From an uncultured Nitrospira sp. (GTDB lineage Bacteria > Nitrospirota > Nitrospiria > Nitrospirales > Nitrospiraceae), in NCBI GenBank assembly GCA_902500995.1, contig CABVSR010000016.1:1-64000 (forward strand): a DNA stretch of 64,000 nt, written 5' to 3'. Made by a program: the position numbers and the translations under genes. Below the pieces are notes generated by a model. It had not been told where the DNA came from and ran no database searches. It was given only the letters and a program-made list of their open reading frames with translations. Every line of letters begins with the position of its first letter. The first letter of the stretch is position 1. Shown one piece after another: positions 1 through 64,000 of the stretch.

Positions 1-213
1 GGCAACACCGACTGGCAGCGCGACCTCTGGGTCTCCTACTGGAGTTTAGCTGATTTGGCTGAACGGCAGAATAAGACCAGCGAAGCTCGCACCTATTGGA
101 GGCAAGCCTTCACCCTGCTTTCGGGGATCGACAAGCGTGGTCTGCACCTCTCGCCCGAAGACCGGCAGAATTTGGAAACCCTGCGCCGTAAAACCGGCGC
201 GGAAGCCGGCTGA
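1..213 (+). CDS. TPR-repeat protein, C-terminal end (partial)
   Basis: An open frame enters from the left edge and ends at TGA 211-213, giving the last 70 residues. The tail reads NTDWQRDLWVSYWSLADLAE, then an EARTYWRQAF helix. This is the helix-turn-helix rhythm of the tetratricopeptide repeats found at the C-terminus of multi-domain proteins with caspase-, CHAT- or kinase-like N-terminal domains. The N-terminal domain lies outside the window, so function cannot be given. It is convergent with trmL, with about 70 bp between them. The TPR call is fairly safe; anything beyond that is a guess. Confidence 0.7.
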   Translation, partial: GNTDWQRDLWVSYWSLADLAERQNKTSEARTYWRQAFTLLSGIDKRGLHLSPEDRQNLETLRRKTGAEAG

Positions 214-284
214 AGTTCTCGGCAGCCATCGCTTGGTAACGGTACATGGTTTTAGAGACCATAGGCCATCTGCTCTTCGTTTCC

Positions 285-749
285 CTACAGGCACTGCCCG
301 AACTCAGCCTGCCGCCAGGCTTCGTACAGTACGACCGCAACAGCATTGGAGAGATTGAGGCTGCGGCTGCCGGGCACCATCGGCACGCGGATGCGTTGGT
401 GATCGGACACGCTGCCGAGAATCTCCGCCGGCAGTCCTCGGCTTTCCGGGCCGAACACCAGCACGTCGCCCTCTACGTACCGGACCAGGTCGTAGCGTTG
501 GCGACCCTTGGTCGAGACGGCGAACAGTCGCCGGTCTTTCAACCGGTCGCGGCATTGCTCCCACGTTTCATGAACCGACAGCGTCGCGAATTCATGATAA
601 TCCAGCCCCGCCCGCAGCAGCTGCTTGTCCTCCAATGTGAATCCCAGCGGTTTCACCAAGTGGAGCCGGGCCCCGGTATTGGCGCACAGCCTGATGATAT
701 TGCCGGTGTTCGGCGGAATTTCCGGCTGATACAACACGACGTCAAACAT
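285..749 (-). CDS. trmL: tRNA (cytidine(34)-2'-O)-methyltransferase, SPOUT family
   Basis: The 154-residue protein matches TrmL in length. TrmL is a trefoil-knot (SPOUT) enzyme that uses S-adenosylmethionine to 2'-O-methylate the wobble nucleotide of tRNA-Leu. Visible signatures are PPNTGNIIRLCANTG near the N-terminus (motif 1), VFGPESRGLP in the middle (motif 2) and RSLNLSNAVAVVLYEAWRQ at the end (motif 3), which form the knot and the AdoMet pocket. The start is the ATG at 747-749, which gives a full N-terminal strand (MFDVVLYQPEIPPN). It is the last gene of a minus-strand run ychF-bfr-trmL with short gaps, so it is probably co-transcribed with them. Confidence 0.93.
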   Translation of the reverse strand: MFDVVLYQPEIPPNTGNIIRLCANTGARLHLVKPLGFTLEDKQLLRAGLDYHEFATLSVHETWEQCRDRLKDRRLFAVSTKGRQRYDLVRYVEGDVLVFGPESRGLPAEILGSVSDHQRIRVPMVPGSRSLNLSNAVAVVLYEAWRQAEFGQCL

Positions 750-841
750 GGTGATGGAGAAGGGCTCGACTTAGATCGGCAGCCGCGAGCGGAGGGGATG
801 GCCGGCCGCCCGGACAACCAGCCCCTCCGGCCAGTGAGCGC

Positions 842-1300
842 TCACGAACGGAAGGCCTGCACATCACCCGATTTGCGCAGCATCTTATTGACTTCATCGA
901 GATGCAGCTCTTCGCCCACGATCATTTCTCGAGCAAACTCTTCCAGCAGGACCGATTTGCGTTCCGCCAGTTTGAGCAGTTCGTAGTAGGACGCGATGGC
1001 GGCTTTTTCATGCTCCAGGCTTTCGCGCAAAATATCGCCGATATCGTGCCGTTCCGTTTCAAGCAGAGTCCCGATCTTCAGCGACGGGTGCCCGCCCAGC
1101 AGCGTGACCAGCTCGCCGGCCTTGTGCGCATGGGCGAGGCTTTCATCAGCATTGCTCTTCAGCCAGGACACGATCGGAATCCGATTGTACCCGTAAATCA
1201 TCAGCGCATAATGCGTGTACCGGACGACCCCGGCCAGTTCCAGTTCCATGATTCGATTCAGAATTGCCACCGCCCGTTGTGTCTCTTGTTCGTTCATCAT
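842..1300 (-). CDS. bfr: Bacterioferritin-like diiron protein
   Basis: A 152-residue ferritin-superfamily four-helix protein. The paired carboxylate/histidine ligands of a ferroxidase site can be read as ELAGVVRYTHYAL (helix A), DESLAHAHKAGEL (helix B), ESLEHEKAAIASYYELL (helix C) and GEELHLDEV (helix D). In this family such proteins oxidise Fe(II) and store it, or protect against peroxide. Length and helix spacing fit bacterioferritin rather than Dps. Two ATGs lie in tandem at 1295-1300. A GGAG about 5 nt upstream favours the first. It sits between ychF (41-nt gap) and trmL on the same strand. Whether it binds haem is not decidable by eye. Confidence 0.82.
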   Translation of the reverse strand: MMNEQETQRAVAILNRIMELELAGVVRYTHYALMIYGYNRIPIVSWLKSNADESLAHAHKAGELVTLLGGHPSLKIGTLLETERHDIGDILRESLEHEKAAIASYYELLKLAERKSVLLEEFAREMIVGEELHLDEVNKMLRKSGDVQAFRS

Positions 1301-1341
1301 CGATCTCCGATCAGGTAAAACTGTCCCGTCTCATTACTTGG

Positions 1342-2433
1342 CTAGACGTTAAACCGGAAGTGCATGACGTCGCCGTCCCGCACGACATACTCTTTCCCTT
1401 CCAGCCGCATCTTGCCCTTTTCCTTCGCACCCGCCTCGCCCTTGCAGGCGATGTAGTCGTCGTAGCCGATCACTTCGGCCCGAATGAACCCTTTTTCGAA
1501 ATCTCCATGGATCACCCCGGCGGCCTGCGGCGCGGTGTCGCCGATATGAATGGTCCAGGCGCGGACTTCCTTCACGCCCGCCGTGAAGTAGGTTTGCAGC
1601 CCGAGAAGTTGATAGGCCGCCCGGATCAGCCGATTGAGCCCCGGCTCCTTCATCCCGATATCGGCCAAGAACTCTTGCTTTTCCTCGTCGGAGAGCACGG
1701 CGATTTCCGACTCCAGGGCGGCGCAAATGGCGACGACCGGCGCCCCTTCCCGGGCGGCATGTTCTTCCACGCGCGCCAGCAAGGGATTACCGGTGAAGCC
1801 CTTCTCGGACACATTGGCCACATACATCACCGGTTTCATCGTGAGCAGGCACAGCGGTTTCAACAGGGCCCGCTGCGCCGGATCCAGCTTCAGCGTTCGC
1901 GCCGGCTTGCCCTCGTTCAGGCAGGCCGCCACTTGCACCAGCAAGTCGCCCAGCTTGGCGGCATCTTTATCGCCCGAGCGAATCAATTTCACATTCCGTT
2001 CTTGCGCCTTTTCGACGGTCGTGAGGTCGGCCAGGGCGAGTTCGGTCACGATGGTGGCAATGTCGGAAATCGGGTCGACCTTGCCCGCCACATGCACCAC
2101 ATTGTCGTCTTCGAAACAGCGCACCACGTTCACGATCCCGTCGGTTTCACGAATATTAGCGAGGAACTGGTTCCCCAACCCTTCGCCCTTCGAGGCCCCC
2201 GCCACCAGTCCGGCGATATCCACAAACTCGGTCGTGGCATACTGCATCCGCTGCGGCTTGACGATATCGGCCAGCGCCTGCATCCGCGCATCCGGCACTT
2301 CGACGATGCCGATATTCGGCTCGATCGTGCAGAACGGATAGTTCTCCGCCGCAATTCCCGATTTGGTCAGCGCATTAAAGAGAGTGGACTTGCCCACATT
2401 CGGCAGCCCGACGATTCCACATTTCACACTCAT
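1342..2433 (-). CDS. ychF: YchF/OLA1-type redox-responsive ribosome-binding ATPase
   Basis: The 363-residue length is standard for YchF, an Obg-family P-loop NTPase that prefers ATP and binds ribosomes. The P-loop [15 protein letters not shown] is at residues 8-22. It is followed by the switch region ([20 protein letters not shown]), the helical coiled-coil insertion, and a C-terminal TGS domain that includes [20 protein letters not shown] and ends [14 protein letters not shown]. The G4 position ([10 protein letters not shown] instead of NKxD) is the usual YchF departure from true GTPases. It is the first gene of the ychF-bfr-trmL run. Confidence 0.96.
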
Positions 2434-2651
2434 GACGATCCCTTCCTAGTCTTACTCAGTGATCCGGTCCCGCGTTCCACGCGCTCTATGGCTGGAGGGA
2501 AAAACGAACCGCGGAGGCGCATTCTACGTGTTCAAGGCCGGCCTGGTCCACCCCATTGATTTCCAGGGAAGCGGCCGGGCCCGGCGTGGTGGGTGAGTTC
2601 AGAATCCGGTCTCAGGATAGGAGCGTAGACGGATGGGGATACCGCAGCCGA

Positions 2652-3725
2652 TCACCACTTCCCTGGCGGCACAACCGCAGAGACCGGCATAGGCGGCACG
2701 ACCGCATCGGGGTTGCGGAACAGGGCGCCGGAGGCCTGAATAATCCAATTCACCAGATCCGTATCGTTCTGCTGCGCATAAAACCAGGTCGTGGCCATCA
2801 GGCCATAGACGTGCCGGGATAAGGCATACCGGCTGAGATTGCGCGTCGTGGAGGCCTGCTTCCAAGTGGCGCCGATCACGCGAAACCCTTCGTCTTGCAT
2901 CACGGCTATGGAGGGGAAATCCCCCTGCTCGTCGTAATGCCAATCACACAAGACAATGTCGCGCGGAAGCCGATCGCGTAGCCGTTTTCCATATCCGTCG
3001 GCGATGCCATGGAGATATTTGGCGGGAGTACCGGGAAATTCCGCCGGGTTCAAGAGCATGTCGGCCCACATCCAGGTCTCGACGCCTTTCCGGCTCAGAT
3101 ACTCATGCAGCCGGAGCACATCCCGCAGGAAGAGATCAGCCGGAACCATGACTTCGCCCAGCTTCAGCCATTTCGACACCTGTCCGACGGTCCATCCCAA
3201 GGCTTCGTCATGCCCGATGTGGAGGGCCCGCGGATGCAGCGACTGGATGAGTTCATCAAGGAATGGAAACACCAGCGCGTAGGTCGCGTCCTTGCGGGGA
3301 TCATAGGAGATGGTGTTGAACATCAAGTCGGGGTACCGCCGCTGAAAGAACTTTTCCTGATGCGTGAGCAACTTGAGCTCTGGAATCACCTCCAAGCCAT
3401 GCGCGCGCGCATAGGCGACCCAGGACAGAAACTCCGCTTTTTTCCACGCGCCCTTGGCCGGCCTCCACGGCGCATGATCGAACTGGACGGCGTCGGTCAG
3501 CAGCACCTGAATCGCCGTATAGCCGGCCGCCTGCGCGTAATTCACAAACCCCCGCGCGCGCTCCGGCGACACGGCTCCCGTCAGGGCGAAATGCATGATC
3601 CGCAGGCTTTCTCCCGCAGACCCCGGCGAGGTCTCTGCTGCCTCGCTGCTTCCCAAAAACCCGGCGCACATGACCAGCAGGATACATAACAGCGTGCCGG
3701 CAGGGCCTATTCGTTGCGCTCTCAT
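2652..3725 (-). CDS. Secreted glycoside-hydrolase-20-like TIM-barrel protein
   Basis: A protein of about 357 residues with a hydrophobic signal sequence (LLCILLVMCAGFLGSSEAAE), so probably exported. The body resembles the catalytic barrel of family 20 beta-hexosaminidases. HGLEVIPELKLLTHQ corresponds to the strand usually written RGIEVIPEID, and HIGHDEALGW carries the Asp-Glu pair (about D174-E175) that in GH20 polarises the N-acetyl group and donates the proton. The family usually reads HIGGDE. The protein lacks the GH20 N-terminal domain and is short, so it may be a diverged hydrolase or a non-catalytic sugar binder. A GTG lies one codon upstream of the ATG chosen. It stands alone between ychF and a divergent gene. 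Confidence 0.6.
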   Translation of the reverse strand: MRAQRIGPAGTLLCILLVMCAGFLGSSEAAETSPGSAGESLRIMHFALTGAVSPERARGFVNYAQAAGYTAIQVLLTDAVQFDHAPWRPAKGAWKKAEFLSWVAYARAHGLEVIPELKLLTHQEKFFQRRYPDLMFNTISYDPRKDATYALVFPFLDELIQSLHPRALHIGHDEALGWTVGQVSKWLKLGEVMVPADLFLRDVLRLHEYLSRKGVETWMWADMLLNPAEFPGTPAKYLHGIADGYGKRLRDRLPRDIVLCDWHYDEQGDFPSIAVMQDEGFRVIGATWKQASTTRNLSRYALSRHVYGLMATTWFYAQQNDTDLVNWIIQASGALFRNPDAVVPPMPVSAVVPPGKW

Positions 3726-4048
3726 CACGATGTTCTGTCCGTCGGATCACCGGCAACCATGTCGCCGAGCCATTGCTCATCAACGCATGAATACGTAGAC
3801 AAAAAAGCAGGTCGGCAAAATACACCGGGACATGCGGGCCGTCAAGAAATCACGACGAAGAAATCGTCAGGATAAGGAATTTTTCTCTCGCCTGTAGAGC
3901 AACGTATGACAACCCAATGAAATCCAACTACAGAAAGACGTGCAAGACGCCGGGGCAGGCTCAGACGGAATGAGCAAATCGCTTGGGTCTGGTTCCGGTT
4001 CGCCCTACACTGACGTGACGCACACACAAGGCTCAGGGAGGAGCGGCA
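3726..4048. other. Intergenic region between divergent genes
   Basis: About 320 bp separate two divergent genes. The only candidate signal is the promoter listed for the rightward gene, followed by a good AGGGAGGAG ribosome site before ATG 4049. No RNA gene or repeat is recognised. Confidence 0.6.
3983..4011 (+). promoter_or_regulatory. Candidate sigma-70-type promoter
   Basis: TTGGGT (3983-3988) and TACACT (4006-4011) are separated by 17 bp, about 40 bp upstream of ATG 4049. Both hexamers deviate from consensus, so this is a suggestion from spacing and position only. Confidence 0.35.
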
Positions 4049-4711
4049 ATGAAGAAAACACGAACCGGCAGGGTCCGATCGGCCCTCTGCGCGATCATCA
4101 GCTTGATCCTACTGTCATTGCTGACGGGAGAGTGGTCCGGTGCCCGATCGGCGATGGCGCGGGACGGCGAATCGCCCACGCTCATCCCACAGCCGAACAG
4201 CAACGTGGAATTAACGATCGACCTCGCGGGCTTCAGGATAGAACGGGATCGTCTCACAGCAGACGGGCGGCGCTATATCGGGGCTTCGCATCCCGCGACA
4301 GGCATCAATGTCGCTATTGCGATGGAGCAGGTGGGCGGATTGGCTTCAACCGGTGGATGCATCACCCACCTGCGGCAATTGAAGAAAGGACCAACGGTCA
4401 GCCGGGGGATTGACGTGGCTCTCTCGACCAGTCGCGACATGCCGACGCTCGAATACACGCTGCGCCGCTTCCAAGGTGTTCGCCTCGACCAAAAAAGCCT
4501 GTACGCCTGTATGGCTCACGCGGATGTCTATGCCCACATCCATGTGTCCAAACTGCAGTATACCGATGCCGATGCCTCGCTCTTTCAGCAGCTTCTGAGC
4601 ACGTTTCGCTTGGAGAAGGGATCGTCGGCGAGGCTGAGAGCTCAACGACCTGAGACCGGCGCCCAGCTCCTTTTCGTGGAGACCACGCTTGCCGCTAGCG
4701 GGGCGCCGTGA
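4049..4711 (+). CDS. Exported protein of unknown function
   Basis: A 220-residue protein with a basic start (MKKTRTGRVRS) and hydrophobic stretch (ALCAIISLILLSLLTG), probably a signal peptide for the periplasm. The mature part has a few cysteines (GGCITHLRQL, SLYACMAHAD) but no catalytic motif I recognise. AGGGAGGAG is well placed before the ATG. Its 3' end overlaps the convergent gene at 4695 by 17 bp. I do not recognise the family. Confidence 0.65.
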   Translation: MKKTRTGRVRSALCAIISLILLSLLTGEWSGARSAMARDGESPTLIPQPNSNVELTIDLAGFRIERDRLTADGRRYIGASHPATGINVAIAMEQVGGLASTGGCITHLRQLKKGPTVSRGIDVALSTSRDMPTLEYTLRRFQGVRLDQKSLYACMAHADVYAHIHVSKLQYTDADASLFQQLLSTFRLEKGSSARLRAQRPETGAQLLFVETTLAASGAP

Positions 4712-5912
4712 GCGCATCCTGAGCCGTGTGACCGCTCAGGGATTTTTCCTGGATGTTGTGCTGGATCTCCAAGGCAATGACCCGCGCCAGTTGATCCGGT
4801 GACAGCGCGCCCATCGGCATTCCTTGGGTCTCCCGATAAAAGGGGTCATCGGGGGCAGCGGATCGGTGCACGTTGACCAGAATGGCGGCCGGTTGAATGC
4901 GCTGCTCCCGCTTTCCCACCACCACCGCCTTCTCTTCAGGCTGCACCCTGGTGCGGGTGGCCCAATCGCGCTGGTCGATTTTCACATAGGCGACATTCCA
5001 GATTTTTCCGTTCAGAAGACTGCGGACGGCCTTCGGCGTCTGCTCCAGATAGGTGGGCTCCCGGACGATCTTCTGCAAGGCTTCACGAATGCGGATGTCG
5101 TACAACTTCGTCGCCGAATCGGCCTGCGTGGGCGAGATCGGCGCGCGGCTGCCGACTTCATACCACGGTTGTCCCTCGAGGCTCTTCTGATCATCCACGG
5201 TTCGTAGATAGGTCTCGAAGAGTTGCTGCAGCAGCCGGGCACGCTCTTCCGCAGGCACACGCGCAATCTCCTCCTCCGTGAGGATCGGCGCGTTCTGGAG
5301 CGTTCGTTCCACGGTAACCGCCTTCGCCTTTGGCGCGGTGTCCGCCTTGCTCACCACCCACTGGAATTCCCTCGCCAGCGCCGGAAGCAACTTATCCGGC
5401 TGGTTGAGCTGCCCCTGCTCTCTAAGGGAGGACGCGCTGATCAGCAACGTGACACGACCCGGCTCCTTCGTGCGGGCCACCAGAAACGCAAAGCGTTTCC
5501 CTTCATCATTGACCACGACCGGTTCGATCACGACCTGCTTGAGCGCCTGTTTTGTGAGGCTTTCATCGAAACGCGGATAGTCGGCCCGGTGCTGCAGCAT
5601 GATGGTGAACGCGTCGATCACGGTCCGGGCAGCGGCATCGAGATCGGACGCCTCGATTCCGCCGCCGCCCGCGGCCGTGCCAGGGCTTAGAAACACCTGA
5701 AAGGGTGCGCCGGGAATCTCTCGCCCCTCCCCGCTCACAGCAGGCTCTGTGGTTTCGGCGTGGGGGTTGTGGCCTTGATGATTCGCCTGCAGCTCAGGCG
5801 CCAACAGGAATGAACCGGCGAGCAGAGCCGCGCCCAGAGTGCCGATTACCGGCCGTCGGAAGGTGATGACCGGACCCGCCTGCAAGCCACATTCAGTGCG
5901 CCGGTTCGGCAT
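4695..5912 (-). CDS. Exported protein of unknown function, coupled to galE
   Basis: A 405-residue protein from ATG 5912. The open frame runs much further upstream but only inside galE, so that extension is rejected. GAGGGGG lies 6 nt before ATG 5912 and only 1 nt before the alternative ATG 5918. The N-terminus has a signal peptide (PVIGTLGAALLAGSFLLAPELQA) followed by a His-rich linker (NHQGHNPHAETTE). The mature part is soluble and charged, with DLDAAARTVIDAFTIML and a long C-terminal helix region. It begins 11 nt after the galE stop, so the two are likely translated from one mRNA. No known domain is recognised. Confidence 0.68.
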   Translation of the reverse strand: MPNRRTECGLQAGPVITFRRPVIGTLGAALLAGSFLLAPELQANHQGHNPHAETTEPAVSGEGREIPGAPFQVFLSPGTAAGGGGIEASDLDAAARTVIDAFTIMLQHRADYPRFDESLTKQALKQVVIEPVVVNDEGKRFAFLVARTKEPGRVTLLISASSLREQGQLNQPDKLLPALAREFQWVVSKADTAPKAKAVTVERTLQNAPILTEEEIARVPAEERARLLQQLFETYLRTVDDQKSLEGQPWYEVGSRAPISPTQADSATKLYDIRIREALQKIVREPTYLEQTPKAVRSLLNGKIWNVAYVKIDQRDWATRTRVQPEEKAVVVGKREQRIQPAAILVNVHRSAAPDDPFYRETQGMPMGALSPDQLARVIALEIQHNIQEKSLSGHTAQDALTAPR

Positions 5913-5923
5913 CACCATCCCCC

Positions 5924-6943
5924 TCAACCCGCATACCCGTTCGGATTGTTCTGTTGCCAGCGCCAGGCATCGGCACACATCTCTTCCAACCCGCGGGCGG
6001 CCCGCCACCCCAACGATTTCAAGGCATATCCTGGATCGGCATAACAGGAGGCGACATCGCCGGGACGCCGCGGGGCAATCTTGTACGGCACCGCCTTCCC
6101 GCTGGCCTTCTCGAACGCCCGGACAATCTCCAGCACACTGTACCCGTTCCCTGTGCCAAGATTGACCGTCACACAATCTTCGGGGCGTTCCAGATGGGCC
6201 AACGCCTCCAACGCCTTCAGATGCCCCAGCGCCAAATCCACCACGTGAATGTAATCGCGCACGCCGGTTCCGTCGGAGGTGGAATAGTCATTGCCCCACA
6301 CATTCAAATGTTCCCGGCGGCCCACCGCCACCTGTGCCACAAACGGCAGAAGATTATTCGGCATGCCCTGAGGGTCTTCGCCGATCAGGCCGCTGGCATG
6401 CGCTCCGACAGGGTTAAAGTACCGTAAAATACCGATCCGCCAGGAGCGATAGCTGCGCTGCAGGTCGCGCAAGATCTCTTCCACCATCAACTTCGTCCGC
6501 CCATAGGGATTCGTCGCGGATAAGGGATGAGCTTCGGTCAGCGGCAAGCGCTGCGGATCTCCATACACGGTGGCCGAGGAACTGAAGACGAGTGTGTGCA
6601 CGCCGCATTCCCCCATCGCTTCCAGCAGCCGCAACGACCCGACCACATTGTTATCGTAGTAGGCGAGCGGCTTCTCCACCGATTCACCCACCGCTTTCAA
6701 CCCGGCAAAATGGATGACCGACGTGGCGCCGCTCTCCCGGAGCGCCGCAACCAGGGCCGCCCGATCCCGAATGTCGCCCCGAATCACACGAAGTGATTTT
6801 CCCGTGATGCGTTGCACGCGCGCCAGGGCTTCAGGATGGCTATTGGAAAAATTATCGAACACCGTCACTGCCGAGCCGGCATTGAGCAGTTCCACACAGG
6901 TATGCGATCCGATATACCCGGCGCCTCCCGTCACCAAAATCAT
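5924..6943 (-). CDS. galE: UDP-glucose 4-epimerase
   Basis: The 339-residue length is typical. GalE interconverts UDP-glucose and UDP-galactose with tightly bound NAD+. The Rossmann motif VTGGAGYIGSHTCVELL is at the N-terminus. The catalytic site appears as VFSSSATVYGDP (Ser) and NPYGRTKLMVE (YxxxK). RYFNPVGAHASGLIGEDP and RDYIHVVDLALGHL are standard GalE blocks. The start at ATG 6941-6943 is fixed by MILVTGG and by GGAGG upstream. Together with the galM-like gene at 11703 it points to galactose or exopolysaccharide sugar metabolism. Confidence 0.96.
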   Translation of the reverse strand: MILVTGGAGYIGSHTCVELLNAGSAVTVFDNFSNSHPEALARVQRITGKSLRVIRGDIRDRAALVAALRESGATSVIHFAGLKAVGESVEKPLAYYDNNVVGSLRLLEAMGECGVHTLVFSSSATVYGDPQRLPLTEAHPLSATNPYGRTKLMVEEILRDLQRSYRSWRIGILRYFNPVGAHASGLIGEDPQGMPNNLLPFVAQVAVGRREHLNVWGNDYSTSDGTGVRDYIHVVDLALGHLKALEALAHLERPEDCVTVNLGTGNGYSVLEIVRAFEKASGKAVPYKIAPRRPGDVASCYADPGYALKSLGWRAARGLEEMCADAWRWQQNNPNGYAG

Positions 6944-7112
6944 GCGCGTTGCCTCCGCTGAATGAAATGAGCTGCCTGCTGCTGCCGGCCTACGATACAC
7001 CGCCTCGAGGGTCCGCACAATGGCAGATTGCCACGGCACACCCGGCATCAAATGGAATCCCACTAGCTGTGGCCCGTCGCACTCCGCTACACTTTGATCG
7101 CACAAGGACTCG

Positions 7113-7985
7113 ATGCCACACGAACGCGCCACCGACTATTACGCCATCCTCGAACTTTCTTCTGACGCCACGGAAGCCGACATCAGACGCGCCTGGCATG
7201 AACAGATGCAGGTCTGGCACCCCGATCGTTTCGTGCACTCGCCGGCGCTACACAAGAAAGCCGAAGCCCGCACGCAACTGATCAATCAGGCCTATCAAAC
7301 ACTCGGTGACCTCGCCGCCCGAGCCCGTTATGATCATGGGAGGCGCAATCCCGCCGCGCCGCCCGCTGCGCCGTCCTCTCCACCGCGCCCCTCTCCTGCG
7401 GCTCGCCCGCAACCAACCGCCCGCTCGCGACAGGAGTTGCGCGGACCACAAACGATGTTGAACGTCACCCGGTTCGGTCATCCAAAGATCATGGTCCCCG
7501 CCATCCATATGCTGGTCGATGTGCAGGAAACGCAGCCCTATGAATTCAAGGGACTCATCCGGATTGCGGGAACTCGCAAACAGGCCTTGCCCGCCGGCGA
7601 CTACGCCATCGCGGAAGCGCCCGACATATTTTGCGTCGAACGCCGGCGCGCGGAAGACTTCAATACCATTGTCTCGAATCCGGCCGACAATCGCCCGCGC
7701 TTTTTGCGCGAACTCGAACCGCTCCTCGCTGTCCCCCACCGTTTTCTGGTCATCGAGGGCGCCCTGCACGCCAACCGCGGCGGAGGACGGCTTGGCCAGT
7801 ATCACCGCAATGGCTTGATCGACTTTCTCGATTCCCTGACGGCGCGATTCGGAATTCAGATCGTTCAGGCAGAGACTCGCGAAGAAGCCGAGGAACGGAT
7901 TGCGAATCTCGCCGCCATCCATTACGCCTACCATCTCGCGGAACAACAAGGACTGGGCCGGTGCCTGACGGAAAATGATGCCTGA
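7113..7985 (+). CDS. J-domain / ERCC4-type nuclease fusion protein
   Basis: A 290-residue two-domain protein. Residues 7-75 are a J domain (YYAILELSSDATEADIRRAW, HPD at 36-38, then a QAYQTLGDLAARARYD helix), the part of DnaJ that stimulates Hsp70 ATPase. A Pro/Ala-rich linker spans about 80-110. Residues 130-275 match the ERCC4 (XPF/Mus81) nuclease core: VDVQETQPYEF corresponds to the family VDxRE strand (D136, E139), AGDYAI gives GD at 162-163, and VERRRAEDF gives the ERKxxxD signature with Arg for Lys (E176, R177, R178, D182). FLVIEGAL follows as in the family. So all acidic metal ligands are present. An AAA+ ATPase gene follows 93 bp downstream on the same strand. The domain calls are inferred from motifs; the fusion itself is directly visible. 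Confidence 0.75.
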   Translation: MPHERATDYYAILELSSDATEADIRRAWHEQMQVWHPDRFVHSPALHKKAEARTQLINQAYQTLGDLAARARYDHGRRNPAAPPAAPSSPPRPSPAARPQPTARSRQELRGPQTMLNVTRFGHPKIMVPAIHMLVDVQETQPYEFKGLIRIAGTRKQALPAGDYAIAEAPDIFCVERRRAEDFNTIVSNPADNRPRFLRELEPLLAVPHRFLVIEGALHANRGGGRLGQYHRNGLIDFLDSLTARFGIQIVQAETREEAEERIANLAAIHYAYHLAEQQGLGRCLTENDA

Positions 7986-8078
7986 GCCAGCTTGAACAGG
8001 TCTGCCTGGGATGTGATCGATCCGGCAATCGACCCTTTTCTTGGTGACCTCCCGGCCTCGTGATAGCATGTCACTCCT

Positions 8079-9641
8079 ATGGCGCTCTCCACGACCGTGC
8101 ACGATCTCCGCACGTTGATCCGTTCCTGCCACCCCTTCATCGTGATCGAGACCGTCGAAGAAGACCGGGTGATGACCCTGCTGCAATCCGTCGCCGCCCA
8201 GGAACGGATGCCGCTGTTCGAATGGTCGTTGACGAGAGGCCTCACCAGGCCGGAAGAAGGACAGAGCCTCAGCAAGCTGACGGCCACGCCCCTGGCCCTG
8301 CTCCAACATCTCCACGGCTTGACGGTCGAAGGCATCTTTTGGCTCAAGGATCTCGCGCCCCACTTGCAGGATGCCGCCGCCGCACGCCAACTGCGTGAGG
8401 TCTGCCATCAGTTCGGCCGCTCGCGGGCAACCTGTCTCGTGACCGGTCATCCCATCTCCCTGCCGCCCGACCTCGACAAGATCGCGGTGCGGCTCGACCT
8501 GCGCCTGCCCGACCGGCAGGAGTTACAGACGATGCTGCAGAGCGTCCTGCAATCCTTGCAGAAAAGACCATCGGCACGTCGCCCGACCTCCACCACGGTG
8601 GTGCAAAGCCTGCTCAACTCCATGACCGCCCCGAAGGCCATGACTGCCGGTCCCTCCGAGCAGGAATACGACGCCATCCTTCGCGCCCTGCGGGGACTGA
8701 CGTTGCATCAGGCGCGGCAGATGATTACCCACTGTGTCGTGGAGGACGGGGTGCTCTCCGGCGACGACGTGCAGACGATTCTCACCCGCAAGGTCCAGGC
8801 GATGAAGGACGGCGGCCTCCTGGAATACTATCCGCTGGAGGACAACCGGTTCGAACTCGGCGGATTCGGCAATCTGAAAACCTGGCTGGAGCGGGCGAAG
8901 GTGGGATTCACGGACGAAGCCAAGGCGCTCAACCTGACCGCGCCGCGCGGCATCATGCTGGTGGGGGTGCCGGGCTGCGGGAAATCGCTCGCGGCGAAGG
9001 CGATTGCGCGCGAATGGCAATTGCCGCTGCTCAAGCTCGACGCCGGCCGCTTATTCGACAAGTTCATCGGCGAGTCCGAAAAGAACTTTCGCAAGGCCAT
9101 CGAGACAGCGGAGTCCCTGTCTCCGATCGTGCTCTGGATCGATGAAATTGAAAAGGCCATGGCCGCCGGCGGCGGCAGCGGCGAAGCGGATGCGGGGTTG
9201 AGCCGCCGGTTGTTCGGCGCATTTCTGACGTGGCTGCAGGAAAAGAAACAGGACGTCTTCGTCGTGGCGACGGCGAACAATCTCTCCGTTCTGCCGCCGG
9301 AACTGTTGCGCAAAGGCCGTTTCGACGAAATTTTCTTCGTGGACCTGCCGGACGGGAACGAACGGACCGCGATCTGGACCATTCATCTCGGCCTTCGCAA
9401 ACAAGATCCTTCGCAATTCGACCTGCGGAAGATCGTGGACGCCAGCAAAGGATTCAGCGGCTCGGAAATCGAGCAGGCCGTGGTCGCCGGCCTGTACCGC
9501 GCGCTGCATCACAAGCAGCCGCTGACGACCGACCTGCTCATCGAAGAGCTGTCCAACACTGTGCCGCTCTCGGTCACGCGGAGCGAAGACATCTCCCAGC
9601 TGCGAACCATGGCCGAAGGCCGGTTCGTCAACGTGCGATGA
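8079..9641 (+). CDS. AAA+ ATPase, Ycf46-like
   Basis: A 520-residue protein. The N-terminal half (HDLRTLIRSCHPFIVIETVEE onward) is the non-ATPase domain of Ycf46-type proteins. The C-terminal half is an AAA module of the FtsH/CDC48 branch, with Walker A GVPGCGKS at about 296-303, Walker B VLWIDEIEKAM near 350, sensor-1 VATANN, an arginine finger region PPELLRKGRFDE, and FSGSEIEQAV in the lid. No membrane segment or zinc protease motif HExxH is present, so it is not FtsH itself. In cyanobacteria Ycf46 affects CO2/photosynthesis regulation; the role in other bacteria is unclear. Placement after the J-ERCC4 gene suggests a shared task. Confidence 0.85.
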   Translation: MALSTTVHDLRTLIRSCHPFIVIETVEEDRVMTLLQSVAAQERMPLFEWSLTRGLTRPEEGQSLSKLTATPLALLQHLHGLTVEGIFWLKDLAPHLQDAAAARQLREVCHQFGRSRATCLVTGHPISLPPDLDKIAVRLDLRLPDRQELQTMLQSVLQSLQKRPSARRPTSTTVVQSLLNSMTAPKAMTAGPSEQEYDAILRALRGLTLHQARQMITHCVVEDGVLSGDDVQTILTRKVQAMKDGGLLEYYPLEDNRFELGGFGNLKTWLERAKVGFTDEAKALNLTAPRGIMLVGVPGCGKSLAAKAIAREWQLPLLKLDAGRLFDKFIGESEKNFRKAIETAESLSPIVLWIDEIEKAMAAGGGSGEADAGLSRRLFGAFLTWLQEKKQDVFVVATANNLSVLPPELLRKGRFDEIFFVDLPDGNERTAIWTIHLGLRKQDPSQFDLRKIVDASKGFSGSEIEQAVVAGLYRALHHKQPLTTDLLIEELSNTVPLSVTRSEDISQLRTMAEGRFVNVR

Positions 9642-9871
9642 GCGCGTTCCGCCGATATCCATCCTGATCACACCGCATCTGGCGACTCCGCTGCCGCATG
9701 ACAATCCAGTGAATCGCTTGTCTACGGTCCCTCGCAGAGGCGAGCGTTCATGCAGTAAGATACATTCGTGTCCAGGCCATCACGAGATGATTGTGAATCC
9801 TTCAGACCTGTCATGTCTCATATGGTCGAAAAGCGTCAGGCGACCTGATCACAACCTCCGAGAATCGCGCC

Positions 9872-11638
9872 ATGATCACACATACATTCTGGAAACCTGT
9901 GCTCCGCAATCGACGCAGCCACCGCCATGGTCGCTGGTTGATCGGGCCGAGCATGGTTCTGTTCATCCTCGTCGGCGCAGCAGGCTCCGGCGCTTCGGCC
10001 GGCGACCTGCCGCTCCGTTCGGAAGGCCAGATCGCCCAGCATGCCAAGGCCGCCTGGGAACAGGGCACGATCGATCTGGCGCTCGGTATTTTGGAGCAGG
10101 GCCTCCACGATCATCCTGACGCCCTCGCGCTCCACCAGCTTCGCGGGGACATGTTGGCTACTTCACGCCGCACGGAAGCCGCTCTGGAATCGTACGACAC
10201 CGTGCTCGCGCATATTCCCGCCGCGCTGGATGTGCGATGGGCCAGATGGAGCGTGCTGGTGCGGTCGGGGCAAGTCGAGGAAGCGGTGGCCGAACTTCAC
10301 CGCATCGCCGCGCTCGACCCGCAGAACCCGCTGATCCATTTGCGCCTGGCGCGAGAACTGCGGAAGCTCGACCGCCTGGAGGAATCATTCGAGGCCTACA
10401 AGAAGGCCGTCGCGCTCGGACCGGACATGCTCAATTGGCGATTGGCATTGGCTAGGGCCCGCTTTGATATTCTGGATTACGAAGGTGCGGAGCGCGACGT
10501 GCACTTCGTTCTGGATCGAGTCCCGACCGGCTCGCCGCTGCATTTGTCGGCGAGGAATCTGCTCACGGTGTTTTTCGGCTCGACCGAGCGGGGCCGCCGC
10601 TATGCGCCGGTTATGACGCCGGATGTGAGCTCGAAACAACTGCGCGACTGGTCGATGATACGCGCAGAAGGATATCGGCTGTTCGAGGCGGGACGGTTCC
10701 GGGAAGCCGAACCGGTGTATCGGGAACTCCTGCGCCTCAACCCGATGGATCCGCTGGCCGGGCGGCACCTCAGTCTCATCCTCATGGGGCTGGGCCGTTG
10801 CAAAGACGCGCTCGCGGTTTCTCAGGCGGGATCCGATTTCGATCCGACGGATGAGGAACATACGACGACGGCGTTTCGGATGGGCCAATGCATGGTCGAA
10901 CTGGAACGCTGGGAAGACGCCTACATGCAATTCAAAACGCTGTACGATGCGACCGTGGAATTTGAAAAATCCACGAGGGAAGTCCAGCTCCCGTCCGGAA
11001 CGCGGGTGTTGAATAAGGCCGCCCTGACGCAGTGGATGGACAAGGTGCGTCCGCACGTGCCGGAGTTCGCGCAGCAGGTCGAAGAGGAGGCGGCAGCCAA
11101 CGCGGCTCAGGCCAAAGCGGCAGCGCCGACCATTCCTCCGGAGGCTGAACTCGCGGCGAAGGCCCTCGAAGCCTTGAAGCCCCAAAACACGCTGGATACG
11201 GCCGCTTCCCTCGTCGGCCGGGACGCGGACTTCGCCTGGTTCCGCTTCGTCATTCCCGCGAAAAAAGTCATGCGCGACGATTCGCCGACCGGCGCGCACG
11301 ACTTCATTCCGTTGGATCCGGGGATCAGCTTCCCCGGCAGTCAGCAGGATATCTATCTGGTCTTCAGCCTGGTCACGGCTTCGTATGACGAAGTGCCGCT
11401 GGCCGCGCGCTGTTTCAGGGAGACCGCCGAACTTGCCGGCGCGCAAGCCGCGGTGGCGCAGGATCGGCTCATCCTGTCCACGAACGACCAGTCCGGCTAT
11501 TTCGTGTTGCCTCGCCCGGTCGCAGGCTGGACGGCCGGCCTGTACCGGTGCGGGCTGTTTGCGGGGGAAGAAACCTCGGCCTATACGCAGGTCGATGAGG
11601 TGCGCTTCCGCATCACCGAGCAGCCAAGGCCCTCGTAG
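9872..11638 (+). CDS. Exported TPR-repeat protein
   Basis: A 588-residue protein. A hydrophobic segment WLIGPSMVLFILVGAAGSGASA near residues 28-50 is a signal peptide or N-terminal anchor. Residues about 60-340 are tetratricopeptide repeats (AKAAWEQGTIDLALGILEQGL, ALESYDTVLAHIPAALDVRW, EAEPVYRELLRLNPMDPLAG and others). An Ala-rich helical linker (EEEAAANAAQAKAAAPTIPP) follows. The C-terminal part (about 450-588) looks like a beta-rich domain ending FRITEQPRPS that may bind a ligand or partner. TPR proteins of this type usually scaffold envelope complexes. No operon partner is evident, and the 230 bp upstream hold no recognised feature. Confidence 0.75.
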   Translation: MITHTFWKPVLRNRRSHRHGRWLIGPSMVLFILVGAAGSGASAGDLPLRSEGQIAQHAKAAWEQGTIDLALGILEQGLHDHPDALALHQLRGDMLATSRRTEAALESYDTVLAHIPAALDVRWARWSVLVRSGQVEEAVAELHRIAALDPQNPLIHLRLARELRKLDRLEESFEAYKKAVALGPDMLNWRLALARARFDILDYEGAERDVHFVLDRVPTGSPLHLSARNLLTVFFGSTERGRRYAPVMTPDVSSKQLRDWSMIRAEGYRLFEAGRFREAEPVYRELLRLNPMDPLAGRHLSLILMGLGRCKDALAVSQAGSDFDPTDEEHTTTAFRMGQCMVELERWEDAYMQFKTLYDATVEFEKSTREVQLPSGTRVLNKAALTQWMDKVRPHVPEFAQQVEEEAAANAAQAKAAAPTIPPEAELAAKALEALKPQNTLDTAASLVGRDADFAWFRFVIPAKKVMRDDSPTGAHDFIPLDPGISFPGSQQDIYLVFSLVTASYDEVPLAARCFRETAELAGAQAAVAQDRLILSTNDQSGYFVLPRPVAGWTAGLYRCGLFAGEETSAYTQVDEVRFRITEQPRPS

Positions 11639-11702
11639 AGGTCGCACAGCGCTGATAGCCGATGGCACAGAGCGGAGCAGGCAGAGACTCAGTCGGCAGG
11701 GT

Positions 11703-12656
11703 TCAACCGTGGCACCCGCTCACGGTATAGCGACCCGTGAAGGTCTCGCCGGGAAGCAGTCGCTTCAGACCCCAGTCGGGATGATTAAAAGCATCGGTCG
11801 CGCAGGTCATCGGTTCGATTGCCAAGGCGCGGCGAGGCGCATCCGCAATGGCATCCCCCGTGTAGACCACAATCGCTGAAAACGCGCGATCCATCACCAC
11901 ATCAATCCTGCGTTCACTATCCTGCCGGCGCAGCGATGCCGTGGCCATCCCGGCCGCATCACGCTCCAATTCAAGATAACAATGGTTGAAGCGGCGAGAA
12001 CCGATGCGCTGAAACCCACGATAGTCCCACTCAGTGCCCTTCGCCGCGATCACCCTGCCGGTCGGCGCCAACTGCTCATTAAACTCGAGATAGCCGGCCG
12101 CTGGAATTTTTGCTTCGGCCTCATCGACCAGCCCCGTGCCGACCGTGAAGTAGGGATGGAACCCCACGCCGACCGGAGCCGCCGTCCCGCCGGTGTTTCT
12201 CACCGCAAACGCGCAGGTTAATCCTTGATCATCGAGGCTGTAGGTGACCCGCACCGCGAGAGAAAACGGATAGCCGCGAGGGCCGTACTCGGCGGCATCC
12301 AGATTGACATCAAAGGCCACGGCATGAGGGCCGGTTTGATGCGTCATCCACGGTAGATTACGCACGAAGCCATGGATCGCGTTCGGGCCTTCCTTATCGT
12401 TTCGTTCCAGCTGCCGCGCCTGCCCATCAAACAGGTAGCGCCCCTCCGCGACCCGGCCGGGAAACGGAATCAACACGTCGCCCTGCCCGCCCCTTTTCCC
12501 CGCGCCGCCGGAATATCCCCAGAGGATGTCGGTGCCGGTGCCGCCGCCGTCTACGAGAAAGTAGCGCCGCAACGAGGCGCCCCAAGGTGAAACCACCGCG
12601 CGCTGGTTTTCAAAGACAAGAGTGATTTCCGTATCCGGCGTGGGAGGAACTGTCAT
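11703..12656 (-). CDS. Aldose 1-epimerase (mutarotase) family protein
   Basis: A 317-residue beta-sandwich galactose-mutarotase-like protein. It interconverts alpha and beta anomers of aldoses or a related sugar phosphate. Visible blocks are FPGRVAEGRYLFDG, NAIHGFVRNLPW (the NxxHG sugar-binding His) and PVGVGFHPYFTVG (second active-site His), followed by a late Glu region (LAIEPMTCATDAFNHPDWG). The order of these blocks fits family members near GalM and YihR. It lies 15 nt downstream of the phosphofructokinase gene on the same strand, so the two are likely one carbohydrate operon. Substrate is not assigned. Confidence 0.85.
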   Translation of the reverse strand: MTVPPTPDTEITLVFENQRAVVSPWGASLRRYFLVDGGGTGTDILWGYSGGAGKRGGQGDVLIPFPGRVAEGRYLFDGQARQLERNDKEGPNAIHGFVRNLPWMTHQTGPHAVAFDVNLDAAEYGPRGYPFSLAVRVTYSLDDQGLTCAFAVRNTGGTAAPVGVGFHPYFTVGTGLVDEAEAKIPAAGYLEFNEQLAPTGRVIAAKGTEWDYRGFQRIGSRRFNHCYLELERDAAGMATASLRRQDSERRIDVVMDRAFSAIVVYTGDAIADAPRRALAIEPMTCATDAFNHPDWGLKRLLPGETFTGRYTVSGCHG

Positions 12657-12671
12657 GATTCGCCGCGCGCC

Positions 12672-13937
12672 TTAGACATCTTTTCCCAGCAGATACTCGA
12701 ACCTGCCGCGGAAATCGTCGGAGGCCAATCCGGCTGCCGTCGCCAATCGCACCAGCGTGTCCGGCTGGCTCAGATCCTCTGCGGAGAGCCGGATCATATA
12801 CCGGCGGGCAATGGCGTAGGACTCGGACCCGATGTCCACCATGCGCACCCGCGTGCGGCCAGTGGCCGGATCGAGAATGTCTCCGAACTGAATTGGAATA
12901 AATCGCCCGTTTTGAATCGACACCATGGCGGCGGTGCCGCCCTCCAGGAGAAACTGCGCCGCACAGTAGCCCAGATCCCGCGTGTATTCCATATCGAACG
13001 AAATAGGGTCCGCGCAGCGAAGTTCATACCCGATGTTTTTATCGACGATGGTGGTCTTGATCCCGAACGCGCGGAGTTCCTTTTCCACGGCGCGCTTGAG
13101 CACGAAGCCGAAATTGATTTCGGCCAGGCGCACATGCCCGTGCTGATCGCGCTCCACATCCTCCAACCCGTTCACATCCTGCTGATCGAGGATTTCCACC
13201 AGGCCTTCGGCCAGGACCGCAACCCCGTCCGACCGGCCCGCGCTGAGCCGCTTGATGCAGGCGGCCACGAGAATATCGACGAGCGTCTTCAACCGGATGG
13301 GTTTCTGCCGGAACTCTTCCGGGATAATGGTCAGCGTGGCGCCGGCGGCTTTCCCGATCCCGAGCGCCAGATGCCCGGCCTTGCGGCCCATGGTCACGAC
13401 GAAGTACCAGCGTGAGGTCGTTTCCGCATCGACCATCAGGCTTTTCACCAGTTCGACGCCGATATGCCGGGCCGTCTGAAATCCGAAGGTGGGAATCCCG
13501 TGCGGCAGGTCAAGATCGTTGTCGATGGTCTTGGGCACATGCACCACCTGCAGCCGGCCGCTTGCCCGCTGCTCGAGCTTCAACGCGGAAAAGGCCGTGT
13601 CGTCCCCGCCGATCGTCATCAGTCTCGTGATCCCCAATTTCTGCAGACTCGCCAGACAGGCATCAAGCTGCTCGGCCTTTTGCGTCGGGTTGGCGCGCGC
13701 CGTTCCGAGACAGGAACCGCCGCTGAAATGAATACGGCTGATATCTTCGATCGACAGACGTCTGACCTTGCTGGTGTTCCCTTGCATAATCCATTTGAAG
13801 CCATCCTGAATGCCGATGACGTCGCATCCGCCGAGAATGCTCCGGATCGTGGCGGCGCCGATCACGCTGTTGATGCCGGGTGCCGGGCCGCCGCCCACGA
13901 GAATGCCTACGATCGGTCGCTGTTCGCTTGTTGCCAT
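12672..13937 (-). CDS. pfp: 6-phosphofructokinase, pyrophosphate-type signature
   Basis: About 421 residues from ATG 13937, which has a purine-rich GGAGCGGAAAG upstream; an ATG ten codons earlier (13967) is the alternative. Phosphofructokinase fold: GILVGGGPAPGIN binds phosphate, MTIGGDDTAFSA and VPKTIDND carry substrate and Mg2+ ligands, and VVTMGRKAGHLALGIG follows. At the two positions that separate the subfamilies it has Asp (GGDD rather than GGDG) and Lys (PKTIDND rather than PGTIDND), the pair known to favour pyrophosphate over ATP. So it probably performs the reversible PPi-dependent reaction and works in both glycolysis and gluconeogenesis. Upstream of the mutarotase gene. Confidence 0.85.
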   Translation of the reverse strand: MATSEQRPIVGILVGGGPAPGINSVIGAATIRSILGGCDVIGIQDGFKWIMQGNTSKVRRLSIEDISRIHFSGGSCLGTARANPTQKAEQLDACLASLQKLGITRLMTIGGDDTAFSALKLEQRASGRLQVVHVPKTIDNDLDLPHGIPTFGFQTARHIGVELVKSLMVDAETTSRWYFVVTMGRKAGHLALGIGKAAGATLTIIPEEFRQKPIRLKTLVDILVAACIKRLSAGRSDGVAVLAEGLVEILDQQDVNGLEDVERDQHGHVRLAEINFGFVLKRAVEKELRAFGIKTTIVDKNIGYELRCADPISFDMEYTRDLGYCAAQFLLEGGTAAMVSIQNGRFIPIQFGDILDPATGRTRVRMVDIGSESYAIARRYMIRLSAEDLSQPDTLVRLATAAGLASDDFRGRFEYLLGKDV

Positions 13938-14166
13938 GTTCTTTCCGCTCCTATCGGACTGAGTCATCCGGTCTTGTGCATCTGCTGCTGTTCATTCTGC
14001 TTGCCGGCTTCCGGTACTTTCCGGAGCCGGGCGCTTCGTGCGACCCTACACGGAGAAGAAAAATGCGTCAAGGACGGGGGGCGGCTTCCACAATATCGTT
14101 CACGAAATATCGCACCTGTGTTAGCCTGATACCGACAGCCTTCTGCTCCGCCGAAGGAGGTGCCCC

Positions 14167-14547
14167 ATGATCGATATCCTGGTGGTCGATGATAATCTGC
14201 AGTTGAGAGACACCTTGCGAACAATCTTAAACAAACGGCCGGGGTTTCGCGTGACCGGCGAAGCCGCCGACGGTATCGCCGCTTCCCAATTGGCCCAAAC
14301 GCTTCGCCCGACGGTCGTGCTCATGGACGTGGGCATGGCGCGGCTGGACGGAATCGAAGCGACGCGCCGGATTCGCGCCCTCTTACCCGATACGGTCGTG
14401 ATTGGAATGTCCTGCCACAACAGCAGGGAAGTCGAGGGGGCGTTGCGCGCCGTCGGGGCGAATGCCTTCCTGCCCAAAGAACTGGTTCCGGAAAAAATCT
14501 TTGACGTCATTACCCAGCATTTGCCGCAGGGCCAGTCACAGCCCTGA
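14167..14547 (+). CDS. Single-domain response regulator (receiver only)
   Basis: A 126-residue CheY-like receiver with no output domain. ILVVDDN gives the acidic pair, VVLMDVGMARLDG the phosphorylated Asp, IGMSCHN the Thr/Ser position (Ser here) and NAFLPKELV the conserved Lys. The start follows a near-perfect GAAGGAGGT ribosome site. The gene converges on the hybrid histidine kinase at 14610-17807, whose own C-terminal receiver is similar in sequence (DGxEATRRI, LPKE/LTKE). It may have arisen from that receiver and may be phosphorylated by the same kinase, which is inferred from position. Confidence 0.9.
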   Translation: MIDILVVDDNLQLRDTLRTILNKRPGFRVTGEAADGIAASQLAQTLRPTVVLMDVGMARLDGIEATRRIRALLPDTVVIGMSCHNSREVEGALRAVGANAFLPKELVPEKIFDVITQHLPQGQSQP

Positions 14548-14609
14548 AGTCGCGGCGGGACCTGTTCCGCGCCCTCAATGCATGAGGCGCCGCCGCCGAC
14601 ATTCGCGCT

Positions 14610-17600
14610 TCATCCTCCCACGACCGACGGCCCGGTGAGGGCCGCTTCAACGATCGCCCTGCACAACTGTCCTCCGGCACTTTCCTTGGTGAGATACCCG
14701 CAGGCTCCCGCCTGTTTCATCCGGGCGACGATATCGGGCGAGTTATGCATGGACAGCGCGATGATTTTGATGTCGGGACATTCCTCTTTGATCCGCTTGG
14801 TCGCTGCCACCCCGTCGCAGCGCGGCATGTTGACGTCCATCACGACGACGGCCGGTTTGAGGGCACGGGTCAGCTCGATGGCTTCCAACCCGTCGCCGGC
14901 TTCTCCGACGACCTCCAGCCGGGGATGCCCGTTGACGATGGTGCGAAGGCCCTGGCGCAACATCCGATGATCGTCCACCAGCAAGACCCGGATCTTCGGC
15001 GTAACGTGCAGCCCAGCAGATCCCGGCATCTCCGGCACCGCCGGCATCTCAGTTTCCGGCCTGGCGGCGAGACCCTCCGGGCCGAGGGCACGCTCCTCCG
15101 GCGATTCCACGGCCGTGGCGCCTGACTGAGCCAACGGCAACTCCAACACCGCCGTCGTTCCCTGCCCCGGAACGGATCGCAGGTCAAACCTTCCCCCGAG
15201 CGCTTTCATACGCTCGCGAATACTGAGCAGACCGAATCCCGGCTTCATCGTGGTTTCCGCTGCGCCGACATCATACCCGACGCCGTGATCGGACACCGTG
15301 ATACGGAGGACCCCGCCGGCCTGGGTTACCGCAATATTCGCTTCGGCCGTGCCCGCATGTTTCACGATATTCATCAGGAGTTCCCGGACCGATTGGAATA
15401 GGAGCACGGCTTGCTCCTCGGAAAGCGAGAGCACCTCATCCTCCAGATCCAGCTTCACCGTGAGTTCCCGCTGCATCTGGTCGGTCAACCATTTGAGCGC
15501 CATCAGCAGACCGAACTCATTCAAGATCGGCGGACTGAGTTGCGCCACCAAGGTCCTGGTATAGGCCAGGGCCCGGTCCATCACTTCCTGCACCTCCGTC
15601 ATCGCCTCCATGGCCGCCGGCGTCACGTCTTCCAATTTGGCCTGGCCCAGTTTAATCCGGCTGAGCACCAGCAGCTGCGCGAGGTAATCGTGCAGATCGG
15701 TGGCCAGTTGTTTGCGGATACGGTGCTCCGCCAGATTCAGGTCGGTCGTCAAGGCGCGCAGCCTGTCTTGGGAGTCGGCCAGTTCCTTGGTTCGCGCCTC
15801 GACCCGGCGTTCCAGATCGTCCGCGAACTGGCGCAACTGTTCTTGCGCTTCTTTCCGGCTCTGGATGTCCTGAACGATGGAGATGAAATGCTGGGCCTGC
15901 CCCTGCGCATCGCGGAACAGCGACACGGTTAAATACCCCCAGAGCGGCGAGCCGTCTTTCCGGATATACCGCTTTTCCAACGAATAGGTGCCGATTTCTC
16001 CGGTCAGCAGCCGGCGGACGGCGGACCAATCGGCTTCCACGTCGTCAGGATGGGTGATCTCGGCAAAGGTTTTGGTGAGCAGCTCTTCCCGCGAATATCC
16101 GGTCAGGGCGCAGAGCGCGTCATTGCAGCGCAACCAGCGCCCATCCAGCCCCACGTGCGCCATGCCGACCGCCGCGTTGTCGAACGTGGCGCGATGTTGC
16201 GCCTCGCTTTCACGCAGCGCATTCTCCGCCATTTTGCTGTCGGTGATATCTTCGGCAAAAATAATGATGCCGCCGATGCCCCCTGCTTTATCCCGCCAGG
16301 GGCGAGTCTCCCATCGAATCCAATAGACGGTCCCGTCGGAACGATCGAACCGATCTTCCTCCGCGCGCGAAACCATCCCGGCCAAGCCCTGCTGATGCAC
16401 CGTCCGCCACCGTTCGGGAATATCAGGAAACAACTCATAGTGACTGCACCCCAACACGTCTCCGCCGAGTCCATAGTCCGCCAGCCACCGCCGGCTCACG
16501 GCCACATACCGCATCTGCCGGTCGAACATCGCAATAGCGGCCGGCGCATGTTCGATGAACAGGCGGAGTCGCTCTTCGCTTTCCCGCAGCGCCGCTTCGG
16601 CCCGTTTCCGTTCGGTGATGTCATGGGCCACTTTCGACACCCCGACGATTTGTCCCTCGTCGTTGCGGATCGCCGAGACGGTCAGCGAAATATCGATCAA
16701 GGTGCCGTCTTTCCGGCGCCGGACCGTTTCGTATTGCTGGACCGCCTCTCCTCGCGTGATCTGCGCCAGGATAGGCGCTTCTTCTTCGACTCGTTCTTCC
16801 GGAATGACCAGCAGGATCGATTGGCCGACAGCCTCCTCCCGGCAATACCCGTACAAGCGCTCGGCGCCACGGTTCCAACTGGTAATGATCCCGTTGAGGT
16901 CTTTGCTGACGATGGCATCCTCAGAAGATTCGACGATAGCCGCGAGTGTCGCGCGGGCCTGCTCTGCCTGTCTCCGGTCGGTGATATCGACGATGGCGGC
17001 GATGTATCCCGTCACGGTGCCCCGTTCGTCCCATTCCGGCGCATAGGCGGCTTGCAGGAGACGGCCTGCGGGGGCCGTGCCCTGAAATTGCAGATCAAAC
17101 TTCACCTGCCGCCCTGCAAGCGCCTCCTGGATGAAGGGCGCCGCCTGCCGGTAATTCGTGTCGCTCAATACCTCGCGGGGATGTAGGCCGATGAGTTCCT
17201 CCGGCGTGCGTCCAACCAACTGCGCATACTGCCGGTTTACGAACCGGTACCGGCCATCCGTTCCACATTGCGCGATGAGCACCGGCGCATGGTCCGTCAC
17301 AAACTGCATCTGGCGCTCACTGGCGCGAACGGACTCTTCCGCTTTGGTTCGCGCCTCGATTTCCTGACGCAATTGCTGCTCCTTGGCTCTCGCAAGCGAG
17401 GTCTCCGCTTGCGCGCGAAGACGAGCCCGCGTGACGGCTTCGGTCAGCGAGACGATCATGATGTTGGCGGTAATGAACAATGCCAGGGCCACCTGCTGCT
17501 CGCTCGGCGAGGTATGCAGGTCGAAAAAGATGAAGATGGACAGGGCCGACGACACGAGGGTCGCCACGATGCCATGGCGCCAGCCGTTGGCCACCGCGAT

Positions 17601-17807
17601 GAACATGATGGCGGGATAGTAGGTAATGAACGTGTACCCCGAACCCCATAACGGGCTCAGTGCCATACGAAGACCGGTCGCCAGGGCGAGCGTGACCGCC
17701 GTGAGCAACGAAGGGTTCCATTCGGCAAGGCGAGCCCACCAGGAATGCACACCCTGCTTGGTCTCGTCAGGAGGCGCGGAGGCTGGAGGAGACGGGTCGG
17801 AAGCCAT
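14610..17807 (-). CDS. Hybrid histidine kinase: DUF4118-like TMs, four PAS domains, HisKA_3, HATPase, receiver
   Basis: About 1065 residues. Four hydrophobic segments at about 35-125 (LLTAVTLALATGLRMALSPL, FITYYPAIMFIAVANGW) resemble the DUF4118 sensor membrane module. Four PAS domains follow (starts like FVTDHAPVLIAQC, IVESSEDAIVSKD, FIEHAPAAIAMFD, TFDNAAVGMAHVG), then RKQLATDLHDYLAQLL, a NarL-type HisKA_3 phospho-acceptor helix, then an ATPase domain with DHGVGYDV and GFGLLSIRERM. The end is a receiver (VLLVDDHR, VVVMDVNMP, YLTKESAG). Kinases of the HisKA_3 group usually pair with NarL-type regulators, but none is adjacent. ATG 17807 has GGAG close upstream; ATG 17816 is the alternative start. 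Confidence 0.92.
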   Translation of the reverse strand: MASDPSPPASAPPDETKQGVHSWWARLAEWNPSLLTAVTLALATGLRMALSPLWGSGYTFITYYPAIMFIAVANGWRHGIVATLVSSALSIFIFFDLHTSPSEQQVALALFITANIMIVSLTEAVTRARLRAQAETSLARAKEQQLRQEIEARTKAEESVRASERQMQFVTDHAPVLIAQCGTDGRYRFVNRQYAQLVGRTPEELIGLHPREVLSDTNYRQAAPFIQEALAGRQVKFDLQFQGTAPAGRLLQAAYAPEWDERGTVTGYIAAIVDITDRRQAEQARATLAAIVESSEDAIVSKDLNGIITSWNRGAERLYGYCREEAVGQSILLVIPEERVEEEAPILAQITRGEAVQQYETVRRRKDGTLIDISLTVSAIRNDEGQIVGVSKVAHDITERKRAEAALRESEERLRLFIEHAPAAIAMFDRQMRYVAVSRRWLADYGLGGDVLGCSHYELFPDIPERWRTVHQQGLAGMVSRAEEDRFDRSDGTVYWIRWETRPWRDKAGGIGGIIIFAEDITDSKMAENALRESEAQHRATFDNAAVGMAHVGLDGRWLRCNDALCALTGYSREELLTKTFAEITHPDDVEADWSAVRRLLTGEIGTYSLEKRYIRKDGSPLWGYLTVSLFRDAQGQAQHFISIVQDIQSRKEAQEQLRQFADDLERRVEARTKELADSQDRLRALTTDLNLAEHRIRKQLATDLHDYLAQLLVLSRIKLGQAKLEDVTPAAMEAMTEVQEVMDRALAYTRTLVAQLSPPILNEFGLLMALKWLTDQMQRELTVKLDLEDEVLSLSEEQAVLLFQSVRELLMNIVKHAGTAEANIAVTQAGGVLRITVSDHGVGYDVGAAETTMKPGFGLLSIRERMKALGGRFDLRSVPGQGTTAVLELPLAQSGATAVESPEERALGPEGLAARPETEMPAVPEMPGSAGLHVTPKIRVLLVDDHRMLRQGLRTIVNGHPRLEVVGEAGDGLEAIELTRALKPAVVVMDVNMPRCDGVAATKRIKEECPDIKIIALSMHNSPDIVARMKQAGACGYLTKESAGGQLCRAIVEAALTGPSVVGG

Positions 17808-17894
17808 GGGCTCCATCGGCGAGCGACGAATCGGCTCTCACATGTCTGTGGCGAAATGAATGACCGCGCGCGGCATGCGCAGTAGGTTCGGCTA

Positions 17895-17933
17895 AGTGGT
17901 GTAGTGTACAGGAATGCCTCAGGAGACACCACT
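17895..17933. repeat. Inverted repeat upstream of the hybrid kinase
   Basis: AGTGGTGT (17895-17902) and ACACCACT (17926-17933) are perfect 8-bp arms around a 23-bp spacer, about 80 bp before the kinase start. It could be an operator, but arms of this length can arise by chance. Confidence 0.3.
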
Positions 17934-18034
17934 CCCCCGGACATCCGCTTGCTGAGGTGACTGGCTATTCGGCTTTCGGGTGACTATCGGCGGCAGAGGA
18001 GCGCAGGCGGAGCAGCATGAAGGGATCGCGGTTG

Positions 18035-18409
18035 CTAATGCAGAGGGGATGGCGGCAGGTCACGGTGGCGGTGACGATTCTCCAGCCACTCGATCAATTC
18101 TATCCGCAATGTGCGATTCAGCCGTTGCTGAGCCTCAACGGGCATGCGAACGAACTCCACGCCGAATTGATTTCCCCGCACCCATTTGATGGTGCCGACT
18201 TCAACCGGCAGGGCCGGCGGCTGATGGTGAAGGAGCATACTCACCCGCACCTCGCTCCCGCAGAGCACCTCCCGATCACAGGTGACCGAACAGCCTTTTA
18301 AGGAAAGATTGGTGAGGACGCCTTCCCCGACAAAGGGCGCGCCGCCGAAAATCACCGGATAGGTGAGCGGAAACCGGTAGTAGGTTCGAACATACCGACG
18401 AGGTGCCAT
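18035..18409 (-). CDS. PilZ-domain protein
   Basis: A 124-residue single-domain protein. RRYVRTYYRFPLTYPV provides the arginines of the RxxxR motif and LTNLSLKGCSV the [D/N]xSxxG motif, the two c-di-GMP-binding elements of PilZ. The rest (EVRVSMLLHHQPPALPVEVGTIKWV, FGVEFVRM) is the usual beta-barrel. It likely senses c-di-GMP and may affect motility or exopolysaccharide. ATG 18409 is preceded by AGGT at suitable spacing; a TTG one codon upstream is the alternative. Its left neighbour is the hybrid kinase, but the 220-bp gap argues against a shared mRNA. Confidence 0.85.
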   Translation of the reverse strand: MAPRRYVRTYYRFPLTYPVIFGGAPFVGEGVLTNLSLKGCSVTCDREVLCGSEVRVSMLLHHQPPALPVEVGTIKWVRGNQFGVEFVRMPVEAQQRLNRTLRIELIEWLENRHRHRDLPPSPLH

Positions 18410-18589
18410 CAATAACCTGCCTGTGGGCGGATCCTACCGAGGCTCGGCGGCGAGGCGGTATCCTACCTTAGGAGGGGAGCTCAATCACCGCTCTTCTCTG
18501 GCCGGCGAGCGCTACCTTGGGCGCCTCTGGCTTGTATTTCGACGACGACCTGGGTAGGTTTCGCCACATGACGCCACAGAAAGGACGCT

Positions 18590-19096
18590 ATGCGTAGGAA
18601 TCTGACTCGTCTGTGCTGGATGACCGCGATCCTGATGCTGCAAGGTTGCGTCGGGCTCGGCGCCTGGACGCTTGGCACGCGGGGCGAATCCAGCGATCAC
18701 CCCAAGATCGCTCAGACCAGGGGTATCGTCAATCTGCGCCATACGGTCCCGGAAGGCGTTCCCATGACGGCTACAGAACTCCGAAGCCATTGGGGCGAGC
18801 CTGACCGGATTGAATCGCGCGGCGATGGAAAGGAAGCATGGGTGTATAAGACGGGCGGCTTACGATGGGCCGGCATGATCCTGTATCTCGTGATCATCCC
18901 GCTGCCGGCGATGATGCCCGTCGGCGCGCAAGACGTCACCCTGCTGATTCATGATGGTCACATCGAGCAAGCCACGCGGAGGGACTGGGCCTTCAAAGCC
19001 GGCGCCTACTGCGGGTTTTTTGGCATGGTGTATGGAGGTTTAGGTTGTGGAACCGGCGCGTTCGCGGAACAACAGGCCTCGCCCCCGGGTTCATGA
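18590..19096 (+). CDS. Putative lipoprotein of unknown function
   Basis: A 168-residue protein with a lipoprotein signal (RRNLTRLCWMTAILMLQGC): basic start, hydrophobic core and LQGC lipobox, so Cys at about residue 20 should be lipidated. TATELRSHWGEPDRIES resembles the SmpA/OmlA (BamE-like) beginning in which a ..LRxxxGxPD motif precedes a small beta domain. A hydrophobic segment (AGMILYLVIIPLPAMMPVGA) and a Gly/Cys-rich stretch (YCGFFGMVYGGLGCG) follow. It may be an envelope assembly lipoprotein, but that rests on one motif. Confidence 0.62.
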   Translation: MRRNLTRLCWMTAILMLQGCVGLGAWTLGTRGESSDHPKIAQTRGIVNLRHTVPEGVPMTATELRSHWGEPDRIESRGDGKEAWVYKTGGLRWAGMILYLVIIPLPAMMPVGAQDVTLLIHDGHIEQATRRDWAFKAGAYCGFFGMVYGGLGCGTGAFAEQQASPPGS

Positions 19097-19183
19097 CGAC
19101 CGGATGCGTGACGCCATTGACCATCCCGCTGTCCGGGAGATGACCAGACAGCAGGATGGTGCGGGATGATTCGCCGGTCCGCC

Positions 19184-19687
19184 TCAGTGACCGGACCCGG
19201 ATTTCTCTGGATGGACGTCGATGATGCTGCCGGCTTCGTTCAGCTCAGCTCGAACGCGTGTGCCGTCCTTGATTGAAGACGAAAGCTCCTGCTTCTCCAT
19301 CGGGAATTTTTGCTCCCCTTTGGCGGTCTTCAACGTGATTTCACGTTGCATCACCCCGAGAGACACGACTTCGCCGGTCACAAAGCGATGCTTGCCTTCG
19401 GTGCCTTTCGGATGCACCTCGAGCACCATATTGTTCTCGTCGATCACGACCGTGACTTCATCCCCAACCTTGGGGAGGGCATGGCCGTGGCGCTCCGAGC
19501 GATTCTCATTGAGCTGGTAGGTGCTGCCACTGGGAACTTTCACCGCCAGCGTTCCCCCTTTTTCGATCACCACACCCTGGAGCTGCTGATGGTGGCTGTT
19601 GCCGGCACCTTGATCAGCCCCCGCAAACTGTGCGCCCGATCCGACAAGAGCCAGAACAACAATACCCTGTATAAGAAATTTGGACAT
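19184..19687 (-). CDS. Periplasmic beta-rich protein of unknown function
   Basis: A 167-residue protein with a signal peptide (FLIQGIVVLALVGSGAQFAGA). The mature part repeats a small-barrel pattern: LQGVVIEKGGTLAVKVPSGSTYQLNE, then VGDEVTVVIDENNMVLEVHPKG, then FVTGEVVSLGVMQREITLKTAKG and a second INGTRVRAELNEAGSIIDVHPE-like strand pair. The two EVHPKG/DVHPEK ends suggest an internal duplication of an OB- or SH3-like module. The ATG is preceded by AGGAGGGGCG. A long inverted repeat lies in its leader. Function unknown. Confidence 0.66.
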   Translation of the reverse strand: MSKFLIQGIVVLALVGSGAQFAGADQGAGNSHHQQLQGVVIEKGGTLAVKVPSGSTYQLNENRSERHGHALPKVGDEVTVVIDENNMVLEVHPKGTEGKHRFVTGEVVSLGVMQREITLKTAKGEQKFPMEKQELSSSIKDGTRVRAELNEAGSIIDVHPEKSGSGH

Positions 19688-19705
19688 AATCGCCCCTCCT
19701 GTTGA

Positions 19706-19752
19706 TGGGTCCGTTCACGAAGATGTCCTCAAGACGTCTTCGTGAGAACCCA
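19706..19752. repeat. Long inverted repeat in the leader of the 19184-19687 gene
   Basis: TCACGAAGA (19715-19723) and TCTTCGTGA (19737-19745) form perfect 9-bp arms, extended outward by TGGGT (19706-19710) and ACCCA (19748-19752) with a small asymmetric bulge. It lies 20-65 nt before the start codon, so it can fold in the mRNA or act as a protein-binding dyad. No T-run follows on either strand. Confidence 0.5.
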
Positions 19753-19860
19753 TTAGAGACACACTATCGGGGCCAGGGACGTAAATGGACTAGGGGAAGC
19801 CCTGGAGGTGCTTCGAAATGTTCTATAGGGGGGCAGCCGACGCTTCTTACAGCCGAGTGT

Positions 19861-22053
19861 TTAAGTCGTTGAGGGCGCAGGGCCACGGACGGACGTACTC
19901 TTAGAGACATTACGCCGGTCCGGACCCGCGTGGGATATGAGAGCGAACGTCTTCTTCATACGAATAAACACAACTCCGACATACCCCATGGTGAGGAGAT
20001 AGACAGTGGTGACCGTCATCAACGCCAGGATCCCCACATACCAGGCCGGTGGCGTGGCCACGCGCAGATACTCGCGATAACACCAAGCCAGCGCCGCGGC
20101 TGTAAGGCATACAGTGGCGCCACCGATGATCCTTTGACGGAAGACCCGGTGAAAGTTGCCGGCAGTCTCCAATGACAATCGAATATTATTCTGCTCCGCG
20201 AGAGCTTTTTGGGAGACTGCGCCCGGATGGTCATTCAGTGAAATGAGTATTCGGCGCCATTCCACTGCGCCCGCCACGACATTGGCAAGGATCCCACGGT
20301 GAGGCTTCCACGGAAGCAATCGCTTCTTCAGCCAGTTTTCCTGCTCAAGACGTTCTGTTTTCACTTCCTTCCGATACGCCTCCATCGGCCTGGGACAAAT
20401 CCAGAGGAGGAACGCCACAGCCAGCGCCAGGGCAGAAGATGGTGAGAAGCCCCAATAGTGCCACCCGATCCATCCATAACTCAGCAGCAAACCAGTTATG
20501 ACCGACGCGATAAGGGGAATTCTCGCATAGGCCCAGGCCAGTGCCATGTCATAGACGCCGGCCACCTCGAAGAACTTCTTCTCGACTAGCTGGCCCAAGT
20601 GGGAATGGGCATCAGGACTCCTCGGATCCGCTTGCGGTTCTGGCCGCTCATCTATCACTTCGCGAATCAATCGATCGAAGAGGTCTTGATCTTTCCAGTA
20701 TTGAACATGCGCGAGCCCTGGAACCGCATAACGCCGGACCACGACATCGCGATAGGTCACAGGAATGTCGGTCCGAAACACGTTGTTGTACGCGGAACAG
20801 TTACGCGCTACATCAAGATGATGGCCGACTGGATCCTGCTCGTCACACACATTGTAGTGAGTGATGCGATGGGTAATCGTGTCATCCAACCACTCCGCGC
20901 TCCACGCATCCCCGGCGGAATGATGAATCGGCCCCATGTGCCGATAGTTCTGGTGCCACAGAATGAGGAACTTGTCGATAGGCGAGCCGAGCGTGATGAA
21001 CTGTTTCACGTGGTCCCGCCAAAGCAAAAGAGGTAGGTCGCCGGTTCGTTGCGGATCAGTCGCCGGCGGCCGTATGCCATACCACTTGCGAAACTGAGCA
21101 TAGCAGGCACTCAAGTGCGCCCAGTTCTCCTGTGGGTAGGGAAGACTCGTGTCACGAGGTGGCTTTTTGAGGTCCGAAAGCAAGCCAAGCCAGGATTCAT
21201 GGTCGGACTCTTCCTGCTCCGTATAGCCAGGAAAGGGAAGTGATCCGCTCGGATGCCGGTCGCCCCCCTCTCGAACGCTCTCCTTCGCAAACGCATACAT
21301 CAGAGCATCAAAGCTCAGCACCGAACCCAAACTGTGCGCAATGATGGTATACACGGGCGGCACATAGGGTTCATCCCTGCTCTTCCGCTCGAAGCGACAC
21401 CATTCAACGTAATCACGCAGATGAATCTGGTCCAACTGGGCGTGGAAACGGCGCACAGCCTGTCCGCGCGTACGCGTATAGTCCCCATACAAATGGATAT
21501 CGCCGATGACGTCGTTAAAGACCCCTTTTTCAATCGCGGGAGCGTACCACTTCAGCAAGCCTTGGATGGGCAACAAGGTTTCTTTCATTTCCTTCAACAA
21601 AGGCATGACCCACGGCTCCGAGACTTCGACCGGAGTGAACGGCGGCTGAAGACGGGCCAGAAGGGAGGTGGTCCATTGTTTAGTACTTGACCCATACACC
21701 CCATGGTGCGACTGCAGGATGTCCGCCCACCGCATATCCACGAAACGGAAGTTTCGTCCTGAGGTATCGCGGGTCGCCCGAGTCCCGTCGAATGTATCCG
21801 ACTGACTCCCCGGTTCAACTGGAATTCCCTCGAACTCCGACCAACCCTGGCCCCCACCTTTGCGGCGCATGGAAAGCGAGGACAGACTCCCGGGCAACAG
21901 CGCAGCATAGGAAGACAGGGGTTTTTTCTTGGCGCGCGCGGTGGCAAAGCGGTTCACGACCTCCACGGTCGTTTCGTTATGTCGCTGCTCGCCGATCCCG
22001 TGCACAACGATGATGTAGTGACGAGGGCACGGCGATCCGCTCGCGTTGGACAT
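19861..22053 (-). CDS. Large serine-hydrolase-like protein with C-terminal membrane segments
   Basis: A 730-residue protein. YIIVVHGIGEQRHNETT near the N-terminus is the oxyanion-side strand of an alpha/beta hydrolase and VYTIIAHSLGSVLSFDALMYA contains the nucleophile elbow (HSLGS, a GxSxG-like motif beginning with His). Both are typical of lipase/esterase-like proteins. The catalytic Asp and His cannot be assigned with certainty. Four hydrophobic segments in the C-terminal third (IPLIASVITGLLLSYGWIG, ALALAVAFLLWICP, GGATVCLTAAALAWCY, WYVGILALMTVTTVYLLTMG) suggest membrane attachment, with the hydrolase domain facing the cytoplasm because there is no signal peptide. GGAAAGG precedes ATG 22053. 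Substrate unknown. Confidence 0.66.
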   Translation of the reverse strand: MSNASGSPCPRHYIIVVHGIGEQRHNETTVEVVNRFATARAKKKPLSSYAALLPGSLSSLSMRRKGGGQGWSEFEGIPVEPGSQSDTFDGTRATRDTSGRNFRFVDMRWADILQSHHGVYGSSTKQWTTSLLARLQPPFTPVEVSEPWVMPLLKEMKETLLPIQGLLKWYAPAIEKGVFNDVIGDIHLYGDYTRTRGQAVRRFHAQLDQIHLRDYVEWCRFERKSRDEPYVPPVYTIIAHSLGSVLSFDALMYAFAKESVREGGDRHPSGSLPFPGYTEQEESDHESWLGLLSDLKKPPRDTSLPYPQENWAHLSACYAQFRKWYGIRPPATDPQRTGDLPLLLWRDHVKQFITLGSPIDKFLILWHQNYRHMGPIHHSAGDAWSAEWLDDTITHRITHYNVCDEQDPVGHHLDVARNCSAYNNVFRTDIPVTYRDVVVRRYAVPGLAHVQYWKDQDLFDRLIREVIDERPEPQADPRSPDAHSHLGQLVEKKFFEVAGVYDMALAWAYARIPLIASVITGLLLSYGWIGWHYWGFSPSSALALAVAFLLWICPRPMEAYRKEVKTERLEQENWLKKRLLPWKPHRGILANVVAGAVEWRRILISLNDHPGAVSQKALAEQNNIRLSLETAGNFHRVFRQRIIGGATVCLTAAALAWCYREYLRVATPPAWYVGILALMTVTTVYLLTMGYVGVVFIRMKKTFALISHAGPDRRNVSKSTSVRGPAPSTT

Positions 22054-22394
22054 GAGAGAAAACCTTTCCTATATGGTGAAGGCGCGAATCGCAATGCGCC
22101 GGGTGCGCCAGACCTTGCTCTTTGTAATCCCATTCACTACGTATGGACAATAGGTCCAAATGGCCCTATCGATGAATGAAATACCATCATTTGTCAAACG
22201 CATGGGATGGGGATGCGTCCTTGCGGAAGAGCGTGGATGTTCTTAGTTGATCTGAGAGAGTCGTCGAACGACGAGAGAGCCCGCTAAGACGGCAAGGTCT
22301 CTGGGATTAGGACAGGTAATTGGTTACTAACAGGTGCACGGCACGAGGAGTGCCGGCTGAAATCGGACGCGATGATCCGGTACGTGCTGCTGCG
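22054..22394. other. Intergenic region without a gene
   Basis: About 340 bp upstream of the hydrolase gene and downstream of the MFS gene. On the minus strand a TTGACA -35-like box is at 22192-22197 but no convincing -10 is correctly spaced. TCGTCGAACGACGA (22261-22274) is a short perfect palindrome. Nothing else is recognised. Confidence 0.5.
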
Positions 22395-23651
22395 TTACCG
22401 TTCCGTGGCGGCATTGCCAGCGGAGGTCGTTCTGGCCATCCGCCCTCCGAACCAGGCGCTGCCCCAGGCGAGCAGACCCATCACCCCACCGATACCGATT
22501 ACGCTGGCGATGGAGCCGAACGATTCCGCCACCCAACCGAAAGCGCTCATGCCCAGCATGGAGCTGGCGGTGGCCATGGCTGTGTAAACCGCCATCACCC
22601 GGCCGACCATTCCAGGCGGCGCCACTTCCTGAATGATACCCCAGGCGATAGGAGTCCAGGTGCCGAGGCCGATTCCAATGCAGACGACATAAGCCGACGC
22701 CATGGCGAAACTCCCGGTCCCCGTCAGCCCCAGCACGGCTAAACCCGCGAGCGTACAGGAGGCGGCAATCGCGAAGAGCCGCTGGTGAAGCTCCCACCCG
22801 CTCAACCGGATCAGCGCCATCGATGAAAGGAGCAATCCCACGCCCAACCAGGACCAGAGATAACCGACCTCGACCGGACCGAGCCCGAGCAGTTGCCGCC
22901 CGAAGACGGGGAACAAGGTGGTGAAGGCCCCGCTGCCGAACGTATAAAGCGACGCAAGCAGGATCAGGATCAGCAAGGTGCGATGCGTCAGAAACGCATA
23001 GCGCAGTCCTTCGAGAAGGTGCCTGATGAACGGCCTCCAACCCGAACCGCTGTCAGAAACTTGCTCCGCCGCTCGTAGCTTGATCGGGAACAGGCAGGCA
23101 GCCGATGCAAAATAGGTCAGCGCATTCAGGCACAGCACATCTTGCGACCCGGAAAAGGCGATGCCCAGACCGCTCACGGCCGGCCCGATGATAATGCCCA
23201 GGCTCGTGGTGCTTTGGAGCAGCGCATTGGCCGCCGTAAATTGAGGGCGAGCGACCATGAAGGGAACCGCGGAAGACAGCGTCGGTACAAAGACGGCCGT
23301 CGCGACGCCGAACAGAAACGTCAGTACGTACAGGGCTTCGACGGTGAAGTTCTCAATCGATACCAGGCAGGGAATCAAACCGATCAGCACCCCTCGCGCC
23401 ACGTCGCTCACGATAAGAATGGCTTTTTTCGGGAACCGGTCGACGATGACGCCGATGAAAGGCCCAAACAGAATGGGAGGCAGGGTTTGCAGGAGACCGA
23501 TGGCCGTCGTCTTCAGCGGCGACCCGGTCACGGCGTAGACGAACCAGAGGAGCGCGAGCTTGCTGATGCCCTCCGCCACCTGCGACAGGACCTGGCTCCA
23601 CCACATGAAACTGAAATCGCGTGTCAGCAACCACCGGCGGGCATGGACCAT
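22395..23651 (-). CDS. MFS exporter, EntS/MFS_3-like (copy 1)
   Basis: A 418-residue, 12-helix transporter from ATG 23651; the frame is open to an ATG at 23753, giving 34 more residues that do not resemble the paralogue. The N-terminus FSFMWWSQVLSQVAEGISKLALLWFVYAVTG and the loop GPFIGVIVDRFPKKAILIVSD (GxxxDRxxKK, the MFS signature between helices 2 and 3) place it with drug/siderophore exporters of the EntS group. Substrate cannot be read. The adjacent gene at 23802 encodes a clear paralogue (GPLIGVYLDRLPKKAVMVWVD), so this is a tandem duplication. Confidence 0.85.
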   Translation of the reverse strand: MVHARRWLLTRDFSFMWWSQVLSQVAEGISKLALLWFVYAVTGSPLKTTAIGLLQTLPPILFGPFIGVIVDRFPKKAILIVSDVARGVLIGLIPCLVSIENFTVEALYVLTFLFGVATAVFVPTLSSAVPFMVARPQFTAANALLQSTTSLGIIIGPAVSGLGIAFSGSQDVLCLNALTYFASAACLFPIKLRAAEQVSDSGSGWRPFIRHLLEGLRYAFLTHRTLLILILLASLYTFGSGAFTTLFPVFGRQLLGLGPVEVGYLWSWLGVGLLLSSMALIRLSGWELHQRLFAIAASCTLAGLAVLGLTGTGSFAMASAYVVCIGIGLGTWTPIAWGIIQEVAPPGMVGRVMAVYTAMATASSMLGMSAFGWVAESFGSIASVIGIGGVMGLLAWGSAWFGGRMARTTSAGNAATER

Positions 23652-23801
23652 GTCACCAGTATAAACGTTTGCGGCGGGTGCGGGATCACCAAGACTGAGA
23701 GGGGCCGAGAGCTGTGCCACGCAGAATCCTTCCACCAGTGGAGGTACGGTCACGTTTCATCACGTCCGTTCCAAGCCGGAAAGCGAGGGTGAGGTTTATG
23801 G

Positions 23802-25064
23802 TCAGGCATGCGCAACCGGCATCGGGCACGTTCTCCGCACGCAGGCGACCGCCACAACCGCGGTGAGTAACAAGACGAGACCGAGCCCCACCAGGCTCGC
23901 GGCCGGCCCCACTGCATCGGCCACCCAGCCGAAGCCCGTCATCCCGGCCATTGCGGAGGCCATGGAACCAACACTAAAGGTGGTGACGACCCGGCCGATC
24001 AAATGTTCCGGCGTCACCTCTTGCAACAGCGCCCAAATAATCGGATTCAGCACCGCCGTGCTGCCTCCCACGATGATGACGATTCCCGCCGCCATCAGAG
24101 GCGTTTCCAGCAAGCTCAAACTGCACACGGCCAGGCCGCCGATCGTCATACCACTCACCACGATGCGCAATCGTCCCTGCATGTCACTTTGCTTTTTCCA
24201 CGCCAGCCAGGTTGACGCCGCCAACATCCCGACACCCAAGGCCGACCACAACCAGCCCAATTGCACCGGGCCCACCTGGAGAAACTCTTTGGCATAGACG
24301 GGCAGAATGAACACGAAGGCGCTGACCCCCAGATTGTAGAGCGACGAGATGATCACCAGTGTGAGGACCATCGACTGCTGGCCGAAGATGAATCGAAATC
24401 CGACCTTGAGTTCCTCCCACACGGAGGCGGCTTGTTCCTGGGGCCTGGCGCGAGCCGGGGTGAAACGAATCGGCATGAGACAGAACGCTGAGATCAGAAA
24501 CGTCGCCGAATTGACGAATAAGACATTTTCCGCGTTGATCAGGGCGATCATCACACCGCTGATCGCCGGCCCCAGCAGCATCCCGATGTTATTTGTGCCC
24601 TGGATGAGGGCATTGGCCGACATAAGTTCGGAAGGCCGAACCAGTAACGGCACTGCCGAGACCAGGGCGGGACCAAATATCGTGGAAACGACCGAAGTCA
24701 GAAAGATTAGCCCGTAGAGGCCGGTAATCGACAGCATGTCCAGGGCGTACAAGGTCGGAATGAGGAAGGTCAAAATGGCGCGGAGCAGATCCACCCAGAC
24801 CATGACGGCCTTCTTAGGCAATCGATCCAGGTAGACGCCGATCAAGGGACCGAACAGGAGCGGCGGAATGGTCTGGAGGAGTCCGACCATCGTCATCTTC
24901 ATGGCCGATCCGGTCAGCTCATAAACAAACCAGAGGAGCGCCACCTTATTGAGCCCTTCGCCGACTTGCGACGTCGTTTGCCCCCACCAGAGCAAGCCGA
25001 AATCTCTGGTCTTGATCAGACGCCACCCGCGACTGGAGCTGGAGGGTGATGGATCTTCAGACAT
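23802..25064 (-). CDS. MFS exporter, EntS/MFS_3-like (copy 2)
   Basis: A 420-residue, 12-helix transporter. ATG 25064 is chosen because GGAGG lies 9 nt upstream and because the protein then aligns with its neighbour from FGLLWWGQTTSQVGEGLNKVALLWFVYELTG onward. The longer frame adds 62 Arg/Pro-rich residues that look non-coding. GPLIGVYLDRLPKKAVMV is the loop 2-3 signature, and MSANALIQGTNNIGMLLGPAISGVMIA is the helix 5 motif of exporters. Lies directly upstream of its paralogue (150-bp gap). It likely exports a small amphipathic compound with proton exchange. Substrate unknown. Confidence 0.87.
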   Translation of the reverse strand: MSEDPSPSSSSRGWRLIKTRDFGLLWWGQTTSQVGEGLNKVALLWFVYELTGSAMKMTMVGLLQTIPPLLFGPLIGVYLDRLPKKAVMVWVDLLRAILTFLIPTLYALDMLSITGLYGLIFLTSVVSTIFGPALVSAVPLLVRPSELMSANALIQGTNNIGMLLGPAISGVMIALINAENVLFVNSATFLISAFCLMPIRFTPARARPQEQAASVWEELKVGFRFIFGQQSMVLTLVIISSLYNLGVSAFVFILPVYAKEFLQVGPVQLGWLWSALGVGMLAASTWLAWKKQSDMQGRLRIVVSGMTIGGLAVCSLSLLETPLMAAGIVIIVGGSTAVLNPIIWALLQEVTPEHLIGRVVTTFSVGSMASAMAGMTGFGWVADAVGPAASLVGLGLVLLLTAVVAVACVRRTCPMPVAHA

Positions 25065-25462
25065 GATGGCGAGTCCTCCTGGAATTGCCGCGGGCGGGGG
25101 TTGAACTGCGTTGAGACCTGTCTCGCGTCTGGACCATGCTAACGATTCCGTCCGGCCGGCTAACCTAGGAAAGGCCCTGGAGCCCGATCGACAAATACCC
25201 GGCCGCTCTCTCGGATTTGTCCAAAGGCGAGCGAGAGAACTGGGATCCACACGACTGTTCTCCGGCTCTGGAGAAACTCCATGGGCACTGAGGAATTTCT
25301 CCAGACTTCTTTGATCCTCCCCTCACTCGCCCTTCACCCGTCGAACGAGATATCGGCTGTAACTCACTGTTTCCGCAAGGATGTGGCACGTTGCCGGTCC
25401 AGGCTGCGACAGCGGCACACTCCCTGCTTCATCATCGCGGAGTTCATGCAATCAGGTACGAC
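25065..25462. other. Divergent intergenic region with a dyad
   Basis: About 400 bp between the leftward MFS gene and the rightward receiver/RND operon. It contains the inverted repeat at 25268-25304 and no gene that I can support. It should hold both promoters, but no hexamer pair stands out. Confidence 0.55.
25268..25304. promoter_or_regulatory. Candidate operator: 13-bp inverted repeat
   Basis: CTGGAGAAACTCC (25268-25280) and GGAATTTCTCCAG (25292-25304) are inverted with one mismatch and an 11-bp centre. A dimeric regulator of the MFS or RND genes could bind here. No dedicated repressor gene is adjacent. Confidence 0.4.
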
Positions 25463-25891
25463 ATGTCCGCCTCCATCCTGCTCATCGACGACAGCCCCGG
25501 CGAATGCGAATTGTTTCGCCAGGCTCTCACCCGAACCGGCTATACCGGCCGTCTGGATATCGTCGAAGGAGGTCGCGCGGCCATGACGTATCTGAACGAC
25601 CATCTCCGGCAGGACGAGCCGGGTGTGATTCTGCTCGACCTCAAACTGAGAGGCGAGCGAGGCGTGGATGTGCTGAAACAACTGAAGCAGGAGGCGCGCG
25701 TTGCGCACATTCCGGTCGTCATTCTGACCAGCTCGGACGACACTACGGATGTTCGCGCCTGCTACCAAGCGGGTGCCAACGGGTATGTCGTCAAACCGGG
25801 CAAATTCGATGACCTCGTGACCCTCTCCCTGCACATCTGGAAATTCTGGCTGGAACATAACTGCATCCAACGAACGGCCGCCTCATGCTGA
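25463..25891 (+). CDS. Single-domain response regulator at head of RND operon
   Basis: A 142-residue receiver without an output domain. SILLIDDSPGECELF gives the acidic pair, GVILLDLKLRGERG the phospho-Asp, VVILTSSDD the Thr and NGYVVKPGKFDD the conserved Lys. The long loop (TYLNDHLRQDEPG) and EARVAHIPVVILTSS are typical of Rcp1-like regulators that partner phytochrome-type or PAS kinases. The frame upstream of ATG 25463 is rejected as it lacks receiver homology. Its last 7 bases overlap the RND start (ATGCTGA), so translation of the two is probably coupled, an unusual place for a lone receiver. Confidence 0.86.
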   Translation: MSASILLIDDSPGECELFRQALTRTGYTGRLDIVEGGRAAMTYLNDHLRQDEPGVILLDLKLRGERGVDVLKQLKQEARVAHIPVVILTSSDDTTDVRACYQAGANGYVVKPGKFDDLVTLSLHIWKFWLEHNCIQRTAASC

Positions 25892-28800
25892 CCCGCGCCG
25901 CACTGAAAAACCCCTACGCCGTCTTCGCCTTGTGCATGATCGCGCTGATCCTGGGCGGCGTCTCCTACCAGAAGATGCGCGTGGATATTTTCCCCGACAT
26001 CAAACTGCCTTCGATCCTGGTGACGACATTCTACCGGGGCCTGAGCCCGACCGAGATGGAAGGCGCGATCACCCTCAAGATGGAGCAACGCTTCGTCGAG
26101 GCCAGCTACGTTGAACACATCGAATCGCAATCCCTCGCCGGCATGAGCTACATCAAGGTCTTTTTCCAGCCCGAGTACGGCATCGATGCGGCACAATCCG
26201 AGCTGACCAGCCTGGCCTACAGCATCATCAGACTCTTGCCGCCCGGCGTCTATCCGCCCTCCGTGTTTAAATTCGGCGTGTCCAGCTTGCCGATCGGCCT
26301 GCTCTCCCTCTCCAGCGAGAATCTTGGCCCCAAGGAGATCCGCGATCTGGCCTACTTCAAAGTGCGCCAACAGATCGCGACGGTCCCCGGCGTCTCCTTC
26401 GGCCCACCGCTCGGGGGCAAGGTCCGGCAAATCACGGTCTTTTTGGACCAACAGCGGCTGCTCGCGCGAGGCATTTCGCCTTCCGAGGTGGTCAACGCGC
26501 TGAACCAGCAGAGCGCGATCATTCCCGCCGGGAACATCAAGATCGGCGATCTCGACTACTACGTCTACTCGAACAGCCTGATTGACGTGGTAGAGAAAAT
26601 CAACGACATCCCCATCAAGGTGGTCAACGGAACGCCGGTGCTGGTGCGCGATATCGGCACGGCCGCGGACAGCGCGGCGATTCAAACGTCCATTGTCCGC
26701 GTGAATGGCCGCGAAGCCACGTACATTCCCATCACCAGGCAAGAAGGCGCGAATACGTTGGAAGTCACGGACGGCATCCGCGACAAATTGCCGAAACTCA
26801 CGGAGATTCCGTCCGGCACCACGGTAAAATTTATTTACGATCAGTCGCTCTACATCCGCCAGGCTATCGCCAATCTCCAAAAGGAAGGGCTGCTCGGCGC
26901 GGGGCTGGCCGGCTTGATGATTTTTCTGTTTCTCGCCAGCGTGAAGGCCGCACTGGTGGTCGGGTTGGCGATTCCACTTTCGCTCACGGCGGCCCTGGTC
27001 GCGCTCTATCTCACCGGCCAAACCGTCAACATCATGACCTTGGGGGGCTTGGCGCTGGTAATCGGCACCCTGCTCGACAATAACATCGTCGTGCAGGAGA
27101 ACCTGCACCGGCATCTCGAGATGGGCAAAGACGGGCGCTCGGCGGCGGAAGACAGCGCCATGGAGCTGACGCTCCCGATTTTCGTCGCCACGATCTGCAT
27201 CCTCATTGTCTATCTCCCGATCATGTTTTTTACTGGCATCATCAAGTATCTCTTTGTGCCGCTCGCGATGACGGTGGCCTTTGCCATGCTGGCGGATTAT
27301 GTCGTCTCCATGTCGGTGACGCCGGTGATATTGGCCTGGCTGTACCAGGCCGGACATGGAAAGTCACCTGAAGAGACGTCGGCCGACGAAGGCTGGTTCC
27401 GCTATGTGCTCGCGATCTATGACCCGATTCTTCGAGGAGGCCTTCGCGTGAAACCGCTGGTGATCGGGATGGCGATTCTCGCCCTGATTGCCACCGGCGT
27501 CATCTTGATTCCCGGTCTGCACACCGAATTCTTCCCCAAGGTTGACGCGGGCAATTTCACCATGTCGGTCATGGCGCCGGAAGGCTCCCGGATTGAAAAG
27601 ACTACGGCCATCGTCGGGCAAATCGAGCAATTGATCCAAGAGACCATTCCGAAGGCGGACCTGGAAGAAGTCATCTCCAACACCGGCCTCTACTACGGCG
27701 ATGCCGCGCGCTTCGCGCCGAACACCGGCAACCACACGGCGTTTGTGCTTGTGAACCTCGTCACCGGACACGAAGGTCGCACCGAAGACTACATCGCGCA
27801 GCTCCGGAGCAGGCTCAAGACCTCGCTCCCCGGCATCGAAGTCGCCTTCCAAACGGGCGGGATCATCAGCGACGTGTTGAACTTCGGGTTGAGAGCGCCC
27901 ATCGACATTCAGGTGAAGGGCCCGAGCCTCGACGTCATCCGGCCGGTCGCGGAGCGGATCCAACAGCAGATCGCCCAGGTGCCCAATACCGTCGATGTGC
28001 GGATCAAGCAGGGCAAGAGCTACCCTGAACTCCATATCGATGTGGATCGCACCAAAGCCGCCTATTACGGCATCAACCAGAATCGCATTGTCGTGGACGT
28101 GATTACAGGCATCAGCTCGAACCTGGCTCTCTCGCCCAACTACTGGCTCGACCCGAAGACCGCCAACGGGTATTTCCTGCTCGCACAGTACCCGGAGCAA
28201 TCGCTGACGACCACGGAAGATCTGCTGAACATTCCTATCATCGGCGCGCGCACGCCCCTTCTGCCCACTGCCAGCCTGACCGGTGGGGGCATCCAGGGAT
28301 CGACCCTCGCGTTACAGAATACTCCCTTTGCCGGAAGGCAGATGGACATCACCAGCGGCTACTACGCGTCGGGCGACGACCGCCGCGGCCCGCCGGTCCT
28401 GCTCCGCGATGTAGCCCAACTCAAATTCAAGACCGGCCCCGATTCGGTGGATCACTACGATCTTTCGCGCCTGATCAATGTGCTCGTCACACCCGTCGGC
28501 AATGACCTCGGTCATGTCGCCAAAGATATCGAGCAGGTCCTGGCCGGCATCGAGCTGCCGAAGGACGTGACCGTGCAGTTACGCGGCGAAGTCGCCAACA
28601 TGCGCAGCGCCATTCAAAACTTTGCCTTGGCCCTGCCATTGGCCGTGGTTTTGATCTATCTGGTAATGGTCGCGCTGTTTCGCTCCTTCATCGATCCCTT
28701 GATCATTCTGGTCGCGGTGCCGCTCGGCTGGATCGGCACGGTGCTGACCCTGCATCTCACCGATACCTCGGTCAATGTGGAGTCCATGATCGGGACACTC

Positions 28801-29151
28801 ATGATGATGGGCATCGTGGTCTCAAACAGCATTCTCCTCGTGGATTTCGCCAACCGCATGGTGCGCAACGGAGCCACCGCGGCGCATGCGGTGCTGGAAG
28901 CCGGCCGGCGGCGCATCCGGCCGATTCTCATGACGGCGCTGGCCACGATCCTCGGCTTGTTGCCCCTCGCCCTGGGATTCGGCGAAGGCAACGAAACCAT
29001 GGTCCCGTTGGCCCGCGCGGTGGTCGGCGGATTGGCGGTCAGCACCATGATGACGCTGCTGGTCGTGCCCGTCATGCACAGTCTGGTATTGATCCGGCGG
29101 GAACGCGCGCCGCTTTCCCCCACCGCTCCCGCGACGTCGGAGGACATTTAA
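25885..29151 (+). CDS. RND efflux permease
   Basis: A 1088-residue inner-membrane pump of the AcrB/MdtB type with 12 TM helices and two large periplasmic loops. The N-terminus (FALCMIALILGGVSYQKM, VDIFPDIKLPSILV) is standard for TM1 and the first loop, and GLAGLMIFLFLASVKAALVV begins the TM2-6 block. The proton-relay positions differ from AcrB: in TM4 the Asp-Asp pair is DN (LLDNNIVVQEN, D398-N399), and in TM10 the Lys is Ser (GIVVSNSILLVDFA, S980). This is typical of RND branches other than the classical drug pumps and leaves substrate open. It is the second gene of a four-gene operon with overlapping stop/start codons. Confidence 0.93.
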   Translation: MLTRAALKNPYAVFALCMIALILGGVSYQKMRVDIFPDIKLPSILVTTFYRGLSPTEMEGAITLKMEQRFVEASYVEHIESQSLAGMSYIKVFFQPEYGIDAAQSELTSLAYSIIRLLPPGVYPPSVFKFGVSSLPIGLLSLSSENLGPKEIRDLAYFKVRQQIATVPGVSFGPPLGGKVRQITVFLDQQRLLARGISPSEVVNALNQQSAIIPAGNIKIGDLDYYVYSNSLIDVVEKINDIPIKVVNGTPVLVRDIGTAADSAAIQTSIVRVNGREATYIPITRQEGANTLEVTDGIRDKLPKLTEIPSGTTVKFIYDQSLYIRQAIANLQKEGLLGAGLAGLMIFLFLASVKAALVVGLAIPLSLTAALVALYLTGQTVNIMTLGGLALVIGTLLDNNIVVQENLHRHLEMGKDGRSAAEDSAMELTLPIFVATICILIVYLPIMFFTGIIKYLFVPLAMTVAFAMLADYVVSMSVTPVILAWLYQAGHGKSPEETSADEGWFRYVLAIYDPILRGGLRVKPLVIGMAILALIATGVILIPGLHTEFFPKVDAGNFTMSVMAPEGSRIEKTTAIVGQIEQLIQETIPKADLEEVISNTGLYYGDAARFAPNTGNHTAFVLVNLVTGHEGRTEDYIAQLRSRLKTSLPGIEVAFQTGGIISDVLNFGLRAPIDIQVKGPSLDVIRPVAERIQQQIAQVPNTVDVRIKQGKSYPELHIDVDRTKAAYYGINQNRIVVDVITGISSNLALSPNYWLDPKTANGYFLLAQYPEQSLTTTEDLLNIPIIGARTPLLPTASLTGGGIQGSTLALQNTPFAGRQMDITSGYYASGDDRRGPPVLLRDVAQLKFKTGPDSVDHYDLSRLINVLVTPVGNDLGHVAKDIEQVLAGIELPKDVTVQLRGEVANMRSAIQNFALALPLAVVLIYLVMVALFRSFIDPLIILVAVPLGWIGTVLTLHLTDTSVNVESMIGTLMMMGIVVSNSILLVDFANRMVRNGATAAHAVLEAGRRRIRPILMTALATILGLLPLALGFGEGNETMVPLARAVVGGLAVSTMMTLLVVPVMHSLVLIRRERAPLSPTAPATSEDI

Positions 29152-30452
29152 TGGACCAACCGTCGACGACTGCCCGCCCCGTCAGAGCCACGCGCCGGAA
29201 TATCCGTTGGATTGCCGCCGCCATCGTGGTGACGCTCGTCATCGGCGGATTTCTCTATTGGCGGGATATCCGCGAGGTCGGCCACCCGGCGCCTCCTGCC
29301 TCCCCCGCCGTTCCCACCCCGCCACAAGCGGCCGAGGAATCCGTGGCGGTGCCCGACAGCGCGCCGGTGGACGTGCAGGTGACGAAGCCGATCCGGCGCG
29401 ACCTGGTGTATACGATCAAACTTCCCGCCAATGTGTCGCCCTTGTATCAGACCACCCTCTACGCCAAGGTGTCCGGCTATCTCAAATGGATCGGACCGGA
29501 CAAGGGCGATGCGGTGAAGAAGCATGACATCGTCGCGGTCATCGACGCGCCCGAAGTCGAAGAGCAATACCAGCAGGCGGTGTCGGATTATAAAATCAAA
29601 AAATTGACCCACGAGCGGCTGGCCAAGGTGTGGAAAGAGTCGCCGGACGTCATCGCGAAACAGGACGTCGACGTGGCGGAAGCCGCGTATCAGGGAGCCA
29701 GGCACCTGATGGAACAGCGCGTGGTCATGCGCGATTATACGAAGGTCCGCGCGCCCTATGACGGCATTGTCACCGCGCGATTCGCGGACCCCGGAGCCTT
29801 GATTCAAATCGCCACCTCCTCGGCGACGAGCGCGATTCCCCTGTTTACGATCATGGACCTGGATACGGTGCGCATCTATGCCAACGTGCCGCAAGACGAC
29901 AGTCCTTGGATCGTGCCGGGAAAGACCGCTGCGACCGTGAAGGTGACGGAATTGCCCTCCCGCTCGTTTACCGGGTTGGTCACCCGCTCGACAATGGCGC
30001 TCGATCCGGCCACGCGGAGTTTGCTGGTCGAAATCGATCTCCCCAATCACGACCATGCACTCCGGCCGGGCACCTTTGCCGAGGTGGCGCTTGGCCTGCG
30101 CGAGATTCCGCAGGCCCTCGTCGTTCCCCCCCAGACCGTGACCAGCACGCCGAAGGGAAAATCTCTGTTCATTGTCGAAAACGGCAAGGCGAAACCGGTG
30201 GCGGTCCAGACCGGCATCAGCGACGGCCGGTGGATCGAGATCACGTCCGGATTGCGGGGCGACGAAGACGTGGTGGTCGTCGGCAAACGCCGTCTGCTCG
30301 AAGGGACGCCGGTCGTCGCCTCGCCGTTCAATCTGCCGGACGCCAAACTGTCGCAACAAAAATTTGAGCGGCGCGCGCCGGGCGGCACGCCTCCCCCGCC
30401 GACCGCACCCTCGCCAAACGGCGCCACACAGACACAGGGAGATCGCCGATGA
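29151..30452 (+). CDS. RND periplasmic adaptor (membrane fusion protein)
   Basis: A 433-residue HlyD/AcrA-family adaptor that bridges pump and outer-membrane channel. An N-terminal anchor (IRWIAAAIVVTLVIGGFLYW) is followed by a Pro-rich linker, a lipoyl half-motif (TTLYAKVSGYLKWIGPDKGDAV and VIDAPEVEEQYQQA), a short alpha-hairpin, the second half (VRAPYDGIVTARFADPGALI), and beta-barrel/membrane-proximal domains (SRSFTGLVTRSTMALDPATRSLLVEIDL). The start overlaps the pump stop (TAATG). The C-terminus is a low-complexity Pro tail. Confidence 0.94.
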   Translation: MDQPSTTARPVRATRRNIRWIAAAIVVTLVIGGFLYWRDIREVGHPAPPASPAVPTPPQAAEESVAVPDSAPVDVQVTKPIRRDLVYTIKLPANVSPLYQTTLYAKVSGYLKWIGPDKGDAVKKHDIVAVIDAPEVEEQYQQAVSDYKIKKLTHERLAKVWKESPDVIAKQDVDVAEAAYQGARHLMEQRVVMRDYTKVRAPYDGIVTARFADPGALIQIATSSATSAIPLFTIMDLDTVRIYANVPQDDSPWIVPGKTAATVKVTELPSRSFTGLVTRSTMALDPATRSLLVEIDLPNHDHALRPGTFAEVALGLREIPQALVVPPQTVTSTPKGKSLFIVENGKAKPVAVQTGISDGRWIEITSGLRGDEDVVVVGKRRLLEGTPVVASPFNLPDAKLSQQKFERRAPGGTPPPPTAPSPNGATQTQGDRR

Positions 30453-31888
30453 TTAATCAATCGCTCCACCGGACATTCGTCATGCTGGCCGCCCTCTCTC
30501 TTGTGGCAGCTTCGACGCCCGCCGCGCATGCAGCCGAGACGGATCAGCCGGTGTCGTTATCCCGCGGCAGTTTTCTCGGCGTGCAGCAGGCGGTGGAGAT
30601 TGCCGTCAAGAACCACCCCCTGCTGATCGAAGGCCAGGCGAATTTGAAAGCCTCGGAAGCCCGCACGGAACAGGCACGGTCCCTCTACTACCCGCAGGTC
30701 TATGCCAACGCCAACACCGTCGCCGGCGCCGGCGTGAGCAATCCGCGATTCCTGGTCGGCGGCGGGCTCCTGCGCGAAAATCAAACCACCTTCACCGGCG
30801 GCGTGATCGCCAACCAACGCCTCTACGATTTCGGCTACACCAGCAACCTGGTCGAGTCGAACAAACTCGCCGAGCGCGCCCAGGGGCAGGATGTGAACGC
30901 ACGGCGCGCGCTGGTGCTGCTGCATGTGCAGCGCGCCTACCTGAACAGCCTGAAGCGGCATCGTCTGGTGCAGATTGCGGAGGAGACGGTGCGGGAGCGC
31001 GGCGTCATTGCGGGCCAGATCGAAACGCTGTATCGCCAGCAACTCAAATCGAAGCTCGACTTCGACTTGGCCCGCGTCGAGCTGGTCAACGCGCAATCCC
31101 TGCTGGTGCGGAGCCGAAACGACCTCAAGGCCAGTTTCGCCGACTTGAACCGGACGATGGGGATAGCCGGCGGGGATGATTATGTCCTCGAAGAGATTTC
31201 CGTCGCCGTTCGTCCGCAAAAAACGCTGGAGACCCTGATCAATGACAGCCTCTCGCACCCGGAGGTCAAACGGGCAAAGGAGCAGACGGCCTCCGCCGAT
31301 GCGCGGCTCACCGCCGCCAAACGCCAATACCTGCCGACGGTGTCCGCGATCGCCAGCGGCGGCACGTTCGACCCTTTTGATCCGCGACAGAACCAGCAGA
31401 CCGGCGGATGGTGGATGGCCGGCGCGATGGTGTCCATGCCGCTCTTCACCGGGTTCCTGATCGAAAACCAGGTCGTCGAAGCCAATGCCAACCGGCAGGC
31501 CGCCTCTGCCGCGACGAGCAACATCGAGCAGGCGTTGACCCAGCAGGTGACGAATGCCTATCTCGACACGCTCACCTTCGCGCAGCAAATCACACTGGCG
31601 GAAGAACAGGTCAAGACGGCGCAGGAAGCCTTACAGCTCTCCAAACAGCGCTACAAACTCGGGTTGGGGACGGTGGTGGAAGTGACGCAATCTGAGGTGG
31701 CACTCACGGCGGCGCAAACGCGCCTGGCGGACACGCAGTATGACTATAAGATCGCAGAAGTCACATTGGCCTATACCTCGCAAGGCGACGATACAGGACG
31801 CATTCTTCTCATGAGCCGCGCGCCCTCTTCCCTACCGCCTGTCACAATAAGCCAAACGGAAGGACCGTCCTTAGCGGCAAACCAATAG
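30449..31888 (+). CDS. TolC-family outer-membrane efflux channel
   Basis: A 479-residue outer-membrane factor with a signal peptide (FVMLAALSLVAASTPAAHAAE). Two OEP repeats follow, seen as GVQQAVEIAVKNHPLLIEGQANLKASEARTEQA and its later counterpart (PEVKRAKEQTASADARLTAAKRQYLP). Long helices (QRYKLGLGTVVEVTQSEVAL) form the periplasmic barrel. The start overlaps the adaptor stop by 4 nt (ATGA). It completes a tripartite pump with the two preceding genes. Confidence 0.94.
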   Translation: MINQSLHRTFVMLAALSLVAASTPAAHAAETDQPVSLSRGSFLGVQQAVEIAVKNHPLLIEGQANLKASEARTEQARSLYYPQVYANANTVAGAGVSNPRFLVGGGLLRENQTTFTGGVIANQRLYDFGYTSNLVESNKLAERAQGQDVNARRALVLLHVQRAYLNSLKRHRLVQIAEETVRERGVIAGQIETLYRQQLKSKLDFDLARVELVNAQSLLVRSRNDLKASFADLNRTMGIAGGDDYVLEEISVAVRPQKTLETLINDSLSHPEVKRAKEQTASADARLTAAKRQYLPTVSAIASGGTFDPFDPRQNQQTGGWWMAGAMVSMPLFTGFLIENQVVEANANRQAASAATSNIEQALTQQVTNAYLDTLTFAQQITLAEEQVKTAQEALQLSKQRYKLGLGTVVEVTQSEVALTAAQTRLADTQYDYKIAEVTLAYTSQGDDTGRILLMSRAPSSLPPVTISQTEGPSLAANQ

Positions 31889-31985
31889 GCCGTGAACCAT
31901 CCTTCGTATCGCGTCCACGCGGAGGGCAAGGCGGAGGACATCCCTCCCCCCGATTCACGAGATACGCTTCACGTGCGACGGTGTA

Positions 31986-32747
31986 TCAGATGCTTTGGCC
32001 GGGAAACACAATGGCAAGATCGATGACCAATTCGTCCTTGGTGTTGGCGAGCAGCCCGTCCCAGATGCTGGTGGTTTGCTGCACCAGCGCCTGATCGAGG
32101 TCGAAGAACAGATCGAACCCCTTGGAGATAATGGGATTCATCGGGTAGCGCCGATCGTAGATCATGCCGTAGGCCGGGATGCCGTACACCGTCTGCCAGT
32201 TTCCCAAAATGAAATGCAGTTCCGTGCCCCTGATGTACAGGCCTCCCGATGTAATCGTCCGCTTCACCGATGTTTGCGGCTGGCTGAGGTAGTAGGTCAC
32301 CCGCTCGTTCTCCTGCGCCAACCGCAAGGCTTCGACCAGCTGCGGGACCAGGATCATGATCTCGGCGTCCCGGAACATGGGCAGCCTTCGAGAGTCGTCG
32401 CCGAGCCAGCGCTGGACCATGGTCCGGTGCTCCTGAACCGTGAGTCCCATCAGCACTCGCCTGACCTGTTCATGGGAAAAGCGGGCCGGATGCGTGAAAT
32501 GGCCTGGCGGCCACTCCGGCAACACATTGGCATCCAACTCCAGCCGGACAAAATTGACGGGATCTTCGTAGACGGTCCGCGACGGGACCTGAGGAATGGC
32601 GCAGCCCGCAGCGGCAAACACCGCTGGGGCCCACACCGTAATATGAAAAAGGTGACAGGCGAACCGCCGGCCGATCCGCTCTCTACTCTTCAGGTTTCCC
32701 CTCTTCACTTGAGTGTCGTGCGTACTACGTTTTGTCTTCCGTCTCAC
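31986..32747 (-). CDS. Putative lipoprotein of unknown function
   Basis: A 253-residue frame from GTG 32747 ending at 31986. An AAAGC lipobox follows HITVWAPAVFAAAG, so the mature protein should be lipidated at that Cys (about residue 49). The long basic N-terminus before the signal (RRKTKRSTHDTQVKRGNLKSRERI) makes the true start uncertain and it may lie further in. The GTG also falls in a small 7-bp repeat array. The mature part (QVRRVLMGLTVQEHRT, FRDAEIMILVPQLVEALRLA, LHFILGNWQTVYGIPAYGMIYD) is not a family I recognise. Last gene of the minus-strand tatC-cyclophilin run. Confidence 0.62.
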   Translation of the reverse strand: MRRKTKRSTHDTQVKRGNLKSRERIGRRFACHLFHITVWAPAVFAAAGCAIPQVPSRTVYEDPVNFVRLELDANVLPEWPPGHFTHPARFSHEQVRRVLMGLTVQEHRTMVQRWLGDDSRRLPMFRDAEIMILVPQLVEALRLAQENERVTYYLSQPQTSVKRTITSGGLYIRGTELHFILGNWQTVYGIPAYGMIYDRRYPMNPIISKGFDLFFDLDQALVQQTTSIWDGLLANTKDELVIDLAIVFPGQSI

Positions 32748-32764
32748 GTCTGACGTTTCACGTC
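32744..32764. repeat. Three 7-bp quasi-repeats
   Basis: TCACGTC TGACGTT TCACGTC run head to tail, at the very 5' end of the lipoprotein frame and in the gap after the cyclophilin gene. Such TCACGT-rich runs are found in intergenic DNA of some bacteria. Function unknown. Confidence 0.4.
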
Positions 32765-32780
32765 TTTACGCTTTCCGCCA

Positions 32781-33278
32781 TCACTCCGTGATCGTCACGG
32801 TCATTTCAACGCGCTCCAGCGGATTGTCCCGTCCGTCGCGCTTCGCCCCGACCACTTTGTCGACCACGTCGAGCCCACTTTGCACTTCCCCGAACACCGT
32901 GTATTGCCAGTCCAGGAAATTGGCGTCATTGACGCAGATGAAGAACTGCGAACCAGCGCTGTCCGGATCATTGGCGCGCGCCATCGACAGAGTGCCCCGC
33001 TTGTGGGGCTTGCTGTTGAACTCCGCCTTCACGTTGTGGCCCGGCCCACCCATCCCGTGGGACGCGCGGTCGGGATTTTTGCTGTTGGGATCGCCGCCCT
33101 GAATCATGAAGCCGGGAATCACCCGGTGAAAGGTGGTGCCGTTATAGAAACCTTTCTTCGCCAGGTCCGTAAAGTTCTTCACATGGTTCGGCGCGACATC
33201 CGGGAAAAAGCGCAACACGATCTCGCCCCACGGCTCGTTCTTGGATGTCACGGTAATGGTCGCAATTTGTGCCGTCAT
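32781..33278 (-). CDS. ppiB: Peptidyl-prolyl cis-trans isomerase, cyclophilin type
   Basis: A 165-residue cyclophilin without a signal peptide. Active-site blocks are FHRVIPGFMIQGGDP (catalytic Arg and Phe/Gln), GTLSMARANDPDSAGSQFFI (Met, Ala, Gln, Phe) and LDWQYTVFGEVQSGLDVVD (Trp in place of the PpiB Phe region, His replaced by Tyr). It isomerises X-Pro bonds, probably in the cytoplasm as PpiB does. AAGGAAAGGA precedes ATG 33278. It lies 17 nt downstream of the BNR-repeat gene in the tatC run. Confidence 0.95.
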   Translation of the reverse strand: MTAQIATITVTSKNEPWGEIVLRFFPDVAPNHVKNFTDLAKKGFYNGTTFHRVIPGFMIQGGDPNSKNPDRASHGMGGPGHNVKAEFNSKPHKRGTLSMARANDPDSAGSQFFICVNDANFLDWQYTVFGEVQSGLDVVDKVVGAKRDGRDNPLERVEMTVTITE

Positions 33279-33295
33279 CTCGTATCCTTTCCTTC

Positions 33296-34408
33296 TCAGT
33301 TAAACTTAAAGGGCGCGACGCTCTCGCCTTCCAATCCCTGGCTGACTGCCGTCCAGGTGAGGCCGTCGTCATCGCTGCGAAATACGCCGGAACTGGTTCC
33401 GGCATAGAAGCCGCCCTTCTCGCCTTCGATCAATACCTGCACCGACAGATTGCTGAGGCCCTTGTTCAAGGGCATCCATTGCCGCCCCTTGTCGACGGTC
33501 TTGAAAATTCCCCGCCCCGTGGCGACATACACGCCGCGCTCGTTGCTGATCAACCCGCGAATGGAGTCATTCGGCAAGGCTCTACTGATCGGCAGCCAGG
33601 TTTTACCCCCGTCGCCGCTGCGAAACACCCCGCCATCGAACGTGCCCGCATACACCCCTTGTTCCTTATCGACGGCCAGCACGCGGATGAAATTCTCCAC
33701 CAATCCTTCGTGATCTTTCAGTCCCTGCCGCAGGCGCGTCCATCCTGGCGTCCGTTCTTTATAACTGTGCACGCCCTTACCCGATGTGCCCGCATAGAGC
33801 GTGCCGTCATTGGTCCTGGCTAACGCGTGCACCAGGATTTCATCCAACCCGGTGGTCACGACTTTCCATTGATCCTGCGCCGCATTCAATAGGTACACGC
33901 CGTCGCCGGTCCCGGCATAAAGCCCTTTGGCATCCATCATCAAGACCTTGATCTCCAGACGTTTCAGCCCCTTGTTGATCGGCTGCCAGGTTTTGCCTGC
34001 ATCGCGGGAGCGGAAGACCCCGCCTCGAAATGTCCCCGCATAGATCGCGCCATCTTTGCCGGTAGTGAGACAGAGCACGAAAGGATCGGTGAGTCCCTCA
34101 TTGGACGATAACCAGGTGCCGCCCCGGTCGCTGCTTCGAAAAATGCCCATGCCGAACGAGCCGGCGTAGATCACGCCCCCGGCACCCGACGCCAAGGCTT
34201 GAATACTGGTGTTGCCGATATCGGCCGGCGCAGAGGGATCCTGCCCGGGATGCCCCTGTTCCAGTTTCAACGGCCCGCCGCCATCTTTCCCGACCGGGAA
34301 GGATTCGGCAAACACCATTCCCTGGAGACCGAACAGAGTCAGCGCCGTCAATACCAGCATGTGAGGCAGCATAAGATCATCATCCTTCACAATTGCAAGC
34401 GTCGTCAT
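33296..34408 (-). CDS. Exported BNR/Ycf48-like repeat protein
   Basis: A 370-residue protein. A signal peptide (MLVLTALTLFGLQGMVFAES) is followed by about seven repeats, each with SxDGGxTW or its like (FRSSDRGGTWLSSN, FRSRDAGKTWQPINKGL, FRSGDGGKTWLPISRAL, FKTVDKGRQWMPLNKGL, FRSDDDGLTWTAVSQGL) preceded by GxIYAGT. This is the Asp-box/sortilin-type beta-propeller pattern of BNR and Ycf48 proteins. It probably acts as a periplasmic assembly factor or sugar binder. ATG 34408 overlaps the tatC stop (ATGA); ATG 34372, after AAGGA, is the other plausible start and gives a tidier signal peptide. Confidence 0.8.
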   Translation of the reverse strand: MTTLAIVKDDDLMLPHMLVLTALTLFGLQGMVFAESFPVGKDGGGPLKLEQGHPGQDPSAPADIGNTSIQALASGAGGVIYAGSFGMGIFRSSDRGGTWLSSNEGLTDPFVLCLTTGKDGAIYAGTFRGGVFRSRDAGKTWQPINKGLKRLEIKVLMMDAKGLYAGTGDGVYLLNAAQDQWKVVTTGLDEILVHALARTNDGTLYAGTSGKGVHSYKERTPGWTRLRQGLKDHEGLVENFIRVLAVDKEQGVYAGTFDGGVFRSGDGGKTWLPISRALPNDSIRGLISNERGVYVATGRGIFKTVDKGRQWMPLNKGLSNLSVQVLIEGEKGGFYAGTSSGVFRSDDDGLTWTAVSQGLEGESVAPFKFN

Positions 34409-35175
34409 CGCACTCGATGACCGGCGGTACCGATGGGTATGTCGGGGTCGAGGGGCAAATTCATGTCGGGTGCCGGCCCCGCGGACCGCCCGAAGATCTT
34501 CGCGCCGATGATCCCGATCTCATAGAGTACCATGAGGGGGACAGCCATCAGCAACATGGTGAACAGGGTGGCATCCGGCGTCACGATGGCCGAAATGATC
34601 AGCGCCGCCATGATGGCATGTTTCCGGTAGTGCGCCAGCACCGCCGACGAGACCACTCCCACCCGGGACAACATCGTCAGCACGAGGGGCAGCTCAAACG
34701 CGCACCCGAAGATGAGCAGGAATTTGACGTTGAAATCGATATAGGTGCCCACACCGAGCGCGGGGGTAATATCGCGATCCATGCCGAAGGACACGAAAAA
34801 GTCGATGACGAGCGGCAGGATGACGAGATTACAGAAGATCAGGCCGAGCGCGAACAGCAGCGCGGCCAGCAGAAAAATCGGAATCGCCCAGCGTTGCTCC
34901 TTGGGAAGCAGCGCCGGCTCGATGAATTTCCAGCATTGGTAAAACACGATCGGCAGGCTGAGGATGATGCCTGCCAAAAAGGACACCTTGATCGAAGCGA
35001 ACAGGGCTTCGGTCGGTCCGTAAAACACCAGCTGGTTGGGGAACGGGCGATTGAGCCAGGCGACCATTTCCGACGAGTAGGCAAACGCCGACGCGAACGC
35101 GACCCCCAAGGTCACCGCGATGATCAGCAGCCGCTTCTTGAGCGACTGAATATGGGCGGCCAGTGGTGCGAGCAT
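34405..35175 (-). CDS. tatC: Twin-arginine translocase subunit TatC
   Basis: A 256-residue protein with the six TM helices of TatC, the receptor of the Tat pathway that exports folded proteins. SLPIVFYQCWKFIEPALLPKEQRW carries the conserved first loop Glu, and FELPLVLTMLSR the Glu of TM4. Close to the N-terminus the usual HLxELRxRL motif reads HIQSLKKRLL, so the Glu that contacts the twin-arginine signal in E. coli TatC (Glu15) is replaced by Ser. The rest of the protein looks complete. It heads the tatC-BNR-cyclophilin run. No tatA is visible in the window. Confidence 0.93.
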   Translation of the reverse strand: MLAPLAAHIQSLKKRLLIIAVTLGVAFASAFAYSSEMVAWLNRPFPNQLVFYGPTEALFASIKVSFLAGIILSLPIVFYQCWKFIEPALLPKEQRWAIPIFLLAALLFALGLIFCNLVILPLVIDFFVSFGMDRDITPALGVGTYIDFNVKFLLIFGCAFELPLVLTMLSRVGVVSSAVLAHYRKHAIMAALIISAIVTPDATLFTMLLMAVPLMVLYEIGIIGAKIFGRSAGPAPDMNLPLDPDIPIGTAGHRVR

Positions 35176-35217
35176 TCCCCGTCTGAATCAACGCCTCGTG
35201 GTCTGTCTCCGCCTCTG

Positions 35218-35243
35218 CCCGCCCGGCCGCGAGGGCCGGCGGG
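35218..35243. terminator. GC-rich hairpin between the DUF465 gene and tatC
   Basis: CCCGCCCGGCC and GGCCGGCGGG pair around GCGAG with one unpaired base. It lies in the 90-bp gap after the DUF465 gene, but no T-run follows, so it is a weak terminator or an mRNA processing structure. Confidence 0.35.
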
Positions 35244-35263
35244 ACGAGACGGTACAGCGCCCC

Positions 35264-35491
35264 TTACCGACCCTCGTTACCGTGGGATCGAATGAATTCG
35301 GCGATCTTATCCTTGGTGGCCAGCTTCTCTTTTTGCAATTGTTTCTTCAACACTTCTTCCGCCGGCGTGAGCACGTGCCGCTTCTGTAAGTCGGCCAGCT
35401 CCGCATCGAGGCGATGGTGAGACTCTTCCAGCGCACGGAATTCTGTGTTGGAACGCCGTAACCGCTCAGTGATCGCCGTCTCCGTCTGCAT
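35264..35491 (-). CDS. Small coiled-coil protein, DUF465/YdcH family
   Basis: A 75-residue, almost wholly helical and charged protein. FRALEESHHRLDAELADLQKRHVLTPAEEVLKKQLQKEKLATKDKI matches the DUF465 pattern (FxxLxxxHxxLdxxi ... LkkxKLxlKDxi). The family is common and its function is unknown. It is translated from an ATG with GGAGGTGCG upstream. It lies between rimI and tatC on the same strand. Confidence 0.85.
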   Translation of the reverse strand: MQTETAITERLRRSNTEFRALEESHHRLDAELADLQKRHVLTPAEEVLKKQLQKEKLATKDKIAEFIRSHGNEGR

Positions 35492-35537
35492 GTCGCACCT
35501 CCTGGTTGACTACATACGTTCGTGGATGACCATCGCG

Positions 35538-36062
35538 TTACTTGGCTCCCGGAGACGAGGCTCCGGGCTGCCGGCACACATCACTCACCTTGAGCGGCGT
35601 CATTTCCATCAGCACCGCATCTTCCACGGGATTGACATAATATCCTTTGCGTGTGGCCGTCTGGCGGAACCCCAGCCGGTGATACAAGGTCTGCGCCTCG
35701 TGGTTTGAGACGCGCACTTCGAGCATCGCTCTGGTTGCGCCGCGTTCGACCCCGGTCCGCAAAGCCTCGCAAACCAACCTGGTCGCCACACCTTGCCGCC
35801 TGAACGGCCCGGACACCGCCAGGTTCATGAGCCGCAGTTCCTCGAAGACGACCCAAAAACAAAAATACCCGACCACCGCAAGGGCCCCGGACAGGGGGTC
35901 TGGGCACCTGGCGATCAAAAAATTCGCAAATGGGTTACCGGACAATTCGGCTGCCAACATTTTGCGCGTCCAGGGTGCCGAGAAGCAAGCCTGTTCAATG
36001 GCGAGGACCTCGTCGAGCGCGTCGGCTGTCGCCGGTTCGATCATGACCGCAGGCGATGCCAT
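35538..36062 (-). CDS. rimI: GNAT acetyltransferase, RimI type
   Basis: A 174-residue GNAT-fold enzyme. IEQACFSAPWTRKMLAAELSGNPFANF is the RimI N-terminal block, NLAVSGPFRRQGVATRLVCEAL binds acetyl-CoA (motif A, R/QxxGxG/A) and EVRVSNHEAQTLYHRLGFRQTATRKGYY forms motif B. RimI acetylates the N-terminal Ala of ribosomal protein S18, though a broader substrate range is known. The common adjacency of tsaB and rimI is preserved here, with tsaB 26 nt upstream. Confidence 0.9.
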   Translation of the reverse strand: MASPAVMIEPATADALDEVLAIEQACFSAPWTRKMLAAELSGNPFANFLIARCPDPLSGALAVVGYFCFWVVFEELRLMNLAVSGPFRRQGVATRLVCEALRTGVERGATRAMLEVRVSNHEAQTLYHRLGFRQTATRKGYYVNPVEDAVLMEMTPLKVSDVCRQPGASSPGAK

Positions 36063-36088
36063 GTCAGACGGAAGGTTCCATGTGCTGG

Positions 36089-36910
36089 CTACTTGCTGCG
36101 CCGTGAATCAGCGACTTTCCTAACAGCCCGCTGTTGTTTCTGTGCCAGCTTGTCCGCCACCCGCTGGCGCCGCCGCTCAAGCAGCGACAGACCTTGCTGC
36201 GCGTCGAATTGTACTTCCGCTTCCGTCCGTTGGACATAGCGAGGAACCAGGGCCTGTCCTGCGATCTGCCCTCCATTGAGCAACTGTCGCCCGGCGAGAC
36301 CGACACTCACCGCCGATGGGCGGTGCTGTTCGGATCGGACTTCCTGGATCTGCCCGCCGGCAGCGTCGAAGGCTTCCCGGATGTTGTTCTCATAGGCCTG
36401 CCATCCGTCGCCGAAGCAGGTGCAGATGTTGGCCGCCTGTAAGACCCGCGCCACGGAAGCAGGAGGCCCGACCTGCTCGCCGATCACTGTATGCAATCCC
36501 GATTTCGCCCGCCACTCATACGCGGCCCAGTACACTTCGTTGTGCCGGCTTTTGAGAATCGGGACCAGCAGCCCCGTCACAGCGCGCGCATTCCAGCTCA
36601 TCGCTTCCAACGTGGGCACCGGCGCGATCGGAATCCCCAGAACTGCGCGAAACCCCAACATGGTCGCGAGTCCCACCCGGAGACCGGTAAATGAACCGGG
36701 GCCGATCGACACAGCCAGGGCCTGTAGATCTTTCAGCTGAATGTCCCCTTCGCGTAATACACGATCGATGGCCCCCATCAACGACCGCGCATGTGATCCG
36801 TTGGCATCCTGCTCGGCCAGAGCCAATACCTCCTCGCCCCGCAGCAAGGCCACGCTCTGCCAGGCCGTGGCGGTATCGATTGCCAGCAGGTAGTCCGGCC
36901 GCCCCTTCAT
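36089..36910 (-). CDS. tsaB: tRNA threonylcarbamoyladenosine protein TsaB
   Basis: A 273-residue ASKHA-fold protein. LLAIDTATAWQSVALLRGEEV begins the ATPase-like fold, SHARSLMGAIDRVL and ALAVSIGPGSFTGLRVGLATM are TsaB hallmarks. TsaB is the scaffold that binds TsaD in making t6A37 on ANN-decoding tRNAs. The 40-residue basic C-terminal tail (SLLERRRQRVADKLAQKQQRAVRK) is an addition to the usual fold. The start overlaps the preceding lipoprotein gene by 4 nt (ATGA). Confidence 0.94.
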   Translation of the reverse strand: MKGRPDYLLAIDTATAWQSVALLRGEEVLALAEQDANGSHARSLMGAIDRVLREGDIQLKDLQALAVSIGPGSFTGLRVGLATMLGFRAVLGIPIAPVPTLEAMSWNARAVTGLLVPILKSRHNEVYWAAYEWRAKSGLHTVIGEQVGPPASVARVLQAANICTCFGDGWQAYENNIREAFDAAGGQIQEVRSEQHRPSAVSVGLAGRQLLNGGQIAGQALVPRYVQRTEAEVQFDAQQGLSLLERRRQRVADKLAQKQQRAVRKVADSRRSK

Positions 36911-37773
36911 ACGCGCCCCAGTTCACTTGGTTTGATGGGCTCATTCGGCACTAATTCATGAAACGTGACCTGGAGGCTTCCGGATCCCTGCCCATCCGTC
37001 ATACGGATGGAAAAGGGACGCATGATGCGGATTCCGCCCTCGGGAGACTGTCCGTTGGACGTGAGAGTGGCCGGCGGTGTGGGACCGACTGCGCGATAAT
37101 CATCAAATTGCATCGTCGCGTCGACCTTCCCGGCGGCGGTCAGCCGTTCTTCCTGCACGACCAGCAAATTCCGGCGGTCGAACCAGATGCGGCGGCTGAC
37201 AAATGACGGCCCGTCGTTTGACCCCGATACCGTCACCACATCCAGCCGATAGCGAGTCCCCTCCTCCGACAGCCGGACCTGTTCCTGAGGCGCCACAGCG
37301 CGCGTGCCGATAATGCCGCTCATCGCCCAGACGCTCAACTGGAAGGGACGGGTGAGCTGCCCCAGTTGATTAGCTTCCGATGGGCGACCGATCACTTCCT
37401 TCCCCATGGTCGGGAGACGAAGCTTGAATTGATCCTCGATTTGCACGAACTCGAATATTTCACTTCCCACCGCTGAAAAGCCGCGCAATCGAATGGCGTC
37501 GGGGCGTTGATAAAAGACTGTCCCCTGAACGCGCTGCCCAATCGGCAAGATGCCGCCGGTGATCTTCGCGCTGAAGAGACCCTTGATCGTGCGCACTTCC
37601 TCCGCCTGCTCCTGCAAGAGTGCGGTCAATTGTTCCGCCGTCGCCTCTTGCAATGGAGCGGTGTCCGCCGGGCCGAACAGCGCGCAGCCGGAGAAGATCA
37701 CCAAGGAGACAATCGAAGAAACCAGGCAACTGATTCGTTTCACTAATCCCCTGTTATGCCTCATGGTCCTCAC
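36907..37773 (-). CDS. Lipoprotein with LolB/LolA-like fold (DUF4292-like)
   Basis: A 288-residue lipoprotein with the signal SCLVSSIVSLVIFSGC and lipobox FSGC. The mature region (IKGLFSAKITGGILPIGQRVQGTVFYQRPDAIRLRGFSAVGSEIFEFVQ) is the open half-barrel pattern of LolA/LolB and DUF4292 proteins, which carry hydrophobic ligands across the periplasm. VQEERLTAAGKVDATMQFDDY is a second family block. Overlaps radA (ATGA at 37770-37773) and tsaB (ATGA at 36907-36910), so it is embedded in one operon. It may serve outer-membrane lipoprotein handling. Confidence 0.72.
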   Translation of the reverse strand: MRTMRHNRGLVKRISCLVSSIVSLVIFSGCALFGPADTAPLQEATAEQLTALLQEQAEEVRTIKGLFSAKITGGILPIGQRVQGTVFYQRPDAIRLRGFSAVGSEIFEFVQIEDQFKLRLPTMGKEVIGRPSEANQLGQLTRPFQLSVWAMSGIIGTRAVAPQEQVRLSEEGTRYRLDVVTVSGSNDGPSFVSRRIWFDRRNLLVVQEERLTAAGKVDATMQFDDYRAVGPTPPATLTSNGQSPEGGIRIMRPFSIRMTDGQGSGSLQVTFHELVPNEPIKPSELGRV

Positions 37774-39131
37774 GCCAGCACGGCATCGAGCGCATCGCCG
37801 ACTTCACGGATGCCGATCAACTCAATGCCGCCCACCGGATCGAGTTTCGCCACATTCCGCTCCGGCAACAGGCAACGCTTGAAGCCCATCTTTGCGGCCT
37901 CGCGAATCCGCAACTCCGCCTGGCTGATGGCCCGGACTTCCCCGCCCAGGCCGACTTCGCCCATAACCAACGTCGTGAAATCAATCGGGCTCTCGCGCAA
38001 ACTCGAGGTGACGGCGGCGACAATCCCTAAATCGATGGCCGGCTCGTCGATATGGATCCCCCCGACCACATTCACGTAGACATCCTGCCCGGAGAGGTGC
38101 ATGCCCAGCCGTTTCTCCATCACGGCCAGTAACAACGACAGGCGATTCGGTTCCACCCCATTCGCCATGCGCTTGGGCATCGGAAAATTCGTCCCTGAGA
38201 CCAGCGCCTGCAATTCAACCAGAATCGGCCGCGTGCCCTCCAGACTGGACACCACGACGGAGCCCGTACTGCGCTGCGGCCGCTCGGCGAGAAATAACTC
38301 GGACGGGTTGCTGACCTCTTCAAGTCCGCCGTCCTTCATTTCGAAGACGCCGATTTCGTTCGTGGACCCAAACCGGTTCTTCACCGCTCGCAAGATTCTG
38401 AAACTATGGCTCTTGTCGCCTTCGAAGTACAGGACCGTATCGACGATATGTTCCAGCAGGCGGGGGCCTGCGATCGCCCCTTCCTTGGTGACGTGCCCGA
38501 TGATGAATACCGGCACGTTGTTCCGCTTGGCAAACCACATCAGCTGGCCCGCGACTTCCTGAACCTGGCTGATGCTGCCCGGCGCGGAGGTCAATTGCTC
38601 GGTATACACGGTCTGAATCGAATCCACGACGACCGCTGCCGGCTTGATCTCTTGAATGGCCTTGAGAATCTGTTCGAGGGAGGTCTCGCCGAGGATGAGC
38701 AGATGTTTCCCCTCGATGCCAAGCCGTTGCCCCCGCATCTTGATCTGCCGGGGAGATTCCTCGCCGGAGACATACAGGACTTGCTCGCCCGCTTCCGCCA
38801 ACAGGGGCAAGGCCTGCAACAACAACGTGGTCTTTCCAATGCCCGGATCGCCGCCGATCAACATCACGGACCCGGGCACCACACCGCCCCCCAGAACCCG
38901 GTCGAACTCGCCCATACCTGTGCTATGTCGGGGCTCGCCGACAATCTCGATCTCGGAAATGGGAGTGGCCACGGCCATGGTCGTGGCGGACATGTTCTGG
39001 CGTCCTTTCGGAGCCGCCGGAACCCGTTCTTCCTTGAGAGTATTCCAGCCGCCGCAGTCGGGGCAGCGGCCGAGCCAGCGTGGCGCCTGGTGGCCGCAGG
39101 CCTGACAATGAAACGTGGTTTTTGCCTTCAT
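37770..39131 (-). CDS. radA: DNA repair protein RadA (Sms)
   Basis: A 453-residue RecA-like branch-migration helicase for recombination. An N-terminal zinc finger CQACGHQAPRWLGRCPDCGGW comes first, then Walker A GGDPGIGKTTLLLQ at about 93-106, the RadA-specific KNRFGSTNE and a C-terminal Lon-protease-like domain (GIVAAVTSSLRESPIDFTTLVMGEVGLGGEVR). The terminal domain lacks the Lon Ser-Lys dyad, as in other RadA proteins. It is the first gene of the long minus-strand operon. Confidence 0.96.
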   Translation of the reverse strand: MKAKTTFHCQACGHQAPRWLGRCPDCGGWNTLKEERVPAAPKGRQNMSATTMAVATPISEIEIVGEPRHSTGMGEFDRVLGGGVVPGSVMLIGGDPGIGKTTLLLQALPLLAEAGEQVLYVSGEESPRQIKMRGQRLGIEGKHLLILGETSLEQILKAIQEIKPAAVVVDSIQTVYTEQLTSAPGSISQVQEVAGQLMWFAKRNNVPVFIIGHVTKEGAIAGPRLLEHIVDTVLYFEGDKSHSFRILRAVKNRFGSTNEIGVFEMKDGGLEEVSNPSELFLAERPQRSTGSVVVSSLEGTRPILVELQALVSGTNFPMPKRMANGVEPNRLSLLLAVMEKRLGMHLSGQDVYVNVVGGIHIDEPAIDLGIVAAVTSSLRESPIDFTTLVMGEVGLGGEVRAISQAELRIREAAKMGFKRCLLPERNVAKLDPVGGIELIGIREVGDALDAVLA

Positions 39132-39303
39132 GTCGCGTTTGCCTCAGCTTGTCTCCCTGCGTCCCGGCATCGTAAAGGAAACGGGAGAGAAAAAGGAAGG
39201 CAGTCTCTGAGGGCGATGCGCGACTCCGGGGGGATTGCCTAGTCCATGTTCGATGCGCCGGCTACCATAATGAAATGCTGGTCAGGAAGAAAGGAGGCAT
39301 TCA

Positions 39304-39765
39304 ATGACAGAACTGGTTCCATCCACCACGTCACGAGTGGCTGAACAGACCGACTCAACAGTGAATGAGCGAATTCGCCGGCAAACTGAGGCTAATGTCG
39401 CTTATTTCGGAAAGGGCGGGTCACAAGCCATCGAGGAACGCCTGTGTGAACTGGATCGCGAATGGGATGTGGAGCGGGTGCTGGAAGCCAATGCTGCAAC
39501 GATTGCGCTGACCGGGCTCTGTCTCGGAGCCCTGGTGAATAGGCGCTGGTTTTTCCTGCCGGCTGTCGTCGCAGGGTTTTTACTCCAGCATGCGATTCAA
39601 GGGTGGTGCCCCCCGATTCCGGTCTTTCGGAGATTGGGCATGCGGACCCAGACGGAAATCGAGCAGGAACGCTATGCCCTGAAGGCCATACGGGGAGACT
39701 TCAAGACCATTACAGGCAACGGGGACGAGAAGGCTACAGCTGCCCTGGAGGCGGTCCGTGCCTAA
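39304..39765 (+). CDS. Small membrane protein, DUF2892-like
   Basis: A 153-residue protein. A charged N-terminal helix region (NERIRRQTEANVAYFGKGG) precedes one hydrophobic hairpin (IALTGLCLGALVNRRWFFLPAVVAGFLLQHAIQGWCPP), ending PIPVFRRLGMRTQTEIEQERYALKAIRGDF. This order (two helices, then CPPxPxxRRLG) matches DUF2892, the short membrane domain often next to rhodanese domains. AGGAGG precedes the ATG. Its 3' end overlaps the convergent RNA methyltransferase gene by 4 bp. Confidence 0.78.
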   Translation: MTELVPSTTSRVAEQTDSTVNERIRRQTEANVAYFGKGGSQAIEERLCELDREWDVERVLEANAATIALTGLCLGALVNRRWFFLPAVVAGFLLQHAIQGWCPPIPVFRRLGMRTQTEIEQERYALKAIRGDFKTITGNGDEKATAALEAVRA

Positions 39766-40583
39766 TCCCCGGCCTGCTGCTCCACGGGTAAACCCGACAA
39801 ATGAAATAGGGCAATGGCAGTAGCCGTGGCAGCGTTCAAGGATTCAACCTCGGCTTTGAGCGGGATGGTAAAACGTACCGCAGCGGCATCCAGCACCGCA
39901 TCCGACAATCCCCGGCTCTCACTGCCGACGGCGACAATGGTGCGAGCGGGAATGCTACGGATCGATCGGATGGGAATGCTGCGAGAGTAATCTCCGGCAT
40001 CGGCGGCCATGATGGTGCATCCGAAACCGAGCAGCGTCTCCAGGCTGGTGTGAGAGAAAATCGGAAGATGGAATAACGTTCCGGCCGTCGCGCGCACCAC
40101 TTTTGGATTAAAGACATCGACGGAATGGGGCGCCATCCATAAGGCGCTGACATTCAGGCCCGCCGCCGTTCGAATGATCGTGCCGATATTGGCCGGATCC
40201 TGGAGCATGTCGCCGTAGAGACCGAAGATCCTCGGTTGAGCCAACAGGACCGCTTGATCCCACGACGGTTGATGCACAATGGCCAAAGCGCCGCTGGAGG
40301 TTTCCACCTGGGACAGTTGCGCCAGCGTATGCTCAGGGCAGCCGTACAACGTGCAGCCACTCTTCAGAAAGAGATCCCGCACATCCGGCGGTTGGCGATC
40401 CAGAAAGCCGGGAGCCACCACCAGGCACACGAGTCGGCCGGGAGCCGACTGCACGAGCTCCACAATCGGCTTGGTGCCCTCCAAAACAAACACCCGCTCG
40501 CGGTCGCGTGTGCGCTTGGTCTTAATCACATCCCGGATATGCGAAAGGAAGTTACGGGAGACGGTAGGAAGTATGGAAGTCAA
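39762..40583 (-). CDS. SpoU/TrmH-family RNA 2'-O-methyltransferase
   Basis: A 273-residue protein. An N-terminal substrate-binding domain (TRDRERVFVLEGTKPIVELVQ) is followed by a SPOUT knot with the three motifs DPANIGTIIRTA, IVAVGSESRGL and EVESLNAATATAIALF. Methyl transfer from AdoMet to a ribose 2'-OH in rRNA or tRNA is expected. The target (RlmB-, TsnR- or TrmH-like) is not clear by eye. Convergent with the DUF2892-like gene. Confidence 0.9.
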   Translation of the reverse strand: MTSILPTVSRNFLSHIRDVIKTKRTRDRERVFVLEGTKPIVELVQSAPGRLVCLVVAPGFLDRQPPDVRDLFLKSGCTLYGCPEHTLAQLSQVETSSGALAIVHQPSWDQAVLLAQPRIFGLYGDMLQDPANIGTIIRTAAGLNVSALWMAPHSVDVFNPKVVRATAGTLFHLPIFSHTSLETLLGFGCTIMAADAGDYSRSIPIRSIRSIPARTIVAVGSESRGLSDAVLDAAAVRFTIPLKAEVESLNAATATAIALFHLSGLPVEQQAGD

Positions 40584-40644
40584 TCAGTACCCAGAAGGAA
40601 GGCGATCGAGGGGGCCCGGCGGTTTCGCGGGGCCCCCTCACCTA

Positions 40645-40986
40645 CTATTTGCGTTTTTTACCGGAAGCTGATTCCGCCGCACGGATGCGTTGGGCACGCA
40701 CCTTGGCTCGTTTGAGAGCCGACAACTTGCCGCGCGTACGATCACGTTCGGCTTTGAGTCGCTCCAATTGCGCGCGCAGATGCACACGTTCCTCTTTGTA
40801 AATACTGGCACATTCGGCAGGAGAAAGATTCGTCCAATCTCCTGTCCCGCGTGCCCGCTTGATCCGCGCTTCCAAGGATTCACGCAGCAGCCTCTCGCGC
40901 ATCGACATCAACGATTGCAAGGCCTCCTGCCGTCGTTGGACTTCTTCCTCTTCGGCCATAATGCCGCGAATGTCGGTTCCTAACAT
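40645..40986 (-). CDS. Charged helical protein of unknown function
   Basis: A 113-residue protein that is mostly helix. EEEEVQRRQEALQSLMSMRERLLRESLEARI and KEERVHLRAQLERLKAERDRTRGKLSALKRAKVRAQ look like coiled coils, separated by DWTNLSPAECASIY. The C-terminus is strongly basic (RAAESASGKKRK). AGGAGGATC precedes ATG 40986. I do not recognise the family. Codon pattern fits the neighbours. Confidence 0.65.
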   Translation of the reverse strand: MLGTDIRGIMAEEEEVQRRQEALQSLMSMRERLLRESLEARIKRARGTGDWTNLSPAECASIYKEERVHLRAQLERLKAERDRTRGKLSALKRAKVRAQRIRAAESASGKKRK

Positions 40987-41162
40987 TGGCTGATCCTCCT
41001 CGCTGGGGATATCAATAAGAACGGCTCATTCTACCCGATTTGGACGCCTTTGTTCTACCTAGGAGAATGGAACGTAACATGTTGAAGTTGCAAGCATGTA
41101 TGGCATAGCATCAGAAAAAGTCACGTTGCAGAGCTGGAAAGGGATGCAGTAAGATCCGCGCC

Positions 41163-41633
41163 ATGGGACACATCGGAAATCTCGTACGCGCCTGGCGACT
41201 GTCTCAAAAATGTTCCGAGCCGGCCTTGGCACAACGAGCCGGGGTTTCCCTGGCCCTTCTGGAATCGTTGGAGTCGGAGCAGCTTGATCCCCCTGCCTCC
41301 ATGCTGGAAGCCTTAGCCGGGGCCCTGAAAATTCCCCTCCCCTGGCTTTTCAGTCACCCGACGGAATTCGAACTGCTCTGCAAAGAGGACGAAGAGGAAA
41401 CGGCTCCGCTCTCCGCCTTGACCGGAGCAGACCCGGTGCTCGAGAGACTTCTGCTCGCGGCGGGGCACGATCGAACGCTCTTCGTGCTCCTTGCCGCGCT
41501 CATGCAAAGCGAAGACCCAAAGCTGCTTCGCGCCGCCGAAGTCAGCCTGCGGAGCCTGGTGAAACAATCCAAACAGGCCACCGTGCCCTGGCAATCCCGC
41601 CCGCCGGGACATTTTGAACCGCCCAGCGACTAG
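41163..41633 (+). CDS. XRE-family transcriptional regulator
   Basis: A 156-residue protein. Residues 5-60 are an HTH_XRE domain (NLVRAWRLSQKCSEPALAQRAGVSLALLESLESEQLDPP followed by MLEALAGALKIP). The C-terminal part (LERLLLAAGHDRTLFVLLAALMQ ... LRAAEVSLRSLVKQSKQ) is helical and may dimerise or bind a ligand. It is alone in its orientation between a helical-protein gene and the OPT gene. The 177-bp upstream gap has TGCATGTATGGCATAGCATCA but no clear operator. Confidence 0.83.
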   Translation: MGHIGNLVRAWRLSQKCSEPALAQRAGVSLALLESLESEQLDPPASMLEALAGALKIPLPWLFSHPTEFELLCKEDEEETAPLSALTGADPVLERLLLAAGHDRTLFVLLAALMQSEDPKLLRAAEVSLRSLVKQSKQATVPWQSRPPGHFEPPSD

Positions 41634-41694
41634 CCTGCATCCTTGTTCTTTACTGCACCATATCGCCAGGGATGAGCTAAAGATGCCTCGCTTG

Positions 41695-43664
41695 TTATTT
41701 CGCTTGAGCCGCGCGTGCCAGGAACAGCCCGACCAGCGACAGCGCGACAAGACCTGGCCAGCCGCCTAACGGCGGAGCGGCAAACAACTGAAAGGGATCT
41801 GCCGCCAGCGAGGGCCAGACTGAGCTCAACGCGATCGGAAGGGCGAGCAGGATACCGACCATGGCCTCACCAGTGACGAGGCCGGCAGCGCACAGCAGCC
41901 CCTGATCGTCCGTCGCTGTCCCCGAAACCGATCTCCCCCTGCGCACATATTCGGCCAGCAGCCCCCCACAGACAATGGTGGCGGATAATTTAAGGGGCAG
42001 ATACATGCCCAACGCCACGGCCAACACCGGAAACCGAAGCTGAGCCTGCCGTCGGGCCTGCCGCTGGTCTATCCCGATGATCACCAAGCCGAGCGCCATT
42101 CCGATGCCGACAAGATGCCACGGCAACGAACCGCCGAACACGCCTTGGCCAGGTTCGCCATCAAGGACGCCTGAGGGGCGCTGAGAGGATGAGGATGCGC
42201 AGCAGTCGCCACCCCAATCCCGTATTTCGCCTGCAGCAACGACAGGACCGGCACAATCACCACCGCACCCGTCGCCACCCCGATGACCTGCATCACCTGC
42301 TGTTTCCAAGGCGTTGCGCCCACCAGATGCCCGGTTTTGAGATCCTGCAGGTTGTCGCCCCCCATCGCGGCGGCGCAGCAGACGACGGCCCCCACCAGTA
42401 AGGCTGCCGCCGGACCGGCGGGGTTGTCCCGTCCCAGGATGCCCAGCAGAAGGAGCGCCGCGAGCATAATTGTGGCGATCGTGACGCCCGAGACCGGATT
42501 ACTCGAACTGCCGACGAGGCCGGCCATATATCCCGCCACGGCGGAAAAAAGAAACGCCGTCACGACCATCAGCAGCGTCAAGCCCGTCCCGGCGATGACG
42601 TTGTCATCCATCAAATGGTGATACAGGACCAGCATAGGAAGCAGGCTGGCCGCCGTCAGACCGATGAGCCATACTAGACCCGCATCTCGCTCCGTGCGTA
42701 ACGGCGCCGAGCCCATCCCTCGATCATGGCGCGCAGCATAGAGCGAGACCAACTGCTTGAGACTATTTACGACCGGACCTCGAACCTGAATGAGGGTCCA
42801 GACGCCGCCCACCAACATGGCCCCGATGCCGATGTAGCGAATCTGCCCGCTCCAGACAGCCTTCGCTGCAGCGACTCCGGTCACGCCGGCCGGTAGCTCC
42901 ACCAGCGCCTGATACAAGGGCAACAGCACCAGCCACCCCATCGCCCCGCCAAGGAACACCACAAGCGCGGTATTCAGCCCGATGATATACCCGACCGCGA
43001 CAAGCGCCGGGGACAGGTTGAGTCCTCCATAGAAAGTGAGACGGCCCAGCTCAAGCGCTCCTTCCAGCGATTCGCTCCAGAGTTTCAACCCGCCTTCGGC
43101 CAACTTCAAACTGCCGCCCAAGGCCGACGCGCCCAGTAACAGGCGAACCCGGCGGCCGGCGTTTCCACCCGACGACGCGCCGATCTTGAGCACCTCGGCC
43201 GTCGCAACTCCCTCCGGAAAACGCAGCCGGGCATGGATAATCAACGCGCGGCGCAGCGGAATGGTAAACAACACGCCCAGCACCCCGCCGACCAGCGACA
43301 CAGTGAAGGTCTGCCAGTAGTCGAAAGTCGTCCAGTAGCCGATGAGGACCAGGCCCGGAATGGTAAAAATCACACCGGCCGCCAGCGCTTCACCCGAGGA
43401 GGCGGCGGTTTGCACGATATTGTTTTCTAGAATATTGGACCGGCGAAACAGCCGCAGCACCGCCATGGAGACGACGGCGGCGGGGATGGAGGCGGAGACG
43501 GTCATGCCTGCAAACAGGCCCAGGTAGGCATTCGCCCCGGCTAGGACGGCAGCCAGCAAGATCGACAGCACGACGGCTTTGAGCGTGATTTCGGGGGGCG
43601 ACTCGGAGGCAGGCACGAGCGGCGCATCTGCAGGCTTTTGCGCCATCTCAGATTCGCGCATCAT
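41695..43664 (-). pseudogene. OPT-family transporter interrupted by one frameshift
   Basis: The two frames 43664-42081 and 42309-41695 together give the full OPT (oligopeptide/metallo-complex) transporter of about 655 residues, with many TM helices (VVLSILLAAVLAGANAYLGLFAGMTVSASIPAAVV at the start). The first frame runs well to SAPQASLMANLAK and then degenerates (ACSAVRCRGIL). The second frame carries on exactly there as GVFGGSLPWHLVGIGMALGLVI, the expected family sequence. One missing base at about 42143-42144, in GCCAAGGCGTG on the minus strand, where AAGGGCGTG would restore LAKGVFGG, explains it. It is either a sequencing error or a true inactivation. It starts 4 nt after the rlmI-like stop. 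Confidence 0.85.
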
Positions 43665-43668
43665 CGCC

Positions 43669-44865
43669 TTAGAACACCTGCACGATGAAACATTTCAAAT
43701 ACCGCGTCTCCGGCATACCCGCGAGCACCGGATGGTCCGGCCCTTGTCCCCGCTGTTCAAGCAGCCGAATCTGGCGATGGGCATCCCGCGCCGCAGCCTG
43801 AAGCATCGTCCAGAAGTCGTCATCGCCCACCGGTTGCGAGCAGGAACAACTCACCAGCACGCCCCCCGGTTGAAGAAGACGCAGGCCTCGCAGATTGACG
43901 TCTTTGTAGCCGGCCAGCGCATGGGGAAGGGCTTTCTTACTCCGGGCGAAGGCGGGCGGATCGAGAATCACCAGCTCATACCGTTGCTGGTTCCGCTCAA
44001 GCACCCGCAATTCATCGAAGGCGTCGGCCTGCCGGTACTCGCAGATGGAGGCAACCTGGTTCAGCTCCGCATGCGCCTGAGCCAAGGCCACTGCCGCCGC
44101 GCTGACATCCAACCCTTCGACCGACTGCGCCCCAGCCAACGCCGCCTGAATACCGAAGGCGCCGGTATGACAAAAGGCTTCCAACACGCGTTTGCCCTTC
44201 GCATAGATCGCGGCTGCCAGCCGGTTCTCCCGTTGATCGCAAAACCATCCGGTTTTCTGCCCCTCCGCAATGTCGACCGTAAACTGCGCCTTGCCCTCAT
44301 GGATCTGCACTGCCGTCGGTCCATCGCCGCGCAGGAAGCCCTTCGACAGCGGCAGCCCTTCTAGCGTCCGACTTTTCGCATCGTTCCGCAGATAGACGGT
44401 CTTCACCCCCGCTTCTTGCACCAGCAGGTTGCCCAACATTTCCTTGCGCAGATCCATGCCGTAGCCAAGAGCCTGCATCACCGCCACGTCGGCAAATCGA
44501 TCCACCACCAAGCCCGGCAACAAGTCGCTCTCCCCATGGACCAGACGGCAGGCGTTCGCATGGGGAGTGATGGTGCGACGAAGCACGGCGGCGGCACGAA
44601 TTCGCCTCGCAAAAAACGCCTCGTCGATCGGTTCTTCGTGAAAGGTCAGGAGCCTAATGCGGATTTTTGAATGGGGATTGTACAACCCGCGGCCGAAGAA
44701 TCGCTTCTGATGGTTGTACACATCGACGACATCTCCCGCCGCCGGCGTGCCGAGCACCTCGGCCACATTGTTGTCGAACACCCAGAGATGGCCGTAGTAA
44801 CGCGGCGCTGCTCGCTCGGCGGTCAGGCGGACTCTAGCGGTGGAACCGGGCTGGGGCTCTGTCAT
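43669..44865 (-). CDS. rlmI: Class I rRNA cytosine methyltransferase, RlmI-like
   Basis: A 398-residue protein from ATG 44865, matching the 396-residue E. coli RlmI. An N-terminal PUA domain (VRLTAERAAPRYYGHLWVFDNNVAEV) precedes an EEHEE-like region and a Rossmann methyltransferase with VLEAFCHTGAFGIQAALAGA (motif I), VEGLDVSAAAVALAQ (motif II) and LVILDPPAFARSKKALP (DPPxF motif IV). CSCSQPVGDDDF holds the catalytic Cys region. It methylates C5 of a cytosine in 23S rRNA (m5C1962 in E. coli). The longer open frame upstream lacks homology. The OPT gene follows 4 nt later. Confidence 0.9.
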   Translation of the reverse strand: MTEPQPGSTARVRLTAERAAPRYYGHLWVFDNNVAEVLGTPAAGDVVDVYNHQKRFFGRGLYNPHSKIRIRLLTFHEEPIDEAFFARRIRAAAVLRRTITPHANACRLVHGESDLLPGLVVDRFADVAVMQALGYGMDLRKEMLGNLLVQEAGVKTVYLRNDAKSRTLEGLPLSKGFLRGDGPTAVQIHEGKAQFTVDIAEGQKTGWFCDQRENRLAAAIYAKGKRVLEAFCHTGAFGIQAALAGAQSVEGLDVSAAAVALAQAHAELNQVASICEYRQADAFDELRVLERNQQRYELVILDPPAFARSKKALPHALAGYKDVNLRGLRLLQPGGVLVSCSCSQPVGDDDFWTMLQAAARDAHRQIRLLEQRGQGPDHPVLAGMPETRYLKCFIVQVF

Positions 44866-45062
44866 GCTGGTGGTCAATCCAAGGTCCAGGCGTTCGATGC
44901 CATCGTGCCGCAGTCGTGCAAATGGCTCACGAGGGTGCCTGAAATCTCGCCCCGAAGCAACCGTGCGCCGTGATGGCGCGCGCTTGACCTTCCCCGGCAC
45001 CTATGGTTTGCTGCGAGAAAGAACGAGCGCCTCGCCACCCCCTAATGGAGCGGCTGACCCCT

Positions 45063-46715
45063 ATGACGACACATACCATTGGCACGGCAGTGCTGGACCG
45101 GCTTCATCGCCTGGGCGTCCGCCATATGTTCGGCATTCCCGGCGACTATGTGCTGGGCTTATACAAGTTGATGGAGTCCTCGCCGATCCAACACGTCGCC
45201 ACCACGCGCGAAGACTGCGCCGGCTTCGCCGCCGACGCCTATGCGCGGATCAACGGGATCGGTGCCCTCTGTGTGACCTATTGTGTCGGCGGACTCAACA
45301 CGGTCAATGCCATCGCTTGCGCCTATGCGGAACGATCACCGGTCGTGTTGCTCACCGGGTCGCCGGGACTGTCGGAACGCGCCCGCAATCCCTACCTCCA
45401 CCATATGGTCCGCGAGTTCTCGACCCAGCGGGAGGTGTTTGAAAAGATGACCGTCGCCGCCGTGAGCCTGGAAGATCCCGTGACGGCCGAGCGTGAAATG
45501 GATCGGGCGTTCTCGGCCCTGCTGCGTTATCGGCGCCCTATCTATCTCGAAATTCCGCGCGACATGGTCCATGTGCCGCTGGCCTACACCTCCCACAAGA
45601 CCAGCATCCTGGACGAATCGACCGACAAGGCCGCCTTGAGTGAGGCCCTGGCGGAAGTGCGCGTGATGTTGGAATCCGCTAAACGTCCGGTGATTCTAGC
45701 CGGCGCCGAGGTGGGACGCTTCGGACTCCATGACGAGTTGACGAAACTTGTGGAACGGCTGAATGTGCCGATCGCCTCCACGCTGCTCGGCAAATCCATT
45801 ATCCGTGAGGACCATCCGCTGTATGTCGGCGTCTACAGCGGGTTGGTCGCCCGCGACGAAGTGAAAGAATTCGTCAATCAAACCGATTGCCTGCTCATCC
45901 TCGGGTCGATCCTGTCGGACGTGGAAGACTTGGACGCCCGCAGCGCCCTGTTTTCCGACGGCCATACGATACATGCCACCGCGGATCGCGTCGCCATCAA
46001 ACACCACCGTTACGATTCCATCCGGTTCGAGGATTTCGTGAGGGGACTCGCCGACGCCCCGCTGCCCTCCTTCCCCAACCCGCAATTGCCGGCGCCGCGG
46101 GTTCCTGAAGAGCCCATGCCTCCACCGCACGCCTCAGTGAGCTTGCATGGAGTATTCCGGCACCTGGACACGGTGCTGCAGGAGAAAACGCTCGTCATCG
46201 CGGACGTGGGCGAATCGCTGTTTGCTTCCGTGGATCTCCACGTGCATCGGCGCTTTGAATTTCTCTCGCCGGCGTACTACACCTCGATGGGCTTCGCCGT
46301 CCCTGCGGCGATCGGCGCGTCGTTCGCCGACCCCTCCCTGCGGCCGATCGTCCTGGTGGGAGACGGGGCCTTTCAGATGACCGGCTCAGAACTCTCTACC
46401 GCCGTCCGATACCGGCAGGCGCCCGTGGTGATTGTGCTGAATAATCATGGGTACTCCACCGAGCGCGAAATCCTGGAAGGTCCGTTCAACGATATTCATG
46501 AATGGCGGTATGAGCGGATCTGCGACCTCGTCGGCGGTGGCCAGGGCTCGCGCGTCGCCACCCACGGCGAATTTGTTGAAACGTTGGCCAAGGCGTTGGC
46601 CGACCCCAGCCAGCCCTATGTCATCAACGTGCTGCTCGATCCCTCCGACCGTTCCCCGGCCATGATGCGTCTCGCCAGACGGCTGGCCAAGCGGCTCTCC
46701 ACCGACCGGCCGTAG
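45063..46715 (+). CDS. ThDP-dependent alpha-keto-acid decarboxylase
   Basis: A 550-residue pyruvate/indolepyruvate-decarboxylase-family enzyme. LHRLGVRHMFGIPGDYVLGLY begins the Pyr domain, and TTREDCAGFAADAYARING carries the catalytic Glu. The ThDP/Mg2+ motif is VGDGAFQMTGSELSTAVRYRQAPVVIVLNNHGYSTE (GDG, about 25 residues, NN). It decarboxylates a 2-keto acid to an aldehyde and CO2. Branched-chain or aromatic keto acids are as likely as pyruvate. ATG 45063 is preferred to the upstream TTG/GTG frame because it matches the family start. Confidence 0.92.
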   Translation: MTTHTIGTAVLDRLHRLGVRHMFGIPGDYVLGLYKLMESSPIQHVATTREDCAGFAADAYARINGIGALCVTYCVGGLNTVNAIACAYAERSPVVLLTGSPGLSERARNPYLHHMVREFSTQREVFEKMTVAAVSLEDPVTAEREMDRAFSALLRYRRPIYLEIPRDMVHVPLAYTSHKTSILDESTDKAALSEALAEVRVMLESAKRPVILAGAEVGRFGLHDELTKLVERLNVPIASTLLGKSIIREDHPLYVGVYSGLVARDEVKEFVNQTDCLLILGSILSDVEDLDARSALFSDGHTIHATADRVAIKHHRYDSIRFEDFVRGLADAPLPSFPNPQLPAPRVPEEPMPPPHASVSLHGVFRHLDTVLQEKTLVIADVGESLFASVDLHVHRRFEFLSPAYYTSMGFAVPAAIGASFADPSLRPIVLVGDGAFQMTGSELSTAVRYRQAPVVIVLNNHGYSTEREILEGPFNDIHEWRYERICDLVGGGQGSRVATHGEFVETLAKALADPSQPYVINVLLDPSDRSPAMMRLARRLAKRLSTDRP

Positions 46716-46758
46716 CGGACTATTTCCGCATCCTGGCGAGGCCTGTTTCAGCCTGATA

Positions 46759-46778
46759 CAGGGCGGGGATCCGCCCTG
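46759..46778 (+). terminator. Terminator-like hairpin after the decarboxylase gene
   Basis: CAGGGCGG (46759-46766) and CCGCCCTG (46771-46778) pair perfectly around GGAT, about 45 bp beyond the decarboxylase stop. A weak T-rich run is absent, so its efficiency is unclear. Confidence 0.5.
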
Positions 46779-46860
46779 ATCCCCATTGACCCTTTATGGA
46801 CAAATGTGGTCTTCTAGGAGCGGACTTGTCGAATTGTCATTGGCTTCGGAATTCGCCACT

Positions 46861-47823
46861 ATGTCTTCTAAGATGTCGGACGGAAGGATGATGCGAGACG
46901 GCCAGACGTTTTCCACACGACTCAACAATGTCGTGACCACAGAGCGGGAATTCGATGAGCTCGTCACCAAGTCGCTGCCGGAATTGTTGGACCGCGCGAC
47001 GGGTCAGACCAAGCGCTTTCTCCGTGAAACGAATCAATGGGGCGACGACATCACGCATGAAAAACTCGCGCTTCGCTGGGGCTACGAATTGGTGGAGCGG
47101 TTTGTGGTGTTCGGCCGCACTGAGGTGCCCTGCCGGCCGTTTTTTCTGTTGGACAGCCTGATCGCGAAATCGTTCAGCCAGCCGGATCCCCTTTGCTACC
47201 ACAAGGAATTGCTGACGCCGGTGGGCCGGTTTCTCGACGGCCTGGCTTCGCGAGCTGTCGTGAGCCGCGATGCGCTGATCGCGCTGTTTTATCACTTTTA
47301 CGGCTTCAGTCAGGCCCATGTGGTGAAGCTGCTGGGTTTTGGGCAGGCGGAAAGCCAGCGGGTGTACAAGAACTACGAACGGTGGCGCCAATCGGGCTGG
47401 CAACGCACCATGAACGAAACCGGCTTGAGCGGCTCTGACATCGACATCCTGGAACAGGAATTGCGCACCAGGCCCGACCACCTCAATAACGAAGTGGACC
47501 GCTTGATGCCCGTCCTGCAATCGCATTATCGAAAGAGCGAACCGGAACATTATCCCTGCTTGACCGAACAAAAGTGGGGGCAACTATTTCACGATGACTA
47601 CGGCCACGATTACCGCGTCTGGCATCTGGCGTTTTGCCGCGAGTGTTTCCTCGGAGTGGCGGATCGCCGGCAAGCCGAAGTCAGCAGCGGGTTGAAGCCG
47701 CAAGTCAATCTCCATATACATCCGCTGAAGAAGGGAGGCGTGTTAGCGCTCTTCGGAGGCGATCGGGGAGGACGGCACCATGGAAACACCAGAGCTCAAC
47801 GACTATCGCGCACATCTGCTTGA
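46861..47823 (+). CDS. Sigma-factor-like HTH protein of unknown family
   Basis: About 320 residues, start uncertain (46861, 46873 and 46891 are all possible ATGs). The middle (ALIALFYHFYGFSQAHVVKLLGFGQAESQRVYKNYERWRQSGW) has the G.S...V...LG....V pattern of a region-4 helix-turn-helix, and the N-terminal helices (LLDRATGQTKRFLRETN, ELVERFVVFGRTEVP) could be region 2-like. The C-terminal part has a Cys/His cluster (FCRECFLGVADRR, LHIHPLKKGG). The next gene overlaps by 44 bp and encodes a one-TM coiled-coil protein. This looks like a sigma/membrane-partner arrangement, which is inferred, as I do not recognise the family. Confidence 0.6.
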   Translation: MSSKMSDGRMMRDGQTFSTRLNNVVTTEREFDELVTKSLPELLDRATGQTKRFLRETNQWGDDITHEKLALRWGYELVERFVVFGRTEVPCRPFFLLDSLIAKSFSQPDPLCYHKELLTPVGRFLDGLASRAVVSRDALIALFYHFYGFSQAHVVKLLGFGQAESQRVYKNYERWRQSGWQRTMNETGLSGSDIDILEQELRTRPDHLNNEVDRLMPVLQSHYRKSEPEHYPCLTEQKWGQLFHDDYGHDYRVWHLAFCRECFLGVADRRQAEVSSGLKPQVNLHIHPLKKGGVLALFGGDRGGRHHGNTRAQRLSRTSA

Positions 47824-49081
47824 CGCGCTGGACGACCAGCCGCAGCGCGCGGCCGAAGAACGCCCTGGGTTTCTCCAGGTCCTGGTCAATCACGAGCGGA
47901 TCGGCACGTTGAATTGCGCGCAGACCGATCCTTCCTTCGTCTATACGGCCCGCGAGCGCAGCATTCAGCACCTCGAACTCCGGAGCGAGTCCGGCATCCT
48001 GATCGGCGGTTGTGTCGCCCCCGAAGCCGGGCAAAAAAGCCTTCGCCTCCCCGTCGGCAAAGGGAGCCTCACCTTGCATGTGCAAAACCACTTCGACGGC
48101 GGATCGCTGCGGGTGCAGTACGAGGCCGCACCTGGCTGGTGGTCCCATTTGGCCACGGCAATCGGCTTGCCGGCCGGCGCCGCAGTCGCCACCACTCAGG
48201 CGAACCCCGTCTGGTCCGTGACCACGGCCTTTGCCCAAGTCGTCCTGGCTGTCGGAGTCGTCGCCTTACTCGCTGAACGGATTCCTGCCTGGGTCGGCTC
48301 GGAAGATCGTGCCCATCAGCTGGAAGAAGAATTGGCCGCGCGGCAATCGACACAGGACCAGATTGACCAGGTCCATCAGCAGCTCGCGCAACTCGTCGAA
48401 GCGCAATCGGCAGCCGTGGCCGTCTCGCGCGCAGAGCAGGATCGCGTGGCACAACTCAATACCCTCATCGACACCGTGGCTCATACCCAACAACGCCTCA
48501 ACGCCCAGGTCGTCGCCGTACAGGAAGATCTCAAAACCGTCAAAACCGATGTCGCGCAGGAAGTGCAAACCGGCATGCGCGTGGCGGTCACTGCCGTCGA
48601 AGCCGACCGCGAACTAGTACGGCAGGATCTCCAGGCCGTGAAGTCGGTCAATGAGACCCTGGTGAAACAGGTCGCGTTATTGGAAAGCCGAAATCGAGAG
48701 TTGCATGCCCGTTTGGCCTTAACCTCGCTCGAGGTCGCCAAGGCCAATGCCTCGCCTAAACCCGCGGTCGTTGCGAAAAACGATCCGCCCAAGGAGACGC
48801 AGGCACCGACTGCGGTCCCGGTATCGGATAACCTTCGCGAGGCCGACCGCCAAGCCTTCATGTTCTGGGTGGCCTTTCAAGACGGCACCACGGAAAAAAG
48901 CATTGAAGATCTGGTACAGGAACTCAACGGGATCAAGAAAGGGCCGATGAAGTCTGGGTGGTACTCGGTTGAAGTCAATCTGCCCAATCCGGAACCGCCG
49001 GACCGGTTTCTGGAGTCGGTCAAACGAGCCAAGATCGTAAAGTCGGTCGTGACGAGCAAAGCCATGCCCCCGGCGCAATAG
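47780..49081 (+). CDS. Single-TM coiled-coil membrane protein
   Basis: A 433-residue protein. An N-terminal soluble domain (residues 1-135, beta-rich, GFLQVLVNHERIGTLNC) precedes one TM helix (about 145-167, VTTAFAQVVLAVGVVALLA). Then comes a coiled coil of about 150 residues (EEELAARQSTQDQIDQVHQQ, VSRAEQDRVAQLNTLIDTVAHTQQRLN) and a C-terminal globular region (FMFWVAFQDGTTEKSIEDLVQELNGI). GGGGAGGA precedes ATG 47780. The gene overlaps the preceding one by 44 bp, so it may act as its membrane-bound partner. No family is recognised. Confidence 0.72.
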   Translation: METPELNDYRAHLLDALDDQPQRAAEERPGFLQVLVNHERIGTLNCAQTDPSFVYTARERSIQHLELRSESGILIGGCVAPEAGQKSLRLPVGKGSLTLHVQNHFDGGSLRVQYEAAPGWWSHLATAIGLPAGAAVATTQANPVWSVTTAFAQVVLAVGVVALLAERIPAWVGSEDRAHQLEEELAARQSTQDQIDQVHQQLAQLVEAQSAAVAVSRAEQDRVAQLNTLIDTVAHTQQRLNAQVVAVQEDLKTVKTDVAQEVQTGMRVAVTAVEADRELVRQDLQAVKSVNETLVKQVALLESRNRELHARLALTSLEVAKANASPKPAVVAKNDPPKETQAPTAVPVSDNLREADRQAFMFWVAFQDGTTEKSIEDLVQELNGIKKGPMKSGWYSVEVNLPNPEPPDRFLESVKRAKIVKSVVTSKAMPPAQ

Positions 49082-49213
49082 CCACGATCTCCTCTCAGCA
49101 CATTCACCCGCTCGGCAGCAAAGCCGGTGCCTGCCTCCAGTGATGGAACCGCTCCCTGCCTCGCCGGGGATGTGCTGGCAATCATTCTCTCCGGACCCTA
49201 TACAGGAGGGACC

Positions 49214-50455
49214 ATGTCCGATTTTCATCAGAACGGTCTCGTGACCGTGTTGCATCGCCTCGGCGGCTCCAACCTTGAGCAATTGGAAAAGGAGCTGGAG
49301 CGGCATGCGGCGTCGAACCCGATCGCCCTCGTCCTCCCTTCGCTCTATTCAGAGCTTGAAAATCCCGCGCTGAAACATATCGTCCAGGTATTGAAAGACA
49401 TTCGCTACGTCAACGAGATCGTCATCTCGCTGGATCGCGCCTCGGCGCTGGAGTTCCGACTGGCCAAACAATTTTTTTCCATCCTGCCGCAACGAGTGCG
49501 CATCGTCTGGAACGACGGGACCGGTATTCAGGACATCCTGAAATTGCTGGCCCAAGCTGAGCTCGATACGGGATTGCAGGGAAAAGGGCGTGGCTGCTGG
49601 ATGGCGTTCGGGTATGTGCTGGCGCGAGGCGAAAGCAACGTGATCGCGCTGCACGACTGCGACATTCTCAGCTACGATCGCGAATACCTCGCCAGACTCT
49701 GCTACCCGATCGTCAATACCAATCTGGGTTACGAGTTCTGCAAGGGCTACTACAGCCGGGTCACGAATCGCCTTCACGGCCGGGTCACGCGACTCTATTT
49801 CACGCCGCTGATCCGCAGCCTCCAACAAGTGGCCGGCGCCCACCCGCTGCTGACCTTTCTCGATAGTTTCCGTTATCCGCTGGCGGGGGAGTTTGCGATG
49901 GTGCGGGACCTGGCCTGGATCAACCGGGTTCCCGGCGATTGGGGGTTGGAAGTCGGCGTGCTGTCCGAGATCTACCGCAACTGTGCCCTCAGGCGGATCT
50001 GTCAGGCGGATATTGCCGACGCCTATGAACACAAGCATCAGGGCCTGTCGGCGGACAACGCCGAGCAGGGACTTCAGAAGATGTGCGTGGACATTACGAA
50101 ATCGCTGTTCCGGAATCTCGCGAGCGAAGGCGTCGTCCTGTCGGAGGGCGTGCTGAAGACGTTGCGCGCCACCTATCTCCAGTCGGCGCAGGAAGCCATT
50201 ACACGCTATCAGAACGATGCCGCGATCAACAGCTTGCAGTTCGACCGGCACGCCGAACGGATGGCCGTGGAGGTGTTTCTCAAAGGCATGAAGATCGCGA
50301 CCGAGGCCTTCTTGGAAGACCCATTGGGCGTCCCGATGATCTCCAACTGGAGCCGCGTCACCGGCGCGATTCCCGACATATTCGAACGCCTGATCGGCGC
50401 CGTGGAGCGGGATCACGACTGGGATCCGGTGGGAGACCGGGTCGGCAAGGTATAG
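49214..50455 (+). CDS. Glucosyl-/mannosyl-3-phosphoglycerate synthase-like glycosyltransferase (GT81)
   Basis: A 413-residue GT-A-fold enzyme. ATG 49214 has AGGAGGG upstream. NVIALHDCDILSYDREYL contains the DxD metal site, and RYPLAGEFAMVRDLAW and DWGLEVGVLSEIYRN are blocks shared with GpgS/MpgS enzymes that transfer glucose or mannose to 3-phosphoglycerate (first step to glucosyl- or mannosyl-glycerate, a compatible solute). DAYEHKHQGLS is the second metal/substrate block. Which sugar is used is not clear, and no matching phosphatase gene is adjacent. It follows the coiled-coil gene by about 130 bp. Confidence 0.82.
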   Translation: MSDFHQNGLVTVLHRLGGSNLEQLEKELERHAASNPIALVLPSLYSELENPALKHIVQVLKDIRYVNEIVISLDRASALEFRLAKQFFSILPQRVRIVWNDGTGIQDILKLLAQAELDTGLQGKGRGCWMAFGYVLARGESNVIALHDCDILSYDREYLARLCYPIVNTNLGYEFCKGYYSRVTNRLHGRVTRLYFTPLIRSLQQVAGAHPLLTFLDSFRYPLAGEFAMVRDLAWINRVPGDWGLEVGVLSEIYRNCALRRICQADIADAYEHKHQGLSADNAEQGLQKMCVDITKSLFRNLASEGVVLSEGVLKTLRATYLQSAQEAITRYQNDAAINSLQFDRHAERMAVEVFLKGMKIATEAFLEDPLGVPMISNWSRVTGAIPDIFERLIGAVERDHDWDPVGDRVGKV

Positions 50456-50472
50456 ACGTCAGTGCCTCCGTC

Positions 50473-50640
50473 CTAGCTTTTCAACGCTCCGCGTCTTCCG
50501 CTCAAAGCGATCACGAGCACGATCAAGAGCAGAAGTCCCAGCCCGCCCGAAGGATAGTACCCCCAACTGCCGCTGTAGGGCCAAGTCGGCAGCACGCCCA
50601 CCAGCAACAGAATCAGTATCACCAGAACAATGTTCGGCAT
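50473..50640 (-). CDS. Small membrane protein, DUF3309-like
   Basis: A 55-residue protein with start MPNIVLVILILLLVGVLPTW, then YSGSWGYYPSGGLGLLLLIVLVIALSGRRG. Two short TM segments surround a Gly/Tyr/Ser loop, the pattern of DUF3309. AAAGGAG precedes ATG 50640. The larger frame upstream is rejected. It converges with the glycosyltransferase gene. The function of the family is unknown. Confidence 0.8.
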   Translation of the reverse strand: MPNIVLVILILLLVGVLPTWPYSGSWGYYPSGGLGLLLLIVLVIALSGRRGALKS

Positions 50641-50654
50641 GGAAGGCTCCTTTC

Positions 50655-50674
50655 GTTGAGATAGCCATCTCAAC
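50655..50674. repeat. Perfect stem-loop upstream of the DUF3309 gene
   Basis: GTTGAGAT (50655-50662) and ATCTCAAC (50667-50674) pair perfectly around AGCC. It lies 14 nt before the DUF3309 start and just upstream of its ribosome site, so it could affect translation. Confidence 0.4.
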
Positions 50675-50996
50675 GCTACGTGGAAACGAGATGGCAGGAG
50701 ACTGGGGATGTCCCTTGGAGAGCCGTCAATGAACCCAAGGCATGCGGTGTTGGGGCGGGCGCGTCTCGAGCGGTTTAGAGCGGGCGGATGAACGTGCTGC
50801 TCGGCTCGGATGAACCCTCATGGCAGATTGGATGGCGCCGTAAAACTGATTACCTGCCGCTTGCTTGGGCAGCAAAATGGAGCCCCGGCTGTTCGCGCGG
50901 CTTCCTAATTATCGACCGAAGCATTGACGGACAGATTGATTGAAATCGAAGACCAATGATTCCGAGCGCATTCGGCGTGGGCAGAGCTGAGAGTTC
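50675..50996. other. Intergenic flank of the island
   Basis: About 320 bp upstream of the left direct repeat. No open frame or RNA gene is recognised. In the original chromosome this would have followed the 64-codon gene of the proC operon, if the island model is right. Confidence 0.5.
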
Positions 50997-51050
50997 CTAC
51001 CCCTTCCCCCTTCTGCGCGCACACCCGTGGCATCGCAGGCGATGTACTTA
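50997..51050. repeat. Left direct repeat (att-like)
   Basis: Begins at a TAG complement (CTA), runs CTACCCCTT to GTACTTA, and differs from 54871-54922 by a few substitutions and two one-base insertions. Reading the minus strand it still encodes KYIACDAT, then loses frame. The GCATCGCAGGCGATGTACTTA block is identical. Confidence 0.8.
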
Positions 51051-51601
51051 TTCGAAAGGCCCAAATTGCGACTGAGTGCGATTTATTGCGCTAGGCCATG
51101 AAATAAAGGGGAGGTGGCCAGAAACGCTCGGGCTTGATTACGACCATTTAGGACCAAATTTAACCTGAAACCGTGACCAAAACCGTGACAAAGAAACTAC
51201 TTAGAAGGTGAGGAGTATTTCTCATCTGTAGTACAGAATGGCTCCGCGAGCATCCGACCAGACCTTGAGATTTGAATTGCCGTAACTCGCCTATCTTCCA
51301 GGCAGACCTCCCCAAGTGAACCTTAAAGCCGAGGAGACATGCACGCAGTCTTCCTAAACACTGGGAGGATAGTATTTTGGGACCTCACAGGAACATCCAC
51401 CTCATAACCGCAATGAATAGGGGAGTAACAACCCAAGCATCTTTCATTTCGCATATCTTAGCGACATTCCAATATGAAGCTGCACGTTTAGAAGTCCCTT
51501 GCACGCATAGATTTCTGGCAGCCCTTCACGTATCCTGCGAGTCCATTTCCTAGACTGTGGGGCACTGCTCGCCATACCACCAGGTCTCATACAGGTGCAG
51601 G
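51051..51601. other. Non-coding stretch with a possible integrase remnant
   Basis: About 550 bp with no intact gene. At 51118-51211 a broken frame reads PETLGLDYDHLGPNLT, stop, and with a +1 shift ETVTKTVTKKLLRR, stop. The KTVTKTVT tail recalls the end of some tyrosine integrases, and the place next to the att-like repeat fits, but this is a weak reading. Confidence 0.3.
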
Positions 51602-54454
51602 ATGACCTCTCAAGACATAATCAGCCTAAAAGTATTCATCAGCTATAGCCATGATTCTGCAGAGCACATGAGTCGAGTTTTGAGGTTGGCCGACCGACTT
51701 CGTGCCGATGGGATCGACTGCGAACTTGATCAATATGAGGAATCCCCGCCAGAAGGGTGGCCAAAGTGGGCACGCAGGAAGGTGATGGAGTCCGAATATG
51801 TCCTAGTGGCATGCACGGAAACCTATTTACGCCGCTTCGATGGTAAAGAGGATCCGGGAAAAGGCCGCGGAGTCAAATGGGAGGGTGCGATTTTGACCCA
51901 GGAACTCTATGAGGCAGACGGACGGAACCAAAAATTCATCCCAGTAGTCTTTTCTGCGGACGAGCTCCAATATGTACCGATCGAACTCCGAGGAACAACG
52001 CACTATATTTTGTCCGTTGAAGCAGATTTCGACAAACTTTACCGACGTCTTACTAATCAACCACTAATCACAAGACCACAATTGGGGCAGCTGAAACGCC
52101 TACCTTCTCGCGAGCAGAAAGCGGAGTTTTCAGCTAGCCCTTGGAATGTGCCCTATCGACGTAACCCTCTATTCACTGGACGAGACACCGAGCTGAAGAC
52201 GTTGCGCCAGACTCTCGAGTCAAAGGGAGTCGCCGTATGCACGGGACTCGGCGGAATGGGCAAAACGCAGACAGCAGTCGAATATGCCTACCGCTATCGC
52301 GAGCAATATTCCGGAGTGTTATGGGCTCGCATGGAGACACGCGAGTCAGCGATCTCTGATTTTGTAGCTATTGCCTACGTACTGAATCTGCAAGAGAGGC
52401 ATTTTAAAGATCAGACGCGTATCGTTTCTGCAGTCAAGAATTGGATAGCAACCCATAGCCAAGTGCTTCTCATTCTCGATAATGCGGATGACTTGCAGAT
52501 AACGGAGGAATTCATCCCGACGGGCAAAATCGGTCACATCCTACTGACTAGCCGAGCATACGCAACGAACTCAATTGGTCCCGCAATCGAGATCGACCGC
52601 ATTGCGCAAGCGCAGGCAGTGCAGTTCTTGTTGCGTCGGGGAAGGATTACCGCTCTAGACGGACTAGTAGAGCATGCCAGCAAGAGTGATCAGGAAGCAG
52701 CAAATGAGATTACGGCCTTCTTGGATGGTCTACCACTAGCTCTCGACCAAGCAGGTGCCTATCTCGAAGAAACCGGCTGCGGGTTGGCCGGGTACCTCGT
52801 TTTGTACAAAGACAAAGCGATGGACCTTCTTAAATACCGGGGTGCAACATCTGATCATCCAGACCCAGTCGCCACCACTTGGCGACTTTCATTCGACAGA
52901 GTGAAAGCCGCACATCCAGCAGCGAGCGAACTCTTGTGTCTGTGCGCGTTTCTTCATCCTGAGGAGATTCCTGAAGAATTGATAACGAATGGTGCGACAG
53001 AACTCGGCCACATCCTCGGCGCTGCCGCAGCAAAGCCAGCTGAGTTGAATAAAGTCATTGCAGAATGCCTAAAATTTTCCCTCCTGCACCGCGATCCAAT
53101 CAGGCAGACGCTCGAAATTCATCGACTAGTCCAAGAAGTCGTCCGAACGGGAATTGACGAAACAACACAACGACAATGGGTGGAACGCTTGGTACGGGCC
53201 CTCAATATATCGTTTCCGAAAATTGAGCTGGCAACGTGGCCTCAATGCGAGCGACTTATCCCTCATATCGTTGCTGTGACGGCCTCTATTGCGCGATGGA
53301 AGCTCAATTCTCCTGGGGTTGACAGGTTATTTAACCAAGCGGGGCAGTACCTAGTCGAACGGGCACGCTACACGGAGGCAGAGCCGTTTTTACGGCGAAG
53401 CGTGGCAACTCGAGAGGAGCTGTTGGGAAAAGAGCACCCGGATGTGGCGATCGCCCTGAACAACCTTGCAATGGTTATTTACACCCAAGGTCGCTATGTG
53501 GAAGTGGAGCCCCTCCACCTTTTAAGCTTAAAGATTCGGGAAAATGCGTTTGGAGCCGAACATCCAGATGTTGCAGCGACCCTAAACAACCTCGCATCTC
53601 TTTACCGTTCCCAAGGCCGCTATCCAGAGGTGGAACCGCTCTACCGGCGCAGCTTGAAGATTCGGGAGGAGACGCTAGGGAAAGAGCATCCGGATGTAGC
53701 CCAAAGTCTTAACAATCTTGCGTCCTTTTATGACTCCCAAGGCCGTGGTGCGGAGGCAGAACCGCTACTCAAACGAAGCTTAATGATTTGGGAAAAGGTT
53801 TTTGGAAAAGAGCATCGAGAAGTGGCACGATGCCTAAACAATCTCGCGGAACTGTATCGTCGCCAGGGCCGCCATGCAGAGGCAGAATCCCTTTATCAGC
53901 GAAGCTTAGAGATTAGAGAGAATTTACTAGGCAAAGAGCATCCGGATGTGGCGATCGTCCTGAATAACCTCGCGTTGCTCTATCACGCCCAAGGGCACCA
54001 TGCAGAGGTGGAAAGCCTATATCAGCGAAGCTTGGCGATTCGAGAGAAGGCACTAGGCCCTGAGCATCCGGATGTGGCTTATAGCCTAAACAATCTCGCG
54101 GAATTGTATCGTGCGCGAAGACGCCATACAGAGGCAGAGCCGCTTTATCAGCGAAGCTTAGCGATTCGAGAAAAGATACTGGGAAGAGAGCATCCTGAAG
54201 TCGCACAAAGTCTGAACAATCTCGCGGAACTGTATCGTGTCCAGGGGCGCCATACAGAGGCAGAGCCGCTTTATCAGCAGAGTATAGCAATTGTAGACAA
54301 TTCCCAAGGCACGGAACATCTGGACGTGGCGAGAGTGCTTGAAAATTATGCCACATTACTTAAGCAGATGAATAGGATAGATGAGGGGAATCAATTAATG
54401 GAGCGCGCAAGCAGAATTAGAAACATGCGTCTCCGAGGCGAGTCCGACAAATAA
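51602..54454 (+). CDS. SEFIR-NB-ARC-TPR protein (STAND-type, likely antiphage)
   Basis: A 950-residue protein from ATG 51602 (the frame continues 15 codons upstream). Residues about 8-165 are a SEFIR domain, related to TIR: VFISYSHDSAEH, GIDCELDQYEESPPEGWPKW, ADYVLVACTE-like and GVKWEGAILTQELYE, FIPVVF. Then an NB-ARC/STAND NTPase has Walker A GLGGMGKT (215-222), Walker B LLILDNADD, GHILLTSR and a helical lid (LDGLPLALDQAGAYL). Residues 593-928 are eight 42-residue TPRs. In immune STAND proteins the repeats sense the trigger and the SEFIR/TIR domain acts as the effector, often an NADase. The role here is inferred. No other gene is needed or seen. Confidence 0.88.
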   Translation: MTSQDIISLKVFISYSHDSAEHMSRVLRLADRLRADGIDCELDQYEESPPEGWPKWARRKVMESEYVLVACTETYLRRFDGKEDPGKGRGVKWEGAILTQELYEADGRNQKFIPVVFSADELQYVPIELRGTTHYILSVEADFDKLYRRLTNQPLITRPQLGQLKRLPSREQKAEFSASPWNVPYRRNPLFTGRDTELKTLRQTLESKGVAVCTGLGGMGKTQTAVEYAYRYREQYSGVLWARMETRESAISDFVAIAYVLNLQERHFKDQTRIVSAVKNWIATHSQVLLILDNADDLQITEEFIPTGKIGHILLTSRAYATNSIGPAIEIDRIAQAQAVQFLLRRGRITALDGLVEHASKSDQEAANEITAFLDGLPLALDQAGAYLEETGCGLAGYLVLYKDKAMDLLKYRGATSDHPDPVATTWRLSFDRVKAAHPAASELLCLCAFLHPEEIPEELITNGATELGHILGAAAAKPAELNKVIAECLKFSLLHRDPIRQTLEIHRLVQEVVRTGIDETTQRQWVERLVRALNISFPKIELATWPQCERLIPHIVAVTASIARWKLNSPGVDRLFNQAGQYLVERARYTEAEPFLRRSVATREELLGKEHPDVAIALNNLAMVIYTQGRYVEVEPLHLLSLKIRENAFGAEHPDVAATLNNLASLYRSQGRYPEVEPLYRRSLKIREETLGKEHPDVAQSLNNLASFYDSQGRGAEAEPLLKRSLMIWEKVFGKEHREVARCLNNLAELYRRQGRHAEAESLYQRSLEIRENLLGKEHPDVAIVLNNLALLYHAQGHHAEVESLYQRSLAIREKALGPEHPDVAYSLNNLAELYRARRRHTEAEPLYQRSLAIREKILGREHPEVAQSLNNLAELYRVQGRHTEAEPLYQQSIAIVDNSQGTEHLDVARVLENYATLLKQMNRIDEGNQLMERASRIRNMRLRGESDK
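53378..54385 (+). repeat. Eight 126-bp tandem units encoding TPRs
   Basis: Eight units of exactly 42 codons, each with AEPLYQRSLAIREKxLGxEHPDVAxSLNNLAELY, span 1008 bp without an indel. DNA-level similarity between neighbours is high in units 5-7. Such arrays can gain or lose units by recombination. Confidence 0.93.
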
Positions 54455-54870
54455 GACGCTCTTGAGCAATAGCGTGGTTGATCTCCCCGACTTTGATCAG
54501 CATCATCTCGCAGTTTGTGCAATTCACGACCCTGTTGGTCATCAGTCAGGGCAACTAAGAGTCCGCCGAGCTCATGGAGAGTAAAAATGTTTTCAGGCAA
54601 GGCTTCCGTCCTACTTTGACCATATAGATCAAGTGAAGCGGGGGCTACGCCCCCGATCCCCTCGGCCGTCCGGTCCGAAGGATCCAGTATCGTTGCTAGA
54701 TTTTTGTGAAGACCTGTTTTAGGTAGCGACAGGAATATTGATTCGAGCAGAAAGAATCGAGACGAACGGTCTAGTCCACGCCGTTGTAGCAATAGCGGAA
54801 CTGCGAGAGCAGTCTAAATTGAAGTCCGGAACTCAGCGCGCCTTCAGTCGGGAGCGAACCTGAAAAATTG
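54455..54870. other. Non-coding right part of the island
   Basis: About 415 bp between the SEFIR gene and the right repeat. It holds the hairpin at 54640-54654. A 133-codon minus frame through here overlaps the end of the SEFIR gene and has no family features, so I leave it out. Confidence 0.5.
54640..54654. terminator. Short GC-rich hairpin
   Basis: GGGGGC and GCCCCC flank TAC, a perfect 6-bp stem about 190 bp after the SEFIR stop, followed by GATCCCC and not a T-run. It might end the SEFIR transcript, or be part of the element's ends. Confidence 0.35.
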
Positions 54871-54922
54871 CTACCCCTTCCCCTTCTGCGCAAACACCGT
54901 CGCATCGCAGGCGATGTACTTA
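54871..54922. repeat. Right direct repeat (att-like)
   Basis: Copy within the 3' end of the 64-codon gene. It starts exactly at its stop codon complement (CTA) and ends at GTACTTA. The left copy is at 50997-51050. Confidence 0.8.
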
Positions 54923-55065
54923 ATCTGCTTCATCGGCACGATGATGACTTCCTTGGCCGAGTCCACTTCGAGCACTTCCATATCCTCGCTGATCGTGTGG
55001 CGAATCGCATCCTTGACCAGCAGTTCCTGATTGTCGGCAAACACGACTTTCACCCAATATTGCAC
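54871..55065 (-). CDS. 64-residue protein of unknown function (island target gene)
   Basis: A 64-residue protein starting at GTG 55065, with AAGGAG 8 nt upstream. VKVVFADNQELLVKDAIRHTI and EDMEVLEVDSAKEVIIVPMKQIKYIACDATVF suggest a small beta-strand-rich fold. I do not recognise the family. It follows proC by 15 nt on the same strand. Its last 17 codons lie in the right copy of the direct repeat, so its 3' end appears to be the integration site of the island. The gene is intact on this side. Confidence 0.82.
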   Translation of the reverse strand: MQYWVKVVFADNQELLVKDAIRHTISEDMEVLEVDSAKEVIIVPMKQIKYIACDATVFAQKGKG

Positions 55066-55080
55066 GAGACGCGCTCCTTG

Positions 55081-55911
55081 TTAGAGATGATGGCTCTCTT
55101 CCTTGCCCAATTCTTGTGATCGTTGCGTAGCCGCTTCAACCGCCGAGATCATAGTCGCTCGCAGACGCCCCTGTTCCAGTTGATTCAATCCGGCGATCGT
55201 GGTCCCGCCGGGAGAAGTCACCCGGTCTTTTAATACGGCCGGATGCTCGCCCTGGCCCAACACCATGCGGGCCGCGCCGGCCACGGTTCGCGCCGCCAAC
55301 TGTTGCGCGGTCGCACGCGGCAAACCGGCCAACACTCCGCCGTCGGCCAGCGCTTCGATCATGGCAAAGACATAGGCCGGGCCGCTTCCGCTCAAGCCCG
55401 TCACGGCGTCCTGCAACCGTTCCTCCACCAACACGACCGTTCCCACCGATTCAAACACCTGCCGGGCAGTCTCACGATCGGCAGACGACAAACCCGGTAT
55501 CACGCTCAATGCCGTGACGCCCTCCCCGATGGCCGACGGTGTATTCGGCATGGCCCGCACGAGTCTGGTAACGCCCGCGAGCCTGTCCTGTATGCGAGAC
55601 AAGGGGTAGCCGGCGGCGACCGAAATCACCAGCGGCTGCGATTGTCGCAACGGTTCGAGTTCTTGCAGCACGTCATCCAGCACTTGCGGCTCGACACAGA
55701 GCAGCACGATGTCCGCGCCTCGAACCGCCGCCTGATTGTCGGCCGTTGCGATCACGCTGAATGTTCGGCTCAAGAAGTCGCGCCTGGATGCCAGCGGGTC
55801 GCTGACGGTCACACGATCGGGCCGGGTCAGGCCTTTTCGCAGAAGACCCGCGAGCAAGGCCTCGGCCATGTTGCCGCCGCCGACACAGCCGATCTGCTTG
55901 CCAGCCAACAT
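55081..55911 (-). CDS. proC: Pyrroline-5-carboxylate reductase
   Basis: A 276-residue NAD(P)H-dependent enzyme that makes proline from P5C. ATG 55911 gives the family start, IGCVGGGNMAEALLAGLL (Rossmann). VLLCVEPQVLDDVL, VRAMPNTPSAIGEGVTALS and DAVTGLSGSGPAYVFAMIEALADGGVLAGLPRATAQQLAART are the ProC blocks. The C-terminus (LKDRVTSPGGTTIAGLNQLE) contains the family signature. The 35-codon extension to 56016 is rejected. It precedes the 64-residue gene. Confidence 0.95.
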   Translation of the reverse strand: MLAGKQIGCVGGGNMAEALLAGLLRKGLTRPDRVTVSDPLASRRDFLSRTFSVIATADNQAAVRGADIVLLCVEPQVLDDVLQELEPLRQSQPLVISVAAGYPLSRIQDRLAGVTRLVRAMPNTPSAIGEGVTALSVIPGLSSADRETARQVFESVGTVVLVEERLQDAVTGLSGSGPAYVFAMIEALADGGVLAGLPRATAQQLAARTVAGAARMVLGQGEHPAVLKDRVTSPGGTTIAGLNQLEQGRLRATMISAVEAATQRSQELGKEESHHL

Positions 55912-56045
55912 GGCGCGATTATACGGAGGCCGTTCAATCTGGCGCAACTTGCAACCGCCGGGAGGGGTTGTTATAGAGTGATCTACAGCAAGCCATTGAG
56001 TCATCATCATACCCATCCGGTCTTTTTGAGCAGAAAGGCGCCGAC

Positions 56046-57122
56046 ATGAGATGTATCGTCTCGCTTGTCATCCTGGGGGTCCTGCTGCTGTGTGGCGATC
56101 CGAGCTGGGCCCGCCGGGAGGCTTTGACCGCCGAGCAAAAGAATCATCTGGAACGAATCGACCGCGTCCTGATCACGGTCATCGCCCTGTCGGACAAGGG
56201 CGCCATCGATGCAGGCCCGCTCGTCGAGGTTGCGGCCACGCGCATGAAGGAATTCGGCTATACGCCGGTCACGGATCCAACCCAGCCCCACGATGTCGAA
56301 TTGAAGATCAAATGCGAGCAAAAAAAGACCTGGGAAGGGACGACCACGATGGGAAGCGACGCCGATCTTCCCGATTCTCCATCGCGCATCTGGAAAGGAC
56401 CGGCCTGCCAGATCGGGTATCTGCTCAACGGGAAAAAAATGGCCTGGCGCAAGGAGGTCCGGACGGACTTTGATGATCCGCAGGCTGCGGCGACACTTGC
56501 GAAGGCCGAGGATCCCACCACCTTCGCCATGACCAAGCTCCGCGCGCGCCTCGAAGAGTACGACTTCCCCGCTCTGATCACGGCTGAATGGGGACAGGAG
56601 TCTCGTCTGTTTCGCCTGTATGACGATCAGAAAACGCCGGTGGCCCGCAAGGTCAAATTGATCGCCCTATTCGGCGATCTCTTCTCCGTCCAGGCCATCC
56701 CGCGCCTGCTGGACGGACTCAACGGGCCCGATCGCAGCATCGCCAAAGCCTCGGCCCTGGCTCTGGGCAATATCGGCCAGAAAGACACGATTCCGGTCCT
56801 GATCAAGACCATGAAGAACGGAGCGCCGGATTTGCGCGCGCCCGCGGCGAAGGCGTTGGGGATCGTGGGAGCCCTGCACGGCGACTTCACCATTGTCGAT
56901 CCGTTGCTGGAGACCCTGAATACCGAGGATGTCGCCGTCAAAACCGAGGTCGCCTGGGCGCTGGGAAAACTACCCGACATGCGGGCCTACGAACCGCTCT
57001 TTGCGCTTCAGAAATCGCTGTACCGTGTTCATGAAAACGATGCCGATCCGAACCTGGTCAAATTAAAGGAAGCCGTCAATTGGAGCATCAAGCAAATCGA
57101 CACCTGGGAACACGTGCAGTAG
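56046..57122 (+). CDS. Exported HEAT-repeat protein
   Basis: A 358-residue protein with a signal peptide (CIVSLVILGVLLLCGDPSWA). Residues 20-160 are a globular region (DRVLITVIALSDKGAIDAGPLV). Residues about 200-345 are HEAT/Armadillo-like repeats (SVQAIPRLLDGLNGPDRSIAKASALALGNIGQKDTIPVLIKTM, LRAPAAKALGIVGALHGDFTIVDPLLETL, VKTEVAWALGKLPDMRAYEPLFALQ). HEAT repeats mediate protein binding. AGAAAGGCG precedes ATG 56046. The next gene overlaps by 43 bp. Confidence 0.78.
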   Translation: MRCIVSLVILGVLLLCGDPSWARREALTAEQKNHLERIDRVLITVIALSDKGAIDAGPLVEVAATRMKEFGYTPVTDPTQPHDVELKIKCEQKKTWEGTTTMGSDADLPDSPSRIWKGPACQIGYLLNGKKMAWRKEVRTDFDDPQAAATLAKAEDPTTFAMTKLRARLEEYDFPALITAEWGQESRLFRLYDDQKTPVARKVKLIALFGDLFSVQAIPRLLDGLNGPDRSIAKASALALGNIGQKDTIPVLIKTMKNGAPDLRAPAAKALGIVGALHGDFTIVDPLLETLNTEDVAVKTEVAWALGKLPDMRAYEPLFALQKSLYRVHENDADPNLVKLKEAVNWSIKQIDTWEHVQ

Positions 57123-57661
57123 CCGAGAGGCGACGCACGAGCGGGCCGAAACGTTCGGGCGCGGCCGTGGCGCTGGCATTATCCCTGGTGATGCTGGTGG
57201 CCGGAATGGGGCAGGCTCAGGTGGTGGGTGATGAGGCAGAGCTCGATCGCCTCCGGGCCAAGGCAGAAGATGCGATGGGCAACGATGATGCGGAAGGCGC
57301 GGCCATGAACATGGGACGCGCGGCCTTGATGGCGGCCCAACTCCGCAAACGTCACACGGACCCGGCCCTACGGCAGGTGTTCAAGGCGACAGAACACCTC
57401 TATCGGTCGCAGGAGCATGGGTATCGGGGGCTTGCGCTCTTCAGGCGGGCCGGAGGGGAACTTCCTGCCTCGGCGGGTGTGTGCGGGAGCCTACAGCTTG
57501 CCCAGCTCGAACTCCAACATGTCCAGGAGACCCTCACTCAACCAGGCTCGACAGAACCAGCGGCAGCCGCCTCCCCGCGGCTGCCCGCCGTCCGGCAAAC
57601 GGCCGATGACTGGACGATTGTGCTGGCATCGATGCAAAGCGAATTTCGCTGCCCAACCTAG
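57080..57661 (+). CDS. Exported protein of unknown function
   Basis: A 193-residue protein with a signal peptide (GAAVALALSLVMLVAGMGQAQ) after a long basic start. The mature part (DEAELDRLRAKAEDAMGNDDAEGAAMNMGRAALMAAQLRKRH) is helical. One Cys lies in ASAGVCGSL and one near the end. The start at 57080 overlaps the HEAT gene by 43 bp and no better downstream start is seen. Its stop codon is also the first base triplet of a palindromic element (57659). Unknown family. Confidence 0.6.
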   Translation: MEHQANRHLGTRAVAERRRTSGPKRSGAAVALALSLVMLVAGMGQAQVVGDEAELDRLRAKAEDAMGNDDAEGAAMNMGRAALMAAQLRKRHTDPALRQVFKATEHLYRSQEHGYRGLALFRRAGGELPASAGVCGSLQLAQLELQHVQETLTQPGSTEPAAAASPRLPAVRQTADDWTIVLASMQSEFRCPT

Positions 57662-57837
57662 CCCGGACTATTCATGAACACCCGCTGCGTCGTCCGATCC
57701 TCTCGCCTGGCGGGGCTTTTCTCGTTCGGCCTCCTCAACGGACTGAAAGTACGCCTGCGTCGGCCTCACCTGCGAGAAGCCCCGGCGGGTTTCGGTCTCG
57801 AACGCCTCGCGGAGGCATTCATGAATAATCCGGGCTA
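57659..57837. repeat. Palindromic MITE-like element A (20-bp inverted ends)
   Basis: TAGCCCGGACTATTCATGAA (57659-57678) and TTCATGAATAATCCGGGCTA (57818-57837) are inverted with one mismatch, bounding 179 bp. The left end overlaps the stop codon of the upstream gene. The interior has no gene I can support. Confidence 0.75.
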
Positions 57838-58050
57838 GCAGGCCGTTGAAAAAGGCCGCCAGCTTCGTTCTCGCATCGCTCGATGGGCCGGATGTCTGCA
57901 GGATGCGCAAACGGGCCGTCCAGCAAGGCCGCAGCAATGCGAGGAGGCGAGGCCACACTCTTCTTACCCACCCACCCCGAGCTTGCCAAGACAAGCTCTT
58001 TTCCCGTGTGCGGTACGTTGAGCCTCGGAGCGATGCGAGAACGCTGCTAG
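57835..58050. repeat. Palindromic MITE-like element B
   Basis: CTAGCAG (57835-57841) and CTGCTAG (58044-58050) are outer inverted ends. CGTTCTCGCATCGCTC (57866-57881) and GAGCGATGCGAGAACG (58028-58043) are perfect 16-bp inner arms. It shares its first bases with element A. The motif resembles dispersed repeats I recall from Nitrospira genomes. TTTCCGCATCCTG follows at 58059 and also occurs at about 46728. Confidence 0.75.
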
Positions 58051-58077
58051 CGGCCCGTTTCCGCATCCTGCTTCCCG

Positions 58078-58521
58078 CTAGTCGTCTTCGGGATTAATGA
58101 TGTGCAACCCCGCCGGGCGACAGGCGGCCAGCAACTGCTTGTCGGCACTGACGACCGTCAGCCGGAGCGGCTTCAGTTCCAAGGCTAGGGCCAGATGCAG
58201 GAGCTGCGGCGAGCGCAATGCCGGGTAGTCCAAAATCAGTTCCTTCGCCGCCAGATAGGTCTCCATCGTCGGCGAAATAAACTGGAAGAGCCCTTGTGAC
58301 GCTTCCATTTCAAATTTGTATAAGACGGAATAACAATCGTCCCGCGTGATTTCTCCCTGCTGCGAGCGAACAGATAGGGCGGAATAAAAGTCCGTGACGC
58401 TCCACATGGGGACAATGGCGACCTTTCCGCGCTTCACCATGAGTTTGTTGACGATGCGCGTCCCTCGTTCCATGCTGTAGCGCTTGACCAGCGCCGTGGA
58501 ATCAAAATAGTAGTAGGGCAT
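58078..58521 (-). CDS. PIN-domain ribonuclease (VapC-like toxin)
   Basis: A 147-residue PIN domain. YYYFDSTALVKRY carries the first Asp, SVTDFYSAL the Thr/Asp region and VVSADKQLLAACRPAGLHIINPED the last Asp, as in VapC toxins that cut RNA with Mg2+. SPQLLHLALALELKPL is the helical centre. It begins 1 nt after the stop of the gene at 58523, so the two form a pair. Likely the toxin of a type II system, based on arrangement. Confidence 0.85.
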   Translation of the reverse strand: MPYYYFDSTALVKRYSMERGTRIVNKLMVKRGKVAIVPMWSVTDFYSALSVRSQQGEITRDDCYSVLYKFEMEASQGLFQFISPTMETYLAAKELILDYPALRSPQLLHLALALELKPLRLTVVSADKQLLAACRPAGLHIINPEDD

Positions 58522-58522
58522 C

Positions 58523-58771
58523 CTATCCCCTCCCCTTCAAGAGACTGTCGGCCAGCGGCGACTGCAGTTTGGAGAGGCGATCCTGCAACTCATCCAGCGG
58601 CAATTCTTCGTAGTAGCCCTGTTTGCGGAAGATGCTCACGAGGTCGCTCTTCAGCACCTGCTGCGTATCGGCGGCCAGCCGTTCACGCAGATGTTTTTTC
58701 ATCGACTGGCTGGACATCCGGCGTCCGCCGCCGGCCGCCTCGCCCGCCTTCCGGGTCCCTGTCTTTCGCAT
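58523..58771 (-). CDS. Putative antitoxin of unfamiliar type
   Basis: An 82-residue basic protein paired with the PIN gene. SMKKHLRERLAADTQQVLKSDLVSIFRKQGYYEELPLDELQDRLSKLQSPLA is helical and charged, with no ribbon-helix-helix, AbrB or Phd/YefM pattern I can recognise. GGAGAGAGGAG precedes ATG 58771. The position directly before the toxin gene suggests antitoxin. It could instead be a regulator of another kind. Confidence 0.6.
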   Translation of the reverse strand: MRKTGTRKAGEAAGGGRRMSSQSMKKHLRERLAADTQQVLKSDLVSIFRKQGYYEELPLDELQDRLSKLQSPLADSLLKGRG

Positions 58772-58807
58772 TCCCTCTCCTCTCTCCGATGGTTGAACTC
58801 GTACCCG

Positions 58808-59944
58808 TTACCGACTGAGCGGCGATTGTGCCGCCTCGCTGAGACAACCCGACGACGCCGGGGGCGTCACCGATAATTCCCGCTCCCCGTAGAGATGCGC
58901 CGCCACCGCATGGGCCAGATCCGACGAAAACTCCTGCTGCATGACGCGAACGGCCTTGGCCGACGCCTCGCGTTCCGTCACATGTCCTTCCTTGCCGCCT
59001 TTTGACATTGCGCCGATGACACGGCGGGTCGAGATCTCTTCGATCACGGCATCCGCGCACCACCGCACATAACGAAAATGCGGGTCGGGAACTTCGATCG
59101 GCCACGTCCGCACAGTCGCGCTGATCAACAACGCTGCCTGCGCGGATCCGGGACCATGCCCCACAACGGAAAACCCCTCCCGAGTCAGCCCTTCGATAAG
59201 CGCCCGCTCCAGCGGTTCCGCCTGTTCGCCCGCGACCTCCAAGGCCATCCCCAAATTCGCGGCGAGAAAGCGTTCTAATTCGGCGGTCAATTCCGCCACC
59301 CGGTACGCAGCCGGATGCCCTTGCCCGTTCGACCGGATGGTGCGCAGGTCGGTGTTGTAGGCTTCGCGCAGGACCAGATTCTTGGCGGCCTGCTTCAGAT
59401 GACGCACATGTGAGAGCTTGTCCTGAGCCTGACGCGCTTCCGTCACGTCTGTCTGAATCGATCGATCGAGGTCGGCCAGACGTTCCAGCATCGCCGATTC
59501 GGCTTGCGCCCGGTTCATGCCAGCCAGAGCATAGTACTGTCGCGTCTTTTGGTCAAACCAGGTATCGAGGACCTGAACATTTTCCAGGACCTTATCCGTC
59601 GTGACGCGTGTGACGTGATCCAACACGAGCTTGCGCTCGGTACTCGTCTGCCCGCGACTTTCGACGACCAGGTAGGATTCCCAATCCTTGGCCTGCGCTG
59701 TGATCTCCGCTTTGAAAATGCGCGACACAGCCGCATAGGCCTGTTCCGTGGCTTGCGGGCGTGAATCGGCCTGGCCGACACCCACGAGATACTGCGTAGA
59801 AGGAAATTGTGCGCTCCCGCCGTCGACCCACGACGGCCTGGACGATCCGCCGATCCACCCGCATCCGGCAAGAAGCAGCATGACCAGCATGACCAGGCCG
59901 GTCCGCGCGCCTCGATCGGAAAACGTGACTCTAGGTGCTCTCAT
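58808..59944 (-). CDS. LPP20-like lipoprotein
   Basis: A 378-residue lipoprotein with signal TGLVMLVMLLLAGC (lipobox LAGC). RPSWVDGGSAQFPSTQYLVGVGQADSRPQATEQAYAAVSRIFKAEI is the LPP20 pattern (LVGVGxA, then ATEQAxxxAxxxIxxxI). The family is anchored in the outer membrane of many Gram-negatives, and its role is not well defined. The rest (QAALLISATVRTWPIEVPDPHFRYVRWCADAVIEE) is a further beta domain. Overlaps the COG3014 gene by 4 nt (ATGA). Confidence 0.85.
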   Translation of the reverse strand: MRAPRVTFSDRGARTGLVMLVMLLLAGCGWIGGSSRPSWVDGGSAQFPSTQYLVGVGQADSRPQATEQAYAAVSRIFKAEITAQAKDWESYLVVESRGQTSTERKLVLDHVTRVTTDKVLENVQVLDTWFDQKTRQYYALAGMNRAQAESAMLERLADLDRSIQTDVTEARQAQDKLSHVRHLKQAAKNLVLREAYNTDLRTIRSNGQGHPAAYRVAELTAELERFLAANLGMALEVAGEQAEPLERALIEGLTREGFSVVGHGPGSAQAALLISATVRTWPIEVPDPHFRYVRWCADAVIEEISTRRVIGAMSKGGKEGHVTEREASAKAVRVMQQEFSSDLAHAVAAHLYGERELSVTPPASSGCLSEAAQSPLSR

Positions 59945-61437
59945 AACATCACGCGTTGGATCAGAAAGATCGTGTGCCCCGCCCGCAGAACGAGAGGACG
60001 CGGAGCCTCCACCTGTGTGGTGCCGCCTCCCCTGGTCAAGGCTTGAATCCGGCTACGATATTCGCCGGCCGGCACCCAGAGACGCGAAATCTGAATTTCA
60101 TCCGGCAACGTACGCCAGCTTCTGGTGTCGGCCACTTCCGAGGCCACCGCCAGCCCATGGGCGAGCACTCCCACGAGCAATCCGACCCACGGCGCGTCGC
60201 CTTTGCTGACGGCATGTTGCGATCCGCGCGTGGCGGCTTCGGCCGCAGCAAATTTCACGGCTGCCCTGGCCAGAGCCTTCGTCGTGATACCGGGCAAGCG
60301 ATCAGAGAGCGACCGCTCAGCCAGCGCGGTGCCGTTGTAGACCAACTCGGAGGTCGCAGAAATCGGCTCACCCGCACCAGGGATCAAGGTCACCGTCTCA
60401 TGGAGCACCGCCGTTTTCTGCGGGATGAGTCTGGGCAGGGCCACCCTGACGACCCGCCCGTTCAAGCCGTACAACACGCTGTCCGCAACGCGGCGCTCCT
60501 GGCGATTCGACGCGTGGATGACGCCCCGATTCAAGAGCACCAACTGCAACGCGCTCAGACTGATGGGGATATCGAGAAACGCGTCTTCCTTGCGCGGCGC
60601 GCGGCCATTATAGCCGATCACGACAACCTGGGCGAGATGCTGTTGCTCGGATCGTGGCATCCACCGCGTGTCAGGGAACAGGCGTGTGTATTCTTCAAAC
60701 TCAGCCGTCATATGGAGGGCATCGGTGGTCCGCAAGAGATCCGCGCGCAGCATCGGCGGCATAGGCGTACGCGCCCAGTTCTTTGTCGCGTCGTAAATAT
60801 CATAGGCCTTCCGATACGCGATGAAAGCGTTATTGAGATCCCCGGTCGACTCATACAACACCCCCGTCAAATAACGGGCAAAGGCATCCTCGCGGTACCC
60901 GTCCTTTTCCTTGGCGGTATCCGACAACACGTTCAGCCGATGATCGATCTGCCTGGCCTCGACGACGGCTTCCATCAATTGTCCCATCGCGGCGTAATTG
61001 AGCGCCTTGATGATGTTGATCATCACATGTTCGTAAGGATCGCCCTCATAGGGCAGCACATTGTCGTTGGTCAGAAAGGCGGAAGTCTCCGTCCTGATCG
61101 TCCTCGTATACAAACGTTCGACTTCCTGCGCCGCGACTTCCAGCTGCGCGTTGCTCTGTACATACTCGCCGGCCAGGTGCAGGGTCATTCCCCGATCCAT
61201 ACTGTAGAGGAGCCGGTTGCGGGGGCCATATTCGGATTCAGCCTGCGCCATGATGGCATCCGCCCGCCGTGCGTCCTGTGCCGCCAGGCTTTGGTCGATG
61301 AGGAGATAGTGGTTGGATGACAGCCCGCAGCCGGACAGCAGGCACAGCAGGCTCCAATAGATCACCGCCAACGAGGGCCGGGAAATGAAACGGCCTCCCT
61401 GAGGGGAGGCCGTGGTCGATGGGAGGTGGGGTCTCAA
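59941..61437 (-). CDS. COG3014-type TPR-like lipoprotein
   Basis: Up to 498 residues from a TTG at 61437. Signal SLLCLLSGC (lipobox LSGC). The mature part has helical repeats (DARRADAIMAQAESEYGPRNRLLYSMDRGMTLHLAGEYVQSNAQLEVAAQEVE, FARYLTGVLYESTGDLNNAFIAYRKAYDIY) and a C-terminal domain (RSWRTLPDEIQISRLWVPAGEYRSRI), matching COG3014. The start is unsure: a hairpin at 61391-61412 lies inside the frame, and an ATT at 61384-61386 that follows GGGAGG would give a neat 20-residue signal. Known neighbours are LpoB and LPP20 genes, as here. Confidence 0.8.
   Translation of the reverse strand: MRPHLPSTTASPQGGRFISRPSLAVIYWSLLCLLSGCGLSSNHYLLIDQSLAAQDARRADAIMAQAESEYGPRNRLLYSMDRGMTLHLAGEYVQSNAQLEVAAQEVERLYTRTIRTETSAFLTNDNVLPYEGDPYEHVMINIIKALNYAAMGQLMEAVVEARQIDHRLNVLSDTAKEKDGYREDAFARYLTGVLYESTGDLNNAFIAYRKAYDIYDATKNWARTPMPPMLRADLLRTTDALHMTAEFEEYTRLFPDTRWMPRSEQQHLAQVVVIGYNGRAPRKEDAFLDIPISLSALQLVLLNRGVIHASNRQERRVADSVLYGLNGRVVRVALPRLIPQKTAVLHETVTLIPGAGEPISATSELVYNGTALAERSLSDRLPGITTKALARAAVKFAAAEAATRGSQHAVSKGDAPWVGLLVGVLAHGLAVASEVADTRSWRTLPDEIQISRLWVPAGEYRSRIQALTRGGGTTQVEAPRPLVLRAGHTIFLIQRVML
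61391..61412 (-). terminator. Intrinsic terminator-like hairpin after lpoB
   Basis: On the minus strand CGGCCTCCC-CTCA-GGGAGGCCG is a perfect 9-bp stem followed by TTTCATTT. It lies 39 nt after the lpoB stop and inside the open frame of the next gene. It can both terminate and hide the GGGAGG ribosome site. Confidence 0.65.
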
Positions 61438-61450
61438 CTGAGTACGTCAG

Positions 61451-62080
61451 CTAAAAAATCGTGCGTTTCTTTTCGACGACTTTCTTGATCTTCTTCTGAC
61501 CGAACCAGGACTTCACGTTGTTTTCCAGATCGACCATTTCCAGATCGACCTGATAAAACACCGCCTTGGCTCCATCCTGTTCGTCGAGAATGGTGGCGAT
61601 GCTTCCCCGCATCATATAGTCCGCGCCGATTTCCTTGCCCGGCGCCTTTTGCGTATCCTCGCGGGCGTGAACGGCCTGCTCGCGGCGTTCTTCCCGCACC
61701 TCCTCACGTTCCCCTTTTGCCGCGACGAACGTGACCTTCTGCGAATTGGTCAACTCGCGCTCCAGGTCGTTCACGAAGGTCTGCACATTGATATGTTCAT
61801 GGCTCTTGTTGAGCACCGTGCCGACGATGACGACGGGCTGGCGATTCTTGCCCTTGGTAAAATTGCCGAGCCAGGGATTTGCCAAGGCTTCCTTCACCAT
61901 GGCTTCGGCGACCATCTGGGAATCCGTATCGTTCCAACGGCCGCTGAGGTCGGTAACCGTGCCCGTATCGACGCGCGTCACCTTGGTCTCGTGGCCGCAC
62001 CCGCTGACCACGGCAGCCCATCCCACCAGCAACCCCACCGCACATGCCCGCAACACCGAACGCTCTCGCCACTCGATCAT
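61451..62080 (-). CDS. lpoB: Penicillin-binding-protein activator LpoB-like lipoprotein
   Basis: A 209-residue lipoprotein. ATG 62080 has GGAGGAG upstream. LLVGWAAVVSGC is the lipobox. VDLSGRWNDTDSQMVAEAM-like, QPVVIVGTVLNKSHEHINVQTFVNDLERELTNSQKVTFVAAKGEREEVREER and DYMMRGSIATILDEQDG match LpoB (COG3417), which in E. coli activates PBP1B from the outer membrane. Whether this is true PBP activation here is inferred. FYQVDLEMVDLENNVKSWFGQKKIKK ends it. Confidence 0.87.
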   Translation of the reverse strand: MIEWRERSVLRACAVGLLVGWAAVVSGCGHETKVTRVDTGTVTDLSGRWNDTDSQMVAEAMVKEALANPWLGNFTKGKNRQPVVIVGTVLNKSHEHINVQTFVNDLERELTNSQKVTFVAAKGEREEVREERREQAVHAREDTQKAPGKEIGADYMMRGSIATILDEQDGAKAVFYQVDLEMVDLENNVKSWFGQKKIKKVVEKKRTIF

Positions 62081-62123
62081 GCGCTCTCCTCCTGGACAAC
62101 AGGCCTCGCCCCCGCGGTGAGAT

Positions 62124-62690
62124 CTACTGGTTGGCCCGCTTGTCTTCCTCTTTCTCCAGACGATCGAACAACCGGTCGGCATTTTTGCGCACGAAGTCCC
62201 GGACCTGGCTGTTGAGCTCCTTGGCCTGCTCCAGATTGTTTTTCATATCTTCGAGGCTGAGCTTGGTGAGGACGTAATAGGTGCCGGACTTTTCGTCCTT
62301 GTACCGGTCCATGGGCTTGACGCCGTTGAGCGTGACCGCGGAGAACGTCTTGACCGCCCGCTCGATATTCTGCTCTTCACTGTTGCGCGAAAAATCACCG
62401 GCCGTGGTCGAGGCCGCATAATCGCGCATGAGATACGCGGTATAGGTTTCAAACGTCTTGGCGATTTCCGCGCGACTGCGGTTTTCCGCCGTGTCCCAGG
62501 CTAAGGGTTCGTTGCGCACGCCCACGACCGAGCCGACGCCATAAAAAGACTTATCGCTTTTTTCGTTGTACGCACCGGATCCTTTTTTGACCCAGTTCGG
62601 GGGACCACCGCAAGCCGTCAGCCCGATGAGGAGTATCAGCGCCAGCGCGCTTCCGGTGAACTTCGAACAAGCCCCCTCTACTCTGCTCAT
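62124..62690 (-). CDS. LPP20-like lipoprotein
   Basis: A 188-residue lipoprotein. ATG 62690 has AAGGAGGAA upstream; the longer open frame is rejected. SALALILLIGLTAC is the lipobox. PNWVKKGSGAYNEKSDKSFYGVGSVVGVRNEPLAWDTAENRSRAEIAKTFETYTAYLMRDY shows the LPP20 FYGVGxxxG, then ExRxxAxxxxxxxI. It ends with a charged helix. It is the first gene of the lipoprotein cluster and precedes lpoB by 43 nt. Confidence 0.87.
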   Translation of the reverse strand: MSRVEGACSKFTGSALALILLIGLTACGGPPNWVKKGSGAYNEKSDKSFYGVGSVVGVRNEPLAWDTAENRSRAEIAKTFETYTAYLMRDYAASTTAGDFSRNSEEQNIERAVKTFSAVTLNGVKPMDRYKDEKSGTYYVLTKLSLEDMKNNLEQAKELNSQVRDFVRKNADRLFDRLEKEEDKRANQ

Positions 62691-62920
62691 ACGATTCCTC
62701 CTTGGTGTGGTCCCTGTGAGATCCGATGGCTCGGTGCTATGCGGCAAGATGATGGAAGATCGACCTGTGTGATTCACTGGGCGACGAGTGATAATTGCGC
62801 GAAAAAACGAAGTTAGGCTAACATGCACCCCCAAGACTGTCAACGCGGAAGCAGGCTTTCGGTTGACGGAACTGCGCGCAGTGCGACGAGACACCGTATA
62901 ACACGAGGGAGAGGGCACAC

Positions 62921-63091
62921 ATGGCTGACGTTCAAATTGAAGACGGCATCATTCGGGTCGTGCAATTGGATATTCAGGATCCGAAGGCCGCCGCGGTCCT
63001 GGCCGAATATCCGCAGGTCCGTTGGCCGGAGATTACGCGACGCGCCTTAAAGATCGGGCTGGGCTATCTGAAAGGGGGAGGCAAGGACTAG
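62921..63091 (+). CDS. 56-residue protein of unknown function
   Basis: A short frame starting at ATG 62921 with GAGGGAGAGG upstream and stop TAG 63089-63091. It translates to MADVQIEDGIIRVVQLDIQ...YPQVRWPEITRRALKIGLGYLKGGGKD (56 residues). EVRWPEITRRALKIGL-like wording recalls small helix-turn-helix or ribbon-helix-helix antitoxin ends, but this is unsure. It lies divergently from the lipoprotein cluster. Good ribosome site and coding pattern support a real gene. Confidence 0.65.
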   Translation: MADVQIEDGIIRVVQLDIQDPKAAAVLAEYPQVRWPEITRRALKIGLGYLKGGGKD

Positions 63092-63183
63092 CGGCGATAC
63101 AGGGCCGGCAGGCCGAACACCATTCCTGGCCGGGTCAACGAGTCGATGAGGGCTGACCACTGTGCAGTAGCGGTCAGAGACTG

Positions 63184-64000
63184 CTAGGGGGCGGGTTTCT
63201 CACCGGGCGCACCATCACCCTGGACGGCGCGGGTGGCGCGTTCGCTCTGGCCGCCCAATTCCAGGTACCGGCGGAACGCGTCGATGGATTTCTGCGGCTC
63301 GTTCAAATGGTCGGCATACAAGGTGCCGAGCGAAAAATAGACGTCGGTATAGGCGGGATTGACGGCCAGAGTCTCGAGCATCGCCCGCTCCGCCTCCTGG
63401 GGCCGGCCTTTCTTTTCGAGGGCCAGCGCCAATGAATAATGGGAGTCCGGATTCTGCGGTGCATGGCGGACCGCGGCCTGCGCGGCCTGCAAAGATTCTT
63501 CGAGATTGGGGAGTATCTCAAGGCGGATGTAGCTCTTCAGCACATAGGCGTCTCCAAAGGACGGGTCATACGTAATCGCCCGGTTGAGGCGCTCCAGAGC
63601 TTCTTCCGCCGACTTCTGCTGCTGCAATAGGGCGAAGGCCTGCTCGTATTGCACGCGAGCCTCTTTCATCCGGTCCGCTTCGGTGCTCGGTTCCTTCCCG
63701 ACCGAAAACATCTCCTTCCGCCCTTCGACCAGAATGACATCGCCGTCGCCCTCGAGTTGAAGGAACTGCGGGTGTTGCGCTCCCTTGGTCTCGCGTTCCA
63801 CATCTTGCTTCACCTGGGCCGCGAGTTCGCTGGCCATGACCCAACCGTTTTTATTCAGGTCCGCCGCTCCCTTCACGCCCGCGACCAGCGCTTTGACGAA
63901 GGGACTTTCGCCGGGAACGCGGCCCACCGATTCTTCCTTTTCGGCCGCCATGAGCACTTGGACGGATCGTTTTTCGGTGTCGTCTTCCGGCGACACACGC
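63184..64000 (-). CDS. Caspase-like (C14) / TPR protein, C-terminal part (partial)
   Basis: The frame is open to the right edge, so the start is outside the window. The first 95 residues visible (VQVLMAAEKEESVGR, SPFVKALVAGVKGAADLNKNGWVMASELAAQVKQDVE, PQFLQLEGDGDVILV) match the last part of bacterial caspase-like peptidase (C14) domains, where an AADLNxxGxxxxSEL pattern is usual. Three to four TPRs follow (AEEALERLNRAITYDPSFGDAYVLK, LEESLQAAQAAVRHAPQNPDSHYSLALALEKKGRPQEAERAML). The catalytic His and Cys should lie beyond the edge. Such proteins act in cell death or signalling. Confidence 0.78.
   Translation of the reverse strand, partial: RVSPEDDTEKRSVQVLMAAEKEESVGRVPGESPFVKALVAGVKGAADLNKNGWVMASELAAQVKQDVERETKGAQHPQFLQLEGDGDVILVEGRKEMFSVGKEPSTEADRMKEARVQYEQAFALLQQQKSAEEALERLNRAITYDPSFGDAYVLKSYIRLEILPNLEESLQAAQAAVRHAPQNPDSHYSLALALEKKGRPQEAERAMLETLAVNPAYTDVYFSLGTLYADHLNEPQKSIDAFRRYLELGGQSERATRAVQGDGAPGEKPAP

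Follow-up and report, generated by a model that had tools for sequence, protein, structure and literature searches.

The window analysed here, a stretch of 64,000 nucleotides from an uncultured Nitrospira sp., contains a gene in which a J domain is followed by an ERCC4-type domain. The question raised by this gene is whether its product cuts DNA, serves Hsp70 as a co-chaperone, or does both.

Gene and domain organisation

The features of the gene are listed in Table 1. The DnaJ family of Pfam (PF00226) matched residues 8-74 with an E value of 1.4e-14 (54.4 bits, cut-off 27.8), and the ERCC4 family (PF02732) matched residues 154-266 with an E value of 1.1e-9 (38.8 bits, cut-off 24). Both families were matched by all 29 members of the first family alignment (E ≤ 0.1). 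The joining of a J domain and an ERCC4 fold in one Nitrospira gene is confirmed, and it lies far beyond chance. Pfam found neither the zinc finger nor the DnaJ C-terminal part of classes A and B in the window protein, which by its J domain with HPD and the absence of these parts falls in class C of the J proteins. Neither a helix-hairpin-helix (HhH) match nor any other DNA-binding domain was detected by Pfam; only 24 residues follow the ERCC4 match, and the protein is without (HhH)2. The ERCC4 domain is mildly acidic (pI 6.2).

Table 1. Coordinates in the window of the J-ERCC4 fusion gene and its parts; residue numbers are those of the encoded protein.
Feature	Position	Strand	Basis or remark
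Shine-Dalgarno-like AAGGA	7104..7108	+	Direct sequence reading; 4 nt ahead of ATG 7113
J-ERCC4 fusion gene, 290 aa	7113..7985	+	ORF with ATG start (window sequence), Pfam; matches in 80/147 Nitrospiraceae genomes
J domain, residues 8-74, HPD 36-38, helix II R25-R-A-W28-H29-E30	7134..7334	+	Pfam PF00226 and conservation
Pro/Ala/Arg-rich basic linker, residues 76-117	7338..7463	+	pI 12
ERCC4-fold domain and conserved C-terminal helix, residues 118-290	7464..7982	+	Pfam PF02732, AlphaFold2, Foldseek
Degenerate active-site stretch G162-D163 ... E176-R177-R178-X3-D182	7596..7658	+	Lost in 27/67 relatives
Conserved C-terminal helix, residues 256-278	7878..7946	+	Helix in model; conserved in intact and lost groups

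The linker evolves rapidly up to about residue 109, with the highest dN/dS among the regions tested, and R110-G-P112 near its end is invariant in the family alignment. In the C-terminal helix the conserved residues are R256, A259, E260, E261, R262, N265, H270, Y271, Y273 and E277, and this helix is proposed as a dimer or partner surface.

The full-length AlphaFold model was poor at residues 81-170 (mean pLDDT 58.8), and a model of the ERCC4 part was therefore used instead. This AlphaFold2 model of residues 118-290, based on an alignment of 59 sequences, had a mean pLDDT of 85.2 and a pTM of 0.81. A Foldseek comparison with the PDB returned 26 matches at E ≤ 0.001, every one of them from the XPF family (Hef, Aeropyrum pernix XPF, Mus81-Eme1, FANCM-FAAP24 and XPF-ERCC1), and the best were Hef (2.3e-8), A. 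pernix XPF (2.7e-7), Mus81 (1.8e-5) and FANCM (3.5e-5). The profile search of the PDB by sequence only was weak (Hef, E 0.17), though the whole domain was aligned in register. Profile comparison with the CRISPR-associated ERCC4 family of other Nitrospirota gave an hhalign probability of 93.6% and an E value of 2e-7. An earlier note, made from the window sequence, had described a J domain with HPD at residues 36-38 fused to an ERCC4-type nuclease with the signature positions D136, E139, D163, E176, R177, R178 and D182; the J domain and the ERCC4 fold are upheld by these searches, and all the positions listed are present.

Distribution and genomic neighbourhood

The fusion was matched in 80 of the 147 Nitrospiraceae genomes, a few of the matches being partial or limited to the J domain, and it is a single-copy chromosomal gene of this family. 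Every Nitrospiraceae genome with an ERCC4 match had a single one, located at the fusion gene wherever it is listed by both searches; a second ERCC4 protein was not found in this family. The survey of Nitrospirota that the earlier note had suggested did not find the fusion elsewhere in the phylum, where the few other ERCC4 matches were J-less proteins or weak hits. Scanning approximately 85,000 species genomes with peptide patterns from the ERCC4 part yielded 53 loci, 52 of which were titled Nitrospira, Nitrospiraceae or Nitrospirae/Nitrospirota, including N. defluvii and N. moscoviensis. The remaining locus was titled Nitrosospira (isolate NOB2), probably a matter of labelling. This pattern scan reaches only close relatives, so that independent J-ERCC4 fusions may exist elsewhere. 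No papers on J-ERCC4 fusions were found in the open literature searched.

Two observations were made among the matches. In one genome (G042:C11:8898-9918) the fusion is broken up into two frames that overlap, covering query residues 1-194 and 139-289, which is likely a frameshift or an assembly error. The genus g10 (e.g. G103:C112, G037:C78, G074:C235) holds a second family, with frames of mostly 420-510 aa, in which the J domain shares 39-48% identity with the fusion's and is the only part matched.

In the genus Nitrospira, the fusion is mostly located between a divergent galE-like gene and the gene of an AAA ATPase, which in the window occupies positions 8079-9641 and starts 93 bp downstream of the fusion. 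In the other genera tex frequently takes the divergent position, and the fusion is frequently followed by a gene for a SpoU-type methylase in convergent orientation. An operon link with the AAA ATPase was considered and rejected, as the ATPase is present in 84 of 144 genomes, many of them without the fusion, and is located elsewhere in most other genera. A same-strand TPR gene (window 9872-11638) lies downstream of the fusion in 33 of 54 loci, but 1-7 kb away with intervening genes, and no functional link is claimed. A further conserved neighbour, at window positions 4698-5912 on the minus strand, encodes 405 aa without a Pfam match at E 0.001.

The active-site motif and its loss

The motif of the window protein is GDXnERRX3D, compared with the canonical GDXnERKX3D. 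The strict canonical form was found in none of the 67 homologues, the window protein having the ERR form. The window copy retains both metal-ligand positions, D163 and E176. The 67 distinct proteins were grouped as intact when D163, E176 and R177 were all kept, and as lost when at least one of them was gone. By this definition 40 proteins were intact and 27 were lost, and E176 was always among the lost residues. In a lost clade of 18 proteins, E176 is replaced by K (once T) and D163 by G, S or N; E176 is replaced by L in a clade of 7 and by V in a pair. Among the intact proteins, 33 have ERR and 7 have ERK, and position 182 is E rather than D in 35 of these 40; ERRX3E is the dominant form. The residue preceding E139 is variable, being Q in the window and R, H, K, C, G or N elsewhere.

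In the full-length tree, which takes in the active-site columns, the loss of the active site needs three changes, and these are forced by well-supported branches. A tree of the ERCC4 part with the active-site columns omitted, rooted with CRISPR-associated ERCC4 proteins as the outgroup, again needed three changes, with weaker support, its starred branches forcing only one. The full-length tree and the replacements of E176, which differ by clade (K, L and V), indicate that the cutting residues were lost separately about three times among the relatives.

Two characterised proteins are relevant to the motif. The first two motif acids bind Mg in A. pernix XPF, and vertebrate FANCM, with the motif CDXnERRX3E, has no nuclease activity, which its authors put down in part to the two differences in the motif and in part to a non-DNA-binding environment around it (PMC3905867).

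Selection on intact and lost proteins

For the ERCC4 part, the median dN/dS of the largest lost clade (0.093) was close to that of the intact genus clade (0.092), and for the J part both clades had 0.090. The second, smaller lost clade had values of 0.19-0.21, with 0.19 for the ERCC4 part, and the second intact clade 0.04-0.05; all these values are rough, since dS was approximately 1, near saturation, in several comparisons. In the region 110-290, some 60 positions reach at least 95% conservation in the intact and in the lost group alike, nearly all of them outside the catalytic motif. These include D136, P142-Y143, R150-I-A-G153, E168, P170, E181, S188-N189, R194, E200, R210-F211, E215-G216, Y230, D237, D240, R245 and the helix R256-E277. 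This conservation outside the motif, together with the purifying selection in the lost clades, implies that the whole protein is retained for a role in which the nuclease centre is not required.

The branch to which the window belongs still retains this centre. Throughout the genus Nitrospira, D163, E176 and R177 do not vary and their codons differ only synonymously, suggesting that the active site has kept its importance there; D136 and E139 are likewise invariant.

The J domain and Hsp70 docking

HPD is kept in nearly all members, and the core of helix III is near-invariant in the 67 rows of the alignment. In an alignment made by eye, residues R22, K26, R27, K48 and K51 of E. coli DnaJ correspond to R25, H29, E30, Q55 and N58 of the window protein. 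Only the R22 position stays basic, the other four being replaced, and E30 was found in 66 of the 67 rows. Three other J proteins retrieved from the window genome have basic residues at the 26/27 positions. The five basic residues place DnaJ on DnaK (PMC8215388). With H-E of helix II in place of K26-R27, action with Hsp70 is not assured; the conserved HPD makes recruitment of Hsp70 plausible, possibly with another partner or at another strength. Basic docking residues are a feature of the DnaK type and are not needed by every class C member.

Possible function and alternatives

The best reading of these data is that the protein acts like an XPF-family scaffold coupled to a co-chaperone. Stated in full, it is a class C J co-chaperone in which the ERCC4 fold serves mainly to bind or dimerise and to direct Hsp70, an account that we regard as roughly an even call. 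The ERCC4-fold domain would be the client-targeting part. As in ERCC1 or FAAP24, its conserved job would be a non-catalytic one, to dimerise and to bind a partner from DNA repair or another nucleoprotein, and Hsp70 would be delivered by the J domain to the bound partner for its loading, remodelling or release. The dimer, the nucleoprotein client and the delivery of Hsp70 we infer from the fold and the pattern of conservation. Since the cutting residues were lost approximately three times while the rest of the protein was kept, the shared job is probably not DNA cutting; having neither the strict motif nor (HhH)2, the protein should not be classed with the XPF/Mus81 nucleases. In the genus Nitrospira branch, the protein of the window included, a weak or residual nuclease activity may persist.

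A stronger version of the latter, in which the clade of the window has an active structure-specific endonuclease regulated by Hsp70 and the other branches are secondary pseudoenzymes, is rather unlikely but has several points in its favour: the genus clade has no replacement of D136, E139, D163, E176 or R177 and has synonymous codon variation there, Hef is the closest solved structure, and A. pernix XPF binds Mg by the two acids that are retained here (PMC3905867). It is weakened by 27 of 67 proteins having lost the orthologous positions, the largest lost clade showing no relaxation, by ERR instead of ERK, mostly with X3E, by the missing (HhH)2 and by a RusA-like resolvase that is present anyway. 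The proposal of the earlier note, a nuclease for DNA structures loaded by Hsp70, stands as regards the fusion, the fold and D163/E176 in the window, but as an account of function it is weakened by orthologues that have lost the acids and are still under purifying selection, and by the absence of (HhH)2, the pI of 6.2 and a dominant ERRX3E that is also that of inactive FANCM (PMC3905867). Close relatives without the catalytic acids, named in the note as evidence against it, do exist, as 27 of the 67 distinct proteins and with three changes in the tree. Its suggestion of Hsp70 recruitment agrees with the conserved HPD and less well with the replacement of most of the DnaK-docking basic residues. 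The same replacements (H29, E30 and Q55 at K26, R27 and K48, with E30 in 66 of 67 rows), set against the basic 26/27 positions of the three other J proteins and the role of R22, K26, R27, K48 and K51 in positioning DnaJ on DnaK (PMC8215388), would fit a J domain that is a protein-binding relic not working with Hsp70, in a protein that is an ERCC4-type scaffold only. This is improbable: were Hsp70 irrelevant, HPD would be expected to disappear, yet it is near-invariant, as is the helix III core, and the dN/dS of the J part is approximately 0.09.

RuvC was found in none of 144 Nitrospiraceae genomes at E 1e-5, yet it is present in most other Nitrospirota genera, and RuvB is kept in Nitrospiraceae, the same family to which the fusion is limited. 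Replacement of RuvC by the fusion as Holliday-junction resolvase is nevertheless very improbable and was rejected: RuvC is missing from all 144 genomes and the fusion is matched in 80 of 147, leaving 67 genomes without a match, and the catalytic residues are missing in 27 of 67 proteins. RecU was not found in the Nitrospiraceae search. Of 31 relatives, 28 carry a RusA-like gene, complete genomes lacking the fusion among them, and such a gene, conserved with or without the fusion, means that the fusion is not needed as a stand-in for RuvC; the RusA-like gene may itself replace RuvC in Nitrospiraceae. One conserved copy is located at G000:C6:128421-128762. The most improbable of the readings is a phage-derived or defence-island nuclease. 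The PHROG ERCC4 family matches weakly (4.3e-7), and ERCC4 proteins are present in archaeal tailed viruses and large DNA viruses, but no relative of the fusion was found in 50,697 phage records or in viral contigs, PADLOC gave no defence-family match, and the neighbours (galE, tex and the SpoU-type methylase gene) are stable housekeeping genes. Elsewhere in the window, positions 51557-54454 encode a 965-aa protein whose translation appears to begin with a SEFIR/TIR-like segment, followed by an NB-ARC-like ATPase in the middle and by TPR repeats, possibly a STAND-type defence or signalling protein.

Pseudonucleases of the XPF family, ERCC1 and FAAP24 among them, are known chiefly from eukaryotes, as paralogues partnered by a second subunit. 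A wider claim can be made, doubtful as it is at present: that a bacterial Hsp70 system is aimed at nucleoprotein complexes by an XPF-family fold, in a protein whose orthologues switched from nuclease to pseudonuclease several times. If true, the intact branch would provide the first example of an XPF-type nuclease coupled to a chaperone, and a DNA-repair fold would be added to the targeting domains of Hsp70 co-chaperones. The orthologues of this one bacterial gene differ in the retention of the active site, so that the non-cutting role of the fold can be studied within a single family, among nitrite oxidisers and their kin.

Comparison with known systems

The closest solved structures, archaeal Hef (1J22) and A. 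pernix XPF (2BGW), share with the fusion the ERCC4 fold and, as in XPF/Mus81/Hef generally, the order of the core motifs VDxxE, GD, ERR and IEG. The fusion differs from them in having an N-terminal J domain, in lacking the helicase part and (HhH)2, in having ERR for ERK and in the catalytic residues not being conserved across its family. A degenerate motif in an ERCC4 fold is shared with the non-catalytic ERCC1, Eme1, FAAP24 and FANCM, and CDXnERRX3E of FANCM resembles GDXnERRX3E of most intact fusion members (PMC3905867). Those proteins are, however, eukaryotic heterodimers with (HhH)2, whereas the fusion has a J domain and the search of Nitrospiraceae found no second ERCC4 protein. Like E. 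coli DjlA and HscB, which are class C J proteins, the fusion has only the J domain in common with DnaJ, and its helix II charge pattern differs from that of DnaJ. In class C proteins the partner domain is expected to choose the client, and CbpA is a DNA-binding J protein. The open literature searched gave no description of a class C J protein that carries an ERCC4 domain.

Other Nitrospirota have a CRISPR-associated ERCC4 protein (loci L113, L122 and L123) with a collinear ERCC4 domain containing IDxNERYPWRF, GDY and ERK. Unlike the fusion, it has no J domain, keeps GD and ERK and lies within cas operons. This protein of about 356 aa has no NCBIfam name and is a putative CRISPR-associated XPF-type nuclease. 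In these three loci and in L138 (G228:C27) and L139 (G222:C2), its gene adjoins cas4 or a cas4-like gene, and it comes after cas3 in the two loci with upstream sequence. In L138 it is followed by a CRISPR-like array of 18 repeats spaced 65-67 nt.
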